The notes under the pieces are model-generated. The model did no database searches. It saw only the letters and a list, made by a program, of their open reading frames with translations, and was not told the origin of the DNA. A stretch of DNA of 64,000 nucleotides from an uncultured Holophagaceae bacterium (GTDB lineage: Bacteria; Acidobacteriota; Holophagae; Holophagales; Holophagaceae): the NCBI GenBank assembly GCA_903913215.1, contig CAIWKE010000013.1, positions 62,001 to 126,000 of the forward strand. The letters are read 5' to 3'. The first letter of the stretch is position 1. The number at the start of each line of letters is the position of its first letter. Shown here one piece after another: positions 1 through 64,000 of this stretch. The position numbers and the translations under genes were made by a program.

Positions 1-241
1 CGTAGATGTCTGCGGCCAGGGCCACATAGCCCAGCTTGGCCAGGTTATCCGAGACATTGCGCTCGTGATCCGTGAGGCCCATCCACTGGTGGATCACCAC
101 CACGCCGGGCAGCTTGCCCTTGGCCGCGGTGGGACGGGCCACATAGCCCGCCAGCTTCGTGGCCCCATCCGCGTAGGAAAGCGGCTGACCCGCCAGCAGG
201 GGCAGAGCGGCGATCGAAAGGGCAAGGGCGACACGGTTCAT
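1..241 (-). CDS. Dienelactone hydrolase-family secreted protein (5' part only)
   Basis: Only the first 80 codons lie in the window; the rest is beyond base 1. The ATG at 241 opens a protein with a clear signal peptide (MNRVALALSIAALPLLAGQP), so the product is probably periplasmic. After it come the features of an alpha/beta-hydrolase N-terminus: a short beta hairpin, then LPGVVVIHQWMGLTDHE, which matches the strand and oxyanion-loop region of dienelactone hydrolases, and NLAKLGYVALAADIYG, the usual strand before the helix leading to the nucleophile. The catalytic Cys/Ser, Asp and His are outside the window, so the substrate cannot be inferred. Confidence 0.75.
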   Translation of the reverse strand, partial: MNRVALALSIAALPLLAGQPLSYADGATKLAGYVARPTAAKGKLPGVVVIHQWMGLTDHERNVSDNLAKLGYVALAADIY

Positions 242-334
242 GGGGGCCTCCTGGATGGGAATCCGATCGTATAGCTGTTTGAACTTGAATTCCAGAGAAC
301 TGTTCCTAGCGCCCTCAGCGAATGCTTTTCATCT

Positions 335-790
335 TTAGCGCCCGGTGCTGCCGTAGCCTCCGCCGCCGCGCCCGGTGTCACCCAGGGCCTCGACGCTGGG
401 AGCCGACTCCCAGGTCCAGCTCGCCACGGGAGCCACCAGGAGCTGGGCGATGCGCTCGCCCCGCCGCAGCTCGAAGGGGGCCTCGCCGTGGTTCACCAGC
501 AGCACCTGCACCTCACCCCTGTAGTCGGCATCGATGGTGCCCGGCGCGTTCAGCACCGTGAGGCCATGCTTGAGGGCCAGGCCTGAGCGGGGTCGCACCT
601 GCCCCTCGAAACCCGGTGGAATGGCCATCACCAGCCCGGTGGGCACCAGGCGCCGCTGGCCTGGGGCCAGGAACCAGGTCTCGTCTTCAGGCAGGGCTGC
701 CCGCAGGTCCATGCCTGCCGCATGGGCCGTGGCCGCTGCCGGGAGGTCGAGGCCGAGGCCGTGGGGGAGCTGGTGGACGGGAATGAGCAT
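335..790 (-). CDS. dut: Deoxyuridine 5'-triphosphate nucleotidohydrolase (dUTPase)
   Basis: Cytoplasmic enzyme hydrolysing dUTP to dUMP and pyrophosphate; it keeps uracil out of DNA and feeds dTMP synthesis. At 151 residues it has the size of the homotrimeric family. All five motifs are present: AGMDLRA (25-31), PRSG (67-70), the GTIDADYRG segment (84-92) with the catalytic Asp, RGERIAQ (110-116) and the C-terminal glycine-rich [10 protein letters not shown] (141-150) that closes over the active site. It is the last gene of a minus-strand run after chrA, 43 bases downstream of it, with a plausible GGAAG ribosome site before the ATG. Confidence 0.95.
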
Positions 791-833
791 TCAGAAAGCT
801 TCCGTGGAATTGGGGAGGGGGGCAAAGGAAAAC

Positions 834-1985
834 TCAGAAGCGGCCCAGCCCCCGAACCATCAGCCCCACCACTCCGCCGCCCAGCACCAGCCAGGTGGGA
901 TTGAGCTTCGTGCGCAGGAGCAGGACGACGCTTAGCAGGCCCAACAACAGGCTGCCGGAGTCCACCAGGGCCGCGCGGGCCAGGCCGGCGGTGACGGTGA
1001 CCATGAGGGCCAGGGCCCCCACATTGATGCCATCCAGGAAGGCGCGACTTTGGGGGGTCCGCTTGAGGCGCGCCTGCAGGCTCCCCAGGCCGCCCACCAT
1101 GAGGAACGAGGGCAGGAAGATGCCCAGGGTAGCTACCAGGGCGCCGGACCAGCCGTGCAGCAAGTAGCCGATGAAGGTGGCTGTGGTGAAGACGGGGCCC
1201 GGCGTCACCTGCCCTGCGGCCACGGCGTCCAGCAGCTGGGCCTGGGTCAGCCAGTGCCAGCGGTCCACCAGGTCCGCTTTGAGGAAGGCCAGCAGCACGT
1301 AGCCGCTGCCGAAGACCACCACACCGAACTTCAGGAAGGCCAGAAAGAGACCCAGCAGGCCTACGGAGGGCAGCCCCGCTACACCTAGACCCAGCGGCGA
1401 CAAGGCACCCAGGGCGGTCTTTTCCGTAGGTGGCGCTTGCAGACGTGCCCACCAGGCCGAGGCCAGACCGCCGCCCAGCAGCACCACCACAGGATGGACT
1501 CCGAGCGCACTGAGGCCCAGGGCCAGGGTGCCCAGCTGCCAGAGGACCCGCGACTTGAAGGCTGTGCGGCCCAAGTTCCAAAGAGCCTGGAACACGATGG
1601 CCAGCACCACGGGCTTGATGCCATAGAGGAGGCCCTGGGCCTGGGGCAGGCGACCGAAGCGCACGTAGGCCCAGGCCAGGGCCAGGGTAAGCAGGGCCGC
1701 GGGCAGGATGAAGCAGAGGCCGCCCAGCAGGAGGCCCAGCCACCCGGCCCGTTGGTAACCGATGCCCATGGCCATCTGCGTCGAGCCCGGTCCGGGGATG
1801 AGGTTCGTGAGGCCCAGCAGGTCCAGGAAGGCCTCGTGGCTCAGCCAGCCCCGGCGCTGCACGGCCTCCTGCTCCATGAGGGCCACATGGGCCGCGGGAC
1901 CGCCGAAGGCCGTGAGGCCCAGGCGCAGGAAGAAGGCAGCCAGCTCCCGCAAAGGCCCCCCAGGACCAGAATCCGTGCCCCTCAA
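834..1985 (-). CDS. chrA: Chromate transporter (two-domain CHR family)
   Basis: Polytopic inner-membrane protein of the CHR family, which exports chromate; some homologues may carry other oxyanions. The two homologous halves are visible: FLRLGLTAFGGPAAHVALME with NLIPGPGSTQMAMGIGY in the first, and FLKFGVVVFGSGYVLLAFL with VTPGPVFTTATFIGYLL in the second. The PGP signatures belong to the family. No ATG lies near the conserved start. A TTG at 1985 overlaps the rlmN TGA (TTGA), giving 383 residues, the usual size for the fused form; a TTG at 1952 is the alternative. Translational coupling to rlmN is likely. Confidence 0.88.
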   Translation of the reverse strand: MRGTDSGPGGPLRELAAFFLRLGLTAFGGPAAHVALMEQEAVQRRGWLSHEAFLDLLGLTNLIPGPGSTQMAMGIGYQRAGWLGLLLGGLCFILPAALLTLALAWAYVRFGRLPQAQGLLYGIKPVVLAIVFQALWNLGRTAFKSRVLWQLGTLALGLSALGVHPVVVLLGGGLASAWWARLQAPPTEKTALGALSPLGLGVAGLPSVGLLGLFLAFLKFGVVVFGSGYVLLAFLKADLVDRWHWLTQAQLLDAVAAGQVTPGPVFTTATFIGYLLHGWSGALVATLGIFLPSFLMVGGLGSLQARLKRTPQSRAFLDGINVGALALMVTVTAGLARAALVDSGSLLLGLLSVVLLLRTKLNPTWLVLGGGVVGLMVRGLGRF

Positions 1986-3067
1986 GGCGCTGGCCTTTCC
2001 TTCACCAGCTGCCCGCAGGCCCCCTGCACGTCCCGGCCCCGGCTGCGGCGCACGGTGACGAAACAGCCCCGGGCCTTGAGCCAGTCCGAGAACTGCTGAA
2101 CCCGGTCGTCGCCAGGCTCCCGGAAGGTGCTGCCCGCATGCTCGTTCATGGGGATGAGGTTCAGGTTGTGGCCCCGCCGCAGCTCGCCCAGCCACTGCGC
2201 CAGGCGCTCGGCGTCGGCCTCGGTGTCGTTCTCGCCGGCCAGCAGCACGTACTCGAAGCAGAACCGCTCGCCATGCCGGGGGCCCCAATTGTCCAGGGCC
2301 TGGCGCAGCCGGGCCAGATTCCAGACGCGGTTCACGGGCATGGTGCGGCTGCGGGCCTCGTCCGTGGTGGCATTGAGGCTGAGCGCCAGGTTTGGCCGGG
2401 GCACCATCATGGCCAGCTTCTCGATGCCGCTCACCAGGCCCGAGGTGCTCACGGTGATGCGCCCCCGGCCCATGCCCAGGCCCAGGGGATGGCAGAGCAG
2501 GCGGATGGCGCGATGCAGGTTGTCGAGGTTGTGCAGGGGCTCACCCATACCCATGAACACCAGGGTCAGCTCGTGGCCGCGCTGAGGCCCCAGGGCCGCC
2601 ATGAGGACCAGCACCTGACTCAGGATCTCTCCGGACTGCAGGTTCCGCACAATACCCATGCCTCCCGTGGCGCAGAAGGTGCAGCCCATGGCGCAGCCCA
2701 CCTGGCTGGAGATGCAGTAGGTCACGCGGGGATTCCGAACGCGTCGAGGCATGTGGACGGCCTCGATGCGCTTGCCGTCCTCCAGTTCCAGGGCCAGCTT
2801 GGTGGAGCCGTCCCCGGAGGGCTGTCGCTCAGCGATGCCGGGCAGGTGCAGGTCCGCCACGCCTTCCAACCAGGCGCGGATGGCCGAACCCAGGACGGGG
2901 GCCCCTTCTTGCCAGGTCCAGGGCCGGTGCAGACGGCGAAAGGTCTCCGCGGCGCTGCCTGGGCAGCCCATGGCTTCCAGGTCCTCGGGAAACAGCGACC
3001 AGGCCGAGGGCAGGCCCGCCCGCTCGGGGGCGGGGTGATCCCAGGGCGTGGGGGCGGGGCCGGTCAT
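1982..3067 (-). CDS. rlmN: Dual-specificity 23S rRNA/tRNA adenine-C2 methyltransferase
   Basis: Radical-SAM enzyme that methylates C2 of A2503 in 23S rRNA and A37 in some tRNAs. The cluster-binding CX3CX2C is at Cys125, Cys129 and Cys132 (VGCAMGCTFC). Cys118 upstream and Cys351 in the C-terminal GACGQL match the pair used in the methyl-cysteine mechanism (Cys118 and Cys355 in E. coli). At 361 residues the length is normal. It starts 3 bases after the GNAT gene and its stop overlaps the proposed chrA start, so it lies in the middle of a minus-strand operon. Confidence 0.95.
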   Translation of the reverse strand: MTGPAPTPWDHPAPERAGLPSAWSLFPEDLEAMGCPGSAAETFRRLHRPWTWQEGAPVLGSAIRAWLEGVADLHLPGIAERQPSGDGSTKLALELEDGKRIEAVHMPRRVRNPRVTYCISSQVGCAMGCTFCATGGMGIVRNLQSGEILSQVLVLMAALGPQRGHELTLVFMGMGEPLHNLDNLHRAIRLLCHPLGLGMGRGRITVSTSGLVSGIEKLAMMVPRPNLALSLNATTDEARSRTMPVNRVWNLARLRQALDNWGPRHGERFCFEYVLLAGENDTEADAERLAQWLGELRRGHNLNLIPMNEHAGSTFREPGDDRVQQFSDWLKARGCFVTVRRSRGRDVQGACGQLVKERPAP

Positions 3068-3070
3068 CGA

Positions 3071-3535
3071 CTAGGCCTTGGCCGCCAGATCGGCGTGCTG
3101 AGCCTGCCAGATCTCGATGCTACCCGCTGGCGGCCAGCCACTGCGGGGCAGCTTCCAGCCATTCTCCAGCCTCTCCCAGCCCAGGTGGGCGTAGTAGTCG
3201 CGCGCGATGGGCGAGGCCAGCAAAACCCACTGGATGCCAGATCCCAGGCTCTGGGCCAGGTCCAGAAGACGACGGCCCACACCGCCATTCTGGTAGGCAG
3301 GATGGATGGCCAGGTCGCAGACATAGCCGTCGAAAACGAAGTCCGTCCAGCCCCGGAGCAGGCCCACCATACGCTCACCCTCGTAGGCGGAAACCACCAC
3401 GTTGGCTGCTTCGAACATGCGGCGGATGGTCTCGGCGTCCTGGATGGGACGGCGCAGCGGCGCTGACGCGTAAAGTGCCCGGATGGCCTCCACGTCGGGA
3501 CGGCGGTCCAGGTGGAAGGTCAGCTCCGCACCCAT
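3071..3535 (-). CDS. GNAT-family N-acetyltransferase
   Basis: Single GNAT domain of 154 residues. The acetyl-CoA binding loop is seen as HPAYQNGGVGRRLLDLA (Q-x-x-G-x-G pattern, about residues 79-95), preceded by the strand YVCDLAIHP. The substrate cannot be told; small GNATs of this layout acetylate amines, amino acids or antibiotics. It starts 3 bases after the M16 protease stop and ends 3 bases before rlmN, so it is probably cotranscribed with both. There is no signal peptide, so it is cytoplasmic. Confidence 0.85.
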   Translation of the reverse strand: MGAELTFHLDRRPDVEAIRALYASAPLRRPIQDAETIRRMFEAANVVVSAYEGERMVGLLRGWTDFVFDGYVCDLAIHPAYQNGGVGRRLLDLAQSLGSGIQWVLLASPIARDYYAHLGWERLENGWKLPRSGWPPAGSIEIWQAQHADLAAKA

Positions 3536-3538
3536 GGA

Positions 3539-4810
3539 CTAGGCCACCAGGTCCTGGGGTCGGATGTCGCAGCCGCGCTTGGTACCCAGGGCGCTGAGGC
3601 CCACCTGGGCGGGGTCCAGCAGGTCCTGGGCCACGCGCAGGACATCCTCGGGCGTCACGGCGGCGATCTCAGCCATCTGCTGGTCCAGGTTCCGGAGCTC
3701 GCCTTGGTGGATGGCCTGGTGGGCCAGGCTGAACATGCGGCTGCTGCTGCTCTCCTGGCTGAATACCAGGCTGGTGCGGGCCTGGAGCTTGGCGCGTTCC
3801 AGCTCATCGGCCTCCACGCCGCCCTGGCGGATGCGGGCGCACTCGGCCATGGTGCGCTGCACCAGCTCCCGCAGCTGAGCCGGGGCGCAGCTGGCGCTGA
3901 TCTGCAGGGCGCCGGTGTCGGTGTAGGGGCTGAGGTAGCTGCCCACCTGATAGCACAGGCCCCGGCGCTCGCGCAGCTCCATGAAGAGCCGCGAGGCCAT
4001 GCCACCCCCCAGCACGTGGCTGAGCAGGTGGGCCGCGGCGCGGTCTTGGGAGCGGTGGTCTGGGGCGGGGAAGCCCATGACGAGGTTCGCCTGCTGCAGC
4101 TCCTTGCGCGGCACGTTGAGCAGGAAGGGCTGGGTGCGGGCCGCCCGCTGAGGCAGCGGCGTGAAGCCTTTTGGCAGGCGGTCCAATACTGGCTGCAGCA
4201 GGGCCTGGAAGGACTCGGGCTCGATGGCGCCCGCGGCGGCCACCACCAGGTTCGGCGCCCGGTAGGTGTGCTCGAAGAAGGCCCGGGCCTCCGCAGAGCC
4301 ATAGGCCGAGACCTGCTCGGGCCGCCCGAGGATGGGATGGGCCAGGGGCGTGCCCTCCCAGAAGCCGCCGTAGAACAGCTCGCTCACCCAGTCATCGGCC
4401 TGGTCCACGCTCGCCGCGATCTCCTCCAGGATGACGCCGCGCTCCCGCACCAGCTCCTCGGCCTCGAAGCGGGGCGAGGTCACCAGATCCCCCAGCAGGT
4501 GCACCAGCTCTGGCAGCTGATCCGCCAGCACCTTGCCGTAGAAGCAGGCCACCTCCTTGCCCGTGAAGGCGTCCACATGGCCCCCTAGGCGGTCCGTGGC
4601 CGCGGCCAACTCGTCCGGCGTGGGATAGGACTCGGTGCCCTTGAAGACCGTGTGCTCCAGGAAGTGGGCCAGGCCCTCTTCCGCAGGCCCCTCATGCCGT
4701 GAGCCCCGGCGCACCCAGAACCCCACCGAGCAACTCCGCACATGGGGCAGCGTCTCGATGAGGATCTCGGTGCCGGCGGGGGTGTGGGTGCGGAGGGGGG
4801 ACTTGGGCAT
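3539..4810 (-). CDS. M16-family zinc metallopeptidase (processing-peptidase-like)
   Basis: Protein of 423 residues, the size of one two-domain M16B subunit. The inverted zinc motif HXXEH is present as HFLEH (His49, Glu52, His53) and the third ligand lies in RGVILEE (Glu129/130), so this is an active-type subunit, not the inactive partner. The RRGLCYQVGSY segment near residue 286 is the usual C-terminal half signature. There is no obvious signal peptide. It is the first gene of the minus-strand run (protease - GNAT - rlmN - chrA - dut); a 195-base divergent gap separates it from the gene at 5006. Its natural substrate is unknown. Confidence 0.9.
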   Translation of the reverse strand: MPKSPLRTHTPAGTEILIETLPHVRSCSVGFWVRRGSRHEGPAEEGLAHFLEHTVFKGTESYPTPDELAAATDRLGGHVDAFTGKEVACFYGKVLADQLPELVHLLGDLVTSPRFEAEELVRERGVILEEIAASVDQADDWVSELFYGGFWEGTPLAHPILGRPEQVSAYGSAEARAFFEHTYRAPNLVVAAAGAIEPESFQALLQPVLDRLPKGFTPLPQRAARTQPFLLNVPRKELQQANLVMGFPAPDHRSQDRAAAHLLSHVLGGGMASRLFMELRERRGLCYQVGSYLSPYTDTGALQISASCAPAQLRELVQRTMAECARIRQGGVEADELERAKLQARTSLVFSQESSSSRMFSLAHQAIHQGELRNLDQQMAEIAAVTPEDVLRVAQDLLDPAQVGLSALGTKRGCDIRPQDLVA

Positions 4811-5005
4811 CCGATCAGTTTACAGGCTGGTCGGTGTTCCCACGGAACTCCCATCCCCTGCGGGACAACGAAGGGCACCCCCACCGCAGGGAGGGGCGAA
4901 AGAGAAGTGGCCCCAGGGGCACGTTCTTTGTATTTTTATGGTGGCTTCACTGAACGCTATGCATTTTTCCTGGTTTCCCCCGGCCCTGTGCCCGAAGGAG
5001 TTCCC

Positions 5006-5404
5006 ATGAATCAGGTTGTGGCGCGGTTCCTGGACGGAACTTCCATGAAGGGGCAGACCAACGACTTTCTGCCGACCAAGGACACCTTCCATCTCGCCCC
5101 CTTCGGCTCCAAGCCAGGCGACAAACCCGTGGAGGTGCGCGTGTCGGAGTTGAAGGGTATCTACTTCGTGCGCAACCTCTTCGGAGATCCAGACCACCAC
5201 AAGACCAATGACTTCCCGCCCTTCTCTCCGAACAGCGGCAGGCGGGTCGAGGTCGTCTTCAAGGATGATGAAGTCATGGACGGCATCACCCAGGGCTACC
5301 AGCCCGGGCGACCCGGCTTTTTCCTCGTACCCGCCGATCCATTGTCGAACAATGAGCGCTGCTACGTGGTGGCCGCAGCCACCCGGTCCATCGGCTACAT
5401 CTGA
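5006..5404 (+). CDS. Conserved small protein (resembles DUF6982), function unknown
   Basis: Protein of 132 residues with no signal peptide and no membrane segment. The ATG at 5006 was chosen because AAGGAG lies 5 bases upstream; the open frame extends further upstream without such a site. The pattern FLDGTSMKGQTNDFLPTKD, then FHL and VRVSELKGIYFVRN, looks like a compact beta-rich domain found in several anaerobe and acidobacterial genomes, sometimes beside PilZ or signalling proteins. I recognise the pattern but know of no assigned function. It stands alone between two minus-strand operons and ends 18 bases from the convergent ABC permease gene. Confidence 0.75.
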   Translation: MNQVVARFLDGTSMKGQTNDFLPTKDTFHLAPFGSKPGDKPVEVRVSELKGIYFVRNLFGDPDHHKTNDFPPFSPNSGRRVEVVFKDDEVMDGITQGYQPGRPGFFLVPADPLSNNERCYVVAAATRSIGYI

Positions 5405-5422
5405 GCAGCCCGGTCCAGCGCC

Positions 5423-6208
5423 CTACCCTTCCCCCTCGCTCCCCGCCAGGCCCACGGGCGTTCGCTGGAGCTTCCAGCCGGCCAGGGCCCAGCAGATGGC
5501 GCCGAAGAGCAGGAGGGCCAGGAGGGCCAGGGCGGGGTGGGTGCTGACCTGTTCCTGGGCTAGGAGCTGGGAGGTGCCCACCTCCGCGGCGCGGCTGCCG
5601 GCCAGGCTTTCGATGTGGTGGGTGAAGGTGAGGCGCTGGAGAGCGGGCGGGAAGATCCGCACCAGGGGCTCCCAGATGAAGAAGTAGAGGGCGCCCCAGA
5701 GGGTGCCGCGCTTGAAGAGGAGGCCCACCAGGGTCATGAGGGCCAGCTCGCCCCACCAGGCGCCTACCAGGGCCACCAGGCGGCCGGGCAGGAGGCTGGG
5801 GTCACCGCCCAGCACCTGCAGGCCCAGTACGCCCACCACCAGCCAGAGGGCGCCCCAGGCGAACCAGGGCAGGCCCTTGCCCAGGGGCAGGGCCCAGGCA
5901 GGGGCAGGCCGCACCAGCAGCAGGGGCAGGGTGCGCTGCTCGAGATCCTCGCGGATGCCTGCGGGGGCTGCCACCAGGGCCATGATGGGCAGCATCATCT
6001 TCACCAGGACTTCGTGGAAGACCTTCACGGCCTCGGTGGAGCTGGCCTCGCCGCCCTTGAGGCGGATGAGCGTGAAGATCAGCAGGCTGAGGGCCACGGG
6101 CACCAGAACCAGGCCCGCCAGGACCCAGCCCCGGCCCTGCAGCACGCGCGGCGCATAGCCCCGCGCCGTGGCCCGGAGCGTCGCCATAGGAGTCGGGGCG
6201 GCGTTCAT
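5423..6208 (-). CDS. ABC-2 type exporter permease
   Basis: Integral membrane protein of 261 residues with about six hydrophobic segments; residues 29-51 (VLAGLVLVPVALSLLIFTLI) are the first. The pattern KMMLPIMALVAAPAGIREDLEQRTLPLLLVRPAPAW, a helix followed by a charged loop and an R-P turn, is typical of ABC-2 permeases. The ATG overlaps the stop of the ATPase gene upstream (ATGA), and it is the last of four coupled genes. With the ATPase at 6205-7125 it should form one exporter; the substrate is unknown. Confidence 0.85.
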   Translation of the reverse strand: MNAAPTPMATLRATARGYAPRVLQGRGWVLAGLVLVPVALSLLIFTLIRLKGGEASSTEAVKVFHEVLVKMMLPIMALVAAPAGIREDLEQRTLPLLLVRPAPAWALPLGKGLPWFAWGALWLVVGVLGLQVLGGDPSLLPGRLVALVGAWWGELALMTLVGLLFKRGTLWGALYFFIWEPLVRIFPPALQRLTFTHHIESLAGSRAAEVGTSQLLAQEQVSTHPALALLALLLFGAICWALAGWKLQRTPVGLAGSEGEG

Positions 6209-7125
6209 GCGTGATCCTTGGTGAGGTATTGGAAGACCGCATCCAGGTTGAGATCCAGCGGATCCAAGGCCCGCAGGGGGATGCCCCCCTCGGCGGCGGC
6301 TTTTTGCAGGCGGGGCAGAATATCCCGGGGCGAGCGCACCGAAATGACCACGGCGTCCTCCTCCATGCGCAGGGCCGCCAGCTCTGGCTGCTCCACGGCC
6401 CAGCGGGCCAGGGCCTGAGCCTCGCCCGTGAGGCGCAGTTCCACGGGATGGCGATCCAGCAGCTGCCGGATTTCCGTGACCGTGCCCTCGGCCAGGAGGC
6501 GGCCCCGGAACAGCAGGAGGATGCGGTCCGTGAGCTGGGCGATCTCACCCAGGATGTGGCTGGAGACCAGGATGCGGGTGCCCTTTTCTGCCAGATCCCG
6601 CAGCAGGGCCATGAGGGTGAGGCGCGCCTCAGGGTCCAGGCCGTTGAAGGGCTCGTCGAGGATGAGCAGCTCCGGCCCATGCAGGAGCGCCTGGGCCAGG
6701 CGGATGCGCTGGCGCATGCCCTTGGACATGCGGGCGAAGGTGAGGTGGGCGCGGTCCGCCATGCCCACGGTCTGAAGGGCCTGGGCCACGGCCGCCTGCA
6801 GGGCTTCGCCGCTGAGGCCTGACAGCTCTCCCATCATGCGCAACCAACGGTCCGCTCGCAGGCCCGTGGGTAGGCGGTCCCCCTCAGGCACGAGGCCGAG
6901 GCGCGCCAGCACGGCCGGATTGCGGAAGGGGGCCTCACCGAAAATGCGCACCTCGCCGCCCGAGGGTGGGAGGAGGCCCGAGAGCAGCTGTAGCAGGGAA
7001 GACTTGCCAGCGCCGTTGGGGCCCAGGAGGCCCGTGATGCCACCGCCATCGGGCAGCTCGAAGGTGGTGGGGCTGAGGCCCAGGATGGGGCCGTAGCGGA
7101 GGGAGGCGCGGTCGAGGGAAATCAT
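6205..7125 (-). CDS. ABC transporter ATP-binding protein (second of the operon)
   Basis: Nucleotide-binding subunit of 306 residues. Walker A is GLLGPNGAGKSS (about 34-45), the ABC signature region is FARMSKGMRQRIRLAQAL, Walker B is ELLILDEPFNGLDPEA, and the H-loop is VSSHILGEI. The C-terminal 80 residues form the extension common to ABC-2 exporters. The start is the ATG at 7125, which shares one base with the stop of the permease upstream (TGATG); the open frame runs further upstream, but that part overlaps the permease gene and has no homology. It pairs with the permease at 5423-6208. Confidence 0.93.
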   Translation of the reverse strand: MISLDRASLRYGPILGLSPTTFELPDGGGITGLLGPNGAGKSSLLQLLSGLLPPSGGEVRIFGEAPFRNPAVLARLGLVPEGDRLPTGLRADRWLRMMGELSGLSGEALQAAVAQALQTVGMADRAHLTFARMSKGMRQRIRLAQALLHGPELLILDEPFNGLDPEARLTLMALLRDLAEKGTRILVSSHILGEIAQLTDRILLLFRGRLLAEGTVTEIRQLLDRHPVELRLTGEAQALARWAVEQPELAALRMEEDAVVISVRSPRDILPRLQKAAAEGGIPLRALDPLDLNLDAVFQYLTKDHA

Positions 7126-7985
7126 CAGATCACCGCCTCTGAGGGGCGCGTCCGGCTGGCGGCCACGAAAGTCCAGAGGCCGATGTGGAAGACCGTGCCC
7201 AGCAGGGCGGGCACCCACGCCACCAGGGGATGCTGCACCCCGACCAGCAGCTGGGGCCAGGCCTCCGCGAGCATCACGGGGTTGAGGCCATCGAAGAGCC
7301 GCAGACCTGTGAGGCCATGGAGCATGGAGGTGAGGGTGCCGGCGCCCAGCACCAGGCCCAGCACCCAGCCGATCCCCGCGCGGGGCGTGGAGGCCAGGCT
7401 GGAGGCGCCCACCGCCAGGGAGCCCATGAGTATGGAGCTGATGGCCATGGCCGGCAGGAGGCGCAGGGGGGCCGTGACCCAGACTGGGCCGTGGACCCCA
7501 GCCAGCGCCAGAGACAGGGCCCAGGGCAGGAGGGCGAAAGGCAACAGGATGGCGAAGGGCAGGGCCGAAGCGAAGCCCAGCTTGGCCAGGAGGTAGTCCT
7601 GAGGCGCCACGGGGTGGGCGTACATCAAGGGTCGCACCCGGTAGAGCGAATCCCGCGCCACGAGACCGCCGCCGACTAGGGCCACCAGGAACCAGAGCAG
7701 GTACATTGTGGGATTCAGCAGGCTCGCCTGGAAGTCCGCGCCCTGGGCAAAGAGCCCTTTGGAATACTCCTCCAGAGGCCGCAGGGTCTGGTTTGTCTGC
7801 ATGAGGAACTTCGCATAGATCCAGGCGGTCTGGATCAGCAGGATCGCCGTGAAGACGAAGCCGAAGAAGCGGCCGATCTTCTGGCGCCAGAGCCGGGCGA
7901 GGTCGAAGCGCAGGAGCACCAGAGCTGGGGGATGCCCCTGGCTGAGGTCCGGCGCGGGCGGGAGGGTGGGGGCGTAGATGGGCAT
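7125..7985 (-). CDS. ABC-2 type exporter permease
   Basis: Membrane protein of 286 residues. A cytoplasmic N-terminus (LVLLRFDLARLWRQKIGRF) leads into the first helix, followed by a periplasmic stretch and about five more helices. The motif RDSLYRVRPLMYAHPVAPQDYLLAK is like that of ABC-2 permeases acting with GldA-like ATPases. It starts 2 bases after the first ATPase gene and overlaps the second by one base. Two ATPases and two permeases in one operon suggest either two exporters or one heteromeric complex; the sequence does not decide. Confidence 0.85.
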   Translation of the reverse strand: MPIYAPTLPPAPDLSQGHPPALVLLRFDLARLWRQKIGRFFGFVFTAILLIQTAWIYAKFLMQTNQTLRPLEEYSKGLFAQGADFQASLLNPTMYLLWFLVALVGGGLVARDSLYRVRPLMYAHPVAPQDYLLAKLGFASALPFAILLPFALLPWALSLALAGVHGPVWVTAPLRLLPAMAISSILMGSLAVGASSLASTPRAGIGWVLGLVLGAGTLTSMLHGLTGLRLFDGLNPVMLAEAWPQLLVGVQHPLVAWVPALLGTVFHIGLWTFVAASRTRPSEAVI

Positions 7986-7987
7986 GT

Positions 7988-8983
7988 CTAGCGTCCTGTC
8001 CCAGCGGTGTTGATCGAAGGCTCAGAATCCGGCTGCGCCGGATTCTGAGCTAGGGGTAAAGCAGGGTGGAGAGCGGGATGCAGGGCTCTCAGGAGTACCT
8101 CGTCCAGGCGGTCATGGCGGGGGGTGACTTGGATGAGGGTGGCGCCGTGGGCTTGGGCCCAGCTGAAAGCGCCGCCAGGATCGGCCTCGGTGAGTTCGAG
8201 ATCGTAAAGGCCGTTCCGGGCCTCCAACACCGTGCCCAGCTCCGTCAGGGCCGCCTCCTGGGCCGCGTCCAGGGGATCCAGGAAGCGCAGCTCCACGCGG
8301 CGGGCCAGGGCCCGGCGCAGGCCCGCCATGGAACCGGCGGCCTTGATTTCACCCTGGTCCAGGATCACCAGCTGGTCCGCCACCCGCTCCACATCCGCCA
8401 GCAAATGCGAGGCGAGGATCACCCCAGTGCCCAGCTCCGCGTGGACGCGCAGCACCAGGTCCAGCATGCGGCGGCGCCCATCGGGATCGAGACCGTTGGT
8501 GGGCTCGTCCAGGAAGATCAGCTCGGGACTGTGCACCAGGGCCTGGGCCAGCTTCACCCGCTGGCGCATGCCCGTGGAGTAGCCACTCACGGCGCGGTAC
8601 CGGGACTCGTCCAGCCCCACGAAGTAAAGTACCTCGTGGGCCCGGTCCCGGGCGGCCTCGGGGGCCAGGCCGCTCAGTTCGCCCCAGAAGGCCACCTGCT
8701 CGTAGGCGGAGGTGTCCTCGATGAGGGCGTCGTACTCGGGCATGTAGCCGATGCGGCCGCGCAGCTTGGCAGCCTCGGGGGCGCCCAGAGCCACGCCCAG
8801 CACGGTGCCTGAGCCTCCCGAGGGCTTGAGCAGGCCCAGGAGGGCCTTCAGCAGCGTGGACTTGCCCGCGCCGTTGGGCCCCAGGAGACCCACGATGCCC
8901 CGCTCCAGCGACAGGGTCAGCCCCCGAAGGGCGGGGGAGGGCGCTGCCTGGTAGCGCACTTCCAGGTTTTCGAAGGCAATCAA
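7988..8983 (-). CDS. ABC transporter ATP-binding protein (first of the operon)
   Basis: Nucleotide-binding subunit with Walker A GLLGPNGAGKST, signature SGYSTGMRQRVKLAQAL, Walker B ELIFLDEPTNGLDPDG and H-loop LASHLLADV. I place the start at TTG 8983 because GGAG lies exactly 5 bases upstream and the protein then begins MIAFENLEVRY, as in relatives; a TTG at 9001 is in frame but has no ribosome site. This gives 331 residues. The last 20 or so codons are unusual: they contain a perfect 31-base hairpin (8020-8050), and the tail they encode (AQNPAQPDSEPSINTAGTGR) does not look like part of the family. Confidence 0.93.
   Translation of the reverse strand: MIAFENLEVRYQAAPSPALRGLTLSLERGIVGLLGPNGAGKSTLLKALLGLLKPSGGSGTVLGVALGAPEAAKLRGRIGYMPEYDALIEDTSAYEQVAFWGELSGLAPEAARDRAHEVLYFVGLDESRYRAVSGYSTGMRQRVKLAQALVHSPELIFLDEPTNGLDPDGRRRMLDLVLRVHAELGTGVILASHLLADVERVADQLVILDQGEIKAAGSMAGLRRALARRVELRFLDPLDAAQEAALTELGTVLEARNGLYDLELTEADPGGAFSWAQAHGATLIQVTPRHDRLDEVLLRALHPALHPALPLAQNPAQPDSEPSINTAGTGR
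8020..8050. repeat. Perfect 14-bp inverted repeat, 3-base loop, at the 3' end of the ABC ATPase gene
   Basis: GCTCAGAATCCGGC (8020-8033), loop TGC, then the exact complement (8037-8050). It lies inside the coding frame close to the ATPase stop. In the mRNA it would be a very stable hairpin between the first ATPase gene and the first permease gene. It could slow 3' decay, tune the subunit ratio, or be an inserted palindrome that lengthened the protein. Confidence 0.9.
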
Positions 8984-9083
8984 GGGGGCTCCAAAGAACA
9001 ATCTCGATGTTGGCGGCTACGAGCAGGCAAAGGAATGGATTAGGCTGGACCCCATCATCCTTACACTGCCTGGAAGGTCGCGC

Positions 9084-10298
9084 ATGCAACTCCTGGAATG
9101 GCCCCTGCTCGACGCCCTGCAGGCCGGGGCCCTGCTGGCGCTCTTCATCAGCTTCATCACTGAGGCCTATTCCCGTCGGGACCGCATGATGGGCTGGCTG
9201 GCCCTGGCCTGCCTGCTGGTGGCCCTGCGGCACGCAGCCATGGCCGCCGCCGTCCACTCCTCCCTGAATCCGGAACTTCTGGACCGGGCCCAGAGCCTTT
9301 TCGTGGCCCTGGGCTTCCTGGCGCTGGCCACCTCGCTCGCCCGGCTCTTCCCCATCCACGTCCCCGCCTCGGCGCCAGCCTGGCTGGCTCTGGGCATGGT
9401 GCCGAACCTGGTGCGCAACCTCCTTCTGCCCCGCGAGAGCCCCCTGGAGCCCTGGGTCCACCACTGCTACAACCTCACCTACCTGGTGGGCTGTGGACTG
9501 TTCCTCTACTGGATCCAGCGCGCCCGGGAGGAGGGCGACCTCATGGCGCGCCGGGTCTTCTTCGGCTTCCTCTGCGTGACCCTGCCTGTGGTGGTGGAGA
9601 TCACCGCCTTCAGCCTCTTCAATGTCAGGATCCGCCTGTCGGGTCTCAGCCTCCTGATCCTGGCCATGACCATCAGCGCCTCCTGGCAGTGGGTGGTGGT
9701 GGGGGCCCTGGAATCCCGCATCCACCGCGCCGAAACCGAGGTGGAGCTCTGGCGGAACCTGGTGCCGGGCACGGCCTTCCGCACCGACCGCCCCTCACCG
9801 CTGATGGAAAGCCTCTTCGGACCCGACTGGGCGGACTTGGTCAAGGCAGCTCCCGGTACGCCCCATCAGGCTTCCGACGGCCATACTTACAGCTTCCGCA
9901 GCCGGGTCCTCCATCACCAAGAGCACTTGGGCTGGTGCGAGCGGGACGAACGCAATCAGGGCACCCATCAGGGCTTCCTGGCGGGCTGGACCGTGGGCCT
10001 GGGCGTGGATGACGCCCAGGAGAGTGCTCGACTCCAGGAAGCCCTCCAGGCCTGGGGCGCCGAGGTGGAGGCCTGGGGCACCATCCCCCCCCGTGAGGGG
10101 CCCTACCCCAGCGTCCTGCTTTGGGCGCGGGAACCCAGCATCCTGGCGGTCTGGCGCGAGGACAACCTGAAACGCCGCCGCCCCCGCTGGATCCAGATTG
10201 GCGGCCCCGCCACGGAGGGCCCCCATGCCCGCCTGGAACCCGGCGCCCCGGTGCTCCAGTTGCAGCAACTCCTGGAAGGGTTGCTCTCCCGGCGCTGA
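9084..10298 (+). CDS. Membrane protein with cytoplasmic C-terminal domain, function unknown
   Basis: Protein of 404 residues. The first about 215 residues hold some six or seven hydrophobic segments (for example ALQAGALLALFISFITEAYS, MGWLALACLLVALRHAAMAA, SLFVALGFLALATSLARLF, and RLSGLSLLILAMTISASWQW near the end). This resembles the sensory 7TM modules found before kinases or cyclases. The C-terminal half (about 220-404) is soluble and shows no kinase, GGDEF or HAMP signature that I can recognise. It is divergent from the ABC operon (81-base gap to the nearest possible start) and 59 bases upstream of dnaE. Function not assigned. Confidence 0.8.
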   Translation: MQLLEWPLLDALQAGALLALFISFITEAYSRRDRMMGWLALACLLVALRHAAMAAAVHSSLNPELLDRAQSLFVALGFLALATSLARLFPIHVPASAPAWLALGMVPNLVRNLLLPRESPLEPWVHHCYNLTYLVGCGLFLYWIQRAREEGDLMARRVFFGFLCVTLPVVVEITAFSLFNVRIRLSGLSLLILAMTISASWQWVVVGALESRIHRAETEVELWRNLVPGTAFRTDRPSPLMESLFGPDWADLVKAAPGTPHQASDGHTYSFRSRVLHHQEHLGWCERDERNQGTHQGFLAGWTVGLGVDDAQESARLQEALQAWGAEVEAWGTIPPREGPYPSVLLWAREPSILAVWREDNLKRRRPRWIQIGGPATEGPHARLEPGAPVLQLQQLLEGLLSRR

Positions 10299-10357
10299 GG
10301 CCCGTATTGAGGCTGGGGCACTTGCCCTAAACAGGCGGGTCCATCGGAGAATGGGGC

Positions 10358-13300
10358 ATGAGCTTCGCCCACCTGCACCTGCACACCGAGCACTCCCTCC
10401 TGGACGGTCTCACCCGCATTCCCGACCTGGTGAAGAAGTGCCGGGCCTCGGGCATGCCCTCGGTGGCCGTCACGGACCACGGGAACATGTTCGGGATGAT
10501 GAAGCTCTTCGACGCCTGCGAAAAGACCAAGGACGCGGAGGGCACCTGGGCCGTGAAGCCCATCCTCGGCTGCGAGGTCTACGTGGCGCCCAAGACCCGC
10601 TTCGACAAGAAGCTGGAGGCCAAGAACACCACTGGAGAAGAAGGTCTCGAGGATTGCGTGGACCCCAGCGGCTCCCGGGATGCGGGCTACCACCTGGTAC
10701 TGCTGGCCAAGAACCCCGTGGGCTTCCGGAACCTGTCCAAGCTGGTTTCGGCGGGTTTCACCGAGGGCTTCTACTACAAGCCGCGCATTGACAAGGACAT
10801 CCTGAGGGAGCACAGCGAGGGTCTCATCGCCCTTTCCGCCTGCCTGGGCGGCGAAGTCCAGGCGCGCATCCTCCAAAACCGCCTGGATCAGGCGGAGCGC
10901 GTGGCCCGGGATTTCCGCGACATCTTCGGCGAGGACTTCTACCTGGAGATCCAGGACCAGGGCTTCGAGAAGGAGAAGGAGATCATCCCCTTCCAGCAGG
11001 AGTTGGCGACCCGCCTGGGCATTCCCCTGGTGGCCACCAACGATGCCCACTACCTCAACCACGAGGACGCAGACCTCCACGACACGCTCCTGTGCATCGG
11101 CACCAAGACCACCAAGGCCAAGGAGAAGCGCATGCGCTTCTCCACGGACCAGTTCTACGTGAAGACCCCCGAGGAGATGCGGGCGGTTTTCCCGGATCAC
11201 CCGGAGTATCTGGAGCGCACCCTGGAGATCGCCGCCAAGGTGGACCTCTTCCCCATCACCCGCAAGCCCGTCACGCCGCGCTTCCCCGTGCCCGCGGGCT
11301 ACGACCTGGAATCCTACTTCGTCCACATCGCCAATGAGACCTTCGAGGCCCGCCTCGCGGCCTGCCAGCCCCTCTGGGCCAAGGGCGCGCTGAAGCACCC
11401 GGAGGCGGCCTATCGCGCGCGCCTGGCCTTTGAGCTGGACATGATCCTGAAGATGGGGTTCCCGGGTTACTTCCTGCTGGTCTGGGACTTCATCCGCCAG
11501 GCCCGCGAGATGGGCGTGCCCGTGGGCCCTGGCCGTGGCTCCGCCGCGGGCAGCATCGTGGCCTGGTCCATGATGATCACGGACATCGATCCGATGCAGT
11601 ACGACCTGCTCTTCGAGCGCTTCCTGAACCCCGAGCGCGTGTCCATGCCCGACGTGGACATCGACTTCTGCCGGGACGGGCGCCAGCGCGTCATCGACTA
11701 CGTCACCGAGAAATACGGCCAGGACAAGGTCAGCAACATCATCACCATCAACCAGCTCAAGACCAAGGCCGTCATCAAGGACGTGGCCCGGGTCTTCGAG
11801 AAGGACTTCGCCTTCGCCAACAACCTCACCAAGCTGGTGCCCCAGGAGCCCGGCAAGCCCATGAGCATCGGTGAGGCCCTGGAGAAGAGCGACCAACTGC
11901 GGCGCCTCTATGAGACCGACCCCGAGGTGAAGAACATTCTCGACATCTCCGCGCGCCTGGAGGGCCTGTCCCGCAACACCGGCGTCCACGCGGCGGGTGT
12001 CATCATCGCCCCGGACGAGCTCACCAGCTTCGCCCCCCTCAGCCGGGACAAGGACGGCAAGGTGATGGTGCAGTACACCATGGTGGAGGCCGAGCGGGCG
12101 GGCTTGCTCAAGATGGACTTCCTGGGCCTGGAGACCCTCACGCAGATCGCCAAGACCCAGGAGGTCATCGCCCGGCGCCACGGCAAGCCCATGGACATGA
12201 CCACCATCCGGGGCTTCGATGACAAGAAGACCTTCGATATGTTCTCCGCCGGAGACACAGATGGCGTCTTCCAGTTCGAGTCCGGCGGCATGAAGCAGCT
12301 GCTGCGCCAGCTGGGCCCGGACCGCTTCGACGACCTCATCGCCCTCAACGCCCTCTTCCGCCCGGGCCCCCTGGGCGCGGGCATGGGCAACACCTACGTG
12401 GAGCGCCGCCACGGCCGCGAGACCGTCACCTACATGTTTGCGGACCTGGAGCCCATCCTCGCGCCCACCTACGGCGTGATCCTCTACCAGGAACAGGTCA
12501 TGCAGATCGCCAGCCTCATCGCCGGGTACTCCCTGGGCGAGGCGGACATGCTGCGCCGCGCCATGGGCAAGAAGGACAAGGAGAAGATGGCGAAGGAGAA
12601 GACCAAGTTCATCGAGCAAGGCGCCGCCCGGAAGTACGACCGCGCCAAGGTCGCCGAGCTCTTCGACCTTATCGAGTTCTTCGCCGGCTACGGCTTCAAC
12701 AAGAGCCACAGCGCCGCCTACGCCATGGTGGCCTACGAGACCGCCTACCTGAAGGCCAATTTCAAGGTGGAGTTCATGGCGGGCCTGCTCTCCACCAAGT
12801 CCGGCCGAACCGACGACGTGGCCAAGTACGTGCAGAACTGCCGGGAGGGCGGCATCGAGGTGCTGGGCCCGGACATCAACGAGTCAGCCCTGGACTTCAC
12901 GGCCACCGGGGATCTGCAAATCCGGTTCGGATTTGCAGCGGTAAAAGGATTGGGGGACGCGGCCTTGCAGGCCATTCTCGAGGCGCGCCAAACGGAAGGC
13001 CGCTTCAAGGATCTCTTCCACGCACTCAAGAGCACCGACCTGCAAAAGGCCAACCGCAAGGTCTGGGAATCCCTCATCAAGGCCGGGGCCTTCGACAGCC
13101 TGGAACCCAACCGCGCTGCCCTGCTGCAGGGTCTGCCGGATGCCGTGGCCGCCGCCTCCCAGGGCGAGACGGACCTGGGCATGACCAGCCTCTTCGACGA
13201 CGCAGAGCTGGCCAGCCTCAGCCAGGACTGGCGAGTGCCCGAAAACATCGAACCCTGGGACCGCAAGACCCGCCTGGCCGCGGAGCGTGAAGTGCTGGGC

Positions 13301-13981
13301 CTCTTCGTGAGCGGTCACCCGCTTGAGGAGTTCGCAGACGCCATCCAGGTCCACACGCAGGGCAATCTGGCCCGAGTGCTGGAAGACGTGGCCGCAGGCA
13401 AGCTGCGGGACCGCAACGAGGTGGTCATCGGCGCCATGATCTCCACCGTGGCCTTCAAGACCAACCAGAAGGGCGAGCCCTGGGCCATCCTCCAAGTCGA
13501 GGATCCCACCGGCAAGATGGAAGTCCTGCTCATGGCCAACAAGTGGGATCCCATCACCAAGAAGCCCGGCAAGCGCCCCTTCGACCAGTTCCGGCACCTG
13601 GCCGTGCCTGAGGCCATGCTGCGCATCACCGGTGAACTGCGGGTGGAGACGATCCAGGCCAACGGTCCCGCCGAATCAGAGGACGAGGAGGAGCAGACCG
13701 TGGTGAAGCTCTTCGCCACAGTTCTGGAGCCCCTGGAGGCCTTCCAGGGCCTGGGTTTCACCGGGGCCCTGGTGCGCCTGCCCGTGGGCGAGTGTCCGCC
13801 CCGCCTCGCGAGTCTGCTGGCGGAACGCCGCGGGGAACTCCCCGTGACCTTCGAGTACCGCTCCAAGGAGGGCCTGGTGGCCCGGGTGCGGGCAGGCCAT
13901 GACCTGCGCCTGCGCCACGACCCGGACCTGGCCGAGAAGTTGGCCAAGGAGACCGGCTGCGTCCTTACGTGGACCTACTGA
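10358..13981 (+). CDS. dnaE: DNA polymerase III alpha subunit
   Basis: Replicative polymerase, 1207 residues, DnaE1 type. The N-terminal PHP domain begins HLHLHTEHSLLDGL and continues VAVTDHGNMFG. The polymerase core shows GPGRGSAAGS and the catalytic aspartates in MPDVDIDFCRDGR (about residues 430-442). The fingers/thumb region has GVHAAGVII and AGYGFNKSHSAAYA, a helix-hairpin-helix follows (FGFAAVKGLGDAALQ), and an OB fold occupies about 1020-1110. The start ATG has GGAG 8 bases upstream. A perfect hairpin (12914-12938) is embedded in the helix-hairpin-helix coding part. No other replication gene is adjacent; holB is 4 kb downstream on the other strand. Confidence 0.98.
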   Translation: MSFAHLHLHTEHSLLDGLTRIPDLVKKCRASGMPSVAVTDHGNMFGMMKLFDACEKTKDAEGTWAVKPILGCEVYVAPKTRFDKKLEAKNTTGEEGLEDCVDPSGSRDAGYHLVLLAKNPVGFRNLSKLVSAGFTEGFYYKPRIDKDILREHSEGLIALSACLGGEVQARILQNRLDQAERVARDFRDIFGEDFYLEIQDQGFEKEKEIIPFQQELATRLGIPLVATNDAHYLNHEDADLHDTLLCIGTKTTKAKEKRMRFSTDQFYVKTPEEMRAVFPDHPEYLERTLEIAAKVDLFPITRKPVTPRFPVPAGYDLESYFVHIANETFEARLAACQPLWAKGALKHPEAAYRARLAFELDMILKMGFPGYFLLVWDFIRQAREMGVPVGPGRGSAAGSIVAWSMMITDIDPMQYDLLFERFLNPERVSMPDVDIDFCRDGRQRVIDYVTEKYGQDKVSNIITINQLKTKAVIKDVARVFEKDFAFANNLTKLVPQEPGKPMSIGEALEKSDQLRRLYETDPEVKNILDISARLEGLSRNTGVHAAGVIIAPDELTSFAPLSRDKDGKVMVQYTMVEAERAGLLKMDFLGLETLTQIAKTQEVIARRHGKPMDMTTIRGFDDKKTFDMFSAGDTDGVFQFESGGMKQLLRQLGPDRFDDLIALNALFRPGPLGAGMGNTYVERRHGRETVTYMFADLEPILAPTYGVILYQEQVMQIASLIAGYSLGEADMLRRAMGKKDKEKMAKEKTKFIEQGAARKYDRAKVAELFDLIEFFAGYGFNKSHSAAYAMVAYETAYLKANFKVEFMAGLLSTKSGRTDDVAKYVQNCREGGIEVLGPDINESALDFTATGDLQIRFGFAAVKGLGDAALQAILEARQTEGRFKDLFHALKSTDLQKANRKVWESLIKAGAFDSLEPNRAALLQGLPDAVAAASQGETDLGMTSLFDDAELASLSQDWRVPENIEPWDRKTRLAAEREVLGLFVSGHPLEEFADAIQVHTQGNLARVLEDVAAGKLRDRNEVVIGAMISTVAFKTNQKGEPWAILQVEDPTGKMEVLLMANKWDPITKKPGKRPFDQFRHLAVPEAMLRITGELRVETIQANGPAESEDEEEQTVVKLFATVLEPLEAFQGLGFTGALVRLPVGECPPRLASLLAERRGELPVTFEYRSKEGLVARVRAGHDLRLRHDPDLAEKLAKETGCVLTWTY
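12914..12938. repeat. Perfect 11-bp inverted repeat, 3-base loop, inside dnaE
   Basis: CTGCAAATCCG (12914-12924), loop GTT, and the exact complement (12928-12938). It lies in the conserved segment coding DLQIRFGFAAVKG, so the protein sequence is constrained while the DNA is palindromic. It shares the AATCCG/CGGATT core and the 3-base loop with the repeat at 8020-8050. Confidence 0.9.
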
Positions 13982-14006
13982 AACAGCACCGGAGTATTCT
14001 CAGACC

Positions 14007-14896
<890 letters not shown>

Positions 14897-14900
<4 letters not shown>

Positions 14901-15295
14901 CCACGCTCCTGCGCTTCCTCTTTTCCGCCATCGGTCTCCTGGTGGCCTGCTCCTTCGTGCCTGGCCTGGGCCATGGCAGCTTCCTGGACCTGCTCATCGT
15001 GGCCGTGATCCTGGCAGCCCTGAACACCACCGTGGGCAGCTTCCTCAAGGTCATCGCCATCGTGCCCATGGCCTGCTCCCTGGGCTGCTTCAGCCTGGTC
15101 ATCAACGGCCTGGTTTTCTGGCTGGCCGGGTCCCTGTCCATCCGCCTGGGCCTTAACTTCACCGTGAGTGGCTTCTGGGCGGGGTTCTTCGGCGCCCTGG
15201 TGAGCAGTGTGGTGGCCTCGATCCTTGGATCGATCTTCATCCCCAAGGACCGCCAGCGCCCCGAGCCCCCGCCCACCATCAAGGTCGTAAACTGA
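14897..15295 (+). CDS. Phage-holin superfamily IV membrane protein
   Basis: Small membrane protein of 132 residues with four hydrophobic segments (about 4-22, 29-50, 55-78, 88-112) and a short proline-rich cytoplasmic tail (PKDRQRPEPPPTIK). This is the layout of the 4_2 holin family found widely in bacterial chromosomes with no phage nearby; its cellular role is unproven and there is no lysis gene here. It overlaps cysE by 4 bases and ends 13 bases from the convergent cyclophilin gene. Confidence 0.85.
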
Positions 15296-15308
15296 GGCTG
15301 AGGCCGCC

Positions 15309-15956
15309 CTACTGGGCTGGCAGGATGACCGCGTCCTTGAGCCGCACGGCGAAAACCGGGATGTCGCCGGTGCCGCGACGCCATTCCGTTTTGACCTTGG
15401 CGATCTTGTCCATGGCCTCCATGCCCGCGACCACGCGGCCGAAGGCGCAGTAACCATAGCCCTCGGAGCTCATGTCCCGGAAGTCCAGGCGCGAGTTGTC
15501 CACGATGTTGATGAAGAACTGAGAGGAGGCGCTGTGGGGCTGGCCCGTGCGGGCCATGGAGATGGTGCCCCGGGTGTTGGTAAGACCAGCCTTGAAGGTA
15601 CTGGGGGCCTCGTTGAGGATGGGCTCCCGGGTGGGCTTCTCCTCGAGGGTCTCCAGGAGGCCGCCACCCTGGACCATGAAGCCGTCGATGACCCGGTGGA
15701 AGATGGTGCCCTTGTAGAAGCCGTCCTTCACGTACTTGAGGAAGTTGGCCACGGTGACGGGGGCCAGGTCCGGTTCCAGCTCCACCACCACGGGGCCGTA
15801 GCTGGTAAGCAGCTGGACGCGGGGCTTGGCCTTGGGCGAGGGCGTGGGCGTGGGCGCAGGGTTGGCTGCGGCAGGGGCAGGTGCAGGGGTTTGGGCCTGG
15901 ATGGGCAGGCCAAGGGACAGGATCAGGACCAGGGAGGACAGTAGGGAACGATTCAC
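15309..15956 (-). CDS. Periplasmic cyclophilin-type peptidyl-prolyl isomerase
   Basis: Catalyses proline cis-trans isomerisation in the envelope. I place the start at the GTG at 15956: GGAG is 5 bases upstream and translation then begins MNRSLLSSLVLILSLGLPIQAQ, a clean signal peptide. The in-frame ATG at 15980 has no ribosome site and would put a charged and proline extension before the signal. After a 30-residue Pro/Ala linker comes the cyclophilin fold: VANFLKYVKDGFYKGTIFHRVIDGFMVQGG with the catalytic Arg-Val-Ile, then GTISMART, QFFINIVDN and FGRVVAGMEAMDKIA. It is divergent from prepilin peptidase. Confidence 0.93.
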   Translation of the reverse strand: MNRSLLSSLVLILSLGLPIQAQTPAPAPAAANPAPTPTPSPKAKPRVQLLTSYGPVVVELEPDLAPVTVANFLKYVKDGFYKGTIFHRVIDGFMVQGGGLLETLEEKPTREPILNEAPSTFKAGLTNTRGTISMARTGQPHSASSQFFINIVDNSRLDFRDMSSEGYGYCAFGRVVAGMEAMDKIAKVKTEWRRGTGDIPVFAVRLKDAVILPAQ

Positions 15957-16021
15957 GGCAGCTCCGGGGGGACACTTCATTCTGCCGCGAATGGGGCAGA
16001 AGTCCCCGTTATCGTAGAAGC

Positions 16022-16951
16022 ATGCTCCTCCTGGACCTTCCTCCGCTGATCCTCTCGATCCTCCTGGCGCCCTTCGGCCTGGTCTTCGGCTCTTTCGGCA
16101 ATGTCCTGATCCACCGCCTGCCCCAGGAAAATCCCGCCGACCGCAACGTGGTGACTAAGGGCAGCCACTGCCCCGGCTGCAAGACACCCATCAAGCCCTG
16201 GCACAACGTGCCCCTCTTCGGCTGGCTTTGGCTGCGGGGCCGCTGCGCCGCCTGCGGCTGGAAGATCCCCGTGCGCTACCCCCTGGTGGAACTCCTGGGG
16301 GGCCTGCTTTTCGCGGCCTCACCCTGGGTGTTTCCCTTCGGGACCCTCATCTGGTTCAAGGGCCTGATCTGCGGCTACGCCCTGCTCATCCTGTTCTTCA
16401 CGGACTTCACGGAAATGATCCTGCCGGACGTCCTCCAGTTCCCCCTCATGGTTCTAGGGGTGCTCTTCACCCTGCCCCAGCTCTGGCGCCCGGAGGCCTT
16501 CCTCCGGGTCTGGATGGCCCCGGGCAGCGCCGTGGATGTCCAGACCTTCTATAACGGCCTCCAGCTCAGCCCCGCCACCCATGGCTTCCAACCCGCCGTG
16601 ACCTGGCAGCAGAGCCTGCTGGGCCTCGCCGTGGGCTACGGCGCGCCGGCCCTCCTGAACCAGGTATACAAGTGGATCCGCAAGACCGATGGCCTGGGCA
16701 TGGGCGACTTCAAGATGCTGGCCTGGCTGGGCGCTTTCTGGGGCTGGGCCCCCATGCTGGGGATCCTCTTCCTGGGCGCAGGCCTGGGTGTCGCCCTAGG
16801 GTTACCCCTCATGCTGCTCAAACGCACCAAGGGCGAGGCCATCTCAGGGAACACCATGCTCCCCTTTGGCTGCTTCCTGGCCCTGGCCACACCGGTGGTG
16901 GTGTTCTTCGGGCGGGCGCTCTGGCTGGGTTACCTGGGTGTGGTGGGCTAG
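16022..16951 (+). CDS. pilD: Type IV prepilin peptidase / N-methyltransferase
   Basis: Inner-membrane aspartyl protease that cleaves type IV prepilin leaders and methylates the new N-terminus. Of 309 residues, the cytoplasmic zinc loop after the first helix has both CXXC pairs (Cys50/53 and Cys75/78), as required for the methylase domain. The catalytic aspartates are Asp128 in the TDFTEMILPD segment and Asp229 in GLGMGDFKML. The start follows the divergent gap with the cyclophilin gene. No pilin or secretion gene lies nearby, so its substrates are encoded elsewhere. Confidence 0.95.
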   Translation: MLLLDLPPLILSILLAPFGLVFGSFGNVLIHRLPQENPADRNVVTKGSHCPGCKTPIKPWHNVPLFGWLWLRGRCAACGWKIPVRYPLVELLGGLLFAASPWVFPFGTLIWFKGLICGYALLILFFTDFTEMILPDVLQFPLMVLGVLFTLPQLWRPEAFLRVWMAPGSAVDVQTFYNGLQLSPATHGFQPAVTWQQSLLGLAVGYGAPALLNQVYKWIRKTDGLGMGDFKMLAWLGAFWGWAPMLGILFLGAGLGVALGLPLMLLKRTKGEAISGNTMLPFGCFLALATPVVVFFGRALWLGYLGVVG

Positions 16952-16954
16952 ATC

Positions 16955-17359
16955 TCAGCCCTGCTGGCTCAGCTCCATCAGCACACCACCGGTCTCAGCG
17001 GGGTGGATGAAGGCCACGCGGCAGCCGTGGGCGCCGTTCCGGGGGGCCTGGTCAATCATGCGCACCCCCTTGACCAGGAGGCCCGCCACGGCGCCATCGA
17101 TGTCGTCCACCTCGAAGCAGACATGGTGGATGCCGGGGCCCCGCTTCGCCAGGAACTTGCCGACGGGCCCTTCGGGATCCGTACTCTCCAGGTATTCCAG
17201 GGTGCTGGGTCCCACCGGGAAGAAGGCCGTCTTCACCTTCTGCTCAGCCACCTCTTCCGTATGGTCAGGGCTCATGTCGAAGAGACGGGCCATGCGGGCC
17301 ATGGCGTCATCCAGGCCGGGAGCTGCGATTCCGAGGTGGTTGATGCGGAGGAGTTTCAT
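16955..17359 (-). CDS. mce: Methylmalonyl-CoA epimerase
   Basis: Interconverts (R)- and (S)-methylmalonyl-CoA in propionate metabolism and branched or odd-chain acid breakdown. It is a 134-residue glyoxalase-fold protein. The expected metal ligands are visible: His8 in INHLGIA, Gln41 in AEQKV, the His in GIHHVCFEV and the Glu in GVLMEL. The mutase and carboxylase are not in the window. It ends 3 bases from the pilD stop on the other strand. Confidence 0.93.
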   Translation of the reverse strand: MKLLRINHLGIAAPGLDDAMARMARLFDMSPDHTEEVAEQKVKTAFFPVGPSTLEYLESTDPEGPVGKFLAKRGPGIHHVCFEVDDIDGAVAGLLVKGVRMIDQAPRNGAHGCRVAFIHPAETGGVLMELSQQG

Positions 17360-17534
17360 GGAAGGAGTCTCCGGTGGATGCGGGTGAGTGGACAGACCAG
17401 GCCTCTTCGGGCAAGGAATGCCTCAAAGATGGAACGCTTTGATCGTGGCTGCAATCTTCTTTTCACGATCCACAGGTCATTTTTGAAACAAGCCCCGGGC
17501 CTGCGGCCTGCACAACCCACAACCCCAGCCCGTT

Positions 17535-17777
17535 TCAGTGCTGGCAGGCCGGTGCCATGCCCAGGGCCACCACGCCATCCGTCACCTGCACCTTGCCCTT
17601 GCTGCCCAGGAAGGCGATGACGCCATCGAAGTCGAAGCTGTCGCCGTGGCAGTTGCTGTATATGGCGGCGGGACCGTGGACCGCGGCCGAGTTGGCCCGC
17701 AGTTCCTCCAGGCCGCAGCGGCCACCCTTTTCCATCAGCAGGCTCAGCAGGTCGTGGCCATAGAGGGGTTCGGACAT
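17535..17777 (-). CDS. YecH-like (DUF2492) putative metal-binding protein
   Basis: Protein of 80 residues in the YecH/DUF2492 pattern: an early YGHDLLSLLME helix, a central SNCHGDSFDFDGVIAFLGSKGK and a His/Cys C-terminus (APACQH). The conserved Cys and His residues suggest metal binding, but no biochemical role is established. The ATG has AGGAG 6 bases upstream, and this ribosome site is part of two alternative hairpins (17784-17808). It is monocistronic, with about 175 bases to mce downstream. Confidence 0.8.
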   Translation of the reverse strand: MSEPLYGHDLLSLLMEKGGRCGLEELRANSAAVHGPAAIYSNCHGDSFDFDGVIAFLGSKGKVQVTDGVVALGMAPACQH

Positions 17778-17783
17778 GGCGGG

Positions 17784-17808
17784 CTCCTATTTAGGAGTTT
17801 TAACTCCT
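17784..17808 (-). promoter_or_regulatory. Leader with two mutually exclusive hairpins over the YecH-like ribosome binding site
   Basis: Read as mRNA (minus strand): AGGAGTT (17808-17802), AA, AACTCCT (17799-17793), AAAT, AGGAG (17788-17784), then 6 bases and the ATG. The middle arm can pair with the first arm, leaving the Shine-Dalgarno AGGAG free, or with the last AGGAG, hiding it. Both stems are perfect (7 and 5-6 pairs). It may be a translational switch; equally, the tandem dyads could be a repressor operator at DNA level. Confidence 0.5.
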
Positions 17809-17853
17809 CAATCCATTCTACGACAGCGGCAAGAGGAGGGGAAGGGGCCGCCT

Positions 17854-18864
17854 TTATACCCCGATCGCCAGCGCCACTTCCCGCAGCAGCGGCTCGGGGC
17901 TGAGGTTCCGGGGCAGGTGCCGCAGGGCCTCCAGGATCACCTCCTGTGGAGCCTTCAGGTTCCTGAGGCGGGTCGCCACGGGGGCCAGGGCCTCGCGCCA
18001 GGGAGCCAGGGCGGGCGGTTCGCCGGCGTGCATGCGAGCCAGATCCGCCAGGAGGCGCAGGAGCAGCTCCAGTGGCTGGCGCAGCTGCTCGCCCTGGGCC
18101 AGGGCGGATTCCTTCTCGGGCAGGAGGGGGCCGGACCAGGCGGCAAAGGAGGCCCCGCCCATAAGGGCGATCCAGGCCTCAACCTGAGCTTCGGCCCGGC
18201 GGAAGGTGGCTTCGTCCAGGAAGCGCAGGCTGCCCTCGCCCAGGGCGGTCCAGCGCTCTTGGTCGGAGGTGTCCCAGCCATTCCGCAGGGCCACGGCCCA
18301 TGCCTCGGCCAGGGAGAGGGGTGCCAGGGGGATGCGCTCGCAGCGGCTGCGGATGGTCTGCAGCAGGGCCTCAGGTCGATGGGTGACGAGGATGAAGTGG
18401 GTGCCCGCCGGGGGCTCCTCCAGCGTCTTGAGCAGGATGTTGCCGCTGGATTCGTTCAGGCGGTGGGCCTCCTCCACAAGGATCCAGCGGTGGCAGCCCA
18501 GGGCCGGCGCCAGGCTGGCCCACTCGATGACGCCCCGGCTGAAGCGGGGCTGGTTGGTGGAGTCGAGGCCCTCCCGGATCTGATCGATGCGGATGACGCC
18601 GGCCTTGCCCTCGGGGGTGATGCGCAGCAGGTTGGGCAGCTCGAAGGGCAGCTCCTCGCCCGCAAACATCCGGCAGGGCTCGCACTGGCCGCAGGCGCTG
18701 CGGCGCAGGCACAGCTCCCGCTGGGCCAGTTCCAGGCCCACCCTCCGCTTGCCGATGCCCTCGGGGCCCGTGAACAGCAGGGAGCCCCGGATGCGGCCGG
18801 TCTTGAGCCGTTCCAGGAGGCGCTCGCGAAGCGCCTGGTGGCCGATGATGTCAGGGCTGTACAT
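17854..18864 (-). CDS. holB: DNA polymerase III delta' subunit (clamp loader)
   Basis: AAA+ clamp-loader subunit of 336 residues. Walker A is LLFTGPEGIGKRR (about 29-41), followed by the zinc module CLRRSACGQCEPCRMF with four Cys. The sensor region has WILVEEAHRLNESSGNILLKTLEEPP, the delta'/gamma signature, and then FILVTHRPEALLQTIRSRC. It is coupled to tmk: its ATG shares a base with the tmk stop (TGATG). The tmk-holB order is common in bacteria. Confidence 0.93.
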   Translation of the reverse strand: MYSPDIIGHQALRERLLERLKTGRIRGSLLFTGPEGIGKRRVGLELAQRELCLRRSACGQCEPCRMFAGEELPFELPNLLRITPEGKAGVIRIDQIREGLDSTNQPRFSRGVIEWASLAPALGCHRWILVEEAHRLNESSGNILLKTLEEPPAGTHFILVTHRPEALLQTIRSRCERIPLAPLSLAEAWAVALRNGWDTSDQERWTALGEGSLRFLDEATFRRAEAQVEAWIALMGGASFAAWSGPLLPEKESALAQGEQLRQPLELLLRLLADLARMHAGEPPALAPWREALAPVATRLRNLKAPQEVILEALRHLPRNLSPEPLLREVALAIGV

Positions 18865-19529
18865 CAGTCGACCTCGAAGCCGGCGCTGCGCAGCAGGGGC
18901 GCCACCCGGGCCCAGATGGCGGCCTCCACCAGATCGACCGGATCCCGCGCAGGGACAAGGGCCACGCGCTGGGGGTGCTGCTGGGCGATGGCCAGGAAGC
19001 GACTCCGCACCCGGCGGTGGAAGCCCAGTTCCGCTTCATCAAAGCGGGTCTCGGCGAACTCGGCGCCCAGGGCCAGGTTCCTCACTTCCACCCGCTGCAG
19101 GGACAGCTCCGGATCCAGGTCCAACATCACCGTGAGGTTGGTGCGCAGCCCTCGCAGCACCAGTTCACTCAGGCGATCCAGGGCGGCCTCGGGCACGCCG
19201 CTGGCACCCTGGTAGGCGCGGGTGGAGTCCTCGAAGCGGTCCACCAGGACCACCTGACCCGCCGCCAGGGCGGGCCGGATCACCCGTTCCAGGTGTTGGG
19301 CCCGATCCGCGTAGAACAGCAGCAGCTCAGCATCCGCACACCAGCTCTCGCCGCTGGGGTGCCGCTCCAGGAGCAGGCGCCGCAGCTCCCGCCCCAGATT
19401 CGTGCCGCCGGGTTCCTTGGACACCACCAGGGGCAGCCCCAGGTGGCGCAGGCGTTCCGAGAGCCGCAGCAGCTGGGTCGATTTCCCGGAGCCTTCCACG
19501 CCCTCGATGGTGATGAACACGCCCGGCAC
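18864..19529 (-). CDS. tmk: Thymidylate kinase
   Basis: Phosphorylates dTMP to dTDP. I use the GTG at 19529, which gives 221 residues beginning MPGVFITIEGVEGSGKST; GGGAGG lies 4 bases upstream. An ATG at 19571 would add 14 residues with no homology. Walker A is EGVEGSGKST, the DR motif is VDRFEDSTRAYQGA, and the EPGGT loop is KEPGGTNLG. Its stop overlaps the holB start by one base. With dut elsewhere in the window, this completes dUTP-to-dTTP supply apart from thymidylate synthase. Confidence 0.94.
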   Translation of the reverse strand: MPGVFITIEGVEGSGKSTQLLRLSERLRHLGLPLVVSKEPGGTNLGRELRRLLLERHPSGESWCADAELLLFYADRAQHLERVIRPALAAGQVVLVDRFEDSTRAYQGASGVPEAALDRLSELVLRGLRTNLTVMLDLDPELSLQRVEVRNLALGAEFAETRFDEAELGFHRRVRSRFLAIAQQHPQRVALVPARDPVDLVEAAIWARVAPLLRSAGFEVD

Positions 19530-19616
19530 GAAACCTCCCACGGAAAAGGATACCCGGCGCCCGGGCGACATTGGCCCATCACGGTGCTATCCTGCTCGAA
19601 ACACCAGGAGTTCCAG

Positions 19617-20747
19617 GTGGCCGAAGCGATTCACTGCCCGAGCTGCACCACCCGCTACCGCCTTCGCCCCGAGCGGGTGAGGCCGGTTACCCGCCGAGCC
19701 AAATGTTTTGCCTGCGGAGACATCTTCCCTGTGAGCCAGGCTGTCGCCCGCGTGCTTGGCCTGCCGGATCCCGAGGCCACAGCCGCCATCCAGCCTGAGG
19801 CCACTGCAGCCATCCAGGCCCAGGATCTGGTGGCTGCCCACGTGGAGCCCCTGCCGGCTGCTGAGTCCCTGCCTGTCGTTGAGCCCCAGCCCACCAGCCT
19901 GCCCGCCGCTCCCTCCCTCACCCTGGGCGACCTGGAGGGTGTTGGCCCGGATGCGCTGGAAGAAACCCTGGTGGTTGCCCCCGAGCCCCTTCCTGAACCC
20001 AAGGCCGAGGCCAGACCCCGGCCTGAATACGTGCTACCTGCGCCGGTGTCGGTGGACGCTGATATGGAGGCCACGGCTTCTGGGTACACCTCCGCCCGGG
20101 ACGCCATCGACAAGCTCTTCGGCTCCGCTCCCATGGCCACACCTCCATTGAAGATCCACCGGGATTCGGACGCGGCGGACCTGGAAGCCTCCCTCTCGGC
20201 CCTGGACACCACGCTCGGGCCCACCACTCCCGTGGAGCCCCCTGCGGAGCTCACCGAGGATGATCTAGGCGCTCCCTCCCGCTCCACCATGCGGTTGAGC
20301 CAGGAGCATCTGCAGGCCATCGCCGCCTCGGCCCCGGCCCCCGCGGAACCCACCGTGGCCCTGCGGGTCTCCGATGTCATGGCCGCCAAGGTCGCGGCGG
20401 AAGCTGCCCCAGTCACCACTCCAGCCCCCGCCACGCGCAGCTTCGCCCCCTTCACCAGCCCTGAGCCCGGCGCGGAGTTGCTGCGCCTGAAGATCGGCGA
20501 AGAGATCTACGGCGGGCTCACCATGCCCCAGCTCATCACTTGGGTGGACGAGGGCCGCATCCTGGAGAACCACCTGGTGGCCCGCCAGCACAGCGAGAAC
20601 TGGCTGGAGGCCCACAAGGTTCCGGGTTTGCGCCCCATCTTCGAGCGCATGCGCCGCGAGCGCAGCGGTGGTGCCCCCAGCCTTGATCCAGACCAGGACA
20701 GCGCCCCCAAGAAGAGCCTCTTCGGCGGTCTTTTCGGAAAGAACTGA
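19617..20747 (+). CDS. Zinc-ribbon (MJ0042-like) protein with C-terminal GYF-like domain
   Basis: Protein of 376 residues. GTG 19617 is the start (CAGGAG 6 bases upstream); it then opens MAEAIHCPSCTTRYRL, an MJ0042-type finger with CPSC and CFAC pairs (about 7-41). A long Pro/Ala/Glu-rich, low-complexity linker follows, with an in-frame duplication of PEATAAIQ. The last about 85 residues (LRLKIGEEIYGGLTMPQLIT, then WVDEGRILENHLVARQHSENW) form a compact GYF_2-like module, usually a peptide-binding or regulatory platform. This finger-linker-domain layout occurs in gliding and polarity proteins of other phyla; the role here is not known. The next gene starts one base after its stop. Confidence 0.75.
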   Translation: MAEAIHCPSCTTRYRLRPERVRPVTRRAKCFACGDIFPVSQAVARVLGLPDPEATAAIQPEATAAIQAQDLVAAHVEPLPAAESLPVVEPQPTSLPAAPSLTLGDLEGVGPDALEETLVVAPEPLPEPKAEARPRPEYVLPAPVSVDADMEATASGYTSARDAIDKLFGSAPMATPPLKIHRDSDAADLEASLSALDTTLGPTTPVEPPAELTEDDLGAPSRSTMRLSQEHLQAIAASAPAPAEPTVALRVSDVMAAKVAAEAAPVTTPAPATRSFAPFTSPEPGAELLRLKIGEEIYGGLTMPQLITWVDEGRILENHLVARQHSENWLEAHKVPGLRPIFERMRRERSGGAPSLDPDQDSAPKKSLFGGLFGKN

Positions 20748-20748
20748 G

Positions 20749-21273
20749 ATGCACAGCCTCCTCCTTGCTGCCACGCTCTGCCTGGCCCAGACTCCGCCTG
20801 CGCCAACCACGGCACCCGCGCCCGCACCGGCTCCCGCGGCCCTCATGGTGGCCCCGCCCACGGCCCCCCAGCCCACGCCGATCCAGCCCCTGACCTTCTA
20901 CTCCGAGAGCTTCCCCTACACCTGGGACCATGTCATCCCCCTCAGCATCAACCTCGGCGGGCTCAAGGTCACCAGCATCTTCTTCAACAAGCGCGTGGTG
21001 GAACGGGGCTTCTTCAACCTCTTCAAGGGTGCCGAATTCGGTACCCGCGCCCAGGTAGAAGTGACCAACACTGGAACCCTGCCCAAGATCCCCGGCTTTG
21101 CCGTGGCTGTGATGGACAAGGATGGGCGCCTCCTGGGTGCCGCCTCGGGCGGCACCAAGTTCGGCACCGTGAAGCCCGGCGAGACCGAGACCTTCGACCT
21201 CAACTTCACCCAGGTGAAGGAGCGGCTTGGTGCCGGGGACAAATTCTTCCTGGCGATCGAACTGCGGAATTGA
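20749..21273 (+). CDS. Secreted protein of unknown function
   Basis: Protein of 174 residues with a short signal peptide (MHSLLLAATLCLAQ) and a Pro/Ala linker. The mature part (about 45-174) is beta-rich: TWDHVIPLSINLGGLKVTSIFF, RAQVEVTNTGTLPKIPGFAVAV and GTVKPGETETFDLNFTQVKE resemble an immunoglobulin-like or FxLYD-type fold that deals with sums of terms, common in small periplasmic proteins. I recognise no family with certainty. It is coupled to the zinc-ribbon gene and ends 132 bases before the convergent heptose kinase gene. Confidence 0.7.
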   Translation: MHSLLLAATLCLAQTPPAPTTAPAPAPAPAALMVAPPTAPQPTPIQPLTFYSESFPYTWDHVIPLSINLGGLKVTSIFFNKRVVERGFFNLFKGAEFGTRAQVEVTNTGTLPKIPGFAVAVMDKDGRLLGAASGGTKFGTVKPGETETFDLNFTQVKERLGAGDKFFLAIELRN

Positions 21274-21405
21274 GGCAGCTGCTATCGCTCGATTAATCAA
21301 AGAAGAACACCGATAAAGCTAGGCAACCCAGCTGTGCTTCTTGCCTGTTCGTTTGATATGCCTGGCGATCGGTAGCCCCATGTTCCAAGCAGGCTGGGGC
21401 CCTTG

Positions 21406-22410
21406 TCAGTTCGCCTCTTGTTCCTGATAGTGGGCGAGCAGTTCCTCGGGTGTGACCGTGGCGGTGCCGATCTTCCCCACCACCACGCCCGCGGCGGAGT
21501 TGGCCAGCATGGCGGCGTCGCGCCAGTCGGCTCCGGTGGCGATGGCGGCGCTGAAGGCCGCGATGACCGTGTCGCCTGCGCCACTCACGTCATAGACCTC
21601 CCGGGCCTCGGTGGGAATCATCCAGGGGGCTTGGTGCGCGGCAACTTGGGCGAAGAGGGCCATGCCCCGCTCGCTGCGGGTGACCAGCAGGCCCTTCAGG
21701 CCCAGGTCCGCCATGAGGGCCTGGCCTGCGATGGTGACTTCCATGTCCGAGCGCACCCCGCGACCGGTCAGCTCCGAGATCTCCTTGATGTTGGGCGTCA
21801 TGAGGGTGGCGCCCTTGTACAGCTCCCGGTGGGCGGGCTTGGGATCCACGATCCAGGGCAGGCCCTTGGCTGCGCAGACGCTGCGCACCACGGCCATGAC
21901 CGAGGCGTTCACGGTGCCCTTGGCGTAGTCGGACACGATGAGTGCAGAGGCCTCGCCCAGGGCCCGCTCCAGGCGGTCCTTGAGGCCCAGGAGCACGGCG
22001 GCGTCCGGGGTGCCCAGTTCCTCCCGGTCGATGCGCAGCATCTGCTGCTGCTGGCCGATGACCCGGGTCTTGATGATGGTGGGGCGCGAGGTGTCCAGCA
22101 CCAGGCCCGAGATGGACACGCCAAGGCCACCCAACAGCCCCAGCACCTTCTCACCCGCCCCATCCTTCTGCAGGGTGCCGATGAGCAGGGGCTCCGCCCC
22201 CAGGGCCTTGAGGTTGGAGGCCACGTTGGCCGCGCCGCCCAGCACTGCCCGTTCCCGCAGGACCCGCACGATGGGCACCGGGGCCTCTGGCGAGATGCGG
22301 CTCACCTCGCCGAAGAGATACTCGTCCAGCATCACATCGCCCAGCACGGCCACCTTGCGGCCCGCCATGCGCTGAAGCAGGGTCTCGGCATGGGCGCGGT
22401 CGAGGCGCAT
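21406..22410 (-). CDS. rfaE1: D-glycero-beta-D-manno-heptose 7-phosphate kinase (HldE kinase domain / RfaE1)
   Basis: PfkB-family sugar kinase of 334 residues that phosphorylates C1 of heptose 7-phosphate in ADP-heptose synthesis for LPS core. Family marks are VLGDVMLDEYLFGEVSRISPEAPVPI (about 22-47), AVLGGAANVASNLKALGA, and the C-terminal anion hole VSGAGDTVIAAFSAA. Only the kinase half of E. coli HldE is present; the nucleotidyltransferase half is not in the window. Its ATG shares a base with the stop of the Trm112-like gene upstream. It implies an LPS-bearing outer membrane. Confidence 0.93.
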   Translation of the reverse strand: MRLDRAHAETLLQRMAGRKVAVLGDVMLDEYLFGEVSRISPEAPVPIVRVLRERAVLGGAANVASNLKALGAEPLLIGTLQKDGAGEKVLGLLGGLGVSISGLVLDTSRPTIIKTRVIGQQQQMLRIDREELGTPDAAVLLGLKDRLERALGEASALIVSDYAKGTVNASVMAVVRSVCAAKGLPWIVDPKPAHRELYKGATLMTPNIKEISELTGRGVRSDMEVTIAGQALMADLGLKGLLVTRSERGMALFAQVAAHQAPWMIPTEAREVYDVSGAGDTVIAAFSAAIATGADWRDAAMLANSAAGVVVGKIGTATVTPEELLAHYQEQEAN

Positions 22411-22574
22411 CAGGCCACCGGCCGGGCGTGGTCGACCAGCATGACGGGGATGCCGTCCTCAATGGGATAGAGCAGCCCACAGGCCTGGCAGTGGAGCCCC
22501 TCGGCCTGTTCGACCAGGTCGCCGTGGCAGGCGGGACAGCAGAGGATCTCGAGGAGGCGGGGGTCGAGGGACAT
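22410..22574 (-). CDS. Trm112-like small zinc-ribbon protein (YcaR / UPF0434 type)
   Basis: A short gene of 54 codons that is easily missed. It begins MSLDPRLLEILCCPACHG and has Cys at 12, 13, 16, 29 and 32, then LLYPIEDGIPVML, the signature of the Trm112/UPF0434 family. In E. coli the homologue YcaR sits between lpxK and kdsB; here it is coupled (TGATG) to the heptose kinase, again an LPS context. The family includes activators of methyltransferases, but the role of bacterial forms is not settled. Confidence 0.88.
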   Translation of the reverse strand: MSLDPRLLEILCCPACHGDLVEQAEGLHCQACGLLYPIEDGIPVMLVDHARPVA

Positions 22575-22612
22575 GGGTCCAGCTTATCGGAATCGGGTCT
22601 TGGCCCAAAGCC

Positions 22613-22636
22613 AAGGGGGCGCCACGGCGCCCCCTT
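22613..22636 (-). terminator. Hairpin downstream of the Fe-S oxidoreductase gene
   Basis: AAGGGGGCGC/GCGCCCCCTT, 10-11 perfect pairs around a tiny loop, lies 18 bases past the stop at 22655. On the minus strand it is followed by GGCTTTGGG rather than a long T run, so it may be a weak intrinsic terminator or an mRNA end-stabiliser. It sits between this gene and the Trm112-like gene. Confidence 0.6.
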
Positions 22637-22654
22637 GTGTTCTTTCCAGTCGCC

Positions 22655-24691
22655 CTACTTCAGCGCCTTGGCGGCCAGCTCCAGCACGTCGGTGGTGGCC
22701 ACGCCCTCGTGGTTGGTCTCGCCTGCTGCGTTGTTCAGCATGACGTTGCAGAAGGGGCAGCCCACGGCGATGGTGGTGGCCTTGGTTTCCAGCGCCTGCT
22801 CGAAGCGCTCATGGTTCACGCGCTTGCCCAGGTGCTCCTCCAGCCAGAAGCGGCCGCCGCCGGCACCGCAGCACATGGTGGCCTCGCCGTGCTTCTCCAT
22901 CTCCGTGAGCTTCACGCCGGGGATGGCGTCCAGAATGGCGCGGGGGGCCTCCACCTGGCCATTGATGCGGCTGAGGTAACAGGGGTCGTGGTAGGTGAGG
23001 TCCACCGCGACGGTCTGCTCCAGCTTGAGTCGCCCCTCGGCCATGAGCTTGGCCACCAACTCAGTGCCGTGTACCACCTCGAAGTCGCCCCCGAAGGCCG
23101 GGTATTCGTTCTTGAGGGTGTTGAGGCAGTGGGGGCAGTTGGTGATGACCTTCTTCACACCGTGGCCCTTGAGTGTCTCGATGTTGGCTTCGGTGGCGGT
23201 CTGGTAGAGGTACTCGTTGCCCAGGCGCCGGGCGGACTCGCAGGTGCAGCTCTCTTCAGAGCCGAGGATGGCGAAGGAGACCTTGGCGGCCTGCAGCAGC
23301 TTGACCAGGGCCTGGGAGACCCGCTGGCCCGCAGCGTCGTAGCTGCCCGCACAGCCCACCCAGAACAGGTACTCGGCCTCGGGGTTCTCGGCCATGGTGG
23401 GCACATTCAGTCCCTCAGCCCACTTGCCGCGATCCGCGGCTGGCAGGTTCCAGGGATTGCCCTGGCGCTCCATGCCCTTGAAGGCCGTCTGCGCCTCGGC
23501 TGGGAAGTTGCTCTCCTCCAGGGTCAGATACCGGCGCATGCCGATGATCTTGTCCACGAAGCTGATCTGCAGGGGACAGGCCCATTCGCAGTAGCCGCAA
23601 CTGGTGCAGGCCCAAATGGTGTCCTGGCTGATCCAGCCTTCGAGCTGGGCCTTGCTCCAGGGGGCGTGCTCCTCGTCCCGGGCCCACACGGAGCCCTCAG
23701 GTACGGGGCCACCGATGAGCAGGCGATTTTCGGGCACGGCCTGGTCCTGGCCCATCTGCTCAAGGGGCGTGGCCTTCAGGTAATCCCGCAGGTCATTGCC
23801 AAAATCCTTGGGGCGGAGGGGCTTGCCGGTCAGGGTCGTGGGGCAGTTCTCCAGGCAGCGGCCGCACTCCACGCAGGTGTAGAAGTCCAGCATCTGCTTC
23901 CAGGTGAAGTCCTGGATCTTGTTGATGCCGAAGTGCTCGGCCTCCATGTCCATGGGCTTGAGGTTCTTCTGGGGCTCCAGCTCCCGGAAGTAGATGTTGA
24001 AGAGCGATGTGAACACGTGGAAGTGCTTGGAGTAGGGCAGGAAGTTCGCGAAGAAATAGAGCAGGGCCAGGTGCAGCCACCAGGTGGTCTTGTAGAGGGC
24101 CCACAGGCCCAGGGGGCTGAAGCCGCGCAGCAGCTGGCCCACGGCGAGACTGGCCGGAGCCCACAGCTTCCAGGCGGGGTTGTAGAGCCAGAGGTAGGCG
24201 GCGTCGGCCAGCAGGTCCGTGACCATGAGGCCACCGATGAGACTCAGGGTGGCCCAGGCATCCCAGGAGTTCTCCAGGCGCCAGGGCTTCACAACCAGGC
24301 GGCGGAAGGCGGCCAGGCCCAGGCCCAGGAGCACCAGCACCTCGAAGACGTCCTTGGTGGCCTGGTAGCCATAGCCGAAGCGGCCCAGGGCCTCAGTCAT
24401 GTGGAAGGCGGGGAAGAGGCCCTCCAGCACCAGCCCGATGGAGCGCAGCGACAGGACGCAGAAGCCCCAGAAGATAAGAATGTGATAGAAGCCCGCGTAT
24501 TTGTCCCGGACCATGCGCTTCTGCAGCAGGGCCAGGGTGAACACACCCTTGAGGCGCACCCAGGGCTGGTCGAAGCGGTTGTCCGGCAGGCCCGCTTTCA
24601 AGGTGGCCAGCCGCTGGCGGATGGTCCAGGCGAAGAAGCCGCCGGCGCCCAGGGTCATGAGCCAGAACAGTGTGATTTCCAGGGCCTTCAT
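22655..24691 (-). CDS. Membrane-bound Fe-S oxidoreductase (HdrD/EtfD-type ETF:quinone reductase)
   Basis: Protein of 678 residues. The N-terminal about 220 residues carry membrane helices like the NarI/HdrE cytochrome b subunit (HILIFWGFCVLSLRSIGLVLEG; His70 and others are possible haem ligands). Two [4Fe-4S] motifs follow (Cys273/276/279/283 and Cys362/365/368/372), then two CCG cysteine-rich domains (CAGSYDAAG, CTCESARRLG, DPCYLSRING, MCCGAGGG). This fused layout is that of membrane oxidoreductases passing electrons from electron-transfer flavoprotein to menaquinone (EMO/EtfD). No etfAB lies in the window, so the donor is inferred. A hairpin lies just downstream. Confidence 0.85.
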   Translation of the reverse strand: MKALEITLFWLMTLGAGGFFAWTIRQRLATLKAGLPDNRFDQPWVRLKGVFTLALLQKRMVRDKYAGFYHILIFWGFCVLSLRSIGLVLEGLFPAFHMTEALGRFGYGYQATKDVFEVLVLLGLGLAAFRRLVVKPWRLENSWDAWATLSLIGGLMVTDLLADAAYLWLYNPAWKLWAPASLAVGQLLRGFSPLGLWALYKTTWWLHLALLYFFANFLPYSKHFHVFTSLFNIYFRELEPQKNLKPMDMEAEHFGINKIQDFTWKQMLDFYTCVECGRCLENCPTTLTGKPLRPKDFGNDLRDYLKATPLEQMGQDQAVPENRLLIGGPVPEGSVWARDEEHAPWSKAQLEGWISQDTIWACTSCGYCEWACPLQISFVDKIIGMRRYLTLEESNFPAEAQTAFKGMERQGNPWNLPAADRGKWAEGLNVPTMAENPEAEYLFWVGCAGSYDAAGQRVSQALVKLLQAAKVSFAILGSEESCTCESARRLGNEYLYQTATEANIETLKGHGVKKVITNCPHCLNTLKNEYPAFGGDFEVVHGTELVAKLMAEGRLKLEQTVAVDLTYHDPCYLSRINGQVEAPRAILDAIPGVKLTEMEKHGEATMCCGAGGGRFWLEEHLGKRVNHERFEQALETKATTIAVGCPFCNVMLNNAAGETNHEGVATTDVLELAAKALK

Positions 24692-24845
24692 GGGGTCCCT
24701 CCGCTTGCGATACAGGCTGGCGATGGATCCGCAGGGATCCTGATTCGCTCACCCAGTTGTCAGGTATGACGGGCTTGAAGGCCCAGTGTAGCCGTGGCCA
24801 TGAGAAACTGAAGCCCCGACCTGGAGTCAGCCCCCGGAGTCCCCC

Positions 24846-25199
24846 TTGCCCCAGCCCTCTCCCCTCCGCTTTGAAGCCGCCGTCACTCGGCCCCTGTCCG
24901 TGGTGTTCCGCCAGGGCGAGGCCTGGGTGGGCCACGACTACACCGTGGAGGTGGTGACCAGTCGCCAGGGTCTGGACGGCTTCGATGTCGTTGTCGACTT
25001 CCGGGACCTGGAAGCGGCCCTGGACCGCAGCCTGGCCCCCCTCCAGGGCCGCCTCCTCTCGGACCTGGGCCTTGTCGGCCCTTTGGCCCTGGCCCAGCGC
25101 CTCCTGGCCGAACTGGCCCCCCACGTCCCCGCGCCCGCCCACCTCCAGGAAGTGGCGCTCACGGATGGAACGGGGCGAAGAATGACCGTCCGCGCGTGA
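24846..25199 (+). CDS. PTPS/QueD-fold protein lacking the zinc ligands
   Basis: Protein of 117 residues. TTG 24846 is chosen because GGAG is 6 bases upstream and no ATG fits. The order LRFEAA, GHDYTVEV, VVVDFRDLEAALD, LLSDL resembles 6-pyruvoyl-tetrahydropterin synthase/QueD (FEAAH, HGH, DFxxLK, LND). However, the first His is Val (FEAAV), the HGH is VGH, the catalytic CGRLHGH Cys is missing and the DHxxLN His is absent. The fold therefore looks retained without the zinc site. It overlaps the signal peptidase gene by 4 bases (GTGA). It may be a structural or repurposed paralogue. Confidence 0.7.
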   Translation: MPQPSPLRFEAAVTRPLSVVFRQGEAWVGHDYTVEVVTSRQGLDGFDVVVDFRDLEAALDRSLAPLQGRLLSDLGLVGPLALAQRLLAELAPHVPAPAHLQEVALTDGTGRRMTVRA

Positions 25200-25627
25200 A
25201 GCCCTGGCTCCCCTTCGCCGCCCTGGCCCTGGCCCTCTCGCCGCTGCTGGTGGTGGTGCCGGTCCACGTGAGCGGTCACAGCATGGAGCCCGCCCTTCGC
25301 GATGGTGAGCTGCACTGGGCGCTGCGGGCCTGGGCCAGCCACGCGCCCCGGCGGGGCGAGGTCTGGCTCGTGGTGGGGCCCGAAGGGCGATCCGTGAAGC
25401 GGGTCATCGGCCTGCCTGGCGAGGTCGTGGCCTGGCAGGGCCCGGAGGTATGGATCCAGGAGCGGCGCCTGGAGGAACCCTGGGTGCAGTTCCCGGAGCG
25501 CGGCGGCGAAGGTCGCCAGGCCTGCGGGACGGGCTACCTGGTCCTGGGTGACAACCGCCCCGCCAGCCAGGACGGACGGAGCTGGGGGCCCCTGCCAGTT
25601 GGGTCCCTGCGGGGGCGGGTGCTCTGA
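25196..25627 (+). CDS. Signal peptidase I-like (S26) protease
   Basis: Protein of 143 residues with one N-terminal membrane segment (LPFAALALALSPLLVVVPVHV). The catalytic Ser29 is in SGHSMEP and the general base Lys68 in GRSVKRVIGLPGE; box E is seen as YLVLGDNRPASQDGRSWGPL. It is much shorter than LepB (about 320 in E. coli) because the second beta domain is almost absent; similar short S26 forms process specific substrates. The GTG start overlaps the preceding gene by 4 bases. Confidence 0.85.
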   Translation: MKPWLPFAALALALSPLLVVVPVHVSGHSMEPALRDGELHWALRAWASHAPRRGEVWLVVGPEGRSVKRVIGLPGEVVAWQGPEVWIQERRLEEPWVQFPERGGEGRQACGTGYLVLGDNRPASQDGRSWGPLPVGSLRGRVL

Positions 25628-25630
25628 GTC

Positions 25631-25646
25631 AGCGGGGAACCCCGCT
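25631..25646. repeat. Short perfect inverted repeat between the signal peptidase gene and clpS
   Basis: AGCGGGG, AA, CCCCGCT: seven pairs in the 44-base gap, 26 bases before the clpS ATG. No T run follows. It could be part of a weak terminator or an RNA leader structure for the clp operon; nothing else marks this gap. Confidence 0.45.
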
Positions 25647-25671
25647 ATCCTGAAGCCCGGAGGCGCCAGCC

Positions 25672-25983
25672 ATGGCCACCAAGAAACAGGGCCAGGTCCT
25701 CACCCGCACCCGCGCTGCCACGCGGGAACCCGGCATGTGGAAGGTCCTGCTGCACAACGACGACTACACCACGCAGGAGTTCGTGGTGTGGCTGCTGCAG
25801 ACGGTGTTTCGCAAGCCCGAGGCCGAGGCCACGGTCATCATGCTGGCGGTGCATCGGGCCGGCGTGGGCGTGGCGGGCATCTACACCAAGGATGTGGCGG
25901 AGACTCGCGCCGAGCGGGGCCGCCAGTTGGCCGAGCGCGAGGGCTTCCCACTGCTCCTCACCGTGGAGGCCGACCATGCCTGA
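25672..25983 (+). CDS. clpS: ClpS adaptor (N-degron recognition)
   Basis: Protein of 103 residues that binds proteins with N-terminal Leu, Phe, Tyr or Trp and hands them to ClpA. The binding pocket motif is WKVLLHNDDYTTQEFVVWLL (about 23-42), and a conserved C-terminal helix (AERGRQLAEREGFPLLLTVE) follows. The N-terminal tail (ATKKQGQVLTRTRAATREP) is disordered, as in the family. It overlaps clpA by 8 bases, so the adaptor and unfoldase are made together. Confidence 0.95.
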   Translation: MATKKQGQVLTRTRAATREPGMWKVLLHNDDYTTQEFVVWLLQTVFRKPEAEATVIMLAVHRAGVGVAGIYTKDVAETRAERGRQLAEREGFPLLLTVEADHA

Positions 25984-28222
25984 AACCCCGCAGCTCAGTG
26001 CCGACCTGAACCAGGGCATCCAGCGGGCCTTCGACTTGGCCCTGGCCCGGCGCCACGAGGATGTGGCCCTGGAGCACCTGCTGCTGGCCCTCCTGGACGA
26101 GCCCCATGCGGCCCAGGCCCTGCGGGGCTGCGGGGTGAAGACGGAAGCCCTGCGCCTGGACCTAGAGGCCCTGCTGGGCAAGGCCTTTGAGGTCCTGCCC
26201 GAGGGGCAGGCCTTCCAGCCCCACAGCACCCTGGGCTTTGTGCGAGTGGTGGAGCGCAGTCTCCTGCACGCCTTCAGCTCCGGCAAGCGCAGTCTGGAGG
26301 GCGGCGAGCTGCTGCCCGCCTTCCTCGAGGAAGAGGCCAGTCCCGCGCGGTATCTGCTGGAGAAGCACGGCGTGAAACGCCTGGCCCTGCTCAAAGTGCT
26401 GAGCCACGGACCAGGTGCCAAATCAGCACCGGCAGCCCCGACCCAGGAGCCGGAGGAGGAGGAGACACCCACCGTCGCCGCCAATCCCCTGGAGGCTTAT
26501 GCCACGGATCTGGTGGCCCGGGCCGCGGCGGGACGCCTGGACCCCCTGGTGGGCCGCGAGGCTGAGATCCAGCGCATGGCCCAGGTGCTCTGCCGCCGCC
26601 GCAAGAACAACCCCCTGCTGGTGGGCGAGCCCGGCGTGGGCAAAACGGCCATTGTCGAGGGCCTGGCCCGGCGCATCCACGAGGGCGCGGTGCCTGAGCC
26701 CCTGAAGGCCGCCCGCATCTACGCCCTGGATCTCGGCGCCCTGCTGGCAGGCAGCCGCTACCGCGGCGACTTCGAGGAGCGCCTCAAGGCCGTATTGAAG
26801 GCGCTCAACGATCAGCCCGGCGCCATCCTCTTCGTAGACGAGCTGCATACCCTGGTGGGGGCGGGCTCCACGGGGGGCGGGGCCATGGACGCGGCCAACC
26901 TGCTGAAGCCGGCCCTGGCCTCGGGAGAGCTGCGCTGCATCGGCGCCACCACCTTCCAGGATCTCAAGAGTTCCCTGGACAAGGACCGCGCCCTTTCCCG
27001 GCGCTTCCAGGTGGTCGAAGTGAGCGAGCCCTCCACGGCCGATGCCCTGGCGGTGCTGCAGGGCCTGAAGTCCGTCTACGAAACCCACCATGGCACCAAG
27101 TATTCGGAGGAGGCCCTGGAGGCCGCCGTGCGCCTAGCGGCCAAGCACCTCCCGGATCGCCGCCTGCCCGACAGCGCCCTGGACGTGATGGACGAGGCCG
27201 GGGCCGCGCAGAAGCTGCTGCCTAAAAAGGAGCGCGCCAAGAAGCTGGGCGCCGCCCACATCGAGGCCGTGGTGGCTCGCATGGCGCGGGTGCCCGTGGC
27301 CTCAGTCACTGCCGATGATCGGGAGGCCCTGGCTTCGCTCGAAGCTGCGCTTCGAGCGCAAATTTTCGGCCAGGATGTGGCCTGCGAGGCTGTGGCCAGT
27401 GCCATCAAGCTGGCCCGCTCAGGCCTGCGGGATCCCCTGAAGCCTATGGGCTGCTTCCTCTTCGCGGGTCCCACGGGGGTGGGCAAGACGGAGCTCTCCA
27501 AGCAGCTGGCCAAGGCGCTGGGCATCGCCTTCCTGCGCTTCGACATGAGCGAATATCAGGAGAAGCACGCCGTGGCCCGCCTCATCGGCGCGCCACCGGG
27601 CTACGTGGGCTACGAGGAAGGCGGCCTCCTCACGGATGCCATTCGCAAGCAGCCTCATGCGGTCATCCTGTTGGACGAACTGGAAAAGGCCCACCCCGAC
27701 CTCTTCGGCGTGCTGCTGCAGATCATGGATCACGCCACCCTTACGGACAGCCACGGCCGCAGCGCCGACTTCCGCCACGCGGTACTGGTCATGACCACCA
27801 ACGTGGGGGCCCGGGAGCTGTCGGCCCGCCAGGTGGGTTTCGCCGAAGCTGGTGGTCGCAAGTCCGCCACGGGCACCATTGAGAAGGCCTTCACCCCGGA
27901 GTTCCGCAACCGGCTGGACGCCATCCTCCAGTTCGCACCCCTGGGCCGCCAGGATATGAAGCGCGTGGCAGACAAGCACCTGCGCGAGCTGGAGACCCAG
28001 CTAAAGGAAAAGGCCGTGACCCTCAGCTGCTCAGCCGAGGCTCGGTCCTGGCTGGCGGAGAAGGGCTACGATCCCGCCTTCGGCGCCCGGCCCATGGCGC
28101 GCCTCATTGAGCGCGAGCTGCGGCGTCCCCTGGCTGAAGCCATCCTCTTTGGGCCCCTGGCCTCGGGCGGCCGGGCCCAGGTGGACCTCGTGGACGGCCG
28201 GCTGTGCCTATCTTTCGCCTAG
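25976..28222 (+). CDS. clpA: ClpA-type AAA+ unfoldase (Clp protease ATPase subunit)
   Basis: Protein of 748 residues. An N-terminal Clp repeat domain (about 1-145) is followed by two AAA modules: D1 with [20 protein letters not shown] and [15 protein letters not shown], and D2 with [40 protein letters not shown] and the DELEKAHPD Walker B. The absence of the ClpB coiled-coil middle domain makes it ClpA. It unfolds substrates for ClpP, which is not in the window. The start is the ATG at 25976, overlapping clpS; the end overlaps aat by 19 bases. A perfect hairpin (27336-27358) lies between D1 and D2. Confidence 0.96.
27336..27358. repeat. Perfect 10-bp inverted repeat, 3-base loop, inside clpA
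   Basis: CGCTCGAAGC (27336-27345), loop TGC, then the exact complement (27349-27358). It lies at the start of the second AAA module, coding [10 protein letters not shown]. The loop is the same TGC as in the ABC ATPase repeat; the arm sequence differs. Confidence 0.85.
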
Positions 28223-28884
28223 ACGAGCGTCTGGTCTTCCCGGACCCGGAGCTGGCCGAGGACGGGCTCCTGGCCGTGGGCGGTGACCTCAGCGTGGAGC
28301 GGCTGCTGCTGGCCTACCGCAGTGGCATCTTCCCTTGGTTCGGCGAGGAGGATCCCCTGCTCTGGTGGTCGCCACCGGAGCGAGCCCTGCTCCGCCCCGG
28401 CCACCTGCACCTCTCGGCCCGGACCCGGCGCAGCCTCCGCCAGCGTCCCTTTGAGATTCGCTTCGACACGGCCTTTGCGGAGGTCATTCGGCACTGCTCC
28501 ACCGTCCCGCGGCCCGGGCAGGATGGAACCTGGATCACAATGTCCATGCGCGAGGCATACCTTTCCTTGCACCTGGCGGGCCACGCCCACAGCGTGGAGG
28601 CCTGGCGGGACGGGGAACTGCGGGGCGGCCTCTATGGCGTCGCCCTGGGCAGCGCCTTCTTCGGCGAGAGTATGTTCAGCCTCGAGCCCGAGGCAAGTCG
28701 CGCGTCCCTGCTGGCTCTGGACGCACTCATGAGCGCCGGGGGCGGCACCCTCATCGACGGCCAGTTGCCCCATGCGGGCCTGCTGGGCTATGGATTCCAG
28801 TGTGTGCCCCGCGCCCGCTTTCTGCTGGAACTGGCCCAGGCCCTGCGTCAGCCGACCCGGCAAGTCCCCTGGCCGGTGGGATAA
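28204..28884 (+). CDS. aat: Leucyl/phenylalanyl-tRNA-protein transferase
   Basis: Adds Leu or Phe from charged tRNA to proteins with N-terminal Arg or Lys, making them ClpS substrates. It is 226 residues, normal length. Family marks are AYRSGIFPWF, LLWWSPPERALL, DGTWITMSMREAY and FGESMFSLEPEASRASLLAL. The GTG start at 28204 lies inside the clpA end, a 19-base overlap, so translation is coupled. With clpS and clpA directly upstream, the operon is a complete N-end-rule module. Confidence 0.95.
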   Translation: MPIFRLDERLVFPDPELAEDGLLAVGGDLSVERLLLAYRSGIFPWFGEEDPLLWWSPPERALLRPGHLHLSARTRRSLRQRPFEIRFDTAFAEVIRHCSTVPRPGQDGTWITMSMREAYLSLHLAGHAHSVEAWRDGELRGGLYGVALGSAFFGESMFSLEPEASRASLLALDALMSAGGGTLIDGQLPHAGLLGYGFQCVPRARFLLELAQALRQPTRQVPWPVG

Positions 28885-28939
28885 GTCCTTCCAGTTCTAC
28901 AGTCCAGAGCTATGATTCAACCAGGCCCAAGGATCTCCC

Positions 28940-30205
28940 ATGTTGACGATTTCTGAATCGCGACTCTCTCCCCGGCACACGGTTGCCCTCGTCATGGCAG
29001 GCGGGCGTGGCAAGCGGCTGATGGACCTCACGGACCACTATGCCAAGCCGGGCCTCGACTTCGGCGGCAAGTACCGCATCATCGACTTCACCCTGTCGAA
29101 CTGCGTGCACTCCGGCTTCCGTAAAATCATGGTGCTGACGCAATACAACTCGCACCGCCTGCTGGAGCATCTTCAGTTCGGCTGGACCTTCCTGGCCGGC
29201 AAGCTGGACGAATACGTGCATGTGCTGCCCGCCCAGCAGAGCATGGACAAGGACGCCTGGTATAGCGGCACGGCGGACGCGGTCTACCAGAACATGGACA
29301 ACCTCAAGGCCGCGGGCCCCAAGAACGTACTAATCCTCGCGGGTGATCACATCTACCGCATGGACTACAAGATCTTCCTCAAGGACCACCTGGACAACGA
29401 GGCGGATATGACCATCGCCTGCCTGGAAGTCCCACGGGACGCAGCCAGGGGCTTTGGCATCGCCCATGTGGACGCGGAGGATCGCATCGTCGGCTTCGTG
29501 GAGAAGCCCGACGATCCGCCCGCCATTCCCGGCAAGCCCGACAAATCCTTCGCCTCCATGGGCATCTACCTCTTCAACGCGGAGTTCCTCTACAAGGCCC
29601 TCATCGAGGACGCGAAGGATCCCAACTCAGGCCACGACTTCGGTAAGGACATCATCCCCAAGCTGGTGGAGACATCCCGCGTCTATGCCCACCGCTTCGA
29701 GAACAGCTGCATTCCCAACGAAGGACACCCGGATCCCTACTGGCGCGATGTGGGCAGCGTGGACTCCTACTGGGAGGCCAACATGGACCTCACCACGGTG
29801 CTGCCGGCCCTTAATCTCTACGACAAGAACTGGCCCGTCATCACGCACCAGGAGCAGCTGCCGCCGGCGAAATTCGTCCATGCGGGTGAGATGCGCAACG
29901 GCGTGGCCCTCTCCAGCCTGGTCTCGGGCGCCTGCATCATCTCCGGTGCCCACGTGCACCACTCCCTGCTCTCCAGTCGTGTGTCGGTCCACTCCCACGC
30001 CCGCCTGGACGGCGCCGTGGTGCTGCCCGACTGCGACATCGGCCGCCACGCCCGGCTGCGCAGGTGCATTGTGGCCCGGGACTGCCGCATCCCCGAAGGC
30101 TTCGTGGTGGGCGAGGATCCCGAAGAAGATGCCCGCCGCTTCTTCCGAACGGAGGGTGGCGTGACGCTCATCTCCCAGCGCATGCTGAACCAACTGGAGC
30201 GCTAG
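28940..30205 (+). CDS. glgC: Glucose-1-phosphate adenylyltransferase
   Basis: Makes ADP-glucose from ATP and glucose 1-phosphate, the committed step of bacterial glycogen synthesis. It is 421 residues. The nucleotide loop is VMAGGRGKRLMDLTDHYAKPG, the catalytic region VLILAGDHIYRMDYKIF, and the Glc1P site FVEKPDDP with ASMGIYLF. The C-terminus is the left-handed beta-helix (LVSGACIISGAHVHHSLLSS). The family is allosterically controlled by glycolytic metabolites; the effector here is not visible. It opens the glycogen locus, and glgA starts 3 bases after its stop. Confidence 0.97.
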   Translation: MLTISESRLSPRHTVALVMAGGRGKRLMDLTDHYAKPGLDFGGKYRIIDFTLSNCVHSGFRKIMVLTQYNSHRLLEHLQFGWTFLAGKLDEYVHVLPAQQSMDKDAWYSGTADAVYQNMDNLKAAGPKNVLILAGDHIYRMDYKIFLKDHLDNEADMTIACLEVPRDAARGFGIAHVDAEDRIVGFVEKPDDPPAIPGKPDKSFASMGIYLFNAEFLYKALIEDAKDPNSGHDFGKDIIPKLVETSRVYAHRFENSCIPNEGHPDPYWRDVGSVDSYWEANMDLTTVLPALNLYDKNWPVITHQEQLPPAKFVHAGEMRNGVALSSLVSGACIISGAHVHHSLLSSRVSVHSHARLDGAVVLPDCDIGRHARLRRCIVARDCRIPEGFVVGEDPEEDARRFFRTEGGVTLISQRMLNQLER

Positions 30206-30208
30206 GTT

Positions 30209-31642
30209 TTGAGAGTTCTGTTTGTAGCGTCTGAACTGTTCCCCTATGTCAAAACCGGTGGTCTCGGCGATGTCATGGCCGCCCTGCCCCGGGCCATGCG
30301 CGCCCTGGGCGCCGATGTCCGCATTCTGGTTCCGGCCTATCCGGCCATTTTAAATGCGGTGCTGGTGCAGGGCGAGGTCGGTTACCTGCCCGACATCATG
30401 GGCGGCGGTCCCGCCCACATCCTCAAGGCCGAGGCCGACGGCCTGCCCCTCTACCTCCTGGACCAGCCCGGCCACTTCAACCGGAAGGGCCTGCCCTACG
30501 ACTACTCCGAGGACCTGCCCCGGCGCTTCGCCGCCCTGTCTTTCGCCGCCGCTCACCTGGGCCGGGTCGGGGACTCCGAGGGCTGGCGACCCGAGGTGCT
30601 CCATGGCCACGACTGGCCGACGGGTCTCATGCCCGCCTACGTGGCCTTCGGCGGTGGGCCCCGCCCCGCCACGGTCATGACCATCCACAACATCGCTTTC
30701 CAGGGCCGCTTCTCCCGCACGATCCTGCCCGACCTCTGGCTGCCGCCCCAGGCCTACACCCAGGAGGGCGTGGAGTACCACGGCGACATCGGCTTCCTGA
30801 AGGCCGGGCTGCGCCTGGCGGACCGCATCAGCACCGTGAGCCCCACCTACGCCAAAGAGATCCAGCACTTCGGCGGCCATGGCCTGGAGGGCCTCCTGGC
30901 CCACCGCAGCAAGGATCTGCGCGGCATCCTCAACGGCGTGGACAAGACCATCTGGAATCCCGCCACGGATCCTCACATCCAGAGCCGCTACGACCTGCGC
31001 CACCCCTCCCGCCGACCGGCCAACCGCACGGACTTCCAGCGCCGCCTGGGCCTCCAGGAGGACCCGGCCGCCCCCCTCTTTGTGTCCGTGGGCCGCCTGG
31101 ATCCCCTCAAGGGCCTGGACCTGGTGCTGGACAACGTGGACCACCTGGTGCACCGCGGCGGTCAGCTGGTCCTCATCGGTTCCGGTGATCCCCACGCCGA
31201 GGGCGCGTTCCGCCAGGCGGCCCAGCGCCATCCCGGTCGCGTGGCCGTCTTCATCGGCTATGACGAGGTCCTGGCCCACCGTGCCTTCGCCGCGGCAGAC
31301 GTGGTGCTGGTGCCTTCCCGCCAGGAGCCCTGCGGCCTCACCCAGCTCTACGCCCAGGTCTACGGCGCCCTGCCCCTGGTGCGTCGCACCGGCGGGTTGG
31401 CGGACACGGTGGTCGGCGCCACGGCAGAGACCCTGGCCAACGGCACCGCCACCGGCTTCATGTTCGACGCGGCCAGCGGCTGGGCCCTGGGCGAAGCGCT
31501 CAACAGCGCCTTCGACCTCTTCGCGGATCCCGCTGGCTGGCGACAGGTGCAGCGCCAGGGCATGAAGGCGGACTTCAGCTGGGCGGGCCCCGCCCAGGCC
31601 TACCTGGATCTCTACGCCACCATTCCCCCGAAAGGACACTGA
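30209..31642 (+). CDS. glgA: Glycogen synthase (ADP-glucose, GT5)
   Basis: Transfers glucose from ADP-glucose to growing alpha-1,4 glucan. It is 477 residues. The N-terminal KTGGLGDVMAALPRAM is the ADP-glucose binding motif; the C-terminal half shows VSVGRLDPLKGLDLVLDNVD and the nucleotide-site segment PSRQEPCGLTQLYAQVYGALP with VRRTGGLADTV. The start is TTG 30209, right after the glgC stop. It is coupled to pgi, which begins one base after its stop. Confidence 0.97.
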   Translation: MRVLFVASELFPYVKTGGLGDVMAALPRAMRALGADVRILVPAYPAILNAVLVQGEVGYLPDIMGGGPAHILKAEADGLPLYLLDQPGHFNRKGLPYDYSEDLPRRFAALSFAAAHLGRVGDSEGWRPEVLHGHDWPTGLMPAYVAFGGGPRPATVMTIHNIAFQGRFSRTILPDLWLPPQAYTQEGVEYHGDIGFLKAGLRLADRISTVSPTYAKEIQHFGGHGLEGLLAHRSKDLRGILNGVDKTIWNPATDPHIQSRYDLRHPSRRPANRTDFQRRLGLQEDPAAPLFVSVGRLDPLKGLDLVLDNVDHLVHRGGQLVLIGSGDPHAEGAFRQAAQRHPGRVAVFIGYDEVLAHRAFAAADVVLVPSRQEPCGLTQLYAQVYGALPLVRRTGGLADTVVGATAETLANGTATGFMFDAASGWALGEALNSAFDLFADPAGWRQVQRQGMKADFSWAGPAQAYLDLYATIPPKGH

Positions 31643-31643
31643 C

Positions 31644-32780
31644 ATGGACACGCGCGTGCACTGGCAGGCCATCGTGAATCACCCCATGGGGGGCTGGCGC
31701 CACGTGGCCGAGCCCACCCTGCCGAAGTTGGACCCCACCAAGCGCCTGCTTTGGTGCGGCATCGGCGGTTCGCTCCTGCCCTCGGAGACCTTGCTGCGGG
31801 CCTTTGGCAACGAGCAAGCTCATCGCAACTGGGTGACCCTGGCCTCGCCGGAGCCTGCACCGGACTTCCGCATCCAGCCCGGCGATCAGCTGGTCTGCGC
31901 CTCCAAGAGCGGCAAGACCCTGGAGCTCTGGACTTGGATCGCCCGTCTGCGCGCCCTGCCCGGCTTCAAGGATCTGGCCGCCCCCATCCTCATCACCCAG
32001 GACGATGCCAATCCCCTGGCCACCTGGGGCCGCGCCAACGGCTGCCAGATCCTGCCCATTCCCGTGGAAGTGGGCGGCCGCTTTTCCGCCTTCACCCCCA
32101 TCGGCACCCTGCCCCTGAGCTGGATGGGGAAGGATGCCTCGGCCTTCTTGGCCGGGGGCCGCGAGGTCGTGGCCCAGATGGAGGCGGGCCAGGGTCCGTG
32201 GCATGACCGCGTGGCCGCCACCGTGGACCTGCTCCTGGACGCCCATGCCAAGGGCATCACCGAGTGGGTGCTCATGCCCTACGCCATGCGCCTGGACAAC
32301 CTCTCGGCCTGGTGGGTGCAGCTGGTGGCCGAATCCCTGGGCAAGGTGGCCCAGGACGGCAGCCGCAAGGGCTACACCCCCATCCGCGCCGTGGGCCCCG
32401 TGGACCAGCACAGCCAGCTCCAGCGCTGGATGGCGGGCCCCCGCAACCTGGGCGTCATCCTCATGACCGTGGAGGGAGCCGACACCTCTGAGAAGCTGGA
32501 CCCCCCCGCCGGCTCACCCTACCCGGGCCTGGCCCAGCTCACCGGCAGCGAGATCCTGCGCGCCCAGGCTGAGGGCACCGCCGGCGCCCTGGAGGCCGCG
32601 GGCGTGCCCCTGCTCCGCTGGTCCCTGCCCGCCCTCAACGAGCACGAAGTGGGCGCCTTCATGATGGCCTGGCAGGCCATCATCGGGATCCTGGGCTTCG
32701 CCCTGGACCTGGACCCCTTCGATCAGCCCGAAGTGGAAGATGGCAAGAAGCGGACCTTCAAGCGGCTGGGGCTCTCCTAG
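31644..32780 (+). CDS. pgi: Glucose-6-phosphate isomerase (short form)
   Basis: Interconverts glucose 6-phosphate and fructose 6-phosphate, linking glycogen to glycolysis. At 378 residues it is shorter than most bacterial forms (430-550). The sugar phosphate sites are visible as CGIGGSLLPSE and CASKSGKTLE; the base is the Glu in VAESLGK, the ring-opening His is in GPVDQHSQLQ and the C-terminal Lys is in DGKKRTFKRLG. It is the third gene of the glgC-glgA-pgi operon. A 271-base gap follows. Confidence 0.92.
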   Translation: MDTRVHWQAIVNHPMGGWRHVAEPTLPKLDPTKRLLWCGIGGSLLPSETLLRAFGNEQAHRNWVTLASPEPAPDFRIQPGDQLVCASKSGKTLELWTWIARLRALPGFKDLAAPILITQDDANPLATWGRANGCQILPIPVEVGGRFSAFTPIGTLPLSWMGKDASAFLAGGREVVAQMEAGQGPWHDRVAATVDLLLDAHAKGITEWVLMPYAMRLDNLSAWWVQLVAESLGKVAQDGSRKGYTPIRAVGPVDQHSQLQRWMAGPRNLGVILMTVEGADTSEKLDPPAGSPYPGLAQLTGSEILRAQAEGTAGALEAAGVPLLRWSLPALNEHEVGAFMMAWQAIIGILGFALDLDPFDQPEVEDGKKRTFKRLGLS

Positions 32781-33051
32781 GAGCCATTCCAGGTCGAAGA
32801 CAGCTCGGGAAGTAGGCTTGCTGCCCGCACACCACCCTGGTGCGTGGGCATCGCGCTTTAGGCCGCTCGATATCACTCCAGGCAAGGTTCGGGGCCAGGG
32901 ATCCAGGTAGACACGGTAGGCCGTTGCCTGGAAATGGGTATTGTGGGGCCACGAACTGGCTCAACACTGGACGTTCCCGTTTCCTGGATCGTTTAGGCCA
33001 GTCGTGACCTGGGTCTGGTGCGAGAGGCAAGCTCAGCCCAGGAGGACCACC
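32781..33051. other. Intergenic stretch between pgi and glgB
   Basis: No gene or RNA is recognised in these 271 bases. It should hold the glgB promoter; the only clear signal is GGAGG at about 33041, before the glgB start. Base composition is more even than in the neighbouring genes. Confidence 0.5.
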
Positions 33052-35235
33052 ATGAACCAAGCCGGGGCCTTCATCAGGCTCTCCGAAGCTAGGCATCACG
33101 ATCCCTTCTCACTACTCGGGCGTCACCAGCAGGGAACGACTACCCTGGTGCGGGCATTCCTGCCGCGGGCCCAGGCGGTCTCCATCTTCGAAGGGGAACG
33201 GCCACTCACCCGGTTGGGCGACAGTGACCTCTTTGAGTGGCGCGGTCACGATACGGACCTGCCCCGGCACCACCGCCTGCGGTGGACCGATGATGCACAG
33301 TGCGAGCACATCACACACGATCCCTACACGTTCCCGCCGCAGGTCTCAGACTTCGACCTGCACCTCTTCCGGGAGGGGAGGCACTGGCACGCCTACCGTT
33401 TCCTGGGAGCGCGGGCTCACGAGGTGGAGGAGATTCCTGGCGTGCTGTTCGCCGTCTGGGCGCCGAACGCAGAGCGGGTTAGCGTGGTGGGCGACTTCAA
33501 CGGCTGGGACGGCCGCTGCCACCCCATGCGGGTGCACTCAGGCTCTGGCGTATGGGAGCTGTTCATCCCCGACCTGGAGCCCGGCACGCTCTACAAATAC
33601 GAGGTGAGGAACCGGGCCACGGGAGAGATCCTGCTCAAGACGGATCCCTATGGCCAGCGCTTCGAGCTGCGCCCGAGGACCGCTTCCATCGTGCCCTCGG
33701 CGGCGCCCTTCCCCTGGACGGATGGGGCTTGGCTCGCGAGGCGCACCAAGCAGGACTGGCAACATGGCCCGATCTCGATCTACGAGGCACATCTGGGCTC
33801 CTGGCAGCGCGACGGGCAGAGTGGGTTCCTCTCTTACCGGGACCTCGCCCATCGGTTGGTGGACTATGTGCGTGAGATGGGCTTCAGCCACATCCAGGTG
33901 CTCCCACTCACCGAATTCCCCCTGGACCTCTCCTGGGGCTACCAGGCCACGGGGTATTACGCCCCCACCAGCCGCCACGGGGACCCGGACGACTTCCGCT
34001 ACTTCGTGGATTACTGCCACCGCCAGGGCATCGGCGTACTCGTGGATTGGGTTCCAGCCCACTTCCCCAAGGACGCCCACGCCCTGGCCCGCTTTGATGG
34101 AACCCCCCTCTACGAGCACGAAGATCCCAGGCTGGGGGAGCATCAGGACTGGTCCACCCTGATCTTCAACTTCGGCCGCCACGAGGTGAAGAATTTCCTG
34201 ATCTCCAGTGCCATTTTCTGGCTGGAGGAACTCCACGTGGATGGCCTCCGGGTGGACGCCGTGGCCTCCATGCTCTACCTGGACTACTCCCGCCGGGAAG
34301 GTGAGTGGATCCCCAACCGTTACGGCGGCCGGGAGAACCTGGAGGCCATAGCGTTCCTGCGGGAACTCAACATCGTGACCCATGAGCGCTGCCCCGGCAC
34401 CTTGATGATCGCCGAGGAATCCACGTCCTGGCCCATGGTGAGCCGGCCCACCTATCTGGGCGGCCTGGGCTTCGACCTCAAGTGGAACATGGGCTGGATG
34501 AACGACACCCTGAGCTACATGAGCAAGGAGCCTGTACATCGGTCCTACCACCAGGACCTGCTGACCTTCGCCATGCTCTATGCCTTCACCGAGAACTTCA
34601 TTCTGCCGCTCTCCCATGACGAGGTGGTCCACGGCAAGGGCTCCATGTTGAACAAGATGCCTGGCGACGAGTGGCAGCGCTTCGCGAACCTGCGCGCGCT
34701 CTACGCCTACATGTTCACTCACCCAGGGAAGAAGCTGCTCTTCATGGGCACTGAGTTCGGCCAGGGCCTGGAGTGGAATCACGCCGGCATCCTGGATTGG
34801 TACGTGCTGGACTACCCCCTCCACCGGGGCTTGCAAAGGCTGGTGCGGGACCTGAATCACCTCTACCGGGAGAGTCCGGCTCTGCACGAACGGGACTTCG
34901 AGTGGCGGGGCTTCGAATGGATTGACTGCCACGATGCGCATCAGTCCGTGCTCAGCTTCGTCCGCTGGTCTGAGAGCGGATTCCTCCTCGTGGTGGCCAA
35001 CTTCACGCCGGTCCCGCGCCACGACTATCGGATTGGCGTGCCTCGACCTGGCCACTACGAGGAGGCCCTCAACTCCGATGCCGCCGTGTACGGTGGGTCG
35101 AACCTGGGCAACGGCGACCGCAATCTGCTGGCGGAGAACCTGCCCTGGATGAACCGCCCCTGGTCCCTGGCCCTCACCCTGCCGCCCCTGGCTGTACTGG
35201 TTCTGAGGCTCCGGTCGGAAGGTGCCGGGGACTGA
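33052..35235 (+). CDS. glgB: 1,4-alpha-glucan branching enzyme, long form
   Basis: Cuts alpha-1,4 chains and rejoins them as alpha-1,6 branches (GH13). It is 727 residues, with an N1 module of about 100 residues before the CBM48 module ([20 protein letters not shown]). The catalytic barrel shows [28 protein letters not shown] (nucleophile Asp about 401), IAEESTSWP (acid Glu about 454) and [16 protein letters not shown] (about 522). GGAGG lies before the ATG. A second, shorter branching enzyme is encoded at 38130-40082. This gene has its own upstream gap, so it is probably separately transcribed. Confidence 0.96.
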
Positions 35236-35269
35236 GGACCGCCCAGGACCGGGAGGATGCAGCCGTCCG

Positions 35270-35896
35270 CTAGGCCATCGCCAACTGGAACAAGTGCGCG
35301 GCGGTGGCGGCCAGATTCTCCATGAGGTCCACGGATTCAGCGCTGAGGCAGCCGGGACGGGGGTCATTGCACTGGATGAGGCCGTAGGTGACGCCGTCCC
35401 GCCGGACGGGAAAGAGGCCCACGGTCTCGAAACCCTCTCGGTGACAGCGGTTCCGGGTCGGCCCCAGCAGAGCCCCATGGCCCTGGGCCAGCAGGGCCGT
35501 GGTGGAGGTCGTGACGAAACTGCCTCGGTCCGTGAAGCAGGGCATGCTGCAATCCACCTGACCCGACAACACCCGACCGCACAAGCAGGCCAACAGGGGC
35601 TGGCGCTCGGAATCCCGCACCAGGTGCCCGGCCTCATCCGTGGAGCAGAGGTCATCTTCGAGGTCCAGGAAGCCTTCAGAAAAGCCCAGGCTGGCCGCAT
35701 AGCGGAAACCGGGGCCATTCTTGAGGCGCAGGCCTACGGACTGGCAGCCGGAGAGGTGCTGGGCCAGGACCACCATTTGGCGGGCCATGGCTGCAGGCTC
35801 CACCATCGTATTGGTCATGCGGAGCAGGTCGAGAAAAGCCCGGCGCTCCAGGTCGAGGCGCGGGGATCTTTGGGTGTCCAGTTGGATTCCGGCCAT
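35270..35896 (-). CDS. Stand-alone GAF-domain protein, cysteine-rich
   Basis: Single GAF domain of 208 residues with no kinase, cyclase or DNA-binding part. The start is fixed by AGGAG 6 bases before the ATG. The stretch CLCGRVLSGQVDCSMPCFTD (about 120-139), then GSFVTTSTTALLA and RNRCHREGFETVGLFPVR, is a GAF pattern normally found inside histidine kinases of anaerobes. The extra Cys could bind a metal, haem or Fe-S cluster. It lies between glgB (convergent, 34-base gap) and glgP, so a link to carbon storage is possible but unproven. Confidence 0.8.
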   Translation of the reverse strand: MAGIQLDTQRSPRLDLERRAFLDLLRMTNTMVEPAAMARQMVVLAQHLSGCQSVGLRLKNGPGFRYAASLGFSEGFLDLEDDLCSTDEAGHLVRDSERQPLLACLCGRVLSGQVDCSMPCFTDRGSFVTTSTTALLAQGHGALLGPTRNRCHREGFETVGLFPVRRDGVTYGLIQCNDPRPGCLSAESVDLMENLAATAAHLFQLAMA

Positions 35897-35937
35897 AGCC
35901 GTCTCCTTGAACTCCCTATCGGACCAGTCTGTTAGTT

Positions 35938-35966
35938 ACTAAAATCTCGACAAATATAGACATCAA
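35938..35966 (-). promoter_or_regulatory. Possible sigma70-like promoter of the GAF gene
   Basis: On the minus strand, TTGATG (35966-35961) is followed by a 17-base spacer and TTTAGT (35943-35938), about 40 bases before the GAF-protein ATG. The stretch is clearly AT-rich compared with the surroundings. The match to the -10 consensus is only partial. Confidence 0.3.
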
Positions 35967-35993
35967 GACCAAAAATGCCTAATTTATCCCTGT

Positions 35994-38120
35994 TCAGGGA
36001 GGGGGCATCTGGCAGCTGCTGCCGATGGCGGCGGGCAGGTAGAGATTCTCCACGTAGTCCTGCACCATGCGGTCGGCGTTGAAGCGCCAGGCCAGGGTGC
36101 GGATGGAGTTCTTCATACGTTCCACCCAGCAGCGGGGAATGCCCGTGGAGTTGCGGTTGTCGTAGTAGAGCGGAACAACCTCGTCCTCCAGCAGGCGGAA
36201 GAGATCCTCCGCATCCCGCTTATCCTGGATGGCCTGATCCGCATGGATCTCGCCGGTGCCGATGGCGAAGCCGTTGTTGCCGTCGTAGGCTTCAGCCCAC
36301 CAACCGTCCCGCACAGAGATGTGCAGGCCACCGTTGAGCACCACCTTCATCCCGCTGGTGCCGCAGGCCTCCAGGGGCCGCTGGGGGTTGTTGAGCCAGG
36401 CGTCGATGCCCTGGTAGAGCATGCGCCCCACGCGGATGTTGTAGTTCTCGATGAAGAGGATGCGGTGCCGGAAGCGGGGATCCTCGAGGAGGCCGGCCAC
36501 CTTCTGGATGAGCCCCTTGCCCGTGCTGTCCGCAGGGTGGGCGCGACCGGAGAACACGAGGTTCACGGGCCGCTCGGGGTTGTTCACCAGGCGGTCCAGG
36601 CGGTCCAGGTCCGTGTAGAGCAGGTCCGGGCGCTTGTAGGGCACGAAGCGGCGGGCGAAGCCGATGGTGAGGGCCTCGGGATCAAGTGGTGCGGGCTCGA
36701 TGGGGGGCAACCCCAGGCGCTCACGCATCTCGGCACTGCGGCCCCGGATGAAGCGGATGGTGCGGGCCTTCAGCACCTGCTTGGTCTCCCAGATCTCGGC
36801 AGAAGACACAGAGGTGATGCGTCCCCAGGTGGCCGGACGGGTCAGCGAGCTCTGGTAGTCCACGCCCAGGTGGGACTCGTAGAGGTGGTTCATTTCCGTG
36901 GCCAGCCAGGTGGGCAGGTGCACGCCGTTGGTGACATGGCCGATGGGCACCGCCTCTTCCTGGAGACCAGGGTAGAGGTGGTTCCACATCTTGCGGGAGA
37001 CCACGCCGTGCAGGGCGGAGACACCGTTGGCCCGACGGGAGAGTTTCAGGGCCAGGACCGTGGGCAGGAAGTAGGAGCCATGGTCATGGGGGTTCACGCG
37101 GCCCAGGCCCATGACCTCGTCCAGGGACAGCTTCAGCCCTTCAGCCAGGGGTCGCAGGTGCTCGGCGGCCAGGTCCGCGGGGAAGCGGTCATGGCCGGCG
37201 TCCACGGGCGTGTGGGTGGTGAAGACTGTGGCTGAGGCCACTTCCTGCAGGGCCTTGTGGGGCTCCATGCCGTCCTCCTGGATGCGGTAGCGGGCCCGCT
37301 CCAGCAGGGCGAAGGCCGAGTGGCCCTCATTGAGGTGGAAGACGCTGGCATTGATGCCCAGAGCCCGCAGGGCCCGGGCCCCGCCCACGCCCAGGAGCAG
37401 TTCCTGCTCGATGCGCATGCGCTGGTCGCCACCGTAGAGGCGGGCCGTGAGGGCCACGTCCTTGGGGTCGTTCTGTTTTACGCGGGTGTCCAGCAGGATG
37501 AGCCGGATGCGCCCCACCATGACCTGCAGCACCGAGGCGTAGACCAGTCGACCGGGCAACTCCACGGCCACCTGCACGGGCTCGCCGTGCCGATCCACGG
37601 CGCGGGTCAAGGGCAGGTCCTGGATGTCGAAGGGTTCCACCACATCCTGCTGCCAGAGGGCCTTGTCCAGCACCTGGCTGGTGTAGCCCTCGTGGTAGAG
37701 CAGGCCCACGCCCACCAGGGGCACGCCGAGGTCCGAGGCGGCCTTCAGATGGTCGCCAGCGAGGATGCCCAGGCCGCCCGAGTAGATGGGCAGGGACTCG
37801 TGGATGCCGAACTCCATACAGAAATAGGCCACGGGCCGGGAGCCCAGCGCCCCCGCGTGGGTCAGCCCCCAGGTGGTCACGGGCAGCAGGTACTCCTGGA
37901 GCTGGCGCAGGGCGCGGTCCACCCGCGCCGGCACATCGACCTCGGTGGCGCGATTCTCCAGCTCTTCCGGGGAGATCTGGCGCAGCACGGACATGGGGTT
38001 CTGGTGGGCCCGCTGGTAGAGCTCCAGGTCAAGGTCCCGGAAGATGGTGCGGACCTCGGGCTTCCAGGTCCACCAGAGATTCTGGGTGAGCTTCTGCATC
38101 TTCTTTACGAGCATGTCCAT
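35994..38120 (-). CDS. glgP: Alpha-glucan (glycogen) phosphorylase
   Basis: Releases glucose 1-phosphate from glycogen ends using phosphate and PLP. It is 708 residues, the shorter bacterial/archaeal GT35 subfamily. The PLP lysine is in EACGTSGMKVVLNGGLHIS, with SVRDGWWAEAYDGNNGFAIG following; the phosphate site region is IGFARRFVPYKRPDLLYTD. The N-terminus (LTQNLWWTWKPEVRTIFRDL) is typical of this subfamily. It ends the minus-strand run debrancher - glgB2 - glgP; the gap to glgB2 is 9 bases, so breakdown and remodelling enzymes are made together. Confidence 0.95.
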   Translation of the reverse strand: MDMLVKKMQKLTQNLWWTWKPEVRTIFRDLDLELYQRAHQNPMSVLRQISPEELENRATEVDVPARVDRALRQLQEYLLPVTTWGLTHAGALGSRPVAYFCMEFGIHESLPIYSGGLGILAGDHLKAASDLGVPLVGVGLLYHEGYTSQVLDKALWQQDVVEPFDIQDLPLTRAVDRHGEPVQVAVELPGRLVYASVLQVMVGRIRLILLDTRVKQNDPKDVALTARLYGGDQRMRIEQELLLGVGGARALRALGINASVFHLNEGHSAFALLERARYRIQEDGMEPHKALQEVASATVFTTHTPVDAGHDRFPADLAAEHLRPLAEGLKLSLDEVMGLGRVNPHDHGSYFLPTVLALKLSRRANGVSALHGVVSRKMWNHLYPGLQEEAVPIGHVTNGVHLPTWLATEMNHLYESHLGVDYQSSLTRPATWGRITSVSSAEIWETKQVLKARTIRFIRGRSAEMRERLGLPPIEPAPLDPEALTIGFARRFVPYKRPDLLYTDLDRLDRLVNNPERPVNLVFSGRAHPADSTGKGLIQKVAGLLEDPRFRHRILFIENYNIRVGRMLYQGIDAWLNNPQRPLEACGTSGMKVVLNGGLHISVRDGWWAEAYDGNNGFAIGTGEIHADQAIQDKRDAEDLFRLLEDEVVPLYYDNRNSTGIPRCWVERMKNSIRTLAWRFNADRMVQDYVENLYLPAAIGSSCQMPPP

Positions 38121-38129
38121 GTGGCTTTC

Positions 38130-40082
38130 CTAAGATCGGGGTGGAGCAGTGTGCGCTGGGCGCAGGAAAAGAGCAGCCAGGGGGGGCAGCGTAAGGTTCA
38201 GAGATTGAGGGAAGCCGTGGGCGGGGATGGGCTGGGTCTTGACCCGACCGATGTTGCCCTCGTTGTGGCCGCCGTAGTAGGTGGAGTCCGTGTTCAGCAG
38301 TTCTTCGTAGACGCCGGGCTCGGGCACGCCCACGCGGTAGCCACGCTGGGTGAGGGCTGTGAAGTTGAAGGCGACAGCTACGAAATCACGGGGATCCGAG
38401 GCTCGGCGCAGCATCGTCAGCACGCTGTTGAAGCGATCCGCGCAGTCAATCCAGGCGAAGCCCCCCGGCTGGCAGTCCCCCTCGTGGAGGGCCGGCTGGC
38501 TGCGGTAGAGGCCGTTGAGGTCCTTCAGAAGATCGTGGATACCCTTGTTGGCGGACTGGTTGAGCAGGCCCCAGTCCAGGGCTGTGTCGTGGTTCCACTC
38601 CTTGGCCTGGGCGAACTCGCCGCCCATGAAGAGCAGCTTCTTGCCACCATGGGCGAAGAGCCAGGCGTAGAGCAGGCGCAGGTTCGCCATGCGCTCCCAG
38701 GCATCCCCCTGCATGCGCCCGTAGAGGCTGCGCTTCCCATGGACCACCTCATCATGGGATAGGGGCAGCACGTAGTTCTCGGAGTCGTGGTAGACCATCG
38801 AGAAGGTGATCTCGTCGTGGACGTCGTGGCGCCACATCATGCCCTGGCCGAGGTAGCGCAGGGTGTCGTGCATCCAGCCCATGTCCCACTTGAAGCCGAA
38901 GCCCAGGCCGCCCTTGTCTGTGGGGCGCGAGACCCCGGGCCAGGCGGTGGATTCCTCAGCCACGGTGAAGGTGTCCGGGAACTGGGCGTAGACCACCTCG
39001 TTGAGGCGGCGCAGGAAATGGACCGCCTCAAGGTTTTCCCGACCGCCATAGCGGTTGGGAATCCACTGCCCCACTTCGCGGCTGTAGTCCAGGTAGAGCA
39101 TGGAGGCCACCGCATCCACCCGCAGGCCATCGATGTGAAACTGGTCCAGCCAGAACAGGGCGTTGGAGATGAGGTAGTTCTGCACCTCCACCCGGCCGTA
39201 GTTGTAAATGAGGGTGCCCCAGTCCATGTGGCGGCCCTGGCGGGGATCCGCGTGCTCATAGAGGTGGGTGCCATCGAAGAAGCCCAAGCCGTGGGCGTCC
39301 TCGGGGAAGTGGGCGGGCACCCAGTCGAGGATGACGCCCAGGCCCGCCTGGTGCAGCGTGTCCACGAAGGCCTTGAAATCCTCAGGACCGCCGAAGCGGC
39401 TGGTGGGGGCGAACATGCCCAGGGGCTGGTAGCCCCAGCTGGGGTCGTAGGGGTGCTCAGTCACAGGCAGCAGCTGCACGTGGGTGAAGCCCAGGTAGCT
39501 GGCATAGGGCGCCAGGTCCGCCGCGATCTCCCGGTAGCTCATGAAGGTGCCGTCCGGGCGCCGCCGCCAGGATCCCAGGTGCAGCTCGTAGATGCTCATG
39601 GGGGCCGAGTGGGCATGGGTGGTCCGGCGCTGGGCCAGCCACGCGCCGTCACCCCACTCATGGTGGGGCAGACCCTGGATGATGGAGGCGGTGCCCGGGG
39701 CCCGCTCGCAGCGGAAGGCGTAAGGATCAGCCTTCAACGGCAGCAATTTGCCATCGGGCCCGTGCAGCTCGAACTTATAGAACTGGCCCGCCTTCAGCCC
39801 GGGGACAAAGGTCTCCCAGAAGCCATTGGGACCGGCCTGCGCCATTGGGTTAGCCCGGCCATCCCAGCCATTGAAGTCCCCCACCACGCTCACGGACCGG
39901 GCATTGGGTGCCCAGACAGCAAAGCTGACGCCCTCGACCCCATCCACTGCCTGCGGGTGGGCCCCCAGCTTCTCGTAAGCCCGCAGGTGCGTGCCCTCAC
40001 CTAGCAGGTGCAGATCCAGATCGCCCAGAGTCGAGGCGAGACGGGGTTGTTCCATGGACCATTCTAGACCGGCTAGGGCCAT
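38130..40082 (-). CDS. glgB: 1,4-alpha-glucan branching enzyme, short form
   Basis: Second GH13 branching enzyme, 650 residues. It lacks the N1 module of the long form and starts almost directly with CBM48 ([22 protein letters not shown], 54-75). Catalytic residues are Asp323 ([17 protein letters not shown]), Glu376 (VAEESTAWP) and Asp444 ([12 protein letters not shown]). It is clearly related to the enzyme at 33052-35235. It sits between the debrancher and phosphorylase genes, so it may serve during turnover. The start could also be the Met at codon 10; neither has a strong ribosome site. Confidence 0.94.
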
Positions 40083-40097
40083 GGATGTCAGAGGATT

Positions 40098-43000
40098 TCA
40101 GGAATTGAGGCTCGTCCACACCCGCAGCGCCTCGCTGACGCTCCAGGCCTGGGCGTCGCAGCCCCGGGGGGTGTGCGGGGCATCGCCGTCCAGGAGCTCC
40201 GGCAGCTGACCAAGGCAGCCCGTGTCCAGCAGCGGAGCCACGGAGCCCAGCCAGGCCCGGGCCGCACTCCTGGCGGCGGGGTCGCCGTCCCAGGCCAGGT
40301 CCAGAGCCTCGCAAAGCATGGGCAGCTGCCAGACCCAGGCGGTGCCGTTGTGATAGGCGGGCTTCCGGCGGGTGTCCTCGTCCCCTTCGTAGCGGCCCTG
40401 GTAGGGCTGATGGGGATCATTCAGCAGGCCACCCCAGGGGGCTGGAATGGGCAGGGGTACGGTGACGGGGATGGGCGCCAGGCTGCGCAGGCCCCCGGGC
40501 ACCAGCAGGTGCCGGGCGCAGGCAGCCACGGCCCGTCGGGCCCGCTCGCCGGTGACCAGGCCCAGGGAGACGAGGAAGAGCTGATTGGGACGCAGGTGAT
40601 CTGCGGGCAGGGCCTGGGCGGCGGGAATGCCCCGGTCCGCCAACAGCACGTCCGCGAACCAGCCACGGTCCTCCAGCCAGAAGGCGCCCAGGGAGGCCTC
40701 GGCCTGGGCGGCGGTCTGGGCCCAGGCCTCGCCATCGCTGGGGGCGTTGAGCCAGTCCAGCAGGCGCAGCAGCCGGATCCACAGGGCCTGGATCTCCACG
40801 GGGTAGCCCTCCCGGGGCGTGCCCATGGGATAACGGGTATCCATCCAGGTGAAGTGGGCGGGACTCCAAAGCAGGCCAGAGCCGGGATCCATGACCACGC
40901 CATTGCGGGCCCCGCGGCGCAGGTGCTCGCCCAGGGAGGTGAGCACCTCCAGCACCGTGCGGTCGCCCGCAGCGGCCTGGAAGAAGGCCATGCCCAGATG
41001 TTCGGCGGCCTCTTCGCAGGCCACTGCCAGCCAGAGGGGGGCGTCCGAGGTGTCGCGATCCGCGGTGCTGTCCGAGCCCAGCATGTTGGGCAAGGTGCCC
41101 GCCACCTCCAGGGCCGCGAAGGTGCGCAGGATGAGGCCCGCGTCCTCGGACCAGCCCGTGGCCAGGAGGCCACGACAGGCGATGAGCGTATCCCGGCCCC
41201 AGTCCAGGAACCAGGGATAGCCCGCGATGACCGTGAGGCCCTGGTCCCGCCGGGCCAGGAAGGCCCCCATCGCCCGCTGCAAACGGGCGGGCACATCGCC
41301 CGCCAAGGGCAACGGGCGGGGACTGGCCGCCACCGGGCCGCTCTCGGCATTCACGCTGAGGCCCACCTGGGCGCCGGGGGCCAGGGGCACGTCAAACCAG
41401 CCGGGACTCCAGGCGTCGCCGCTGCCCGCCAGGCCCCGGGAGGCCTCCACCGGATGCGGGATGCCACGGCAGGCCTCGGGCTGGGAGTGGTACACGCCGG
41501 CGTCGGCCAGGATCTCCACGCGGCGCTCCAGGGCCGGAGCGAAGCAGAAGCCCGAGCCCGCCGGGGCCAGGGTGGTCGCGGCCCCGAAAAAGGCCTCCAG
41601 GCCCAGGTCCAGGTGAGTCTCGCCGTGGAAGGACCGGTCTTCCAGGTCGAAGCGCAGGGTGAGGCGCACGGCGAACTCGGCCATGAGGTCCGAGTCGCTC
41701 CCGGCATTGGCGGGGCGGGACCAGCGCAGACGCAGGGCGTTCTGGTCCTCGAGCATTTCCACCTCGAGGCCCAGGTCCACACAGCGACCATCCCCGGCGC
41801 TGGCCCGGAAGGTCCAGCGGGCCACGGGCCCCGCCTCGAAGCGCACCAGATTATGGGCGTCCAGCGGGGAGATGAAGCCGTCGGCGTTCACCCAGGCCCT
41901 GAGGCGCTTCACCAGCACATGGCGATCCGAGGGGGCTGTGGGGTGCAGGTTGGCCCCCAGCAGGCAGTCGTATTTCGACGTGATGGCCCCCAGATCCCCA
42001 TGGAGCCGCGCCATGGCGCCCCGGCCGTTGGTGAGCAGGGCCAGGCCCTCGCGGCTGGGATGGGCTGCCAGGGGCGCCTCCGTCAGGAAGCACAGCTCCG
42101 CCTGGAGCAGGCCCGCGGCATGGCGATCCAGGTGCAGGGTGGCGAGCCCCTGCCGAGTGGGCTGGGGCGCCAAGGCGGCCACGTGGTCAGAAGCCATGGG
42201 CACGCTGCGCAGATGCAGGTCCGCGAGGCCCGGCACCTCCAGGCTCAGATCGAAGGGCTCAGGGTTCCGCACCAGGACCCAATGGCCCGGGGCCACGGGG
42301 CTCACGCGGCGCACATCAGCCACCTCCCAGAGGGTGACTTCGGGAAACCGCACGATGGCCAAGGCCTGGTCCAGGGCCGCCAGGAGGTCTGTCCGCAACA
42401 GTCCCAGCTCCAGGTGCGGCAGGGCCGCCAGGAAAGCCGCCGGGTCCGCCACCACCCGCTGGGCCAGGGCGCGCCAGTCTGCGGGACCGATCGCCTCTGC
42501 GGGATGCAAGGCTGCGAGGCACTGGAGGGCCCAGGCCGCCTGGGCCCGCGCGGCCCGGTAGGCCTCGCCTGCCAGGCCATGGGGCCGTTCCTGGTCGGCC
42601 AAGCAGTAGCAGCCGCCGGGGGGAAGTAGCAGCTCACGGCCCCCGAGGATCGTCACCGAAGGGGGGGACACCTGGCCCAGCAGGTCCACGCAGGTCCCGC
42701 CGAGTTCCCCCCACACGCTGCTCTCGAGGTGGCAGGACTGGGCCTGGTCCAGATCCAGATTCACGAGGACCAGCAGGTGGTCGAGCCCCTCGGCGGAACG
42801 GCGGTGCAGGACAAGCACCGGGGCATCGTCAGCGCTGAGACGCTCCACTTCGGCGCCATCGAAGAAGCAGGGGTGCTCCGCCAGCAGGCGGTTGAGGATG
42901 GCCAGCTCCGCCACCAGGTTGGGTTCGGCGCCCCAGGCCATTTCCCTCGCCTCGTGGACGTCCACTTTTTCCGTGGCCAACCACTCCACCCCGGCCGTAA

Positions 43001-44336
43001 AGCCAAAGCCGCCATTCTGGCTGGCCAAGGCGCAGAGCCGGTTCCGCTGCCGGGACCAGGCCGCGCCCTTCGCCGCCAGGCGCGCGTTGTCGTGGGTCTC
43101 GCTGTAGTGCACCAGAAGCCCGCTGCGCTCGCCCTGGCGCAGGCAGTGGTCCAAGTACAGGGCCACTTCGCGAGGCTGGTAATTCTGGAACAGCTCCGAG
43201 TAGGCCCAGTGCATGCCGCCCCGGGTGAGCAGGGTTTCCGTGGCCTCCCAGGCGCCGCCCAGGCCCTCCAGCAGGAAGACCGTCTCGGGGTAGATCTGAT
43301 GGACCTTGGTGGTGATGTACTGCCAGGCGGGCAGGGGCACCATGTAGCCCGCGTCGCAGCGGAAGCCATCCACGCCGCGGCCGCACCAGATCAGAAGAGC
43401 CCGGGCCACGGTATCCCAGAGGGCCGGGCTGCCCTGATCCAGTTCCACAAGGTCCGCCCAGGTGTTGCCCCAGGCGCCGGGGCTGTGGAAGGTGCCGTCG
43501 GCATTGCGGCAGAACCAGTCGGGCCGGTGCTCCAGCAGGCGGGAGCCCCAGCCGGTGTGGTTCACAAGGATGTCCAGGATCACCTGGCCCCGTTTCTCAT
43601 GGACAGCGGTGGTCAGCTCCCGAAACTGCTCCTCGGCCGTGGTGCGCTTGTCGAAGTCCACCAGGGCCGGGTCGATGGCCGTGAGATCCAACTGGGCGTA
43701 GGGGCTGCCGAAGCGGCCCATGCGGGCGAAGGTGGTGGGCACGGGGCCCACGGGCAGCAGGTGCAGGATGCGGCTGCCCAGGCGGTCGAAAATATGGGGC
43801 ACCTCGGCCGTGAGATCCCTTAGACGCCCCGAGGGCGGGATGACCGCGTACCCAGCTCCGTCCAGCGCGGCGACAGCCAGGGCGAGATCCGGGCGCTGGC
43901 GGGCCGCGGCCCCACCGAACATGCGGGGAAAGGCGCAGTAGATGGTGTTGGCGGTGCGAAGCTGGTCTGGGTGCACCGTGAGGGCCACATTGTCGCCGCC
44001 GGGCCAGTGCTGGCAACCCTCCGGGTCCACGCAGTAGGCCTTGGCCTGAAAGGGACCAGGCTCCGTGAGGGCCAGGTCCAGGTGCCAGCCTTCGGAATCC
44101 TCTTGTAGCGGGATGTCCCGCCAGGCGGAGCCCGCCGGATCAGCCAGGCTCTCGCCCAGCAGGCTGAGGGTCTCCTCCCGCAGCCGGGCGGCCCGGGTGA
44201 GGTTGGTGCGCAGGAAGGCCCGCCAGCCCTCAGCCTGGGCCTCCGGCCGTGGGTGGGGGAGCGTGAAGCGCACCCGGTCGCCCACGAAGCGAAGCAGGCG
44301 CGTGCCACTGGCGGGGCTCATCTGGTAGTCCGTCAT
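40098..44336 (-). CDS. Bifunctional glycogen debranching enzyme (GH13 + GH133, AGL-like)
   Basis: Very large protein of 1412 residues. The N-terminal half is a GH13 barrel: DILVNHTG (255-262), GVDGFRCDAG (Asp328), LLEGLG (Glu357) and ETHDN (Asp416). The C-terminal third is an amylo-1,6-glucosidase-type (alpha/alpha)6 domain: AGYPWFLDWGRDTLIACRGL (about 1035-1055), TPREGYPVEIQALW, LRPNQLFLVSLGL and AYHNGTAWVWQLP. This transferase-plus-glucosidase layout is that of eukaryotic AGL rather than the bacterial GlgX. ATG 44336 is the start, with AGGA upstream. It heads the glgB2-glgP run. Confidence 0.9.
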   Translation of the reverse strand: MTDYQMSPASGTRLLRFVGDRVRFTLPHPRPEAQAEGWRAFLRTNLTRAARLREETLSLLGESLADPAGSAWRDIPLQEDSEGWHLDLALTEPGPFQAKAYCVDPEGCQHWPGGDNVALTVHPDQLRTANTIYCAFPRMFGGAAARQRPDLALAVAALDGAGYAVIPPSGRLRDLTAEVPHIFDRLGSRILHLLPVGPVPTTFARMGRFGSPYAQLDLTAIDPALVDFDKRTTAEEQFRELTTAVHEKRGQVILDILVNHTGWGSRLLEHRPDWFCRNADGTFHSPGAWGNTWADLVELDQGSPALWDTVARALLIWCGRGVDGFRCDAGYMVPLPAWQYITTKVHQIYPETVFLLEGLGGAWEATETLLTRGGMHWAYSELFQNYQPREVALYLDHCLRQGERSGLLVHYSETHDNARLAAKGAAWSRQRNRLCALASQNGGFGFTAGVEWLATEKVDVHEAREMAWGAEPNLVAELAILNRLLAEHPCFFDGAEVERLSADDAPVLVLHRRSAEGLDHLLVLVNLDLDQAQSCHLESSVWGELGGTCVDLLGQVSPPSVTILGGRELLLPPGGCYCLADQERPHGLAGEAYRAARAQAAWALQCLAALHPAEAIGPADWRALAQRVVADPAAFLAALPHLELGLLRTDLLAALDQALAIVRFPEVTLWEVADVRRVSPVAPGHWVLVRNPEPFDLSLEVPGLADLHLRSVPMASDHVAALAPQPTRQGLATLHLDRHAAGLLQAELCFLTEAPLAAHPSREGLALLTNGRGAMARLHGDLGAITSKYDCLLGANLHPTAPSDRHVLVKRLRAWVNADGFISPLDAHNLVRFEAGPVARWTFRASAGDGRCVDLGLEVEMLEDQNALRLRWSRPANAGSDSDLMAEFAVRLTLRFDLEDRSFHGETHLDLGLEAFFGAATTLAPAGSGFCFAPALERRVEILADAGVYHSQPEACRGIPHPVEASRGLAGSGDAWSPGWFDVPLAPGAQVGLSVNAESGPVAASPRPLPLAGDVPARLQRAMGAFLARRDQGLTVIAGYPWFLDWGRDTLIACRGLLATGWSEDAGLILRTFAALEVAGTLPNMLGSDSTADRDTSDAPLWLAVACEEAAEHLGMAFFQAAAGDRTVLEVLTSLGEHLRRGARNGVVMDPGSGLLWSPAHFTWMDTRYPMGTPREGYPVEIQALWIRLLRLLDWLNAPSDGEAWAQTAAQAEASLGAFWLEDRGWFADVLLADRGIPAAQALPADHLRPNQLFLVSLGLVTGERARRAVAACARHLLVPGGLRSLAPIPVTVPLPIPAPWGGLLNDPHQPYQGRYEGDEDTRRKPAYHNGTAWVWQLPMLCEALDLAWDGDPAARSAARAWLGSVAPLLDTGCLGQLPELLDGDAPHTPRGCDAQAWSVSEALRVWTSLNS

Positions 44337-44443
44337 GCGAGGATTTTCCTGCCATTGGCCGCGAAAGGGGGAAGTAAATGCTGGGCACCGGCTGGCGCCC
44401 CGGGGCCCCACCGGATGGGCTACGCTAAAGCACTGGAGATTCG

Positions 44444-45745
44444 ATGGACCGACTGGTGATCCAAGGTGGACATCCCCTGCGGGGGCGCATCCGGGTGTCG
44501 GGTGCCAAGAATGCAGCCCTGCCCTGCCTGGCGGCGGTCCTGCTCACCGCTGACGAGGTGGTGCTCAGCAACCTGCCCGCCGTGGCGGATATCCGCACCA
44601 TGGTGAAGGTGCTCCAGGCCCTGGGCACCACGGCCACGCTGGAGCCCGAGGGTGAGGGCTTCGAACTGAAGGGGCGGCTGGCCTGTGCGGGCAGCGATGA
44701 CCCCAAGGCCCCCTACGACCTGGTGAAGACCATGCGGGCCTCCATCCTGGTACTGGGACCCCTGCTCGCCCGCTTCGGCAAGGCCACCGTGAGCCTGCCC
44801 GGGGGTTGCGCCATCGGGGCCCGCCCCGTGAACCTCCACTTGGAGGCCCTGGAGCGCATGGGCGCCAGCATCGAGATCAGCCACGGCTACATCCATGCCT
44901 CGGTGAAGGGCCGCCTCAAAGGCATCGACCACGCCTTCGAGAAGGTGAGCGTGGGCGCCACGGAGAACATCCTCATGGCCGCCAGCCTGGCCGAGGGCAC
45001 CACGGTGCTGCGCCACGCGGCCCAGGAGCCCGAGATCAGCGACCTGGCCCAGCTCCTGGTGGAGATGGGAGCCAACATCGAAGGCATCGGCACCGGCACC
45101 CTCACCATCCAGGGCGTGGACAAGCTCCACGGCTGCGAGCATGTGGTCATACCCGACCGCATCGAGGCGGGCACCTACCTCTGCGCCGTGGCCGCCGCCT
45201 GTGGCGATGTGGTCCTGGACCGCAGCGAGCCCGAGCACCTGCGCTCCCTGCTGGACCTGCTGGAGCGCTGCGGCTGCGTCATCACCGAGCGCGAGGGCCA
45301 GGACGGCCGTCAGCTCCGCATCCAGCGCGAACCGGGCCAGAAGCTGCGCTCCAAGGACATCACCACCCTGCCCTACCCCGGCTTCCCCACGGACCTCCAG
45401 GCCCAGGTCATGGCCGTCATGACCCAGGCCTGCGGCATCAGCGTCATCAACGAGGGCATCTTCGAGAACCGGTTCCAGCACGCCATGGAGCTCGAACGCC
45501 TGGGCGCGAACCTGCGCACGGACGGCCACACGGCCATCGTGGCGGGCCCTGCGGACCTGACCGGCTGCACAGTCATGGCCACGGACCTGCGCGCCAGCGC
45601 CGCCCTGGTCATCGCGGGCCTGGTGGCCCGGGGCGAGACCATCGTTGACCGCATCTACCACTTGGACCGGGGCTACGCGGGCCTGGAAAAGAAGCTCCAG
45701 GGCGTCGGCGCGCACATCGAGCGCGTGGGCGGGGGCCGGGTCTGA
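44444..45745 (+). CDS. murA: UDP-N-acetylglucosamine 1-carboxyvinyltransferase
   Basis: First committed step of peptidoglycan synthesis, adding enolpyruvate from PEP to UDP-GlcNAc. It is 433 residues. Lys22 and Asn23 (SGAKNAALP) and the catalytic loop Cys122 (SLPGGCAIGARPVNLH) are present; this Cys is the fosfomycin target. GGAG is 5 bases before the ATG. The stop shares a base with the next start (TGATG). It is divergent from the debranching enzyme gene. Confidence 0.97.
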   Translation: MDRLVIQGGHPLRGRIRVSGAKNAALPCLAAVLLTADEVVLSNLPAVADIRTMVKVLQALGTTATLEPEGEGFELKGRLACAGSDDPKAPYDLVKTMRASILVLGPLLARFGKATVSLPGGCAIGARPVNLHLEALERMGASIEISHGYIHASVKGRLKGIDHAFEKVSVGATENILMAASLAEGTTVLRHAAQEPEISDLAQLLVEMGANIEGIGTGTLTIQGVDKLHGCEHVVIPDRIEAGTYLCAVAAACGDVVLDRSEPEHLRSLLDLLERCGCVITEREGQDGRQLRIQREPGQKLRSKDITTLPYPGFPTDLQAQVMAVMTQACGISVINEGIFENRFQHAMELERLGANLRTDGHTAIVAGPADLTGCTVMATDLRASAALVIAGLVARGETIVDRIYHLDRGYAGLEKKLQGVGAHIERVGGGRV

Positions 45746-46638
45746 TGAGTTCCACTGGGGGCTTCCGGCGCTACTGCTCGGCAGCGGTGCCGGGCCTGCT
45801 GCTGGTGAGCCTCTCTGCTGCCTACCTGGGCTGCGACCGCCAGGATCCCGAGAAGCAGCGCCGCCTCCAGACGGAGGAAGCCGCCCGCCGCCACCGGGCC
45901 GAGGCCGAGCCCCCCAGCCCCGCGGTGCTGGAACAGCTGCGTGCCGCCTCTCAGGACTTCATGTCTGAGCATGAGCCCCTGGTCACGGTGCAGGGCTTCT
46001 CCTTCACTCAACTGACGCCCAACCTCTATCTGGTGGGCGCCAACATCACGGACCTGGAGACGAACAAGCCCGCCGTGCGGCAGCTGAGCGCAGAGCGCCT
46101 GCGGGACACGCGGCTCAACGAAGACCACACCGTGGAGGACCGCGGCGACCTCCTCTGGGTCATCGACCGGGTGGACGCCGCCAAGATGGAGGCCCTGGCC
46201 CAGCGCCATGGCATCGCCGGCGAAGTGGCCTCGGTGCGGGAGCGCCACGAGAACCGCTCCTCCTGGGGGCACCGTTCCTGGCTCGACGACTACCTGCTCT
46301 GGCACTTCCTCTTCCACCGCCCGTCCCCCATGGGCTTCGGCTACGGCATGGGGTTCGCGCCCCAGCCCCAGGGCTACCGCTTCTATGAGCCCCAGCGCCC
46401 CTTCCGGGACGCCGACGTGCGCCCCTACCAGGCCGCCGCCGCGCCCACCGGCGGTCGCTCTGGGGTTTTCCTCAGCGGCCAGGCCTGGAATCCGCCTCGG
46501 GCCACGGACGTGCCCATCAGCGGCCAAGCCTATGGCGTCTCGGCCCAGCACGGCGGCTTCACCGGCAAAACCGGCCTGGGCGGCACGGCCCGGGGCGGTT
46601 TCGGTGCCGCGGGCCACGGCGCGGCGGCGGGGTCCTGA
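45745..46638 (+). CDS. YgiB-like secreted protein or lipoprotein, Gly-rich C-terminus
   Basis: Protein of 297 residues. The N-terminus has a signal peptide ending AAYLGC, close to a lipobox although the -3 position is Tyr, so lipidation is uncertain. The middle is charged and soluble. The C-terminal third is rich in Gly, Pro and aromatic residues (SPMGFGYGMGFAPQPQGYRF) and ends in a Gly/Ala tail. This resembles E. coli YgiB (DUF1190), which likewise precedes YgiC. The start overlaps murA by one base and the stop overlaps the YgiC-like gene by one base. Confidence 0.7.
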   Translation: MSSTGGFRRYCSAAVPGLLLVSLSAAYLGCDRQDPEKQRRLQTEEAARRHRAEAEPPSPAVLEQLRAASQDFMSEHEPLVTVQGFSFTQLTPNLYLVGANITDLETNKPAVRQLSAERLRDTRLNEDHTVEDRGDLLWVIDRVDAAKMEALAQRHGIAGEVASVRERHENRSSWGHRSWLDDYLLWHFLFHRPSPMGFGYGMGFAPQPQGYRFYEPQRPFRDADVRPYQAAAAPTGGRSGVFLSGQAWNPPRATDVPISGQAYGVSAQHGGFTGKTGLGGTARGGFGAAGHGAAAGS

Positions 46639-47792
46639 TGCAGCGCGTCACCCTTCGGCAGCGGGACGGCTGGCAGCAGACCGTGGAGGCCCAGGGCCTC
46701 CTCTTCCACACCCACGAAGATGGCCGCCCCTACTGGAAGGAGGGCGTCGCCTACCAGTTCGCCCCAGCCCAGATTGAGACCCTGGAAAGCGCCACCGCCG
46801 CCCTCCAGGCGCTGTGCCTCCAGGCGGTGGAGCATGTCCTCGCGCAGCGCCGGTTCCGGGAATTCGGCATCCCCGACTTCATGATCCCCGTCATCGAGGC
46901 CTCCTGGGAGCAGGACGAGGTCTCCCTGGTGGGCCGCTTCGACCTGGCCTACGAGGGCCAGGGGCCACCCAAGCTGCTGGAGTACAACGCCGACACACCC
47001 ACATCGCTGCTGGAGGCGGCCGTGGTGCAGTGGTTCTGGCTCCAGGATCTGCTGCCCCACCGGGATCAGTTCAACTCCATTCACGAGCGTCTGGTGGAGG
47101 CCTGGAAGCGGGCCAAGGGCTTCCTGCCCATTGCTCCAGTGGCCTTCCTGCACCAGGACGCCGAGGAGGATATCCAGACTGTGGCCTACCTGCGCGACAC
47201 CGCCGACAAGGCCGGCGTGCCCAGCCTCCAGATGTTCATCGAGGACCTGGGCTGGGACGAGGCGCGCAATCTCTTCGTGGATCTCGATGGCCATCCGATC
47301 AGTGCCGCCTTCAAGCTCTACCCCTGGGAGTTCATGGTGAAGGACGCCTTCGGCCAGCACCTGGCGCAGCTGCCCCGGCCCTGCACCTTCCTGGAGCCGC
47401 CCTGGAAGATGCTGCTCTCCAACAAGGCCATCCTTGCCCTGCTCTGGGAGCTGAATCCCGGCCATGAGAACCTGCTGCCCGCCTACCTCGACGGGCCGCG
47501 GGAGCTGGCTGGATCCGGCTATGCCCAGAAGCCCCTGCTGGGCCGCGAAGGCGCCAACGTCAGCCTGCACCGACCTGGCCAGCCCACCCTCAGCGCGCCC
47601 CTCCAACCGGCCTACGGCGCCGAAGGCTATGTGTTTCAAGGCCTGGCCCCCATCCCCTGCCTGGATGGCCACTATCCGGTATTGGGCAGCTGGGTGGTGG
47701 ATGGCGAACCTGCGGGTATGGGCATCCGGGAATCCGAGGAGCCCATCACCGGCAACAGCAGTGCCTTCGTGCCCCACTTCATCCTCAGCTGA
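46638..47792 (+). CDS. YgiC-like glutathionylspermidine-synthase-family ATP-grasp ligase
   Basis: Protein of 384 residues with the C-terminal synthetase domain of glutathionylspermidine synthase and no amidase domain, as in YgiC/YjfC. Visible parts are LVGRFDLAYEGQGPPKLLEY with NADTPTSLLEAA (ATP/Mg loop), PPWKMLLSNKAILALLWEL and AQKPLLGREGANV. True glutathionylspermidine synthesis is unlikely without the amidase; an unknown ATP-dependent peptide or amine ligation is inferred. The start shares a base with the preceding gene (TGATG). Confidence 0.88.
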   Translation: MQRVTLRQRDGWQQTVEAQGLLFHTHEDGRPYWKEGVAYQFAPAQIETLESATAALQALCLQAVEHVLAQRRFREFGIPDFMIPVIEASWEQDEVSLVGRFDLAYEGQGPPKLLEYNADTPTSLLEAAVVQWFWLQDLLPHRDQFNSIHERLVEAWKRAKGFLPIAPVAFLHQDAEEDIQTVAYLRDTADKAGVPSLQMFIEDLGWDEARNLFVDLDGHPISAAFKLYPWEFMVKDAFGQHLAQLPRPCTFLEPPWKMLLSNKAILALLWELNPGHENLLPAYLDGPRELAGSGYAQKPLLGREGANVSLHRPGQPTLSAPLQPAYGAEGYVFQGLAPIPCLDGHYPVLGSWVVDGEPAGMGIRESEEPITGNSSAFVPHFILS

Positions 47793-47845
47793 GGGCGCGA
47801 GCGGGCCCCTCGTTCGGTTACACTGAAACCACGATCGGGGGATCC

Positions 47846-48793
47846 ATGTTTGGCGAGATGAAGGTCTTTTCCGGGAGCAGCCACCCGGAGCTGGCAAGGG
47901 GTATCGCTACCCACATGGGCATGCCCTTGGGGCGCCTGAAGATCACCCGCTTCTCCAACGAGAACATCAAGGTGAAGATCGAGGAGAACGTCCGTGAGGC
48001 GGACGTTTTCGTCATCCAGTCCTCCTGCCCCCCCGTGAGCGACCACCTCATGGAGCTGCTGATCCTCATCGATGCCCTGAAGTTCGCTTCCGCGGCGCGC
48101 ATCACGGCGGTACTGCCCTACTTCCCCTACGCCCGTAGCGACAAGAAGGACGAAGCACGCATTTCCATCACGGCCCGCCTGGTGGCGGATCTCTTGGAGA
48201 CCGCCGGCGCCGACCGCGTGCTCACCATGACCCTGCACGCGCCCCAGATCCTGGGCTTCTTCCGCAAACCCGCGGACCAGCTGCTGGCCACGCCCATCCT
48301 TACCAACTACTTCCTGACCAAGGACCTGTCCAATGCCGCCGTGGTCGCCACGGATGCTGGCGCAGCCAAGTTCGCGGGCCACTTCGCCAAGCGCCTTTCG
48401 GTGCCCATGGCCATCATCGACAAACGCCGCTTCGACGACTCCGAGAAGGCCCAGAGCGTGGCCCTCATCGGCGATGTGGAAGGCAAGGACGCCATCATCT
48501 ATGACGACGAGATCGCCACCGGCGGCTCCATCAAGGAGGCGGCCCGCATCCTGCGTGATCTGGGCGCCCGCACGGTGCGCGTGGGTGTCACCCACCCGGT
48601 GCTTTCGGGGAACGCCATCGATACGCTCAACTCCGCCGGGCTGGACGAACTGGTGGTCACGGACAGCATCCCTGTTTCCGCCGCCATGGCCAAGGCCCTG
48701 CCCAACCTCAAGGTGCTCTCCACAGCGGCGCTCTTCGGTGATGCGATCCTCCGCATCCACGGCGGTCGCAGCATCAGCGAAATGATGGACTGA
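47846..48793 (+). CDS. prs: Ribose-phosphate pyrophosphokinase (PRPP synthetase)
   Basis: Makes PRPP from ribose 5-phosphate and ATP for nucleotide, NAD, His and Trp synthesis. It is 315 residues. Family segments are FSNENIKVKIEENVREADVF, VLPYFPYARSDKK, MTLHAPQILGFF, IDKRRF and the PRPP loop IIYDDEIATGGS. It belongs to the class I, phosphate-activated group by length and motifs. The methyltransferase gene follows with a one-base overlap. Confidence 0.96.
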   Translation: MFGEMKVFSGSSHPELARGIATHMGMPLGRLKITRFSNENIKVKIEENVREADVFVIQSSCPPVSDHLMELLILIDALKFASAARITAVLPYFPYARSDKKDEARISITARLVADLLETAGADRVLTMTLHAPQILGFFRKPADQLLATPILTNYFLTKDLSNAAVVATDAGAAKFAGHFAKRLSVPMAIIDKRRFDDSEKAQSVALIGDVEGKDAIIYDDEIATGGSIKEAARILRDLGARTVRVGVTHPVLSGNAIDTLNSAGLDELVVTDSIPVSAAMAKALPNLKVLSTAALFGDAILRIHGGRSISEMMD

Positions 48794-49956
48794 TGACCCA
48801 CCGGCTCGGCCCCATCGAGGCCGCGCCTGGCCTCGAGCTGCTGGGGCCCCGGGGGCCCGAGATCGCCCAGCTCTTCACGCGTCCCTTCCTGGTGCTGCAC
48901 CGGGCCTCGGGACTTTACACCGCCCGCACCTGCCTCCTGCTGCTGCTGGACCTGGGTTGGGAAGCCCGCCTGCGGACAGGCACCACGCTGGACGCCCTCT
49001 GCGCGGGACTGCCGGACCAAGCCCGCAAGCCCCTGGCCTGGATGCTGCCCTTCCTGGCAGGCGAGGGCTTGCTCCAGGTCTCCAACGGCACCTACCGCAT
49101 GGAGGGGGAGCCGGATCTGGACCTGGTGAACCTTCGCGAAGCCACTGAGATAGAGGTCCCAGGCCATGGCACCAACTTCGACCTGCTGGATGGGGTCCGC
49201 TCCCACATCCAACCCTTCTTCACCGAAGGCAAGGCTGGCGAGGGGCTGCTCTTCGACCTGGCTCTGTTCCCGCTCTGGCTCTCCTACTTCCGGAACGAGA
49301 ACCTGGGCTACTTTCCCAACAACCTGCTCACCCTCCTGGCCCTGCGGGAGCGCCTGCCTGCGGGTGCTCGCGTCCTCGAGCTGGGAGGCGGCGCCGGCTC
49401 ATTCGCGCAGCTGCTGGCCCGCCAGGGTGCCGAGCAGGGCTGGCTGGGCACCATCGCCGAGTACCGCTTCACGGACATCGCGCCCACCTTCCTGCGCCGG
49501 GCGCAGCGGGAGCTGAAGCTTGCCGCGCCGGGCCTGTCCCTCAGCTTCCAGTCTCTGGATCTGAACCGGCCCCTGGGGGACCAGGGCATCGAGGCTGGCA
49601 GCCTGGACGCCATCGTGGGCGTCAATGTGCTGCACGTGGCCCAGGACCTGGAGGCCACCCTGCGGAACCTGCGCACCTGCCTGAAACCGGGCGGCTGCCT
49701 GGTGGTGGGCGAATGCCTCAAGGCCACCCTCGACACGCCCCTGTACCTGGAGTTCTTCTTCAGCTTCATCAAGAGCTTCACCGAGGTCCGCCTGGATCCC
49801 CACTGGCGACCCCGCCACGGCTTCCTCACGCCCGAAGCCTGGGAAGCCGCCCTGACCCACGCCGGATTCCAGGATCTCCTCAGCGTCCCACCCCCGCGAC
49901 CCCTCATGGATCAGCATCCAAACTTCAACGCTGGGGCCTTTTCGGCACGGGCCTAA
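48793..49956 (+). CDS. Class I SAM-dependent methyltransferase, substrate unknown
   Basis: Protein of 387 residues. The SAM motif I is VLELGGGAGSFAQLLARQGA (about 195-214) and motif II/III is LDAIVGVNVLHVAQDLEATL with CLKPGGCLVVGECLK. An N-terminal helical region of about 150 residues precedes the methylase; the layout resembles methyltransferases of polyketide/phenol type or of small-molecule pathways. The ATG overlaps the prs stop. Its stop overlaps the stop of the convergent DsbD-N-like gene by four bases. Confidence 0.82.
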   Translation: MTHRLGPIEAAPGLELLGPRGPEIAQLFTRPFLVLHRASGLYTARTCLLLLLDLGWEARLRTGTTLDALCAGLPDQARKPLAWMLPFLAGEGLLQVSNGTYRMEGEPDLDLVNLREATEIEVPGHGTNFDLLDGVRSHIQPFFTEGKAGEGLLFDLALFPLWLSYFRNENLGYFPNNLLTLLALRERLPAGARVLELGGGAGSFAQLLARQGAEQGWLGTIAEYRFTDIAPTFLRRAQRELKLAAPGLSLSFQSLDLNRPLGDQGIEAGSLDAIVGVNVLHVAQDLEATLRNLRTCLKPGGCLVVGECLKATLDTPLYLEFFFSFIKSFTEVRLDPHWRPRHGFLTPEAWEAALTHAGFQDLLSVPPPRPLMDQHPNFNAGAFSARA

Positions 49957-50357
49957 GGCATTAGGTCGGCAGCATGCACGGTCACCACGCGCCGCTGGGG
50001 CAGGAAGCAGACGCCGGCCTCCCCCTCGGTGCAGGGCTGGAAGGTCACGCGAAGCTCCACGGGATCCATCAATCCCTCGCCGCGCAGGGGCACCTCCACG
50101 GTGCCACGCCAGATGGGATCGTCCGTCTCATCATTACCAGAGGCGGGGGGCAGGGCCCCCAGGCTGAGCTGCCCCGGCGAGGACAGCAGCCCCACCTTGA
50201 AGGCCCGCACCTTGAGGTGGACACCTGCGGGGATCTCGATGCGCAGGTGGCCCTGCCGGAGTTGGATGCCCACATCCTTGGCCGGATCAAAGGCCAGGAG
50301 CCGCATCGCGAAGATGGCGGTCCAGGGGAGGATGCGCAGGTTCCGGTTAAGCCTCAT
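49953..50357 (-). CDS. DsbD N-terminal-domain-like protein (PF11412-like)
   Basis: Protein of 134 residues with an N-terminal signal-like segment (RLNRNLRILPWTAIFAMRLL). The C-terminal part VTFQPCTEGEAGVCFLPQRR (Cys109 and Cys117) matches the active-site loop of the DsbD alpha domain, which accepts and passes reducing equivalents in the periplasm. The membrane and C-terminal domains of DsbD are missing, so it is a free-standing redox module. It is the last gene of a four-gene operon (thioredoxin-DUF4266, DUF3570, ApbE); its ATG overlaps the apbE stop (ATGA). Confidence 0.75.
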   Translation of the reverse strand: MRLNRNLRILPWTAIFAMRLLAFDPAKDVGIQLRQGHLRIEIPAGVHLKVRAFKVGLLSSPGQLSLGALPPASGNDETDDPIWRGTVEVPLRGEGLMDPVELRVTFQPCTEGEAGVCFLPQRRVVTVHAADLMP

Positions 50358-51319
50358 GCGGTGGCCTCCTGGGGGCGCAGGGTGGCGATCCGGTCCATGC
50401 CACGGGTGAGCAGCAGGTCCCCGGTCTCGGTGACGAGGGCCCCTTCGACGCCGGGTCGGCTTTCGAGGAGGGCCAGCCCCTGGGCGGGTCCCAGCAGGAA
50501 GGCCGCTGTGGCCAGTTGGCCTGCGAGAAAGGCCGTGGGTGCCACCACCGTGACTGAGCGCAGGCCCCGGGCGGGCTGGCCCGTGGTGGCGTCGAGGAGG
50601 TGGTGGTAGCGCACTCCATCCTGCACAAAGCCCCGCTCATAGTCGCCGGAGGTGGCGATGCCCGCGCCTGCCTTGATGCGGATGGCCAGGAGGCAGCGTC
50701 CGGGCTGAAAGGGATCGAGCACGCCCACGGACCAGGGCTGACCATCCCCGCGGCGGCCCAGGGTGCGGACATCGCCCAGGAAGTTGATGATGGCGCTGTC
50801 CACGCCTTCGGCCGAGAGCAACTCCGCCACGCGGTCCACGGCGTATTCCTTGCCCACGCCACCCAGGTCCAGTTCCATGCCCACATTCCCCAGCGCCACG
50901 GAACCGTGCTTCAGGCTCAGGGCCCGCGCGTCCACCAGAGGCAGGAGGGCTGCCAATTCTGCTGCGGTGGGCACACGCTGGGCCTTGAAGTCCCAGGCCC
51001 GCCGCAGGATGCCCACTGTGGGATCGAAGCGCCCCGCGCTCAGGGTCCAAAGGTCCAGGGCAGCGCGGAGCAGGTGCTCCGTCTCCTCGTCCACCACCAG
51101 GGGGCCCCAGCCCGCCTGGCGGTTGATCTCGGAGAGGACACTTTCGGGCCGGTACCGGGAGAACTTGGCCTCGATGCGGCGGGCTTCGCGCTCCAGGGAC
51201 CGGGCCGTGCGCGCTGCAGCTGCCTGGCCCCGGGCATCCACGAAGCGCACCAGGGCCTCGCCCCCCATGAGCGGGAAGCGCGTGGTGTAGAGGGCCCGGG
51301 CGGGCTTCAGTAGGTCCAC
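50354..51319 (-). CDS. apbE: ApbE-family FAD:protein FMN transferase (atypical)
   Basis: Attaches FMN from FAD to Ser/Thr of exported flavoproteins in the known family. It is 321 residues. FRYRP-type N-terminal segment: EAKFSRYRPESVLSEINR; core: MELDLGGVGKEYAVDRVAELL and IINFLGDVRTLGRR; C-terminal: HLLDATTGQPARGLRSVTVV. The usual metal-site Asp in AD-x-L-A-T-A is Gly267 here (LAGQLATAAF), while Thr271 is kept. There is no signal peptide. The GTG start overlaps the DUF3570 gene by 13 bases. It is translationally coupled to a likely substrate gene. Confidence 0.88.
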   Translation of the reverse strand: MDLLKPARALYTTRFPLMGGEALVRFVDARGQAAAARTARSLEREARRIEAKFSRYRPESVLSEINRQAGWGPLVVDEETEHLLRAALDLWTLSAGRFDPTVGILRRAWDFKAQRVPTAAELAALLPLVDARALSLKHGSVALGNVGMELDLGGVGKEYAVDRVAELLSAEGVDSAIINFLGDVRTLGRRGDGQPWSVGVLDPFQPGRCLLAIRIKAGAGIATSGDYERGFVQDGVRYHHLLDATTGQPARGLRSVTVVAPTAFLAGQLATAAFLLGPAQGLALLESRPGVEGALVTETGDLLLTRGMDRIATLRPQEATA

Positions 51320-52530
51320 TTCAGACCGACTGTGAGTGTGGTGGTGTTGACGTCCGCCGCCGAGGTGCCTGGGCCGGAGTAGACGGCGGGACTATTGCTG
51401 GTGCCCGCCGTGGCTAAGGGAGTGATGGATTTCTTCCCCTGCTGGAACTGATAGGTGGCCCCCACGCTGGCAGTCCACCCCTCCGCGATCTCCGTGGAGA
51501 TCGTGAGGCCTGCCAGCAGGCTCTGCATGGCCGAGAGCCGGTAGTCCGAGGACATGAAGGGCTGGGCCGTGGCGAACTTCGGGGCATAGAAGCTGGCATC
51601 GTTCTGCGTGTAGTAGCGCAGCCGGGGCGACACGATCCAGCCATCATCCAGGCGCTGGTCGTAGGTGAAGTCCAAGGTGTGGGCCTTCAGCCCCCAGTCG
51701 TCGCTGTAATAGCGGTACGAGGTCTTCAGGGCGCCGTCCCACTCGAAGCGGTGGGCCTGCTTGAGGAGCCAGGCGTCCCGCTGCCGGGTGCCGGGCCGGT
51801 GCTCAGAAAGCGTCGTGATGCCCACGGGCACGATGAGGTAGGGCTCGTCCAGGTAGCCCTCCAGCTTCATGCGGCTGACAGAGACGTCCACCAGATCGTT
51901 CTCGCCCATGACCCAGGTCCAGCCCAGGGCCAGGCCGTGGGTTTTCTTGGCGAGATGCACGGGGCGGGTGACGGGGGAGACCGTGTCGTCGGCGTAGGAG
52001 AGGCCGTAGTGCAGGGTGCCGCGGCCCTCGAACATGGTCCAGGCATCGGAGATCCCGTATTCCTTGGAGAGGTAGTCCTTCTCTGCGGAGTGGGAGAGGT
52101 CGATGGTGGGCAGGTGCGCGCCAAAGCGACGGCTCCAGCTGATACCCTCGGCCTTGCGCTCATCCGAGTAGGGCACCATGGGCACCTTGCCCGCAGCGGT
52201 GGTGGAGCTGCCCGAAGCCCCCGTGGTGGTGGTGACGCTCAGGGTGGGATAGCCCCCGGTGGGCGAGGCCCCGGAGATGGTGTCGTGGGTGAGCAGCAGG
52301 TCCAACTGACCCCAGCTGACCCCCAAGTCCTGGTGCAGGAGCAGGGTGGGACTGAGGACCGTGGTGCGGCCATCGGACTCGCTGTAGAAAAGGGTGCGCA
52401 GCTCCACGGAGGACTGGGCCTGGAGCTGCCGTCCTCCCAGGACGCCCACACCCGCCATGAACCAGCTCAGGCCCTGGACGGAGCGCCGGTGACGGCTTCG
52501 GACGATGAGGGTGTGCTTAGTTGCAGCCAC
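51307..52530 (-). CDS. DUF3570 predicted outer-membrane beta-barrel protein with ApbE-like acceptor motif
   Basis: Protein of 407 residues. GTG 52530 is used because GGGAGG lies 5 bases upstream; it overlaps the preceding gene by 14 bases. A signal peptide ends near GGRQLQAQS. The rest alternates in short beta strands and ends WTY, a typical outer-membrane C-terminus. Residues 83-89 read D-T-I-S-G-A-S, fitting the Dxx(S/T)GA(S/T) motif to which ApbE attaches FMN. It sits between a thioredoxin-DUF4266 gene and apbE. Function unknown; electron or metal transfer across the outer membrane is a guess. Confidence 0.85.
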   Translation of the reverse strand: MAATKHTLIVRSRHRRSVQGLSWFMAGVGVLGGRQLQAQSSVELRTLFYSESDGRTTVLSPTLLLHQDLGVSWGQLDLLLTHDTISGASPTGGYPTLSVTTTTGASGSSTTAAGKVPMVPYSDERKAEGISWSRRFGAHLPTIDLSHSAEKDYLSKEYGISDAWTMFEGRGTLHYGLSYADDTVSPVTRPVHLAKKTHGLALGWTWVMGENDLVDVSVSRMKLEGYLDEPYLIVPVGITTLSEHRPGTRQRDAWLLKQAHRFEWDGALKTSYRYYSDDWGLKAHTLDFTYDQRLDDGWIVSPRLRYYTQNDASFYAPKFATAQPFMSSDYRLSAMQSLLAGLTISTEIAEGWTASVGATYQFQQGKKSITPLATAGTSNSPAVYSGPGTSAADVNTTTLTVGLKWTY

Positions 52531-53221
52531 AGCCACCTCCCGCTGCGCCGCCGTTGCCCGATGCGCCTTCCTTGCTGGCATGGATGTGCTCCCGGAACAT
52601 GCTGGTGAGCCGATCGCCATCCAGGCTCATGATGGGATCCGCCAGATGGCCCCGCTGCCAGGCCTTCAGGCTGCCCGTGGCCTGGAGCCCCGAGGCCACC
52701 CGCAGGTCCGCCCCCGGGGCGCCGCGCTTCTGGAGCAGCGCCACCACGGCCTCCTCCTCGGCCTTCAGGTGCTCGCCCCCTTCGAAGCGGGCCACGATGT
52801 TGCCCTCCTGATCGATGAGGAAGGAGGTGGGCATGGCCACCACACCATAGGTCTCGGCACTCCTGCCCGTGGTGTCCGAGAGCACCATGAATTTCACGGG
52901 GGTCCGCTCCAGGAAAGCGGTGACTGCGGACAGGTCCTCATCCAGGGACACGCCCACGGCCTGGAAACCCATGGCGCCGTAGCGACTCTGCAGCGAGTCG
53001 ATGAAGGGGAAGCTCTTGCGGCAGGGCCCGCACCAGGAGGCCCAGAAGTCCAGCAGCACCACCTTGCCCTTCAGGCTGTCCAAGGCAAAGGCTTTACCCC
53101 GCAGGTCATTGGCCTTCAGCACCGGCGCGGGCGCTCCCGCGTGGAGGACCGGTGCCGAGAGCAACAGAGGAATGACCATCAGAAAGGCCAGCCAGGGGCG
53201 GCGTGCGGTACGAGGAACCAT
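52517..53221 (-). CDS. TlpA-like thioredoxin fused to a DUF4266-like Cys-Gly-Cys-Asn tail
   Basis: Protein of 234 residues. A signal peptide or anchor (WLAFLMVIPLLLSAPVLHAG) is followed by a TlpA/ResA thioredoxin domain with WCGPC at 63-67 and cis-Pro131. Residues about 184-234 (LKAWQRGHLADPIM, then HASKEGASGNGGAAGGGCGCN) look like DUF4266, normally a separate small lipoprotein; the CGC dithiol is Cys231/Cys233. ATG 53221 is chosen because GGAG lies 5 bases upstream. It is the first gene of the redox operon, and the next gene overlaps its end. Confidence 0.82.
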   Translation of the reverse strand: MVPRTARRPWLAFLMVIPLLLSAPVLHAGAPAPVLKANDLRGKAFALDSLKGKVVLLDFWASWCGPCRKSFPFIDSLQSRYGAMGFQAVGVSLDEDLSAVTAFLERTPVKFMVLSDTTGRSAETYGVVAMPTSFLIDQEGNIVARFEGGEHLKAEEEAVVALLQKRGAPGADLRVASGLQATGSLKAWQRGHLADPIMSLDGDRLTSMFREHIHASKEGASGNGGAAGGGCGCN

Positions 53222-53251
53222 TCGGACTCCGTAGGGATGGGTGCAGAAAGC

Positions 53252-53281
53252 CAGGAATCCAGAACCAGGTCTGGATTCCTG
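53252..53281. promoter_or_regulatory. 12-bp inverted repeat in the leader of the thioredoxin-DUF4266 operon
   Basis: CAGGAATCCAGA (53252-53263), loop ACCAGG, exact complement (53270-53281), some 30 bases upstream of the ATG at 53221. In the minus-strand mRNA the hairpin is followed by CTTTCTG. It could be an operator or an attenuator. The neighbouring 53285-53420 stretch is AT-richer and should hold the promoters of this operon and of the divergent gene at 53472. Confidence 0.5.
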
Positions 53282-53471
53282 AGGCTTCAGCAAAGGGCGC
53301 TGACCTCTCCATGCTGCCCGATCGGAATGGGTTCCCGAATAAAATGTTTCAACATGCGATTCAGTCTCGATACGCGCCGTTCCTGATGCTGCGGTCACGT
53401 TCGCGGGGATCATCCCAACCAATTTCACCTTTGTCTGGCACAAGACTCCAGCCCCATTCCACACTCAGGGC

Positions 53472-54041
53472 ATGACCCTCACCCTGCGGACCCTGCTCAT
53501 TCAACGCGCGGCGCGGCTCCAGGAGCGGCCCGCCCTCAGCGCCCCAGAGTGGGGCACCCTCAGCTACGCCCAGTTCCGCAATCGCGTGGAGGGCGTGGCG
53601 CGGGGCCTGTTGGAGGCGGAGGCTCCAGCCTCAATCTTCAGCGCCACAGGCAGCGCCTGGGACTGGGCCGCCGAGGTGGCTGCGGCGGCCACGGGCCTGA
53701 GGTGGGCAATAGATGGGGAGCGCGTACCCCCAGAGGTGTTGGGCGGCCCCCGCTTCAACGCCGAGGGCGGCCGGGGGCCCTACCATCACCGCGAGGAGCT
53801 GGTTTGTACCGACACACCCCTCACAGCAGGGCGGACCCAGGGCGAGCTCGTGCGACGCCTCCAGCGCCTCAACGACCGCCTGGGCTGGGACCACGAGACC
53901 CGGGTGGAGCTGCCCCTGGCCCAGCTCGGCGACGCGGCCCTCCGGGGCGCCCTCTGGAGCGCACTCTACGCCGGTGCCCACGCCGTACTGAACCCGGGCC
54001 CCGTGGCCTGGGACCCGGCGCCGTTCCTCGACTTGCTATAG
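53472..54041 (+). CDS. Truncated AMP-binding/acyl-CoA-synthetase-like protein
   Basis: Protein of 189 residues. The first about 50 (LLIQRAARLQERPALSAPEW, then GTLSYAQFRNRVEGVARGLL) read like the beginning of an acyl- or aryl-CoA synthetase. The ATP-binding P-loop (usually about 150 residues further) and all later motifs are missing, and the rest does not match the family. It may be a remnant or a small unrelated protein with a similar start. Its stop overlaps the convergent pssA stop by 6 bases. No strong ribosome site is seen. Confidence 0.55.
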   Translation: MTLTLRTLLIQRAARLQERPALSAPEWGTLSYAQFRNRVEGVARGLLEAEAPASIFSATGSAWDWAAEVAAAATGLRWAIDGERVPPEVLGGPRFNAEGGRGPYHHREELVCTDTPLTAGRTQGELVRRLQRLNDRLGWDHETRVELPLAQLGDAALRGALWSALYAGAHAVLNPGPVAWDPAPFLDLL

Positions 54042-55430
54042 CAGCCGGTTCACCAGCCGATCGATGCGCGTGCGGCTCATCTGCTTCAGGGCCTTCTGCA
54101 CCTTGAGGGGATAGGCGCTGGGGGTGTCCAGGTCCAGGAAGCTGGTCAACTTGGTGGTGTGAGCCAGGATGGCGGCCCGCTCGCGCTGGTGCTTCTCCCG
54201 CAGCAGGCCCTCGGGATCCCGGATCACCAGTCCATTTTCCAGGTCCAGATTCCAGGCCCGGGGGTTCAGGTTGTGGCCGGTGAGCACGGCGATGTCCTGG
54301 TCCACGAAGAGGCCCTTGAGGTGGAAGGTGTTGTCGCCATCCTTCCAGAGGTGTACCCGCAGGCGACCTGCGTCCATGGCGGCCCGGTGGGTGCGGGTGA
54401 AGCGACGCAGGTTGGCCTCGTAGAGGTAGGGCAGCAGACTGATGACGCGGAAGGGCTCCGCGGGTGGAATGTAGAAATCATTGGCGGTCTTGTCACCCAC
54501 CACAATCGTCACCTCGCGACCCTGAGCCAGCAGGCGAGAGACGGCCCGGCGCAGGATCCCCGGAAGATTGAAGTAGGGGGTGTAGATCACGAGGCTGGTC
54601 TGGCTGGCCTTCAGCAGGGCCAGCAGGGACTGGTTGAGGTCGCCCCCTGCTCCCAGCCCCATCAGGGGTGTGACGCTCACCTGACCGGATGAGACCGGAG
54701 CCTCCGCAAACCCGTATTCCGCCTGCCGCAGGACCTGACGGAAGGTCCGCAGGCCAGGCACAGTCCTGGACCGTGGCTGCTCGGGCTGGTTCAAGGGCGT
54801 CACGGCGGCCTGACCCAGGAAGGTGGTGTGAACGAATTCAGCCAGGCAATCGGCCAGGGCCTTGGACTCCAGCAGGTGATAGCGATCCAGGCGGTAGCGA
54901 CCCCCATGGCCCAGGTACACCTCGTTGAGGCTGGCCCCGCTGTAGAGCACCACATCGTCGAAGACGAAGCCCTTGAGATGCAGCACGCCAAACAGCTCCC
55001 TGTTCTGGATGGGCACGCCGAGGATCTTCACGCCCTCGCCCAGGCGGGCCGCGTAATCCCGGTAGAGGGCCGCGTTGCCGGGGCTCTTGACCTTGCCGAT
55101 GAGGCCCCGCTGGGCCCGGTGGGCGTCCACCAGGACCAGGATCTCCAGGGCCGGATGGGCCTTCCGCGCCGCGTAGAGGGCATCCAGGATCTCCCGACCG
55201 GCGGCATCGTCCTGCAGGTAGAGGGCCACCAGGATGATCCGGTGCCGGGCGGCAGCGATGCGCTGCAGCAGGACCGTCCGGAACTCTGCGGGACCGGACA
55301 GCACCCGGATGGCTTCGGCAGGTACTGCGATGCCGGGCACCGCGACGGGGAGACGGTCCCCCCTCCGGGTGCGGAACCGCTGGAACATGCGGGCCAGGGG
55401 GCCCTGTTTGGCGGAAGTCGGGACTGGCAT
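54036..55430 (-). CDS. pssA: CDP-diacylglycerol-serine O-phosphatidyltransferase (PLD type)
   Basis: Makes phosphatidylserine, precursor of phosphatidylethanolamine. It is 464 residues, close to E. coli PssA (451). The first HKD is HLKGFVFDDVVLYSGASLNE (His151, Lys153, Asp158), followed by VYLGHGGRYRLDRYHLLESK; the second is HLKGLFVDQDIAVLTGHNLN with PRAWNLDLENGLVIRDP. These extended motifs are much closer to PssA than to cardiolipin synthases. The ATG at 55430 is used; the open frame runs on upstream without homology. It is divergent from the WYL regulator gene. Confidence 0.9.
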   Translation of the reverse strand: MPVPTSAKQGPLARMFQRFRTRRGDRLPVAVPGIAVPAEAIRVLSGPAEFRTVLLQRIAAARHRIILVALYLQDDAAGREILDALYAARKAHPALEILVLVDAHRAQRGLIGKVKSPGNAALYRDYAARLGEGVKILGVPIQNRELFGVLHLKGFVFDDVVLYSGASLNEVYLGHGGRYRLDRYHLLESKALADCLAEFVHTTFLGQAAVTPLNQPEQPRSRTVPGLRTFRQVLRQAEYGFAEAPVSSGQVSVTPLMGLGAGGDLNQSLLALLKASQTSLVIYTPYFNLPGILRRAVSRLLAQGREVTIVVGDKTANDFYIPPAEPFRVISLLPYLYEANLRRFTRTHRAAMDAGRLRVHLWKDGDNTFHLKGLFVDQDIAVLTGHNLNPRAWNLDLENGLVIRDPEGLLREKHQRERAAILAHTTKLTSFLDLDTPSAYPLKVQKALKQMSRTRIDRLVNRLL

Positions 55431-55493
55431 GGCCCCATCATAGCCAGTTGCCGTAACACCTTGTCTAACCTCTTGCCTTTGGACATTGACTGG

Positions 55494-55516
55494 CCAATCC
55501 TGGAACCGCTGATTGG
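55494..55516. promoter_or_regulatory. Possible operator between pssA and the WYL regulator gene
   Basis: CCAATC and its complement GATTGG are spaced by 11 bases in the 95-base divergent gap, just before the regulator's ribosome site (GGAGG). This could be an autoregulatory site, but a six-base arm is short. Confidence 0.25.
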
Positions 55517-55525
55517 AGGCTCCCC

Positions 55526-56584
55526 ATGGCCCGCCCCACGTCCCGTAAGCCCCTGGCATCCCCCCGCCCCGATGGGGGCCACCTGGTGAAGCCCGAGCGG
55601 CTCCAGGTGGTGCTGGAGGCCATCCGGGACGCCGGTGACAAGGGCATCACCAAGGCGGGCCTGGCCCGCAAACTGGGTGAGGTGGCCATGCGCACCGTGG
55701 ACCGCGCCATCCAGCTGCTGGAGGAGCAGGGGGCCCGCTTTGGCAAGCTGCGGGAGGGCCGCCCCGCCCTCATCCACTTCACCCTGGAGAAGGGTCCCGA
55801 CTGGGACAGCCGCATCACGCCCCACGCCCGCATGGCCCTGGAGGTGGCCCTCATGGCCCTGGAGGGCACGGCCACGGAGCTCTGGTTCGACCAGCTGGAG
55901 GGCCTGCGCGTCCTGGCGGACAGCCACCTCAGCAGCCGGGACCGGGAGCTCTTCAAGGCCCTGCAGGAGCACGTGAGCCTGCGCGGTGGCGCCGATGACC
56001 AGCAGGCCCTGGACACCAAGATGCTCACCCAGGTGCTGTTGGCCCTGGGCCATCCAGAGGGGCCCCGGGAACTCGAACTCACCTACGCCGCCGCCTCCAC
56101 GGGGCGCACCAGCGTCCGCACCGTGGTGCCCTTCACCCTCACCCACGATGTGTTCTCCGGCGGTGCCTTCCTGCTGGCCTGGGACCAGGCCAAGCAGGAG
56201 CCCCGGCATTTCCGCCTGGCCCGCATCGAGGAGGCCAAGGCCCAAACCCGCCGGGGCCTCATCCCCGACAAGCGCCCCCTGGAACAGGCCCGGGAGCTGC
56301 AGATCGGCGGCTGGTATCGCCTGGCCCCGCCCCTGCAAATCCAGGTGCGGGTGACGGGTACCAACTGGCCCCAGGCCCTGCTGGACGCCCCCCCCGCCCT
56401 GCCCTCGGTGGCCGTCCGCAAGGAGAAGGCCGGGAGCGTCCTCCTGGGCTTCCAGGCCACGGAGCTGTCTGGCCCCACCCGCTACATCCTGCAGTTCGGC
56501 GCCGATGCCGAGGTGCTGGAGCCCAAGGAACTGCGGGACCACCTCGTCAAGACCCTGAAGGCCATGACAGCCCGCTACCGCTAG
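55526..56584 (+). CDS. WYL-domain transcriptional regulator
   Basis: Protein of 352 residues. An N-terminal winged helix (RLQVVLEAIRDAGDKGITKAGLARKLGEV, then MRTVDRAIQLLEEQGARFGK; about 25-75) is followed by a helical linker, a WYL-like beta domain (LTYAAASTGRTSVRTVVPF, then AFLLAWDQAKQEPRHFRLARI; about 187-235) and a C-terminal extension. WYL proteins bind ligands or nucleic acids and often regulate DNA-damage or stress genes. No defence gene is adjacent; pssA is divergent and a secreted protein gene follows 12 bases downstream. Confidence 0.88.
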   Translation: MARPTSRKPLASPRPDGGHLVKPERLQVVLEAIRDAGDKGITKAGLARKLGEVAMRTVDRAIQLLEEQGARFGKLREGRPALIHFTLEKGPDWDSRITPHARMALEVALMALEGTATELWFDQLEGLRVLADSHLSSRDRELFKALQEHVSLRGGADDQQALDTKMLTQVLLALGHPEGPRELELTYAAASTGRTSVRTVVPFTLTHDVFSGGAFLLAWDQAKQEPRHFRLARIEEAKAQTRRGLIPDKRPLEQARELQIGGWYRLAPPLQIQVRVTGTNWPQALLDAPPALPSVAVRKEKAGSVLLGFQATELSGPTRYILQFGADAEVLEPKELRDHLVKTLKAMTARYR

Positions 56585-56595
56585 GAGGAACCACC

Positions 56596-57387
56596 ATGAA
56601 ACGCGCCCTCAAGGTCACCCTGCCCCTGCTCCTCGTCAGCGCCCTCCAGGCCCAGGAAGCTCCCATTGAGGTGAACCCCAACCGGCCCACCTTCGCCAAC
56701 CCGGCCCTCACCACGCAGTCCGGCCTGGCGGAGCTGGAGTGGGGCCTCCAGCGCAGCACCGCCAAGGATGATGGCACCGGCTTCGGCACCCCCACCCTGC
56801 TGAAGCTGGGGCTGGTGAAGGACCTGGAACTGCGGATCTCCACGCCGGGCTACCTGCGCCTGGCCCCCAGTGGCGACGCCACTGCCACGGGCTTCGGGGA
56901 CCTGAACCTGGCCGTGCAGTGGTGCTACCTCCATGACGGCCTCTTCGGCACAGACCAAGCCGTCCAGGTGGCCCACACCTTCGCCACGGCCGACTCGTCC
57001 AAGGGCCTGGGGAACGGGGCGCCCATCGACACCCTCACTCTGCTCTTCAGCCGCGATGCGGGCGACTTCCACATCGACGTGAACCTGCTGGAATCCTGGA
57101 TCGGCCAGACCCCGGACCTGGGCGGAGGCCGCGTCACCCAGCGGGCGGGCACCGTGTCCATCACCCGTAACCTCAGCGAGGCCTGGTCCCTCACGGGTGA
57201 GGTCTACGCCCTGCAGGCCACGCCCAGCACGCCCATGATCAGCTCCAACCTCTGGGCCGTGGCCTACAAGGTCTCCAAGCGCCTGGTGCTGGACTGCGGC
57301 GTCGACCTGGGCCTCAGCCATGGCGCCCCCCGCTACACGGTCTTCGCGGGGCTCACCGTGGGGCTCGGACGCTTCCACAAGCCCTGA
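56596..57387 (+). CDS. Predicted outer-membrane protein of the phenol MetA-pathway transporter type
   Basis: Protein of 263 residues with a signal peptide (MKRALKVTLPLLLVSALQAQ). The mature part begins IEVNPNRPTFANPALTTQSG and continues as amphipathic strands (ELEWGLQRS, DLELRISTPGYLRLA, DLNLAVQWCYL), as in the PF13557-type family of small barrels. Actual transport of phenols has not been shown for most members. It starts 12 bases after the WYL regulator gene with AGGAGG before the ATG, so it may be controlled by it. Confidence 0.75.
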   Translation: MKRALKVTLPLLLVSALQAQEAPIEVNPNRPTFANPALTTQSGLAELEWGLQRSTAKDDGTGFGTPTLLKLGLVKDLELRISTPGYLRLAPSGDATATGFGDLNLAVQWCYLHDGLFGTDQAVQVAHTFATADSSKGLGNGAPIDTLTLLFSRDAGDFHIDVNLLESWIGQTPDLGGGRVTQRAGTVSITRNLSEAWSLTGEVYALQATPSTPMISSNLWAVAYKVSKRLVLDCGVDLGLSHGAPRYTVFAGLTVGLGRFHKP

Positions 57388-57485
57388 GCTTGGGCCCAGC
57401 TCTAGGCCCCACCCCCGAGCCGATCGAACGCACGCTTTCTTGCGCGTGGAACGCGGGACAATGAGGGTTTCCAGGGAGCAGAGTC

Positions 57486-57983
57486 ATGCAGGTCATGGGC
57501 ATCGTGGGCTGGAGCGGCAGCGGGAAGACCAGCCTGCTGGTGGAGCTGCTGCCCCTGCTCCGGGCCGCGGGGCTGAGCGTCTCCACCATGAAGCACGCCC
57601 ACCACCGCTTTGACGTGGACAAGCCAGGCAAGGATTCCTTCCGGCACCGGGAGGCCGGGGCTTCGGAGGTGCTGGTGGTGACTTCATCCCGCTGGGTGCT
57701 CATGCATGAGTCAAGGGATGAGCCGGAGCCCAGCATCGAGTCCCTCATCGAGCGCATGACCCCCGTGGACCTGCTCCTCATCGAAGGGTTCAAGACCCAC
57801 CACCACCCCAAACTGGAGATCCACCGGCAGTCCGAGGGCAAGCCCCTGCTGCACCCGGAGGATCCCGAGATCGTGGCCGTGGCCACCGATGTACCTCTGC
57901 CCGATGCGGCAGTCCCCCAACTGGACCTGAACGATCCCCAGGCCATCGCCGACTTCATCCTGGCGCACACGGGACTGGGTTAG
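57486..57983 (+). CDS. mobB: Molybdopterin-guanine dinucleotide biosynthesis protein B
   Basis: GTP-binding accessory protein of 165 residues that helps add GMP to molybdopterin. The P-loop is GIVGWSGSGKTSLLVEL (about 5-21); THE-type motifs KHAHHRFDVDKPGKDSFRHREAGA and LLLIEGFK follow. It is convergent with and adjacent to napB, whose catalytic partner NapA needs the bis-MGD cofactor, which explains its position. MobA is not in the window. Confidence 0.94.
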   Translation: MQVMGIVGWSGSGKTSLLVELLPLLRAAGLSVSTMKHAHHRFDVDKPGKDSFRHREAGASEVLVVTSSRWVLMHESRDEPEPSIESLIERMTPVDLLLIEGFKTHHHPKLEIHRQSEGKPLLHPEDPEIVAVATDVPLPDAAVPQLDLNDPQAIADFILAHTGLG

Positions 57984-57988
57984 CACGC

Positions 57989-58423
57989 CTATCGATTGGC
58001 GACCAGCGGCTGCGCATCCGTACGGGGGACGTGGCAGGAGATGCAGACGTACCGAGTTCCAGCCACGGTCTTGGCCTGCGCCTTGGGAGCACGGCGCAAG
58101 TCCACGTAGTGGCTATTGGGGATGGGCGTGGCCTCGCCCTTCTTCTTGGGCCCGGCCACTGCATGGCAGTCCATGCACAGGTTCGAGTCCCGGGTGATGG
58201 GCAGGGCCTCCGCGATGCCATGGGGGATGACCGGTGGATACTCCCGGTTGATCCGCTTGGGCAGCGGCTTCTCGCCGGGGCCGGAGGCCTCGTCCAGGAA
58301 ACGGGGCGGCGCGGGGGTCTCGAAGACAGAGCCCTTGGCCAGGCCCAGATCCCGATCGGGGATGGGCTTGGACTGGGCCAGCAGCAGGGTGGAGGCGAGG
58401 GCGAGCAAGAGGGTGGGTCGCAT
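57989..58423 (-). CDS. napB: Periplasmic nitrate reductase small subunit, dihaem cytochrome c
   Basis: Protein of 144 residues with a signal peptide (MRPTLLLALASTLLLAQS). Two haem motifs, CMDCH (83-87) and CISCH (127-131), fit NapB, as do PPVIPHGI and ITRDSNLCMDCH. It passes electrons to NapA. GGAGG lies 5 bases before the ATG. It is the last gene of nrfH-nrfA-napA-napB, 9 bases after napA. Confidence 0.94.
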   Translation of the reverse strand: MRPTLLLALASTLLLAQSKPIPDRDLGLAKGSVFETPAPPRFLDEASGPGEKPLPKRINREYPPVIPHGIAEALPITRDSNLCMDCHAVAGPKKKGEATPIPNSHYVDLRRAPKAQAKTVAGTRYVCISCHVPRTDAQPLVANR

Positions 58424-58432
58424 GGGGGCCTC

Positions 58433-61174
58433 CTAGCCGACCTTTGAAATGCGGACGGCGCACTTCTTGAAGTCCGTCTCTTTCGAAATGGGACAGGTGG
58501 CGTCCAGGGTGATCTTGTTGATGAAGACGCCCTCATCGAACCAGGGCACGTAGACCAGGCCCCTCGGCACCTTGTTCCGGCCGCCCAGGGTCACCCGGGC
58601 CTGGATCTTCCCCCGACGGGACTCGATCCAGGCGAGATCGCCCGCCTGGAGGCCGCGCTTGTCCGCGTCCTTGGGGTGCATGAAGAGCAGGGCCTCGGGC
58701 ACGGCCGCGTGAAGCTGCGGCACGCGGCGGGTCATGGTGCCCGAGTGCCAGTGTTCCAGCACGCGCCCCGTGCAGAGCCACAGATTGTAGGTGGCGTCCG
58801 GGGACTCAGGGGGCTCCTGCCAGGGCCGGAAGAAGATCTTGGCCTTGCCGGGCAGGGCCGTGGCCTCGCCGGGCTTGACCCCCTGCAAATCGCCGCTGGG
58901 GAGCTTCTTCATGGCTGTGCCGTAGAAGTCGATGCCCGAACCCTTCTTGGCATACGGATCGTACTGGTCATTGAAGCGCCAGGGGGTCTCCTTGCCATCC
59001 ACCACGGGCCAGCGCAGGCCGGAGACGTCGCGCTTGAAGTAGACGTCGAAGGGCGCCAGATCGTGGCCGTGGCCCAGACCGAAGCGGCGGTACTCCTCGA
59101 AGAGGGCCTTCTCGGGGAACCAGGCGATGCCCGCGTGGGTCACGGTGGAGTTGGGCTTGCCGAAGGCAACAGGATCAGGCCAGGCGAACTTCTTGGCCGC
59201 AGGAGTGGCGAAGAGCACTTCGTACAGCGTGGTTTCAGGCTTGTAGCCCTTGGCCTCGACGGCGGCCAGCACCGAGGGCAGCTTGCCCTTGTCGTAGCCC
59301 TCGGCCTCCAGGCCTGGTACTTTCTGCTCGCCCCAGACCTCGGCCAGGGTGAAGCGCTTGGCGAACTCCATCATCTGCCAGACATCACTGCGGGCCTCGC
59401 CCGGGGGCAGCACCACCTGGCGCCAGAGCTGGGTGCGCCGCTCGGCATTGCCGTAGCCGCCCCACTTCTCGTAGATCATGGCCGAGGGCAGGATGAGGTC
59501 CGCCACCTTCGACGACAGGGTGGGATAGACGTCGGACACCACGATGAAGTTGTCCAGCTTGCGGGCGGCCTCGATCCAGTGGTTGGCGTTGGCCGAGGAC
59601 TGGAAGGGATTGGTGACCTGGACCCAGAGCCAGCGGACCTTGCCGTCCTCGAGGTCGCGCATCATCTGGACGATGTGGCTGCCCACCTTGGGATTGAGGG
59701 TGTTGGGGGGCAAGTTCCAGATCTCCTCGGCATGCTTGCGGTGGGCGGGGTCGTCCACGGCCATGTCAGCCGGCAGACGGTGGGCGAAGGTACCCACTTC
59801 CCGGGCGGTGCCGCAGGCGGAGGGCTGACCCGTGAGCGAGAAGGCCCCGGCGCCGGGTCGGGCCTGTTTGCCCGTGAGCAGGTGCAGCATGTAGGCCTGC
59901 TCATTCACCCAGGTGCCCCGGGTGTGCTGGTTGAAGCCCATGGTCCAGAAGGAGACCTGCTTGCGACCCGGGTTGGCGTATTCGTCGGCAAGCTGCTGGA
60001 GCTTGGCCTTGAAAGCATCCAGGGACTCGTCCGCATCGCCCTTGGCGAGCGTCGCCACGAAGTCCAGGGTGTAGGGCTCCAGTCCCTTCTGGAACTCCTC
60101 GAAGCTGATGAGCCAGTGCTTCTGGGCGCTGCCCGAGGCTGTCTGCGCGAACTCATGGCGGGCCTCGGGATCCAGGCCCCGGGCCTGGGCTTCCTGCTTC
60201 GTCAGGATCACCGTCTTCTGCCGGGCCTGGGTGTCCTTCTCGGCGGCATAGGCCTTGACCGAGTCCTCCCGCAGGCCGAAGCCGATGTCCATGGGCCCCG
60301 CGGCGAAGACGCAGTGCCGGGCCACGAAGTCCTTGTCCACGGCGCCGCGTTTCACCACTTCCCGGGCCAGGTAGTTCCAGATGGCCAGGTCGGTGTTGGG
60401 CTTGAACACGATCTCCACGTCCGCGGCCTCAGAGGTGGCGTTGGCGTAGGTGGTCAGGTTGAAGATGCGGTAGGCGGGTCGCCGCAGGCGCTCGTCCACG
60501 ACGCGGGCCCAGAGCATGGGATGCATCTCGGCCATGTTGGCGCCCCAGGTCACCACCGTGTCCGTGAGCTCAATGTCGTCATAGCAGCCCGAGGGTTCGT
60601 CGATGCCGAAGGTCTGCATGAAGGCCGTGACGGCTGAGGCCATGCAGTGCCGGGCGTTGGGGTCCAGGTTGTTGGAGCGCCAGCCGGCCTTCACCAGCTT
60701 CACGGCGGCATAGCCCTCCTGGATCGTGTACTGGCCCGAGCCCATGACCGCCACGCCCGTGGGACCCAGGGCGGAGTGGGCCCTGGTCCACTCCGCCTTC
60801 ATGACGTCGAAGGCCTCCTGCCAGGACACCTCCTCGAAGTCGCCCTGCTTGTCGAAGTGGCCGTCCTTCTTGCGGAGCAGGGGACGCTGCAGGCGGTCCT
60901 GGCCGTAGAGGATCTGCGCACAGGCATAGCCCTTGGCGCAGAGCAGGCCCTTGTTGACGGGGCTCTGGAGGTCCCCCTTCACGGCCACCACGCGCCCGCC
61001 CTTAGAGGCGATGCGGATGCCGCAGCCGGTGCCGCAGAAGCGGCAGACGCCTCGCTCCCAGTTCCAGCCCCCGGCCTCGGCAGGCAAGGCCTCCAACGGC
61101 ACGCCGGCCGCGCCGATGGCGGCAGTGGTGAAGCCGGCCTGCAGGAAACTCCGACGACTGAGGGTCAGGGACAT
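58433..61174 (-). CDS. napA: Periplasmic nitrate reductase catalytic subunit
   Basis: Reduces nitrate to nitrite. It is 913 residues, somewhat longer than E. coli NapA (828). The twin-arginine signal is [10 protein letters not shown] (6-15). The [4Fe-4S] Cys are 44, 47, 51 and 79 (CRFCGTGC and LLCAKG); the molybdenum ligand is Cys177 ([10 protein letters not shown]), followed by DEPSGCYDD. Several MGD segments ([25 protein letters not shown]) are recognisable. ATG 61174 has GGAGG 5 bases upstream. No napD chaperone gene is seen beside it. Confidence 0.96.
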
Positions 61175-61199
61175 GATGACCTCCGAGGGAAGGTGAAAG

Positions 61200-62690
61200 C
61201 TATTTCTTGGCGACCTTGGGGGCACCCAGATCGCGGAGCACCACCTGGCCCTGGCGGGCGTAGTCGATGGCCTCGCCGAGAATGCGGGCGGCCTCCTGGG
61301 GGGCGTGGAAACCCATGGAGTTCTCGGCGTTCACGAAGTCGAGGCGCCACTGGGCCTTGCGCTGGAGTTCCAGGACGGGCGTCAGCTTGGAAGCCTCCAC
61401 GCCGGCCTGCTTGGCGGCCACGGTGTCGTTGATGAGCTGCACCACGGCATCCTCTGCGCGATCCATGAGGGCCTTGGTGCGGTCCTGGATGGCCGTCACG
61501 CGGGCCTTCAGCTCTTCTTCTGGGAAGCGGTGGCAGGTCTGGCAGGAGCGGGCCACATCCAGCAAGGGGCTGCGGACCTGGTGGCTGCTGATCTTGATGG
61601 CACCTTCCCGCACGTAGGGCATGTGGCAGTCGGCGCAGGAGACACCCGAGCGGGCGTGGACACCCTGGCTCCACATCTCGAACTCAGGGTGCTGGGCCTT
61701 GAGCACCTCGGCGCCGGTCTTCGCGTGCTGCCAATCGAAGAAACGATGACCGTCCGCGAACTTGTAGGCGTCGTAGTAGGCCTCGATCTGCTCCACCTTC
61801 AGGCCATTGTTCCAGGGGAAGAAGAGCGTGGTCTTGGGGCCGCAGTAGTACTCCACATGGCACTGGCCGCAGACCATGGACCGCAGCTCCTGCCGGGAGG
61901 CATCCCGGTTGGCGTCGTAGGGCGTGGACCGATCGCCCTTGCGCCACTTCTCGATGGAAGGCAGGTGCGGCACGGGCTCGGTGCTGTTGGCCAGGGCCAC
62001 AATGCCGCGGATGAAGCCGGGCTTGGTGACCCGCAGGCTGTTGCCCTTGGGTTCGTGGCAGTCGATGCAGGCCACGGGGTGCTTCACCAGCTTGGTGGCA
62101 TCCGCATAGGGCAGCTTGCTGATGGCTTCAAAGCCTGCCATGAGCTGGGACTGGGCGTTGGGGCTGGCAAAGGCCTCGTCCAGGCTGCCCGGGGCGCCCT
62201 TCTGGATACCCATCTCGCGGTAGGCCACGGTGTTGGAGGCATGGCAGTGCATGCAGGCGCCGGTCTGGGGCTTGGTGGTCACGCGCTTGGTGTTGCGCTG
62301 ATCCTCGAGCATGTAGGCGTGGCCCCGGCGCTGGTTGAAGTCGATGGCGAAGGCATAGCCATCGAAGATGGTCACGAGCCGGGGATCCTCCTTGAGGCGA
62401 CTGGTGGGCATGCCCTCGCTGCCGGCGCCGCCGTACTTGGTGCCATAGCGCTCAGAGGTGCGCTGATAGGCCTCGTACTGACGGGGGAAGTTCTTCCCCC
62501 ACTGGGCGGGATCGACGGTCTTCTCATCCAGGTCCACCAGCTTGAAGCTGGTCTGCCGGGCCTCGGCCTTGCGATGGGAGATGCTCGAATAGAGGGACAT
62601 CACCAGCACCGTGGCCAGGGCCGCGCCCCCGGCGATGAGGCCCATCCGAACATAGGGGCGGGAGAGCATGGGGGTCGGGTTTTCGGTCAT
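61200..62690 (-). CDS. nrfA: Pentahaem nitrite reductase (ammonia-forming), catalytic haem with CXXCH
   Basis: Reduces nitrite to ammonium. It is 496 residues with a signal anchor at about 16-36. Five haem motifs are found: CMHCH (146-150), CIDCH (208-212), CGQCH (274-278), CADCH (352-356) and CQTCH (383-387). The Tyr of CGQCHVEYY and the His of [10 protein letters not shown] fit the active site. In most NrfA the first motif is CXXCK; here the proximal Lys is His150. A few NrfA are known with CXXCH. It is coupled to nrfH upstream and napA downstream. Confidence 0.94.
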
Positions 62691-62777
62691 CGGAGGGATC
62701 CTCCCGCGTGGGCAGCACGCGTCGTTTGGTTGGGGGTCTGAAGGTGCAAGGGAGTCATGGGAATTGGTGGTTGGGGG

Positions 62778-63287
62778 TCAGCGGGCGGAGCCGTGGCCCA
62801 CACCTTGGTGGCAGCGCACGCAGCCGTAGAGGTCGGCCTTCTGAGCAGGATCCGTGGCCACCCCGAGGGTGCCGTGGGAGGTGATCTCCTCGGTTTGCTC
62901 CGCATGGCAGCGGAGGCAGTTGGCCTCCAGCACCTCGGCATTGCCGGGCTTGATGCGGATGGGCTCGGCGAAATTCAGGAGCGTGAAGGCCTTCGAGTGG
63001 TGGTAGCCATTGCTGGCCTTCACGAAGAACTTGTTCACCACGTTGTCGTGGGGCAGGTGGCAGTCATTGCAGGTGGCCACGGCATGGTGGGAGCCGTGCT
63101 GCCAGCCGTCGTAGTCGTCCCGCATGATGTGGCAGTTCACGCACACCGAGGGGTCGTTGGACAGGTACGAGGTGCCGTGGGCCGACACGAAGGTGTAGGC
63201 CCCTGAGCCCAGGAACACGCCCAGGAACACGGCCGCAGCCAAGCTCAGGAACAAGGTTCGACGTTTTCCGCTCACGGGGCATCCCAT
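62778..63287 (-). CDS. nrfH: NapC/NirT-type tetrahaem quinol dehydrogenase
   Basis: Membrane-anchored cytochrome of 169 residues that oxidises menaquinol and feeds NrfA. One membrane helix (FLSLAAAVFLGVFLGSGAYTF) precedes four haem motifs: CVNCH (49-53, with Met55), CNDCH (73-77), CLRCH (124-128) and CVRCH (156-160). The ATG at 63287 is used; an upstream GTG at 63329 lacks a ribosome site. No NapC gene is visible in the window, so this protein may serve NapAB as well. It is the first gene of the operon. Confidence 0.94.
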   Translation of the reverse strand: MGCPVSGKRRTLFLSLAAAVFLGVFLGSGAYTFVSAHGTSYLSNDPSVCVNCHIMRDDYDGWQHGSHHAVATCNDCHLPHDNVVNKFFVKASNGYHHSKAFTLLNFAEPIRIKPGNAEVLEANCLRCHAEQTEEITSHGTLGVATDPAQKADLYGCVRCHQGVGHGSAR

Positions 63288-63332
63288 CGCTGTGAACGGC
63301 ACCGACCGAACACGCTGGAGAGGATGCACGAA

Positions 63333-63362
63333 ATATTAAGGACCAGTCAATCCTAAATTCAA
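63333..63362 (-). promoter_or_regulatory. Possible promoter of the nrfHA-napAB operon
   Basis: On the minus strand TTGAAT (63362-63357), an 18-base spacer and TAATAT (63338-63333), about 45 bases before the nrfH ATG, in a clearly AT-rich stretch. The match is moderate. No convincing FNR or NarL dyad is seen near it. Confidence 0.3.
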
Positions 63363-63392
63363 AATACCGTGAAGGTGATTATCTAAATAATG

Positions 63393-63404
63393 TATTAATT
63401 AATA
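63393..63404. promoter_or_regulatory. AT-rich 12-base palindrome upstream of nrfH
   Basis: TATTAATTAATA is perfectly symmetric and lies within the only really AT-rich stretch of the window (63330-63430), between the nrf-nap promoter region and the small reading frame at 63413. It may be a regulator or nucleoid-protein site. Outside the small frame and the promoter, 63288-63632 holds no recognised gene. Confidence 0.3.
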
Positions 63405-63412
63405 TTTGATGA

Positions 63413-63532
63413 TTATTGTTTTTTCTTATCAGAAATTTTTTCCAAGACCATTCCGCCATTGACCGTCGCCACCTCGATGCCCTGGTCGCTGCCCGGGAAG
63501 CGAGCCGTGACCTTGTGTTTTTTCACCTCCAT
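63413..63532 (-). CDS. Small open reading frame of 39 codons, function unknown
   Basis: Reads MEVKKHKVTARFPGSDQG, then IEVATVNGGMVLEKI and a Lys-rich end. The pattern of alternating hydrophobic residues and third-base G/C preference look coding, although an in-frame TGA lies 16 codons upstream. There is AAGGG 9 bases before the ATG. It could be a genuine small protein, a gene remnant, or chance. It would be transcribed toward nrfH. Confidence 0.35.
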   Translation of the reverse strand: MEVKKHKVTARFPGSDQGIEVATVNGGMVLEKISDKKKQ

Positions 63533-63632
63533 CTGGTCGGCGCCCTTGGCGCTGAAGGTGATTCAGCCCGACAGCGGGTTGGCTCGGGTGCCACGGCCCA
63601 ATCTCCGTATACTGAGCCTGCCTGGAGGACCC

Positions 63633-63911
63633 ATGTCCCAGACCATCGAACACCCTGAACTCTCCGCCGCCGAGTGGAAGCTCATTCAGGAACTCCGCCA
63701 GCTGCCGGACGAGCGGCTGCGCTCCCGGGTCCACACGTCCCTCCAGGAGCTGCTGTATTTCTTCCAGAATCCCCGCTGTGAAGGCATGGGCATCGAAGGC
63801 TTTCCCTGCGGAGAGCCCAGGTCCTCCTGCGAAGACTGCCATCAAATTTGGGAGACCCTGGACCTCGTGGCCGAGCGCAGTGCCAAGGGCAAACCCCTGG
63901 ACTGCAAGTAG
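63633..63911 (+). CDS. Small cysteine-rich protein, function unknown
   Basis: Protein of 92 residues with GGAGG 4 bases before the ATG. The first 50 residues look helical (SAAEWKLIQELRQLPDERLR). The C-terminal part has four Cys in NPRCEGMGIEGFPCGEPRSS and CEDCHQIW. The CEDCH looks like a haem motif, but there is no signal peptide, so a zinc or Fe-S site is more likely. I recognise no family. It lies divergent from the nitrate-to-ammonium operon. Confidence 0.65.
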   Translation: MSQTIEHPELSAAEWKLIQELRQLPDERLRSRVHTSLQELLYFFQNPRCEGMGIEGFPCGEPRSSCEDCHQIWETLDLVAERSAKGKPLDCK

Positions 63912-63929
63912 TCCCCTAGCAGGCTGGCT

Positions 63930-64000
63930 TCAGAGCAGTTCCCAGGCCGCGCGCGCCTGCCCGCTGGCATCGGCGGTGCGGGCTTTCACGGCGGCGCGGG
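63930..64000 (-). CDS. C-terminal end of a gene running off the window
   Basis: Only the last 23 codons are inside: AAVKARTADASGQARAAWEL and one more Leu, then TGA at 63930-63932. The composition is coding-like. Nothing can be said about function. Confidence 0.4.
   Translation of the reverse strand, partial: RAAVKARTADASGQARAAWELL

Follow-up and report, generated by a model that had tools for sequence, protein, structure and literature searches.

A signal-less ApbE with an altered active site encoded beside a predicted outer-membrane flavinylation substrate in a variant 'DsbD system' of Holophagaceae

How could a thioredoxin, an outer-membrane barrel, a flavin transferase and a DsbD-like domain encoded side by side act together, and in which compartment would the flavin be attached? 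These questions are raised by a four-gene operon in the 64,000-nucleotide stretch of Holophagaceae DNA analysed here (the window). The operon occupies positions 49953-53221. All of its genes are on the minus strand, which an earlier note on this DNA did not mention; reading from 53221 towards 49953, they are TlpA-DUF4266, DUF3570, ApbE and nDsbD. The four overlapping genes described in that note were borne out. In profile searches all four products exceeded the Pfam cut-offs, and the overlaps are 14, 13 and 4 bases if DUF3570 starts at 52530, the first becoming 20 bases if it starts at 52536. Joint translation of the four genes would agree with these overlaps. The nearest named loci were from uncultured Holophagaceae and Geothrix rubra, and the host genome is itself a Holophagaceae member. 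The Geothrix group is known for metal reduction.

The operon is a member of the 'DsbD system' of Meheust et al. 2021 (eLife), in which ApbE, DUF3570, a thioredoxin-like protein and DUF4266 occur with or without DsbD; DsbD is adjacent in 285 published clusters and 316 clusters are without an adjacent DsbD (PMC8238504). In the literature searched, this was the only paper found to treat DUF3570 or DUF4266 by name. Its authors proposed a thiol/flavin hybrid fed by DsbD. They also found that, in E. coli, the cognate ApbE flavinylates Chlorobium luteolum DUF3570 at two sites of the SGAS type, C. luteolum being the only organism for which covalent FMN on DUF3570 has been shown (PMC8238504). The flavin on DUF3570 is already proven in Chlorobium. 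The earlier note was right in its thiol and flavin reading and in its view that DUF3570, DUF4266 and ApbE cluster in other bacteria, both of which are published; its motif-based suggestion of a flavin on DUF3570 was correct but understated.

The core set of ApbE, DUF3570, thioredoxin-like protein and DUF4266 is adjacent here, and the SGAS-type motif on DUF3570 and the CXC tail on DUF4266 are as in the published clusters (PMC8238504). The operon is, however, a distinct variant. Thioredoxin and DUF4266 are fused, and the thioredoxin model PF13899 of Meheust et al. was unmatched, Redoxin/AhpC-TSA being matched instead. DsbD is represented in the operon by its alpha domain only, the full-length transmembrane protein being encoded on another contig. 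The ApbE lacks a signal peptide, a point that the available text of that paper does not discuss.

The arrangement is not peculiar to the window. DUF4266 was present in 32 of 396 Acidobacteriota genomes. All 32 have a thioredoxin gene beside it, whereas 31 have DUF3570 there and 29 have ApbE. Contig ends account for two of the three genomes without ApbE; in the other (L053) both DUF3570 and ApbE are missing nearby. The order thioredoxin, DUF4266, DUF3570, ApbE was seen in most of 80 named DUF3570 loci, which came from Pseudomonadota, Campylobacterota, Verrucomicrobiota, Chlorobiota, Eisenbacteria and others. Thus, these genes are not rarely adjacent, and the recurrence of their order across phyla is far beyond chance. 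A DsbD transmembrane domain was found at 10 of the 80 loci. Within the host's genus DUF3570 occurred in 14 of 47 genomes, and the operon is therefore patchy.

The DUF3570 gene (51307..52536, minus strand; GTG start at 52536 or 52530) encodes a predicted exported outer-membrane beta-barrel and flavinylation substrate, and matches PF12094 in two stretches (total E 5e-64). The flavinylation-like motif of the earlier note is DTISGAS (52264..52284, minus strand; mature residues 44-50). It fits the published consensus D-x-x-[S/T]-G-A-[S/T] and contains the [S/T]GA[S/T] element, with Ser50 as the predicted FMN site. A second motif further on, T-T-G-A-S, is weaker and partly conserved. D44, G48 and S50 were invariant across 15 relatives; D44 and G48 were kept in at least 90% of 74 sequences, and A49 and S50 reached a conservation of at least 80%. 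The mature protein was modelled with 16 long strands and short turns on one side (mean pLDDT 95.9). The best Foldseek matches of this model were outer-membrane barrels (BcsC, TM 0.57), none of them a flavoprotein by title. If the termini are taken as periplasmic, as is usual, Ser50, the last residue of DTISGAS, would lie at the outer tip of strand 3, and the upper strand thirds or outer loops of the model would hold 40 of the 50 residues conserved at at least 80%. The modelled barrel thus places its flavin site and its conserved residues on the outer side. The n-region of this DUF3570 is rich in Arg and Tat export was considered; it was rejected as a feature of the family at large, since no twin arginines are present in other relatives or in Chlorobium.

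The ApbE encoded next to it (50354..51319, minus strand; GTG start at 51319) belongs to its family by a PF02424 score of 257.5 bits against a cut-off of 25.6 (E 2e-76). No in-frame hydrophobic stretch was found ahead of the domain, and the features of canonical export, a signal peptide or lipobox, are missing. ApbE has an Asp-Ser-His catalytic triad, with the Asp at Vc D285 / Tp D284 (PMC12052999). On alignment with solved ApbEs, Ser and His were kept, the catalytic and metal-binding Asp was replaced by Gly, and a Glu was gained in 'GVGKEYA', directly following the Lys of GGxxK. In chain 4xdr an Ala is aligned at T. pallidum position 284. The gained Glu falls next to residue 162 of T. pallidum Ftp, which we take to be a metal contact, and for this reason we hypothesize that it may take the place of the Asp as metal ligand. 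The lack of a signal peptide and the altered active site, unmentioned in the earlier note, are the most unusual feature of the operon.

This type of ApbE is common. The Glu in 'GxGKEYA' together with Gly for the triad Asp was found in 75 of the 87 ApbEs that were complete at the key positions, and the active-site Ser, His and Thr were all retained in 74 of these 75. No plausible export signal was seen among the 75; in 26 of them, 30 residues or fewer separate the upstream stop codon from the domain. In the tree the Glu/Gly ApbEs form a single clade (support 100/96). In two other Acidobacteriota DUF3570 clades the ApbE partners are exported and keep the Asp. The Chlorobium ApbEs L175 and L177 read GKEY. 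Wherever it was found in Chlorobium, ApbE is single-copy: all 19 DUF3570-bearing genomes that were examined have the signal-less Glu/Gly type as their sole enzyme, and all 5 examined that lack DUF3570 have a canonical exported lipoprotein, the latter count leaving out G424 (no DUF3570 match, short ApbE frame), which may be an exception. The signal-less clade and this split in Chlorobium make it likely that flavinylation of DUF3570 precedes export. In the C. luteolum assay signal peptides were removed and most of the DUF3570 was in the pellet (PMC8238504); the protein was still flavinylated, so a folded membrane barrel is not needed. The cytoplasmic ApbE of Klebsiella pneumoniae is likewise signal-less and works in the cytoplasm (PMC12052999), but its substrate, fumarate reductase, remains there, whereas the substrate here is an exported outer-membrane barrel. 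The operon represents a real and well-conserved system. Its one unexpected feature is that an altered and probably cytosolic ApbE would act on a protein of the outer membrane.

The last gene (49953..50357, minus strand; ATG start at 50357) encodes a stand-alone DsbD alpha domain (nDsbD) with a C-x7-C redox pair and a PF11412 score of 28.6 bits against a cut-off of 25. The best match to an nDsbD in the PDB had an E of 0.0014. The genome encodes one full-length DsbD, with whose alpha domain the protein shares 43% identity, and both cysteines of the protein were invariant in nine sequences. It resembles known nDsbD in its PF11412 match and redox Cys pair, and differs from known DsbD in being free-standing, without transmembrane and gamma domains, and in its C-x7-C spacing, the E. 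coli nDsbD pair being C-x5-C. A high-scoring free-standing nDsbD was found in 13 of 14 DUF3570-bearing genomes of the genus and in none of 33 others (Fisher p 1e-10, a value that ignores kinship); G205 is the genus member that has the operon but lacks nDsbD. The slot directly after ApbE is filled by nDsbD here and by a whole DsbD in Kangiella, Methylomonas and Chlorobium, and DsbD lies beside ApbE in most Chlorobium loci. As judged from sequence, nDsbD derives from the host's DsbD by duplication of a domain and is a genus- or family-level addition filling the slot held elsewhere by the whole protein. The DsbD-N-like member that the earlier note regarded as distinctive is real, and its distinctiveness is reduced to that of such an addition.

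The first gene (52517..53221, minus strand) encodes a 234-aa TlpA/ResA-type thioredoxin fused to DUF4266, with a signal peptide, the expected WCGPC and a Gly-rich C-terminal tail ending in GGGCGCN, which includes the CGC reported earlier. It matches Redoxin (E 8e-29) and, over residues 186-234, DUF4266 (E 3e-21). In the AlphaFold2 model the thioredoxin domain was confident, and the linker and tail, for which only 8 fused rows informed the model, were mostly at a pLDDT of about 40-50. The tail motif GCGC was present in 106 of the 108 sequences read, which makes it nearly invariant. A lipobox was seen in 66 of 86 unfused DUF4266 proteins, which are therefore probably membrane-anchored. A single thioredoxin-DUF4266 frame occurred in 15 of the 32 DUF4266-bearing Acidobacteriota genomes and in none of the non-acidobacterial loci read. 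Within this sample the fusion is confined to Acidobacteriota; it is as real as had been claimed, but not unique to this operon. Fused operons fall at two separate places in the ApbE tree, in a group of 18 rows (100/99) and in another of four. The fusion therefore arose at least twice, and its presence in two separate branches argues that thioredoxin and DUF4266 act together.

From these features we infer a cytochrome-free relay from periplasmic thiols to a flavin on an outer-membrane barrel, loaded before export; as a whole we regard it as evenly balanced. While DUF3570 is still a cytoplasmic preprotein, the signal-less ApbE would attach FMN to Ser50 of DTISGAS and perhaps also to the second site, and Sec and BAM would then insert the loaded protein into the outer membrane as a 16-strand barrel with its flavin site and conserved pocket, as modelled, turned outward. 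No direct precedent was found for the passage of an FMN-bearing chain through Sec, which cytosolic loading needs. Reducing power would come from the inner-membrane full-length DsbD encoded elsewhere in the genome and pass through the dedicated nDsbD to the thioredoxin domain, from which the tethered Cys-Gly-Cys tail of DUF4266 would carry electrons to the flavin. The flavin would reduce an acceptor on the cell surface or beyond it, and the leading candidate for this acceptor is ferric iron, since iron-transport genes neighbour the operon in some relatives. The conserved outer pocket could instead bind a substrate and not serve outward electron handover. A more specific proposal, which we put forward as doubtful, is that of a heme-free outer-membrane conduit: FMN bonded in the cytoplasm would survive Sec and BAM, lie in the outward pocket and be reduced through the barrel by the periplasmic Gly-rich Cys-Gly-Cys tail, the acidic metal ligand of ApbE having moved from 284 to 164 (T. 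pallidum numbering).

Since the triad Asp is Gly, it may be argued that the signal-less ApbE has no activity or serves another purpose such as flavin binding, with DUF3570 flavinylated by the host's second ApbE (G000:C32), which keeps the Asp, or not at all. This is distinctly improbable. The other active-site residues are retained in nearly all enzymes of the type, the flavin motif of DUF3570 is conserved, and the Glu/Gly enzyme is the only ApbE found in each of the 19 Chlorobium genomes with DUF3570 that were examined. NosX-type ApbEs are also without the triad Asp, so its loss alone is no proof of inactivity. As flavinylation of Chlorobium DUF3570 by the cognate ApbE has been demonstrated (PMC8238504), the Glu/Gly type is very probably active, with the C. 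luteolum ApbE assumed to be of this type.

Two other readings accept the flavin and assign the operon a different task. Cys-x-Cys motifs can bind soft metals, and the CGC tail of DUF4266 could do so. The operon might thus handle metal, with the tail as a copper or iron ligand, DUF3570 moving the metal or its chelate, and the flavin merely reducing metal during uptake. An FTR1 permease and a cupredoxin adjoin the operon in 4 of the 80 loci (Glaciecola, Catenovulum and one gammaproteobacterium), and VIT1 occurs in 25 published clusters (PMC8238504). The metal role raised in the earlier note thus retains a link to iron in a minority of relatives only, and copper is without direct support. Metal handling is unlikely here, as no metal gene is present in the window's operon and having thioredoxin, nDsbD and DsbD as partners speaks for dithiol exchange; over all DUF3570 loci surveyed, no widely recurring metal-gene neighbour was found. 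Alternatively, the relay could run in reverse, an outside oxidant drawing thiol electrons via the flavin to make disulfides, acting as an Erv-like sulfhydryl oxidase divided between two proteins. In Erv/ALR shuttles a flavin lies next to a mobile Cys pair, and the arrangement here recalls them. DsbD and its alpha domain are, however, reductive partners, and full-length DsbD adjoins the operon in several lineages, which makes this direction highly improbable.

MtrCAB-type porin-cytochrome conduits use hemes to carry electrons through a barrel in the outer membrane. The relay proposed here would serve the same end, and the likeness is one of function only: flavin and dithiols would take the place of hemes, and the operon encodes no multiheme cytochrome. 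In the 64-kb window the CxxCH-type DNA pattern did not exceed its chance frequency, with neither match inside the operon. If the barrel does carry its flavin outward, it would offer a cytochrome-free electron route over the outer membrane in the Geothrix group. So far, ApbE flavinylation has mostly been described as taking place outside the cytosol; the present data point to flavinylation before export, by an enzyme whose active site is altered, in a large class of outer-membrane flavoproteins that spans several phyla. New here are the clade of signal-less Glu/Gly ApbEs, the Acidobacteriota fusion and the genus-level linkage of nDsbD, read from sequence, and the 16-strand barrel model. The fusion and the dedicated nDsbD point to two probable partner contacts that were previously guesses. 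Plasmid relatives added nothing beyond one Bacteroidota DUF3570 with an exported ApbE, together with ApbEs of the NosX type.

A heme-c motif, CxxCH, takes the place of the second flavinylation site of DUF3570, a further [S/T]GA[S/T]-type motif beyond DTISGAS, in a clade of these proteins from other Acidobacteriota (loci L048, L051, L052, L054, L056 and L057; for example, DAISAASDSCARCH). This replacement suggests a version of the barrel that would carry one flavin and one heme. In the ApbEs read from the same clade, Thr288 is changed to Lys, and to Arg in the degenerate copy at L057.

A second flavinylation locus is present elsewhere in the genome that carries the window (L069:4270-7553, minus strand; contig C32 of genome G000). 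The ApbE encoded there retains the catalytic-triad Asp of the canonical enzyme, the position occupied by Gly in the ApbE of the operon. The neighbouring genes, identified by eye only, encode a small membrane protein and two others, one resembling an FMN-binding domain and the other a barrel.

Among the 80 DUF3570 loci L070-L149, genes for a histidine kinase and for a response regulator of the OmpR type were found near the operon in 25 and 23 loci, respectively, chiefly in Gammaproteobacteria (for example, L077:3274-5328); these proteins are possible regulators of the operon. Four relatives, L146 (7996-9837), L119, L134 and L135, encode an iron permease of the FTR1 type next to the operon, together with a cupredoxin and a 230-aa protein that has no name. 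In the window itself, the divergent neighbour (53472-54041, plus strand) encodes a 189-aa product that was matched to only the first part of an AMP-binding enzyme, below the cut-off; the product is possibly a shortened or unusual ligase.

On a plasmid of Hymenobacter sp. DG25B, DUF3570 is annotated as two adjoining genes (L201:6118-7370) next to an exported ApbE, and is perhaps a broken or frameshifted copy. Many genomes of the genus Chlorobium (G396-G426) have several DUF3570 genes; ApbE, where found, is single.

Follow-up and report, generated by a model that had tools for sequence, protein, structure and literature searches.

A DUF3570 outer-membrane barrel with predicted flavin sites beside an ApbE without a signal peptide in an uncultured Holophagaceae bacterium

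Covalent attachment of FMN by ApbE, the FAD:protein FMN transferase, takes place in the periplasm in most systems studied, and where cytosolic ApbEs have been published their targets are cytosolic fumarate reductases (review, PMC12052999). Among the closest known systems is the DUF3570 protein (Pfam family PF12094) of Chlorobium luteolum. According to Meheust et al. (2021, PMC8238504), its cognate ApbE flavinylates it at two [S/T]GA[S/T] sites, as seen by gel fluorescence and Ser-to-Ala mutants; flavinylation was abolished only when both serines were changed. The two proteins were co-expressed in E. coli under a strategy of signal-truncated constructs, and the DUF3570 protein was found mostly in the insoluble pellet. 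The same paper lists clusters in which ApbE and DUF3570 occur together with DUF4266 and a thioredoxin-like protein; DsbD may be present or not (316 clusters lack it), and a role in iron assimilation is guessed for them. In the excerpts of that paper used here, no discussion was found of where the cluster ApbE resides or of barrel topology. Elsewhere in the open-access literature searched, DUF3570, PF12094 and DUF4266 are not mentioned, and DUF3570 is not among the models in the relevant section of a 2024 structure survey of flavinylation (PMC11334425).

Gene order of the locus

The 64,000-nucleotide stretch of DNA analysed here (the window) contains a redox unit of four genes, all on the minus strand, in which neighbours overlap by a few bases. 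The first ORF (52517..53221) joins a TlpA-like thioredoxin to a C-terminal DUF4266 domain (Redoxin E 1.6e-28, DUF4266 E 4.9e-21); its thioredoxin motif WCGPC lies at 53021-53035, and the protein ends in GGGCGCN, with the CGCN of this tail at 52520-52531. The DUF3570 gene (51307..52536) follows, encoding 409 amino acids from a GTG at 52536, with a signal sequence and a predicted 16-strand outer-membrane barrel; its assignment to PF12094 is firm (E 4.5e-64, 217.2 bits against a cut-off of 25). The third gene is apbE (50354..51319; Pfam ApbE, PF02424, E 1.9e-76, 257.5 bits against a cut-off of 25.6), whose product lacks a signal peptide and, when aligned to solved ApbEs, retains the catalytic segment SGDYER..VRYHHLLD..TG. 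The direct overlap of the DUF3570 gene with apbE, remarked on in an earlier note on this DNA, amounts to 13 bases, from the apbE GTG at 51319 to the DUF3570 end at 51307. A stand-alone N-terminal DsbD domain (nDsbD-like; 49953..50357, Pfam DsbD_N E 1.6e-6) lies 3' of apbE and overlaps its end; it carries the cysteine pair CTEGEAGVC at 50007-50033.

This arrangement fits the DUF3570 electron-transfer cluster of Meheust et al., with the thioredoxin and DUF4266 present as a single fused protein. Like the C. luteolum system (as described in excerpts of PMC8238504), it combines a PF12094 protein with two [S/T]GA[S/T] sites, an apbE neighbour, and DUF4266 and thioredoxin partners. It differs in that the thioredoxin is of the TlpA/Redoxin type and fused to DUF4266, and in the stand-alone nDsbD of the operon. 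It is not a cluster of the DsbD type, since nDsbD is all that the operon holds of DsbD; the one DsbD transmembrane protein of the genome is full length and is encoded on another contig. The window belongs to a genome of Holophagaceae type (Acidobacteriota); the nearest named loci are 59-68% identical. Within the window's genus DUF3570 is patchy, occurring in 5 of the 21 genomes listed, the window's own genome included. A search of a plasmid collection gave two weak Hymenobacter matches.

Predicted flavinylation sites and the barrel

The motif DTISGAS at 52264..52284 (minus strand), an exact match to D-x-x-[S/T]-G-A-[S/T], lies within the DUF3570 protein as the earlier note had stated. That note numbered it as residues 83-89; counted from the GTG at 52536 it occupies residues 85-91, which makes Ser91 (52264-52266) the candidate acceptor, and it corresponds to residues 47-53 of the stretch folded as the mature protein. 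No other D..[ST]GA[ST] occurs in the window (93,824 residues in six-frame stop-to-stop segments of at least 60 amino acids), and only 0.6% of 20,000 shuffles of the 368-residue barrel part produce one. A putative second site, overlooked in the earlier note, starts 11 residues past the first in the same loop: TTTTGAS (52213..52233, minus strand), with Ser108 as acceptor and with no Asp at its first position. In 9 of 9 Holophagaceae examined this position reads [VI]TT[TS]T[GS]ASG. No FMN_bind protein was found in the window genome, which makes DUF3570 the obvious ApbE substrate there.

The proposal that went with the motif, that of an outer-membrane barrel carrying flavin, is almost certainly correct. 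It is not new, flavinylation of the C. luteolum protein having been published in 2021 (PMC8238504). What is of lasting interest in this locus and its relatives is the signal-less ApbE, a clade with heme motifs and the TlpA-DUF4266 fusion. In the open-access literature searched, no report was found of a signal-less cluster ApbE together with an exported barrel, of CxxCH in the flavin loop, or of such a fusion.

Conservation of the site was followed in 104 DUF3570 ORFs, same-genome duplicates having been removed. At site 1 the exact form D..[ST]GA[ST] occurs in 38, with E..[ST]GA[ST] in 5, D..[ST]SA[ST] in 32, S..[ST]SA[ST] in 20, D..[ST]AA[ST] in 6 and DSITGSS in 1; one further sequence is unlike any of these and in one the region is absent. 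The earlier note had made its reading depend on conservation of the motif next to apbE. The exact motif is not universal even there; for example, clusters of the Flavobacterium type, also beside apbE, have D..TSAS. The site as a site is conserved, 101 of the 104 satisfying the looser [DES]..[ST][GSA]A[ST]. A second [ST][GS]A[ST] or TxPSG is found downstream in 38 of 43 GA-type sequences, 28 of 32 D..SAS, 20 of 20 S..SAS (all of them [ST]GA[ST]) and 1 of 6 AA-type. The family constant in DUF3570, to judge from these alignments, is thus a Ser/Thr acceptor loop and not the identity of the textbook motif. One Flavobacterium-type cluster (L093) appears under a Bifidobacterium breve MAG title, probably a binning error.

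A structural loop element that is not flavinylated in this organism, with the cluster ApbE modifying some cytosolic protein, could also account for the motif. In 58 of the 104 members Ser or Ala stands in place of the Gly although an ApbE is nearby, which would agree with that, as would the Klebsiella precedent of a cytosolic ApbE with a cytosolic substrate (PMC12052999). Against it stand the published flavinylation of a DUF3570 protein that has the same pair of motifs (PMC8238504), the lack of any second D..[ST]GA[ST] in the window, and the window's own clade on the tree, where the exact motif is kept in 12 of 12 members. (On this tree L040b was given the motif of its first copy, its own loop being DSISSAS; the GA and SAS group counts are each off by one row, and the heme result below is unaffected.) A purely structural role is considered highly improbable.

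The AlphaFold2 model of the protein, built with 69 sequences, has 16 strands (pLDDT 86, pTM 0.82). Site 1 lies at the end of strand 3; the loop of residues 52-84 is poorly defined, and with pLDDT below 50 in the flavin loop its position is known from strand order only. An even-stranded closed barrel, a hydrophobic N-terminus and a C-terminal aromatic strand ending in KWTY all mark an outer-membrane protein. Full-length alignments to the solved outer-membrane barrels BamA, PelB, PgaA, BcsC, CymA and OmpG score Z 18-22; the matches listed in the structure search comprise generic outer-membrane barrels and include no redox barrel.

Conserved residues are concentrated at one end of the model. Among the 40 most strongly conserved, 34 are located in the loop-end third or in loops on that side, against 4 at the opposite end (Fisher P 1.3e-5, for a cut chosen post hoc and residues that are not independent). 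They include E114, D116, D146, R213, R237, D241, W243, H248 and Q273, and the most conserved stretch of the barrel, YRYYSDDWG (51691..51717, minus strand), lies by strand count at the flavin-loop end. Such a pattern would be expected of an active site, or of a docking site, next to the flavins. With both termini placed in the periplasm, the flavin loop is predicted to point outward, so that the barrel would carry one or two phosphoester-bound FMN on a long outward loop, at Ser91 and probably also at site 2. Alternatively the flavins might sit in the barrel lumen, or face the periplasm if the barrel is inverted, and serve periplasmic thiol chemistry only. Partners of the periplasmic thioredoxin type and the low model confidence of the flavin loop are compatible with such a placement, but it is unlikely in view of the even strand number, the location of the N- and C-termini on the short-turn side, and the first-to-last strand alignment with PgaA and OmpG, barrels of known orientation. 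An outward loop is the preferred placement.

Location of the cluster ApbE

For each cluster ApbE the best ten-residue hydrophobicity was taken from the part that precedes the catalytic domain, counting all in-frame starts. This is a hydrophobicity rule and not SignalP, and the cut was chosen after the two-peaked distribution of ApbE values had been seen (up to 1.45 on one side, from 1.88 up on the other). In the window ApbE 14 residues separate the GTG, the only usable start, from the catalytic domain; their best value is 0.53 and there is no upstream start. Neither an N-terminal nor a lipoprotein signal, as would mark the periplasmic lipid-anchored ApbE of the usual kind, is present. A frameshift or a wrong start hiding a signal was considered and rejected: the short N-terminus recurs in 8 of 8 further Holophagaceae loci, and the window frame has no start further upstream.

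A cluster ApbE without signal is found in 35 of 36 GA-type loci (the window included; other examples are L010, L012, L013, L015 and L031-L034), in 21 of 30 D..SAS loci and in the single DSITGSS locus, as against 0 of 17 S..SAS and 0 of 11 heme-type loci; the trait changes only twice on the tree, so these loci are not independent. Left out of the count were four ApbE ORFs whose domain start fell outside the match (one each in L008, L024, L048 and L075) and same-genome duplicates. The single exception, L004, is scored as having a signal only on account of an in-frame start within the upstream gene; its ApbE domain begins 21 codons past the DUF3570 stop. A control within the same genomes gave a signal in 17 of 17 testable ApbEs encoded elsewhere versus 0 of 13 cluster ApbEs (L149 left out). 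The DUF3570 proteins themselves have a hydrophobic N-terminal stretch in 113 of 113 cases with a readable start, all at 1.56 or more, the low end being somewhat under the ApbE cut; the window protein has a KD value of 1.71.

An exported barrel next to a signal-less ApbE suggests that the flavin is probably attached before export. The C. luteolum protein, flavinylated and mostly insoluble in E. coli (PMC8238504), indicates that an unfolded cytosolic barrel can be an ApbE substrate. A likeness can be drawn to the cytosolic ApbE of Klebsiella pneumoniae, which also has no signal peptide and acts in flavinylation beside its target gene; its target, however, is a soluble, non-exported fumarate reductase, whereas that of the window is an exported barrel (PMC12052999).

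Loading in the periplasm has to be weighed here, either by an exported second ApbE or by the cluster enzyme leaving the cytosol along a non-classical or piggy-back route. Two or more ApbEs are present in most of the 57 genomes searched, periplasmic action is the rule among studied systems (PMC12052999), and heme-type and several SAS-type clusters have an exported ApbE of their own. In the window genome another ApbE gene (contig C32:23638-24411, L130, L132) encodes a protein that probably has a signal (KD 2.18) and could act in the periplasm. This gene adjoins a porin-like ORF and is not near any DUF3570, which speaks against its serving the barrel; no D..[ST]GA[ST] protein was seen near it. 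Moreover, nine of the 57 genomes (G185, G254, G474, G488, G492, G495, G497, G498 and G501) have a single ApbE, the cluster enzyme without a signal; its frame length equals that of the cluster gene. Periplasmic loading is accordingly regarded as somewhat unlikely. In the favoured sequence of events the cluster ApbE most likely modifies the still unfolded DUF3570 precursor while it is in the cytosol, the compartment with available FAD; the FMN would then cross the inner membrane with the chain and enter the outer membrane with it. A point against this order of events is that passage through the Sec channel is not known for any protein with covalent flavin.

If cytosolic loading is true, it would overturn the assumption that envelope proteins receive their covalent flavin outside the cytosol, it would explain how such proteins are loaded in Gram-negative cells without FAD export, and it would make passage of a flavin-bearing chain through the Sec channel directly testable.

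Export by the Tat pathway was rejected as a general answer to the puzzle of the cytosolic ApbE, because Arg-Arg is mostly absent from the leaders of gamma- and epsilonproteobacterial and Flavobacterium DUF3570 proteins that have the same kind of ApbE; for Holophagaceae it is possible. The leaders of the Holophagaceae proteins (L010, L012, L013, L015, L031-L034 and the window, 52400-52536) have Arg-Arg stretches and a weakly hydrophobic core, and look a little Tat-like.

Proposed electron route and the heme-motif clade

The electron donor is indicated by the TlpA-DUF4266 fusion, which is found in 16 of 110 DUF4266 ORFs, all from Acidobacteriota (the window, L003-L005, L008-L015 and L031-L034). 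Its occurrence in 16 loci argues that thioredoxin and DUF4266 work together. A C-terminal CxC is present in all 110 ORFs, in the form GGCGCN in 86 of them. The stand-alone nDsbD-like gene, with its cysteine pair kept, is confined to Holophagaceae among the loci compared (9 ORFs). Electrons would probably run from DsbD, possibly via the stand-alone nDsbD, to the TlpA domain. This would pass them to the CxC that closes the Gly-rich tail of DUF4266, and so to the flavins; these may in turn reduce an external acceptor (perhaps a metal) or a substrate located in the conserved loop-end pocket. Taken as a whole, the model of FMN on an outward barrel loop, loaded in the cytosol by a signal-less ApbE and supplied through DsbD, TlpA and DUF4266, is held to be probable, with moderate confidence. 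It is built on gene order, motifs, the missing ApbE signal, the barrel model and conservation, together with the flavinylation published for a relative; from these we infer flavin attachment in the window protein, its timing, the orientation, the electron route and the acceptor. As a side observation, the GGCGC[NK] C-terminus of DUF4266 is near-invariant across phyla, unusually strict for the tail of a small lipoprotein, and might be a metal or redox tag.

In some relatives the flavin loop contains a heme c motif. The loop D-A-[IV]-[ST]-[AG]-[AS]-S-D-S-C-x-R-C-H was found in 5 of the 104 DUF3570 ORFs, and a closer search of one acidobacterial class (193 genomes; 18 genome matches, one too weak for DUF3570) gave this loop, with its CxxCH, in 14 of 17 DUF3570s, from 14 genomes. 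In these heme-type loci (L017, L019, L021, L022, L023 and L116-L124) CxxCH comes directly after the flavinylation site, and in L122 the exact flavin motif and the heme motif stand together, DAITGASDSCARCH. The window DUF3570 has no CxxCH, and so does not qualify as a c-type cytochrome. In a tree from which the loop columns were excluded, the heme-type proteins form a single clade (13 rows, SH-aLRT 100). Their ApbE lies beside the gene and is exported in all 11 loci with a readable ApbE start; gene calls around the heme loci came from a greedy ORF picker that fails in places, and only the ApbE, DUF3570 and thioredoxin labels were used.

None of the five heme-type DUF3570s examined retains the second flavin site, and heme is read as replacing the second flavin in this clade. 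The first Ser may still be flavinylated there, although a Gly-to-Ala change lowers flavinylation in another ApbE substrate (review). Fumarate reductases offer a parallel, flavin and heme c interchanging in related electron-transfer proteins (PMC8238504). In DUF3570, as distinct from that case, the exchange would occur inside a single loop of the barrel family, where D-x-x-[ST]-x-[AS]-S is retained and CxxCH follows two residues on. The clade provides evolutionary evidence for the flavin loop as a redox centre, and within a single barrel it offers a natural flavin-to-heme series. An extension to the larger part of DUF3570, in which FMN is attached in the cytosol and carried through Sec and BAM to the surface, and in which the same loop serves as a flavin, a flavin-plus-heme or a heme site according to the bacterium, is plausible but tentative. 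At three of the heme-type loci (L119, L123 and L124) a neighbouring ORF also contains CxxCH.
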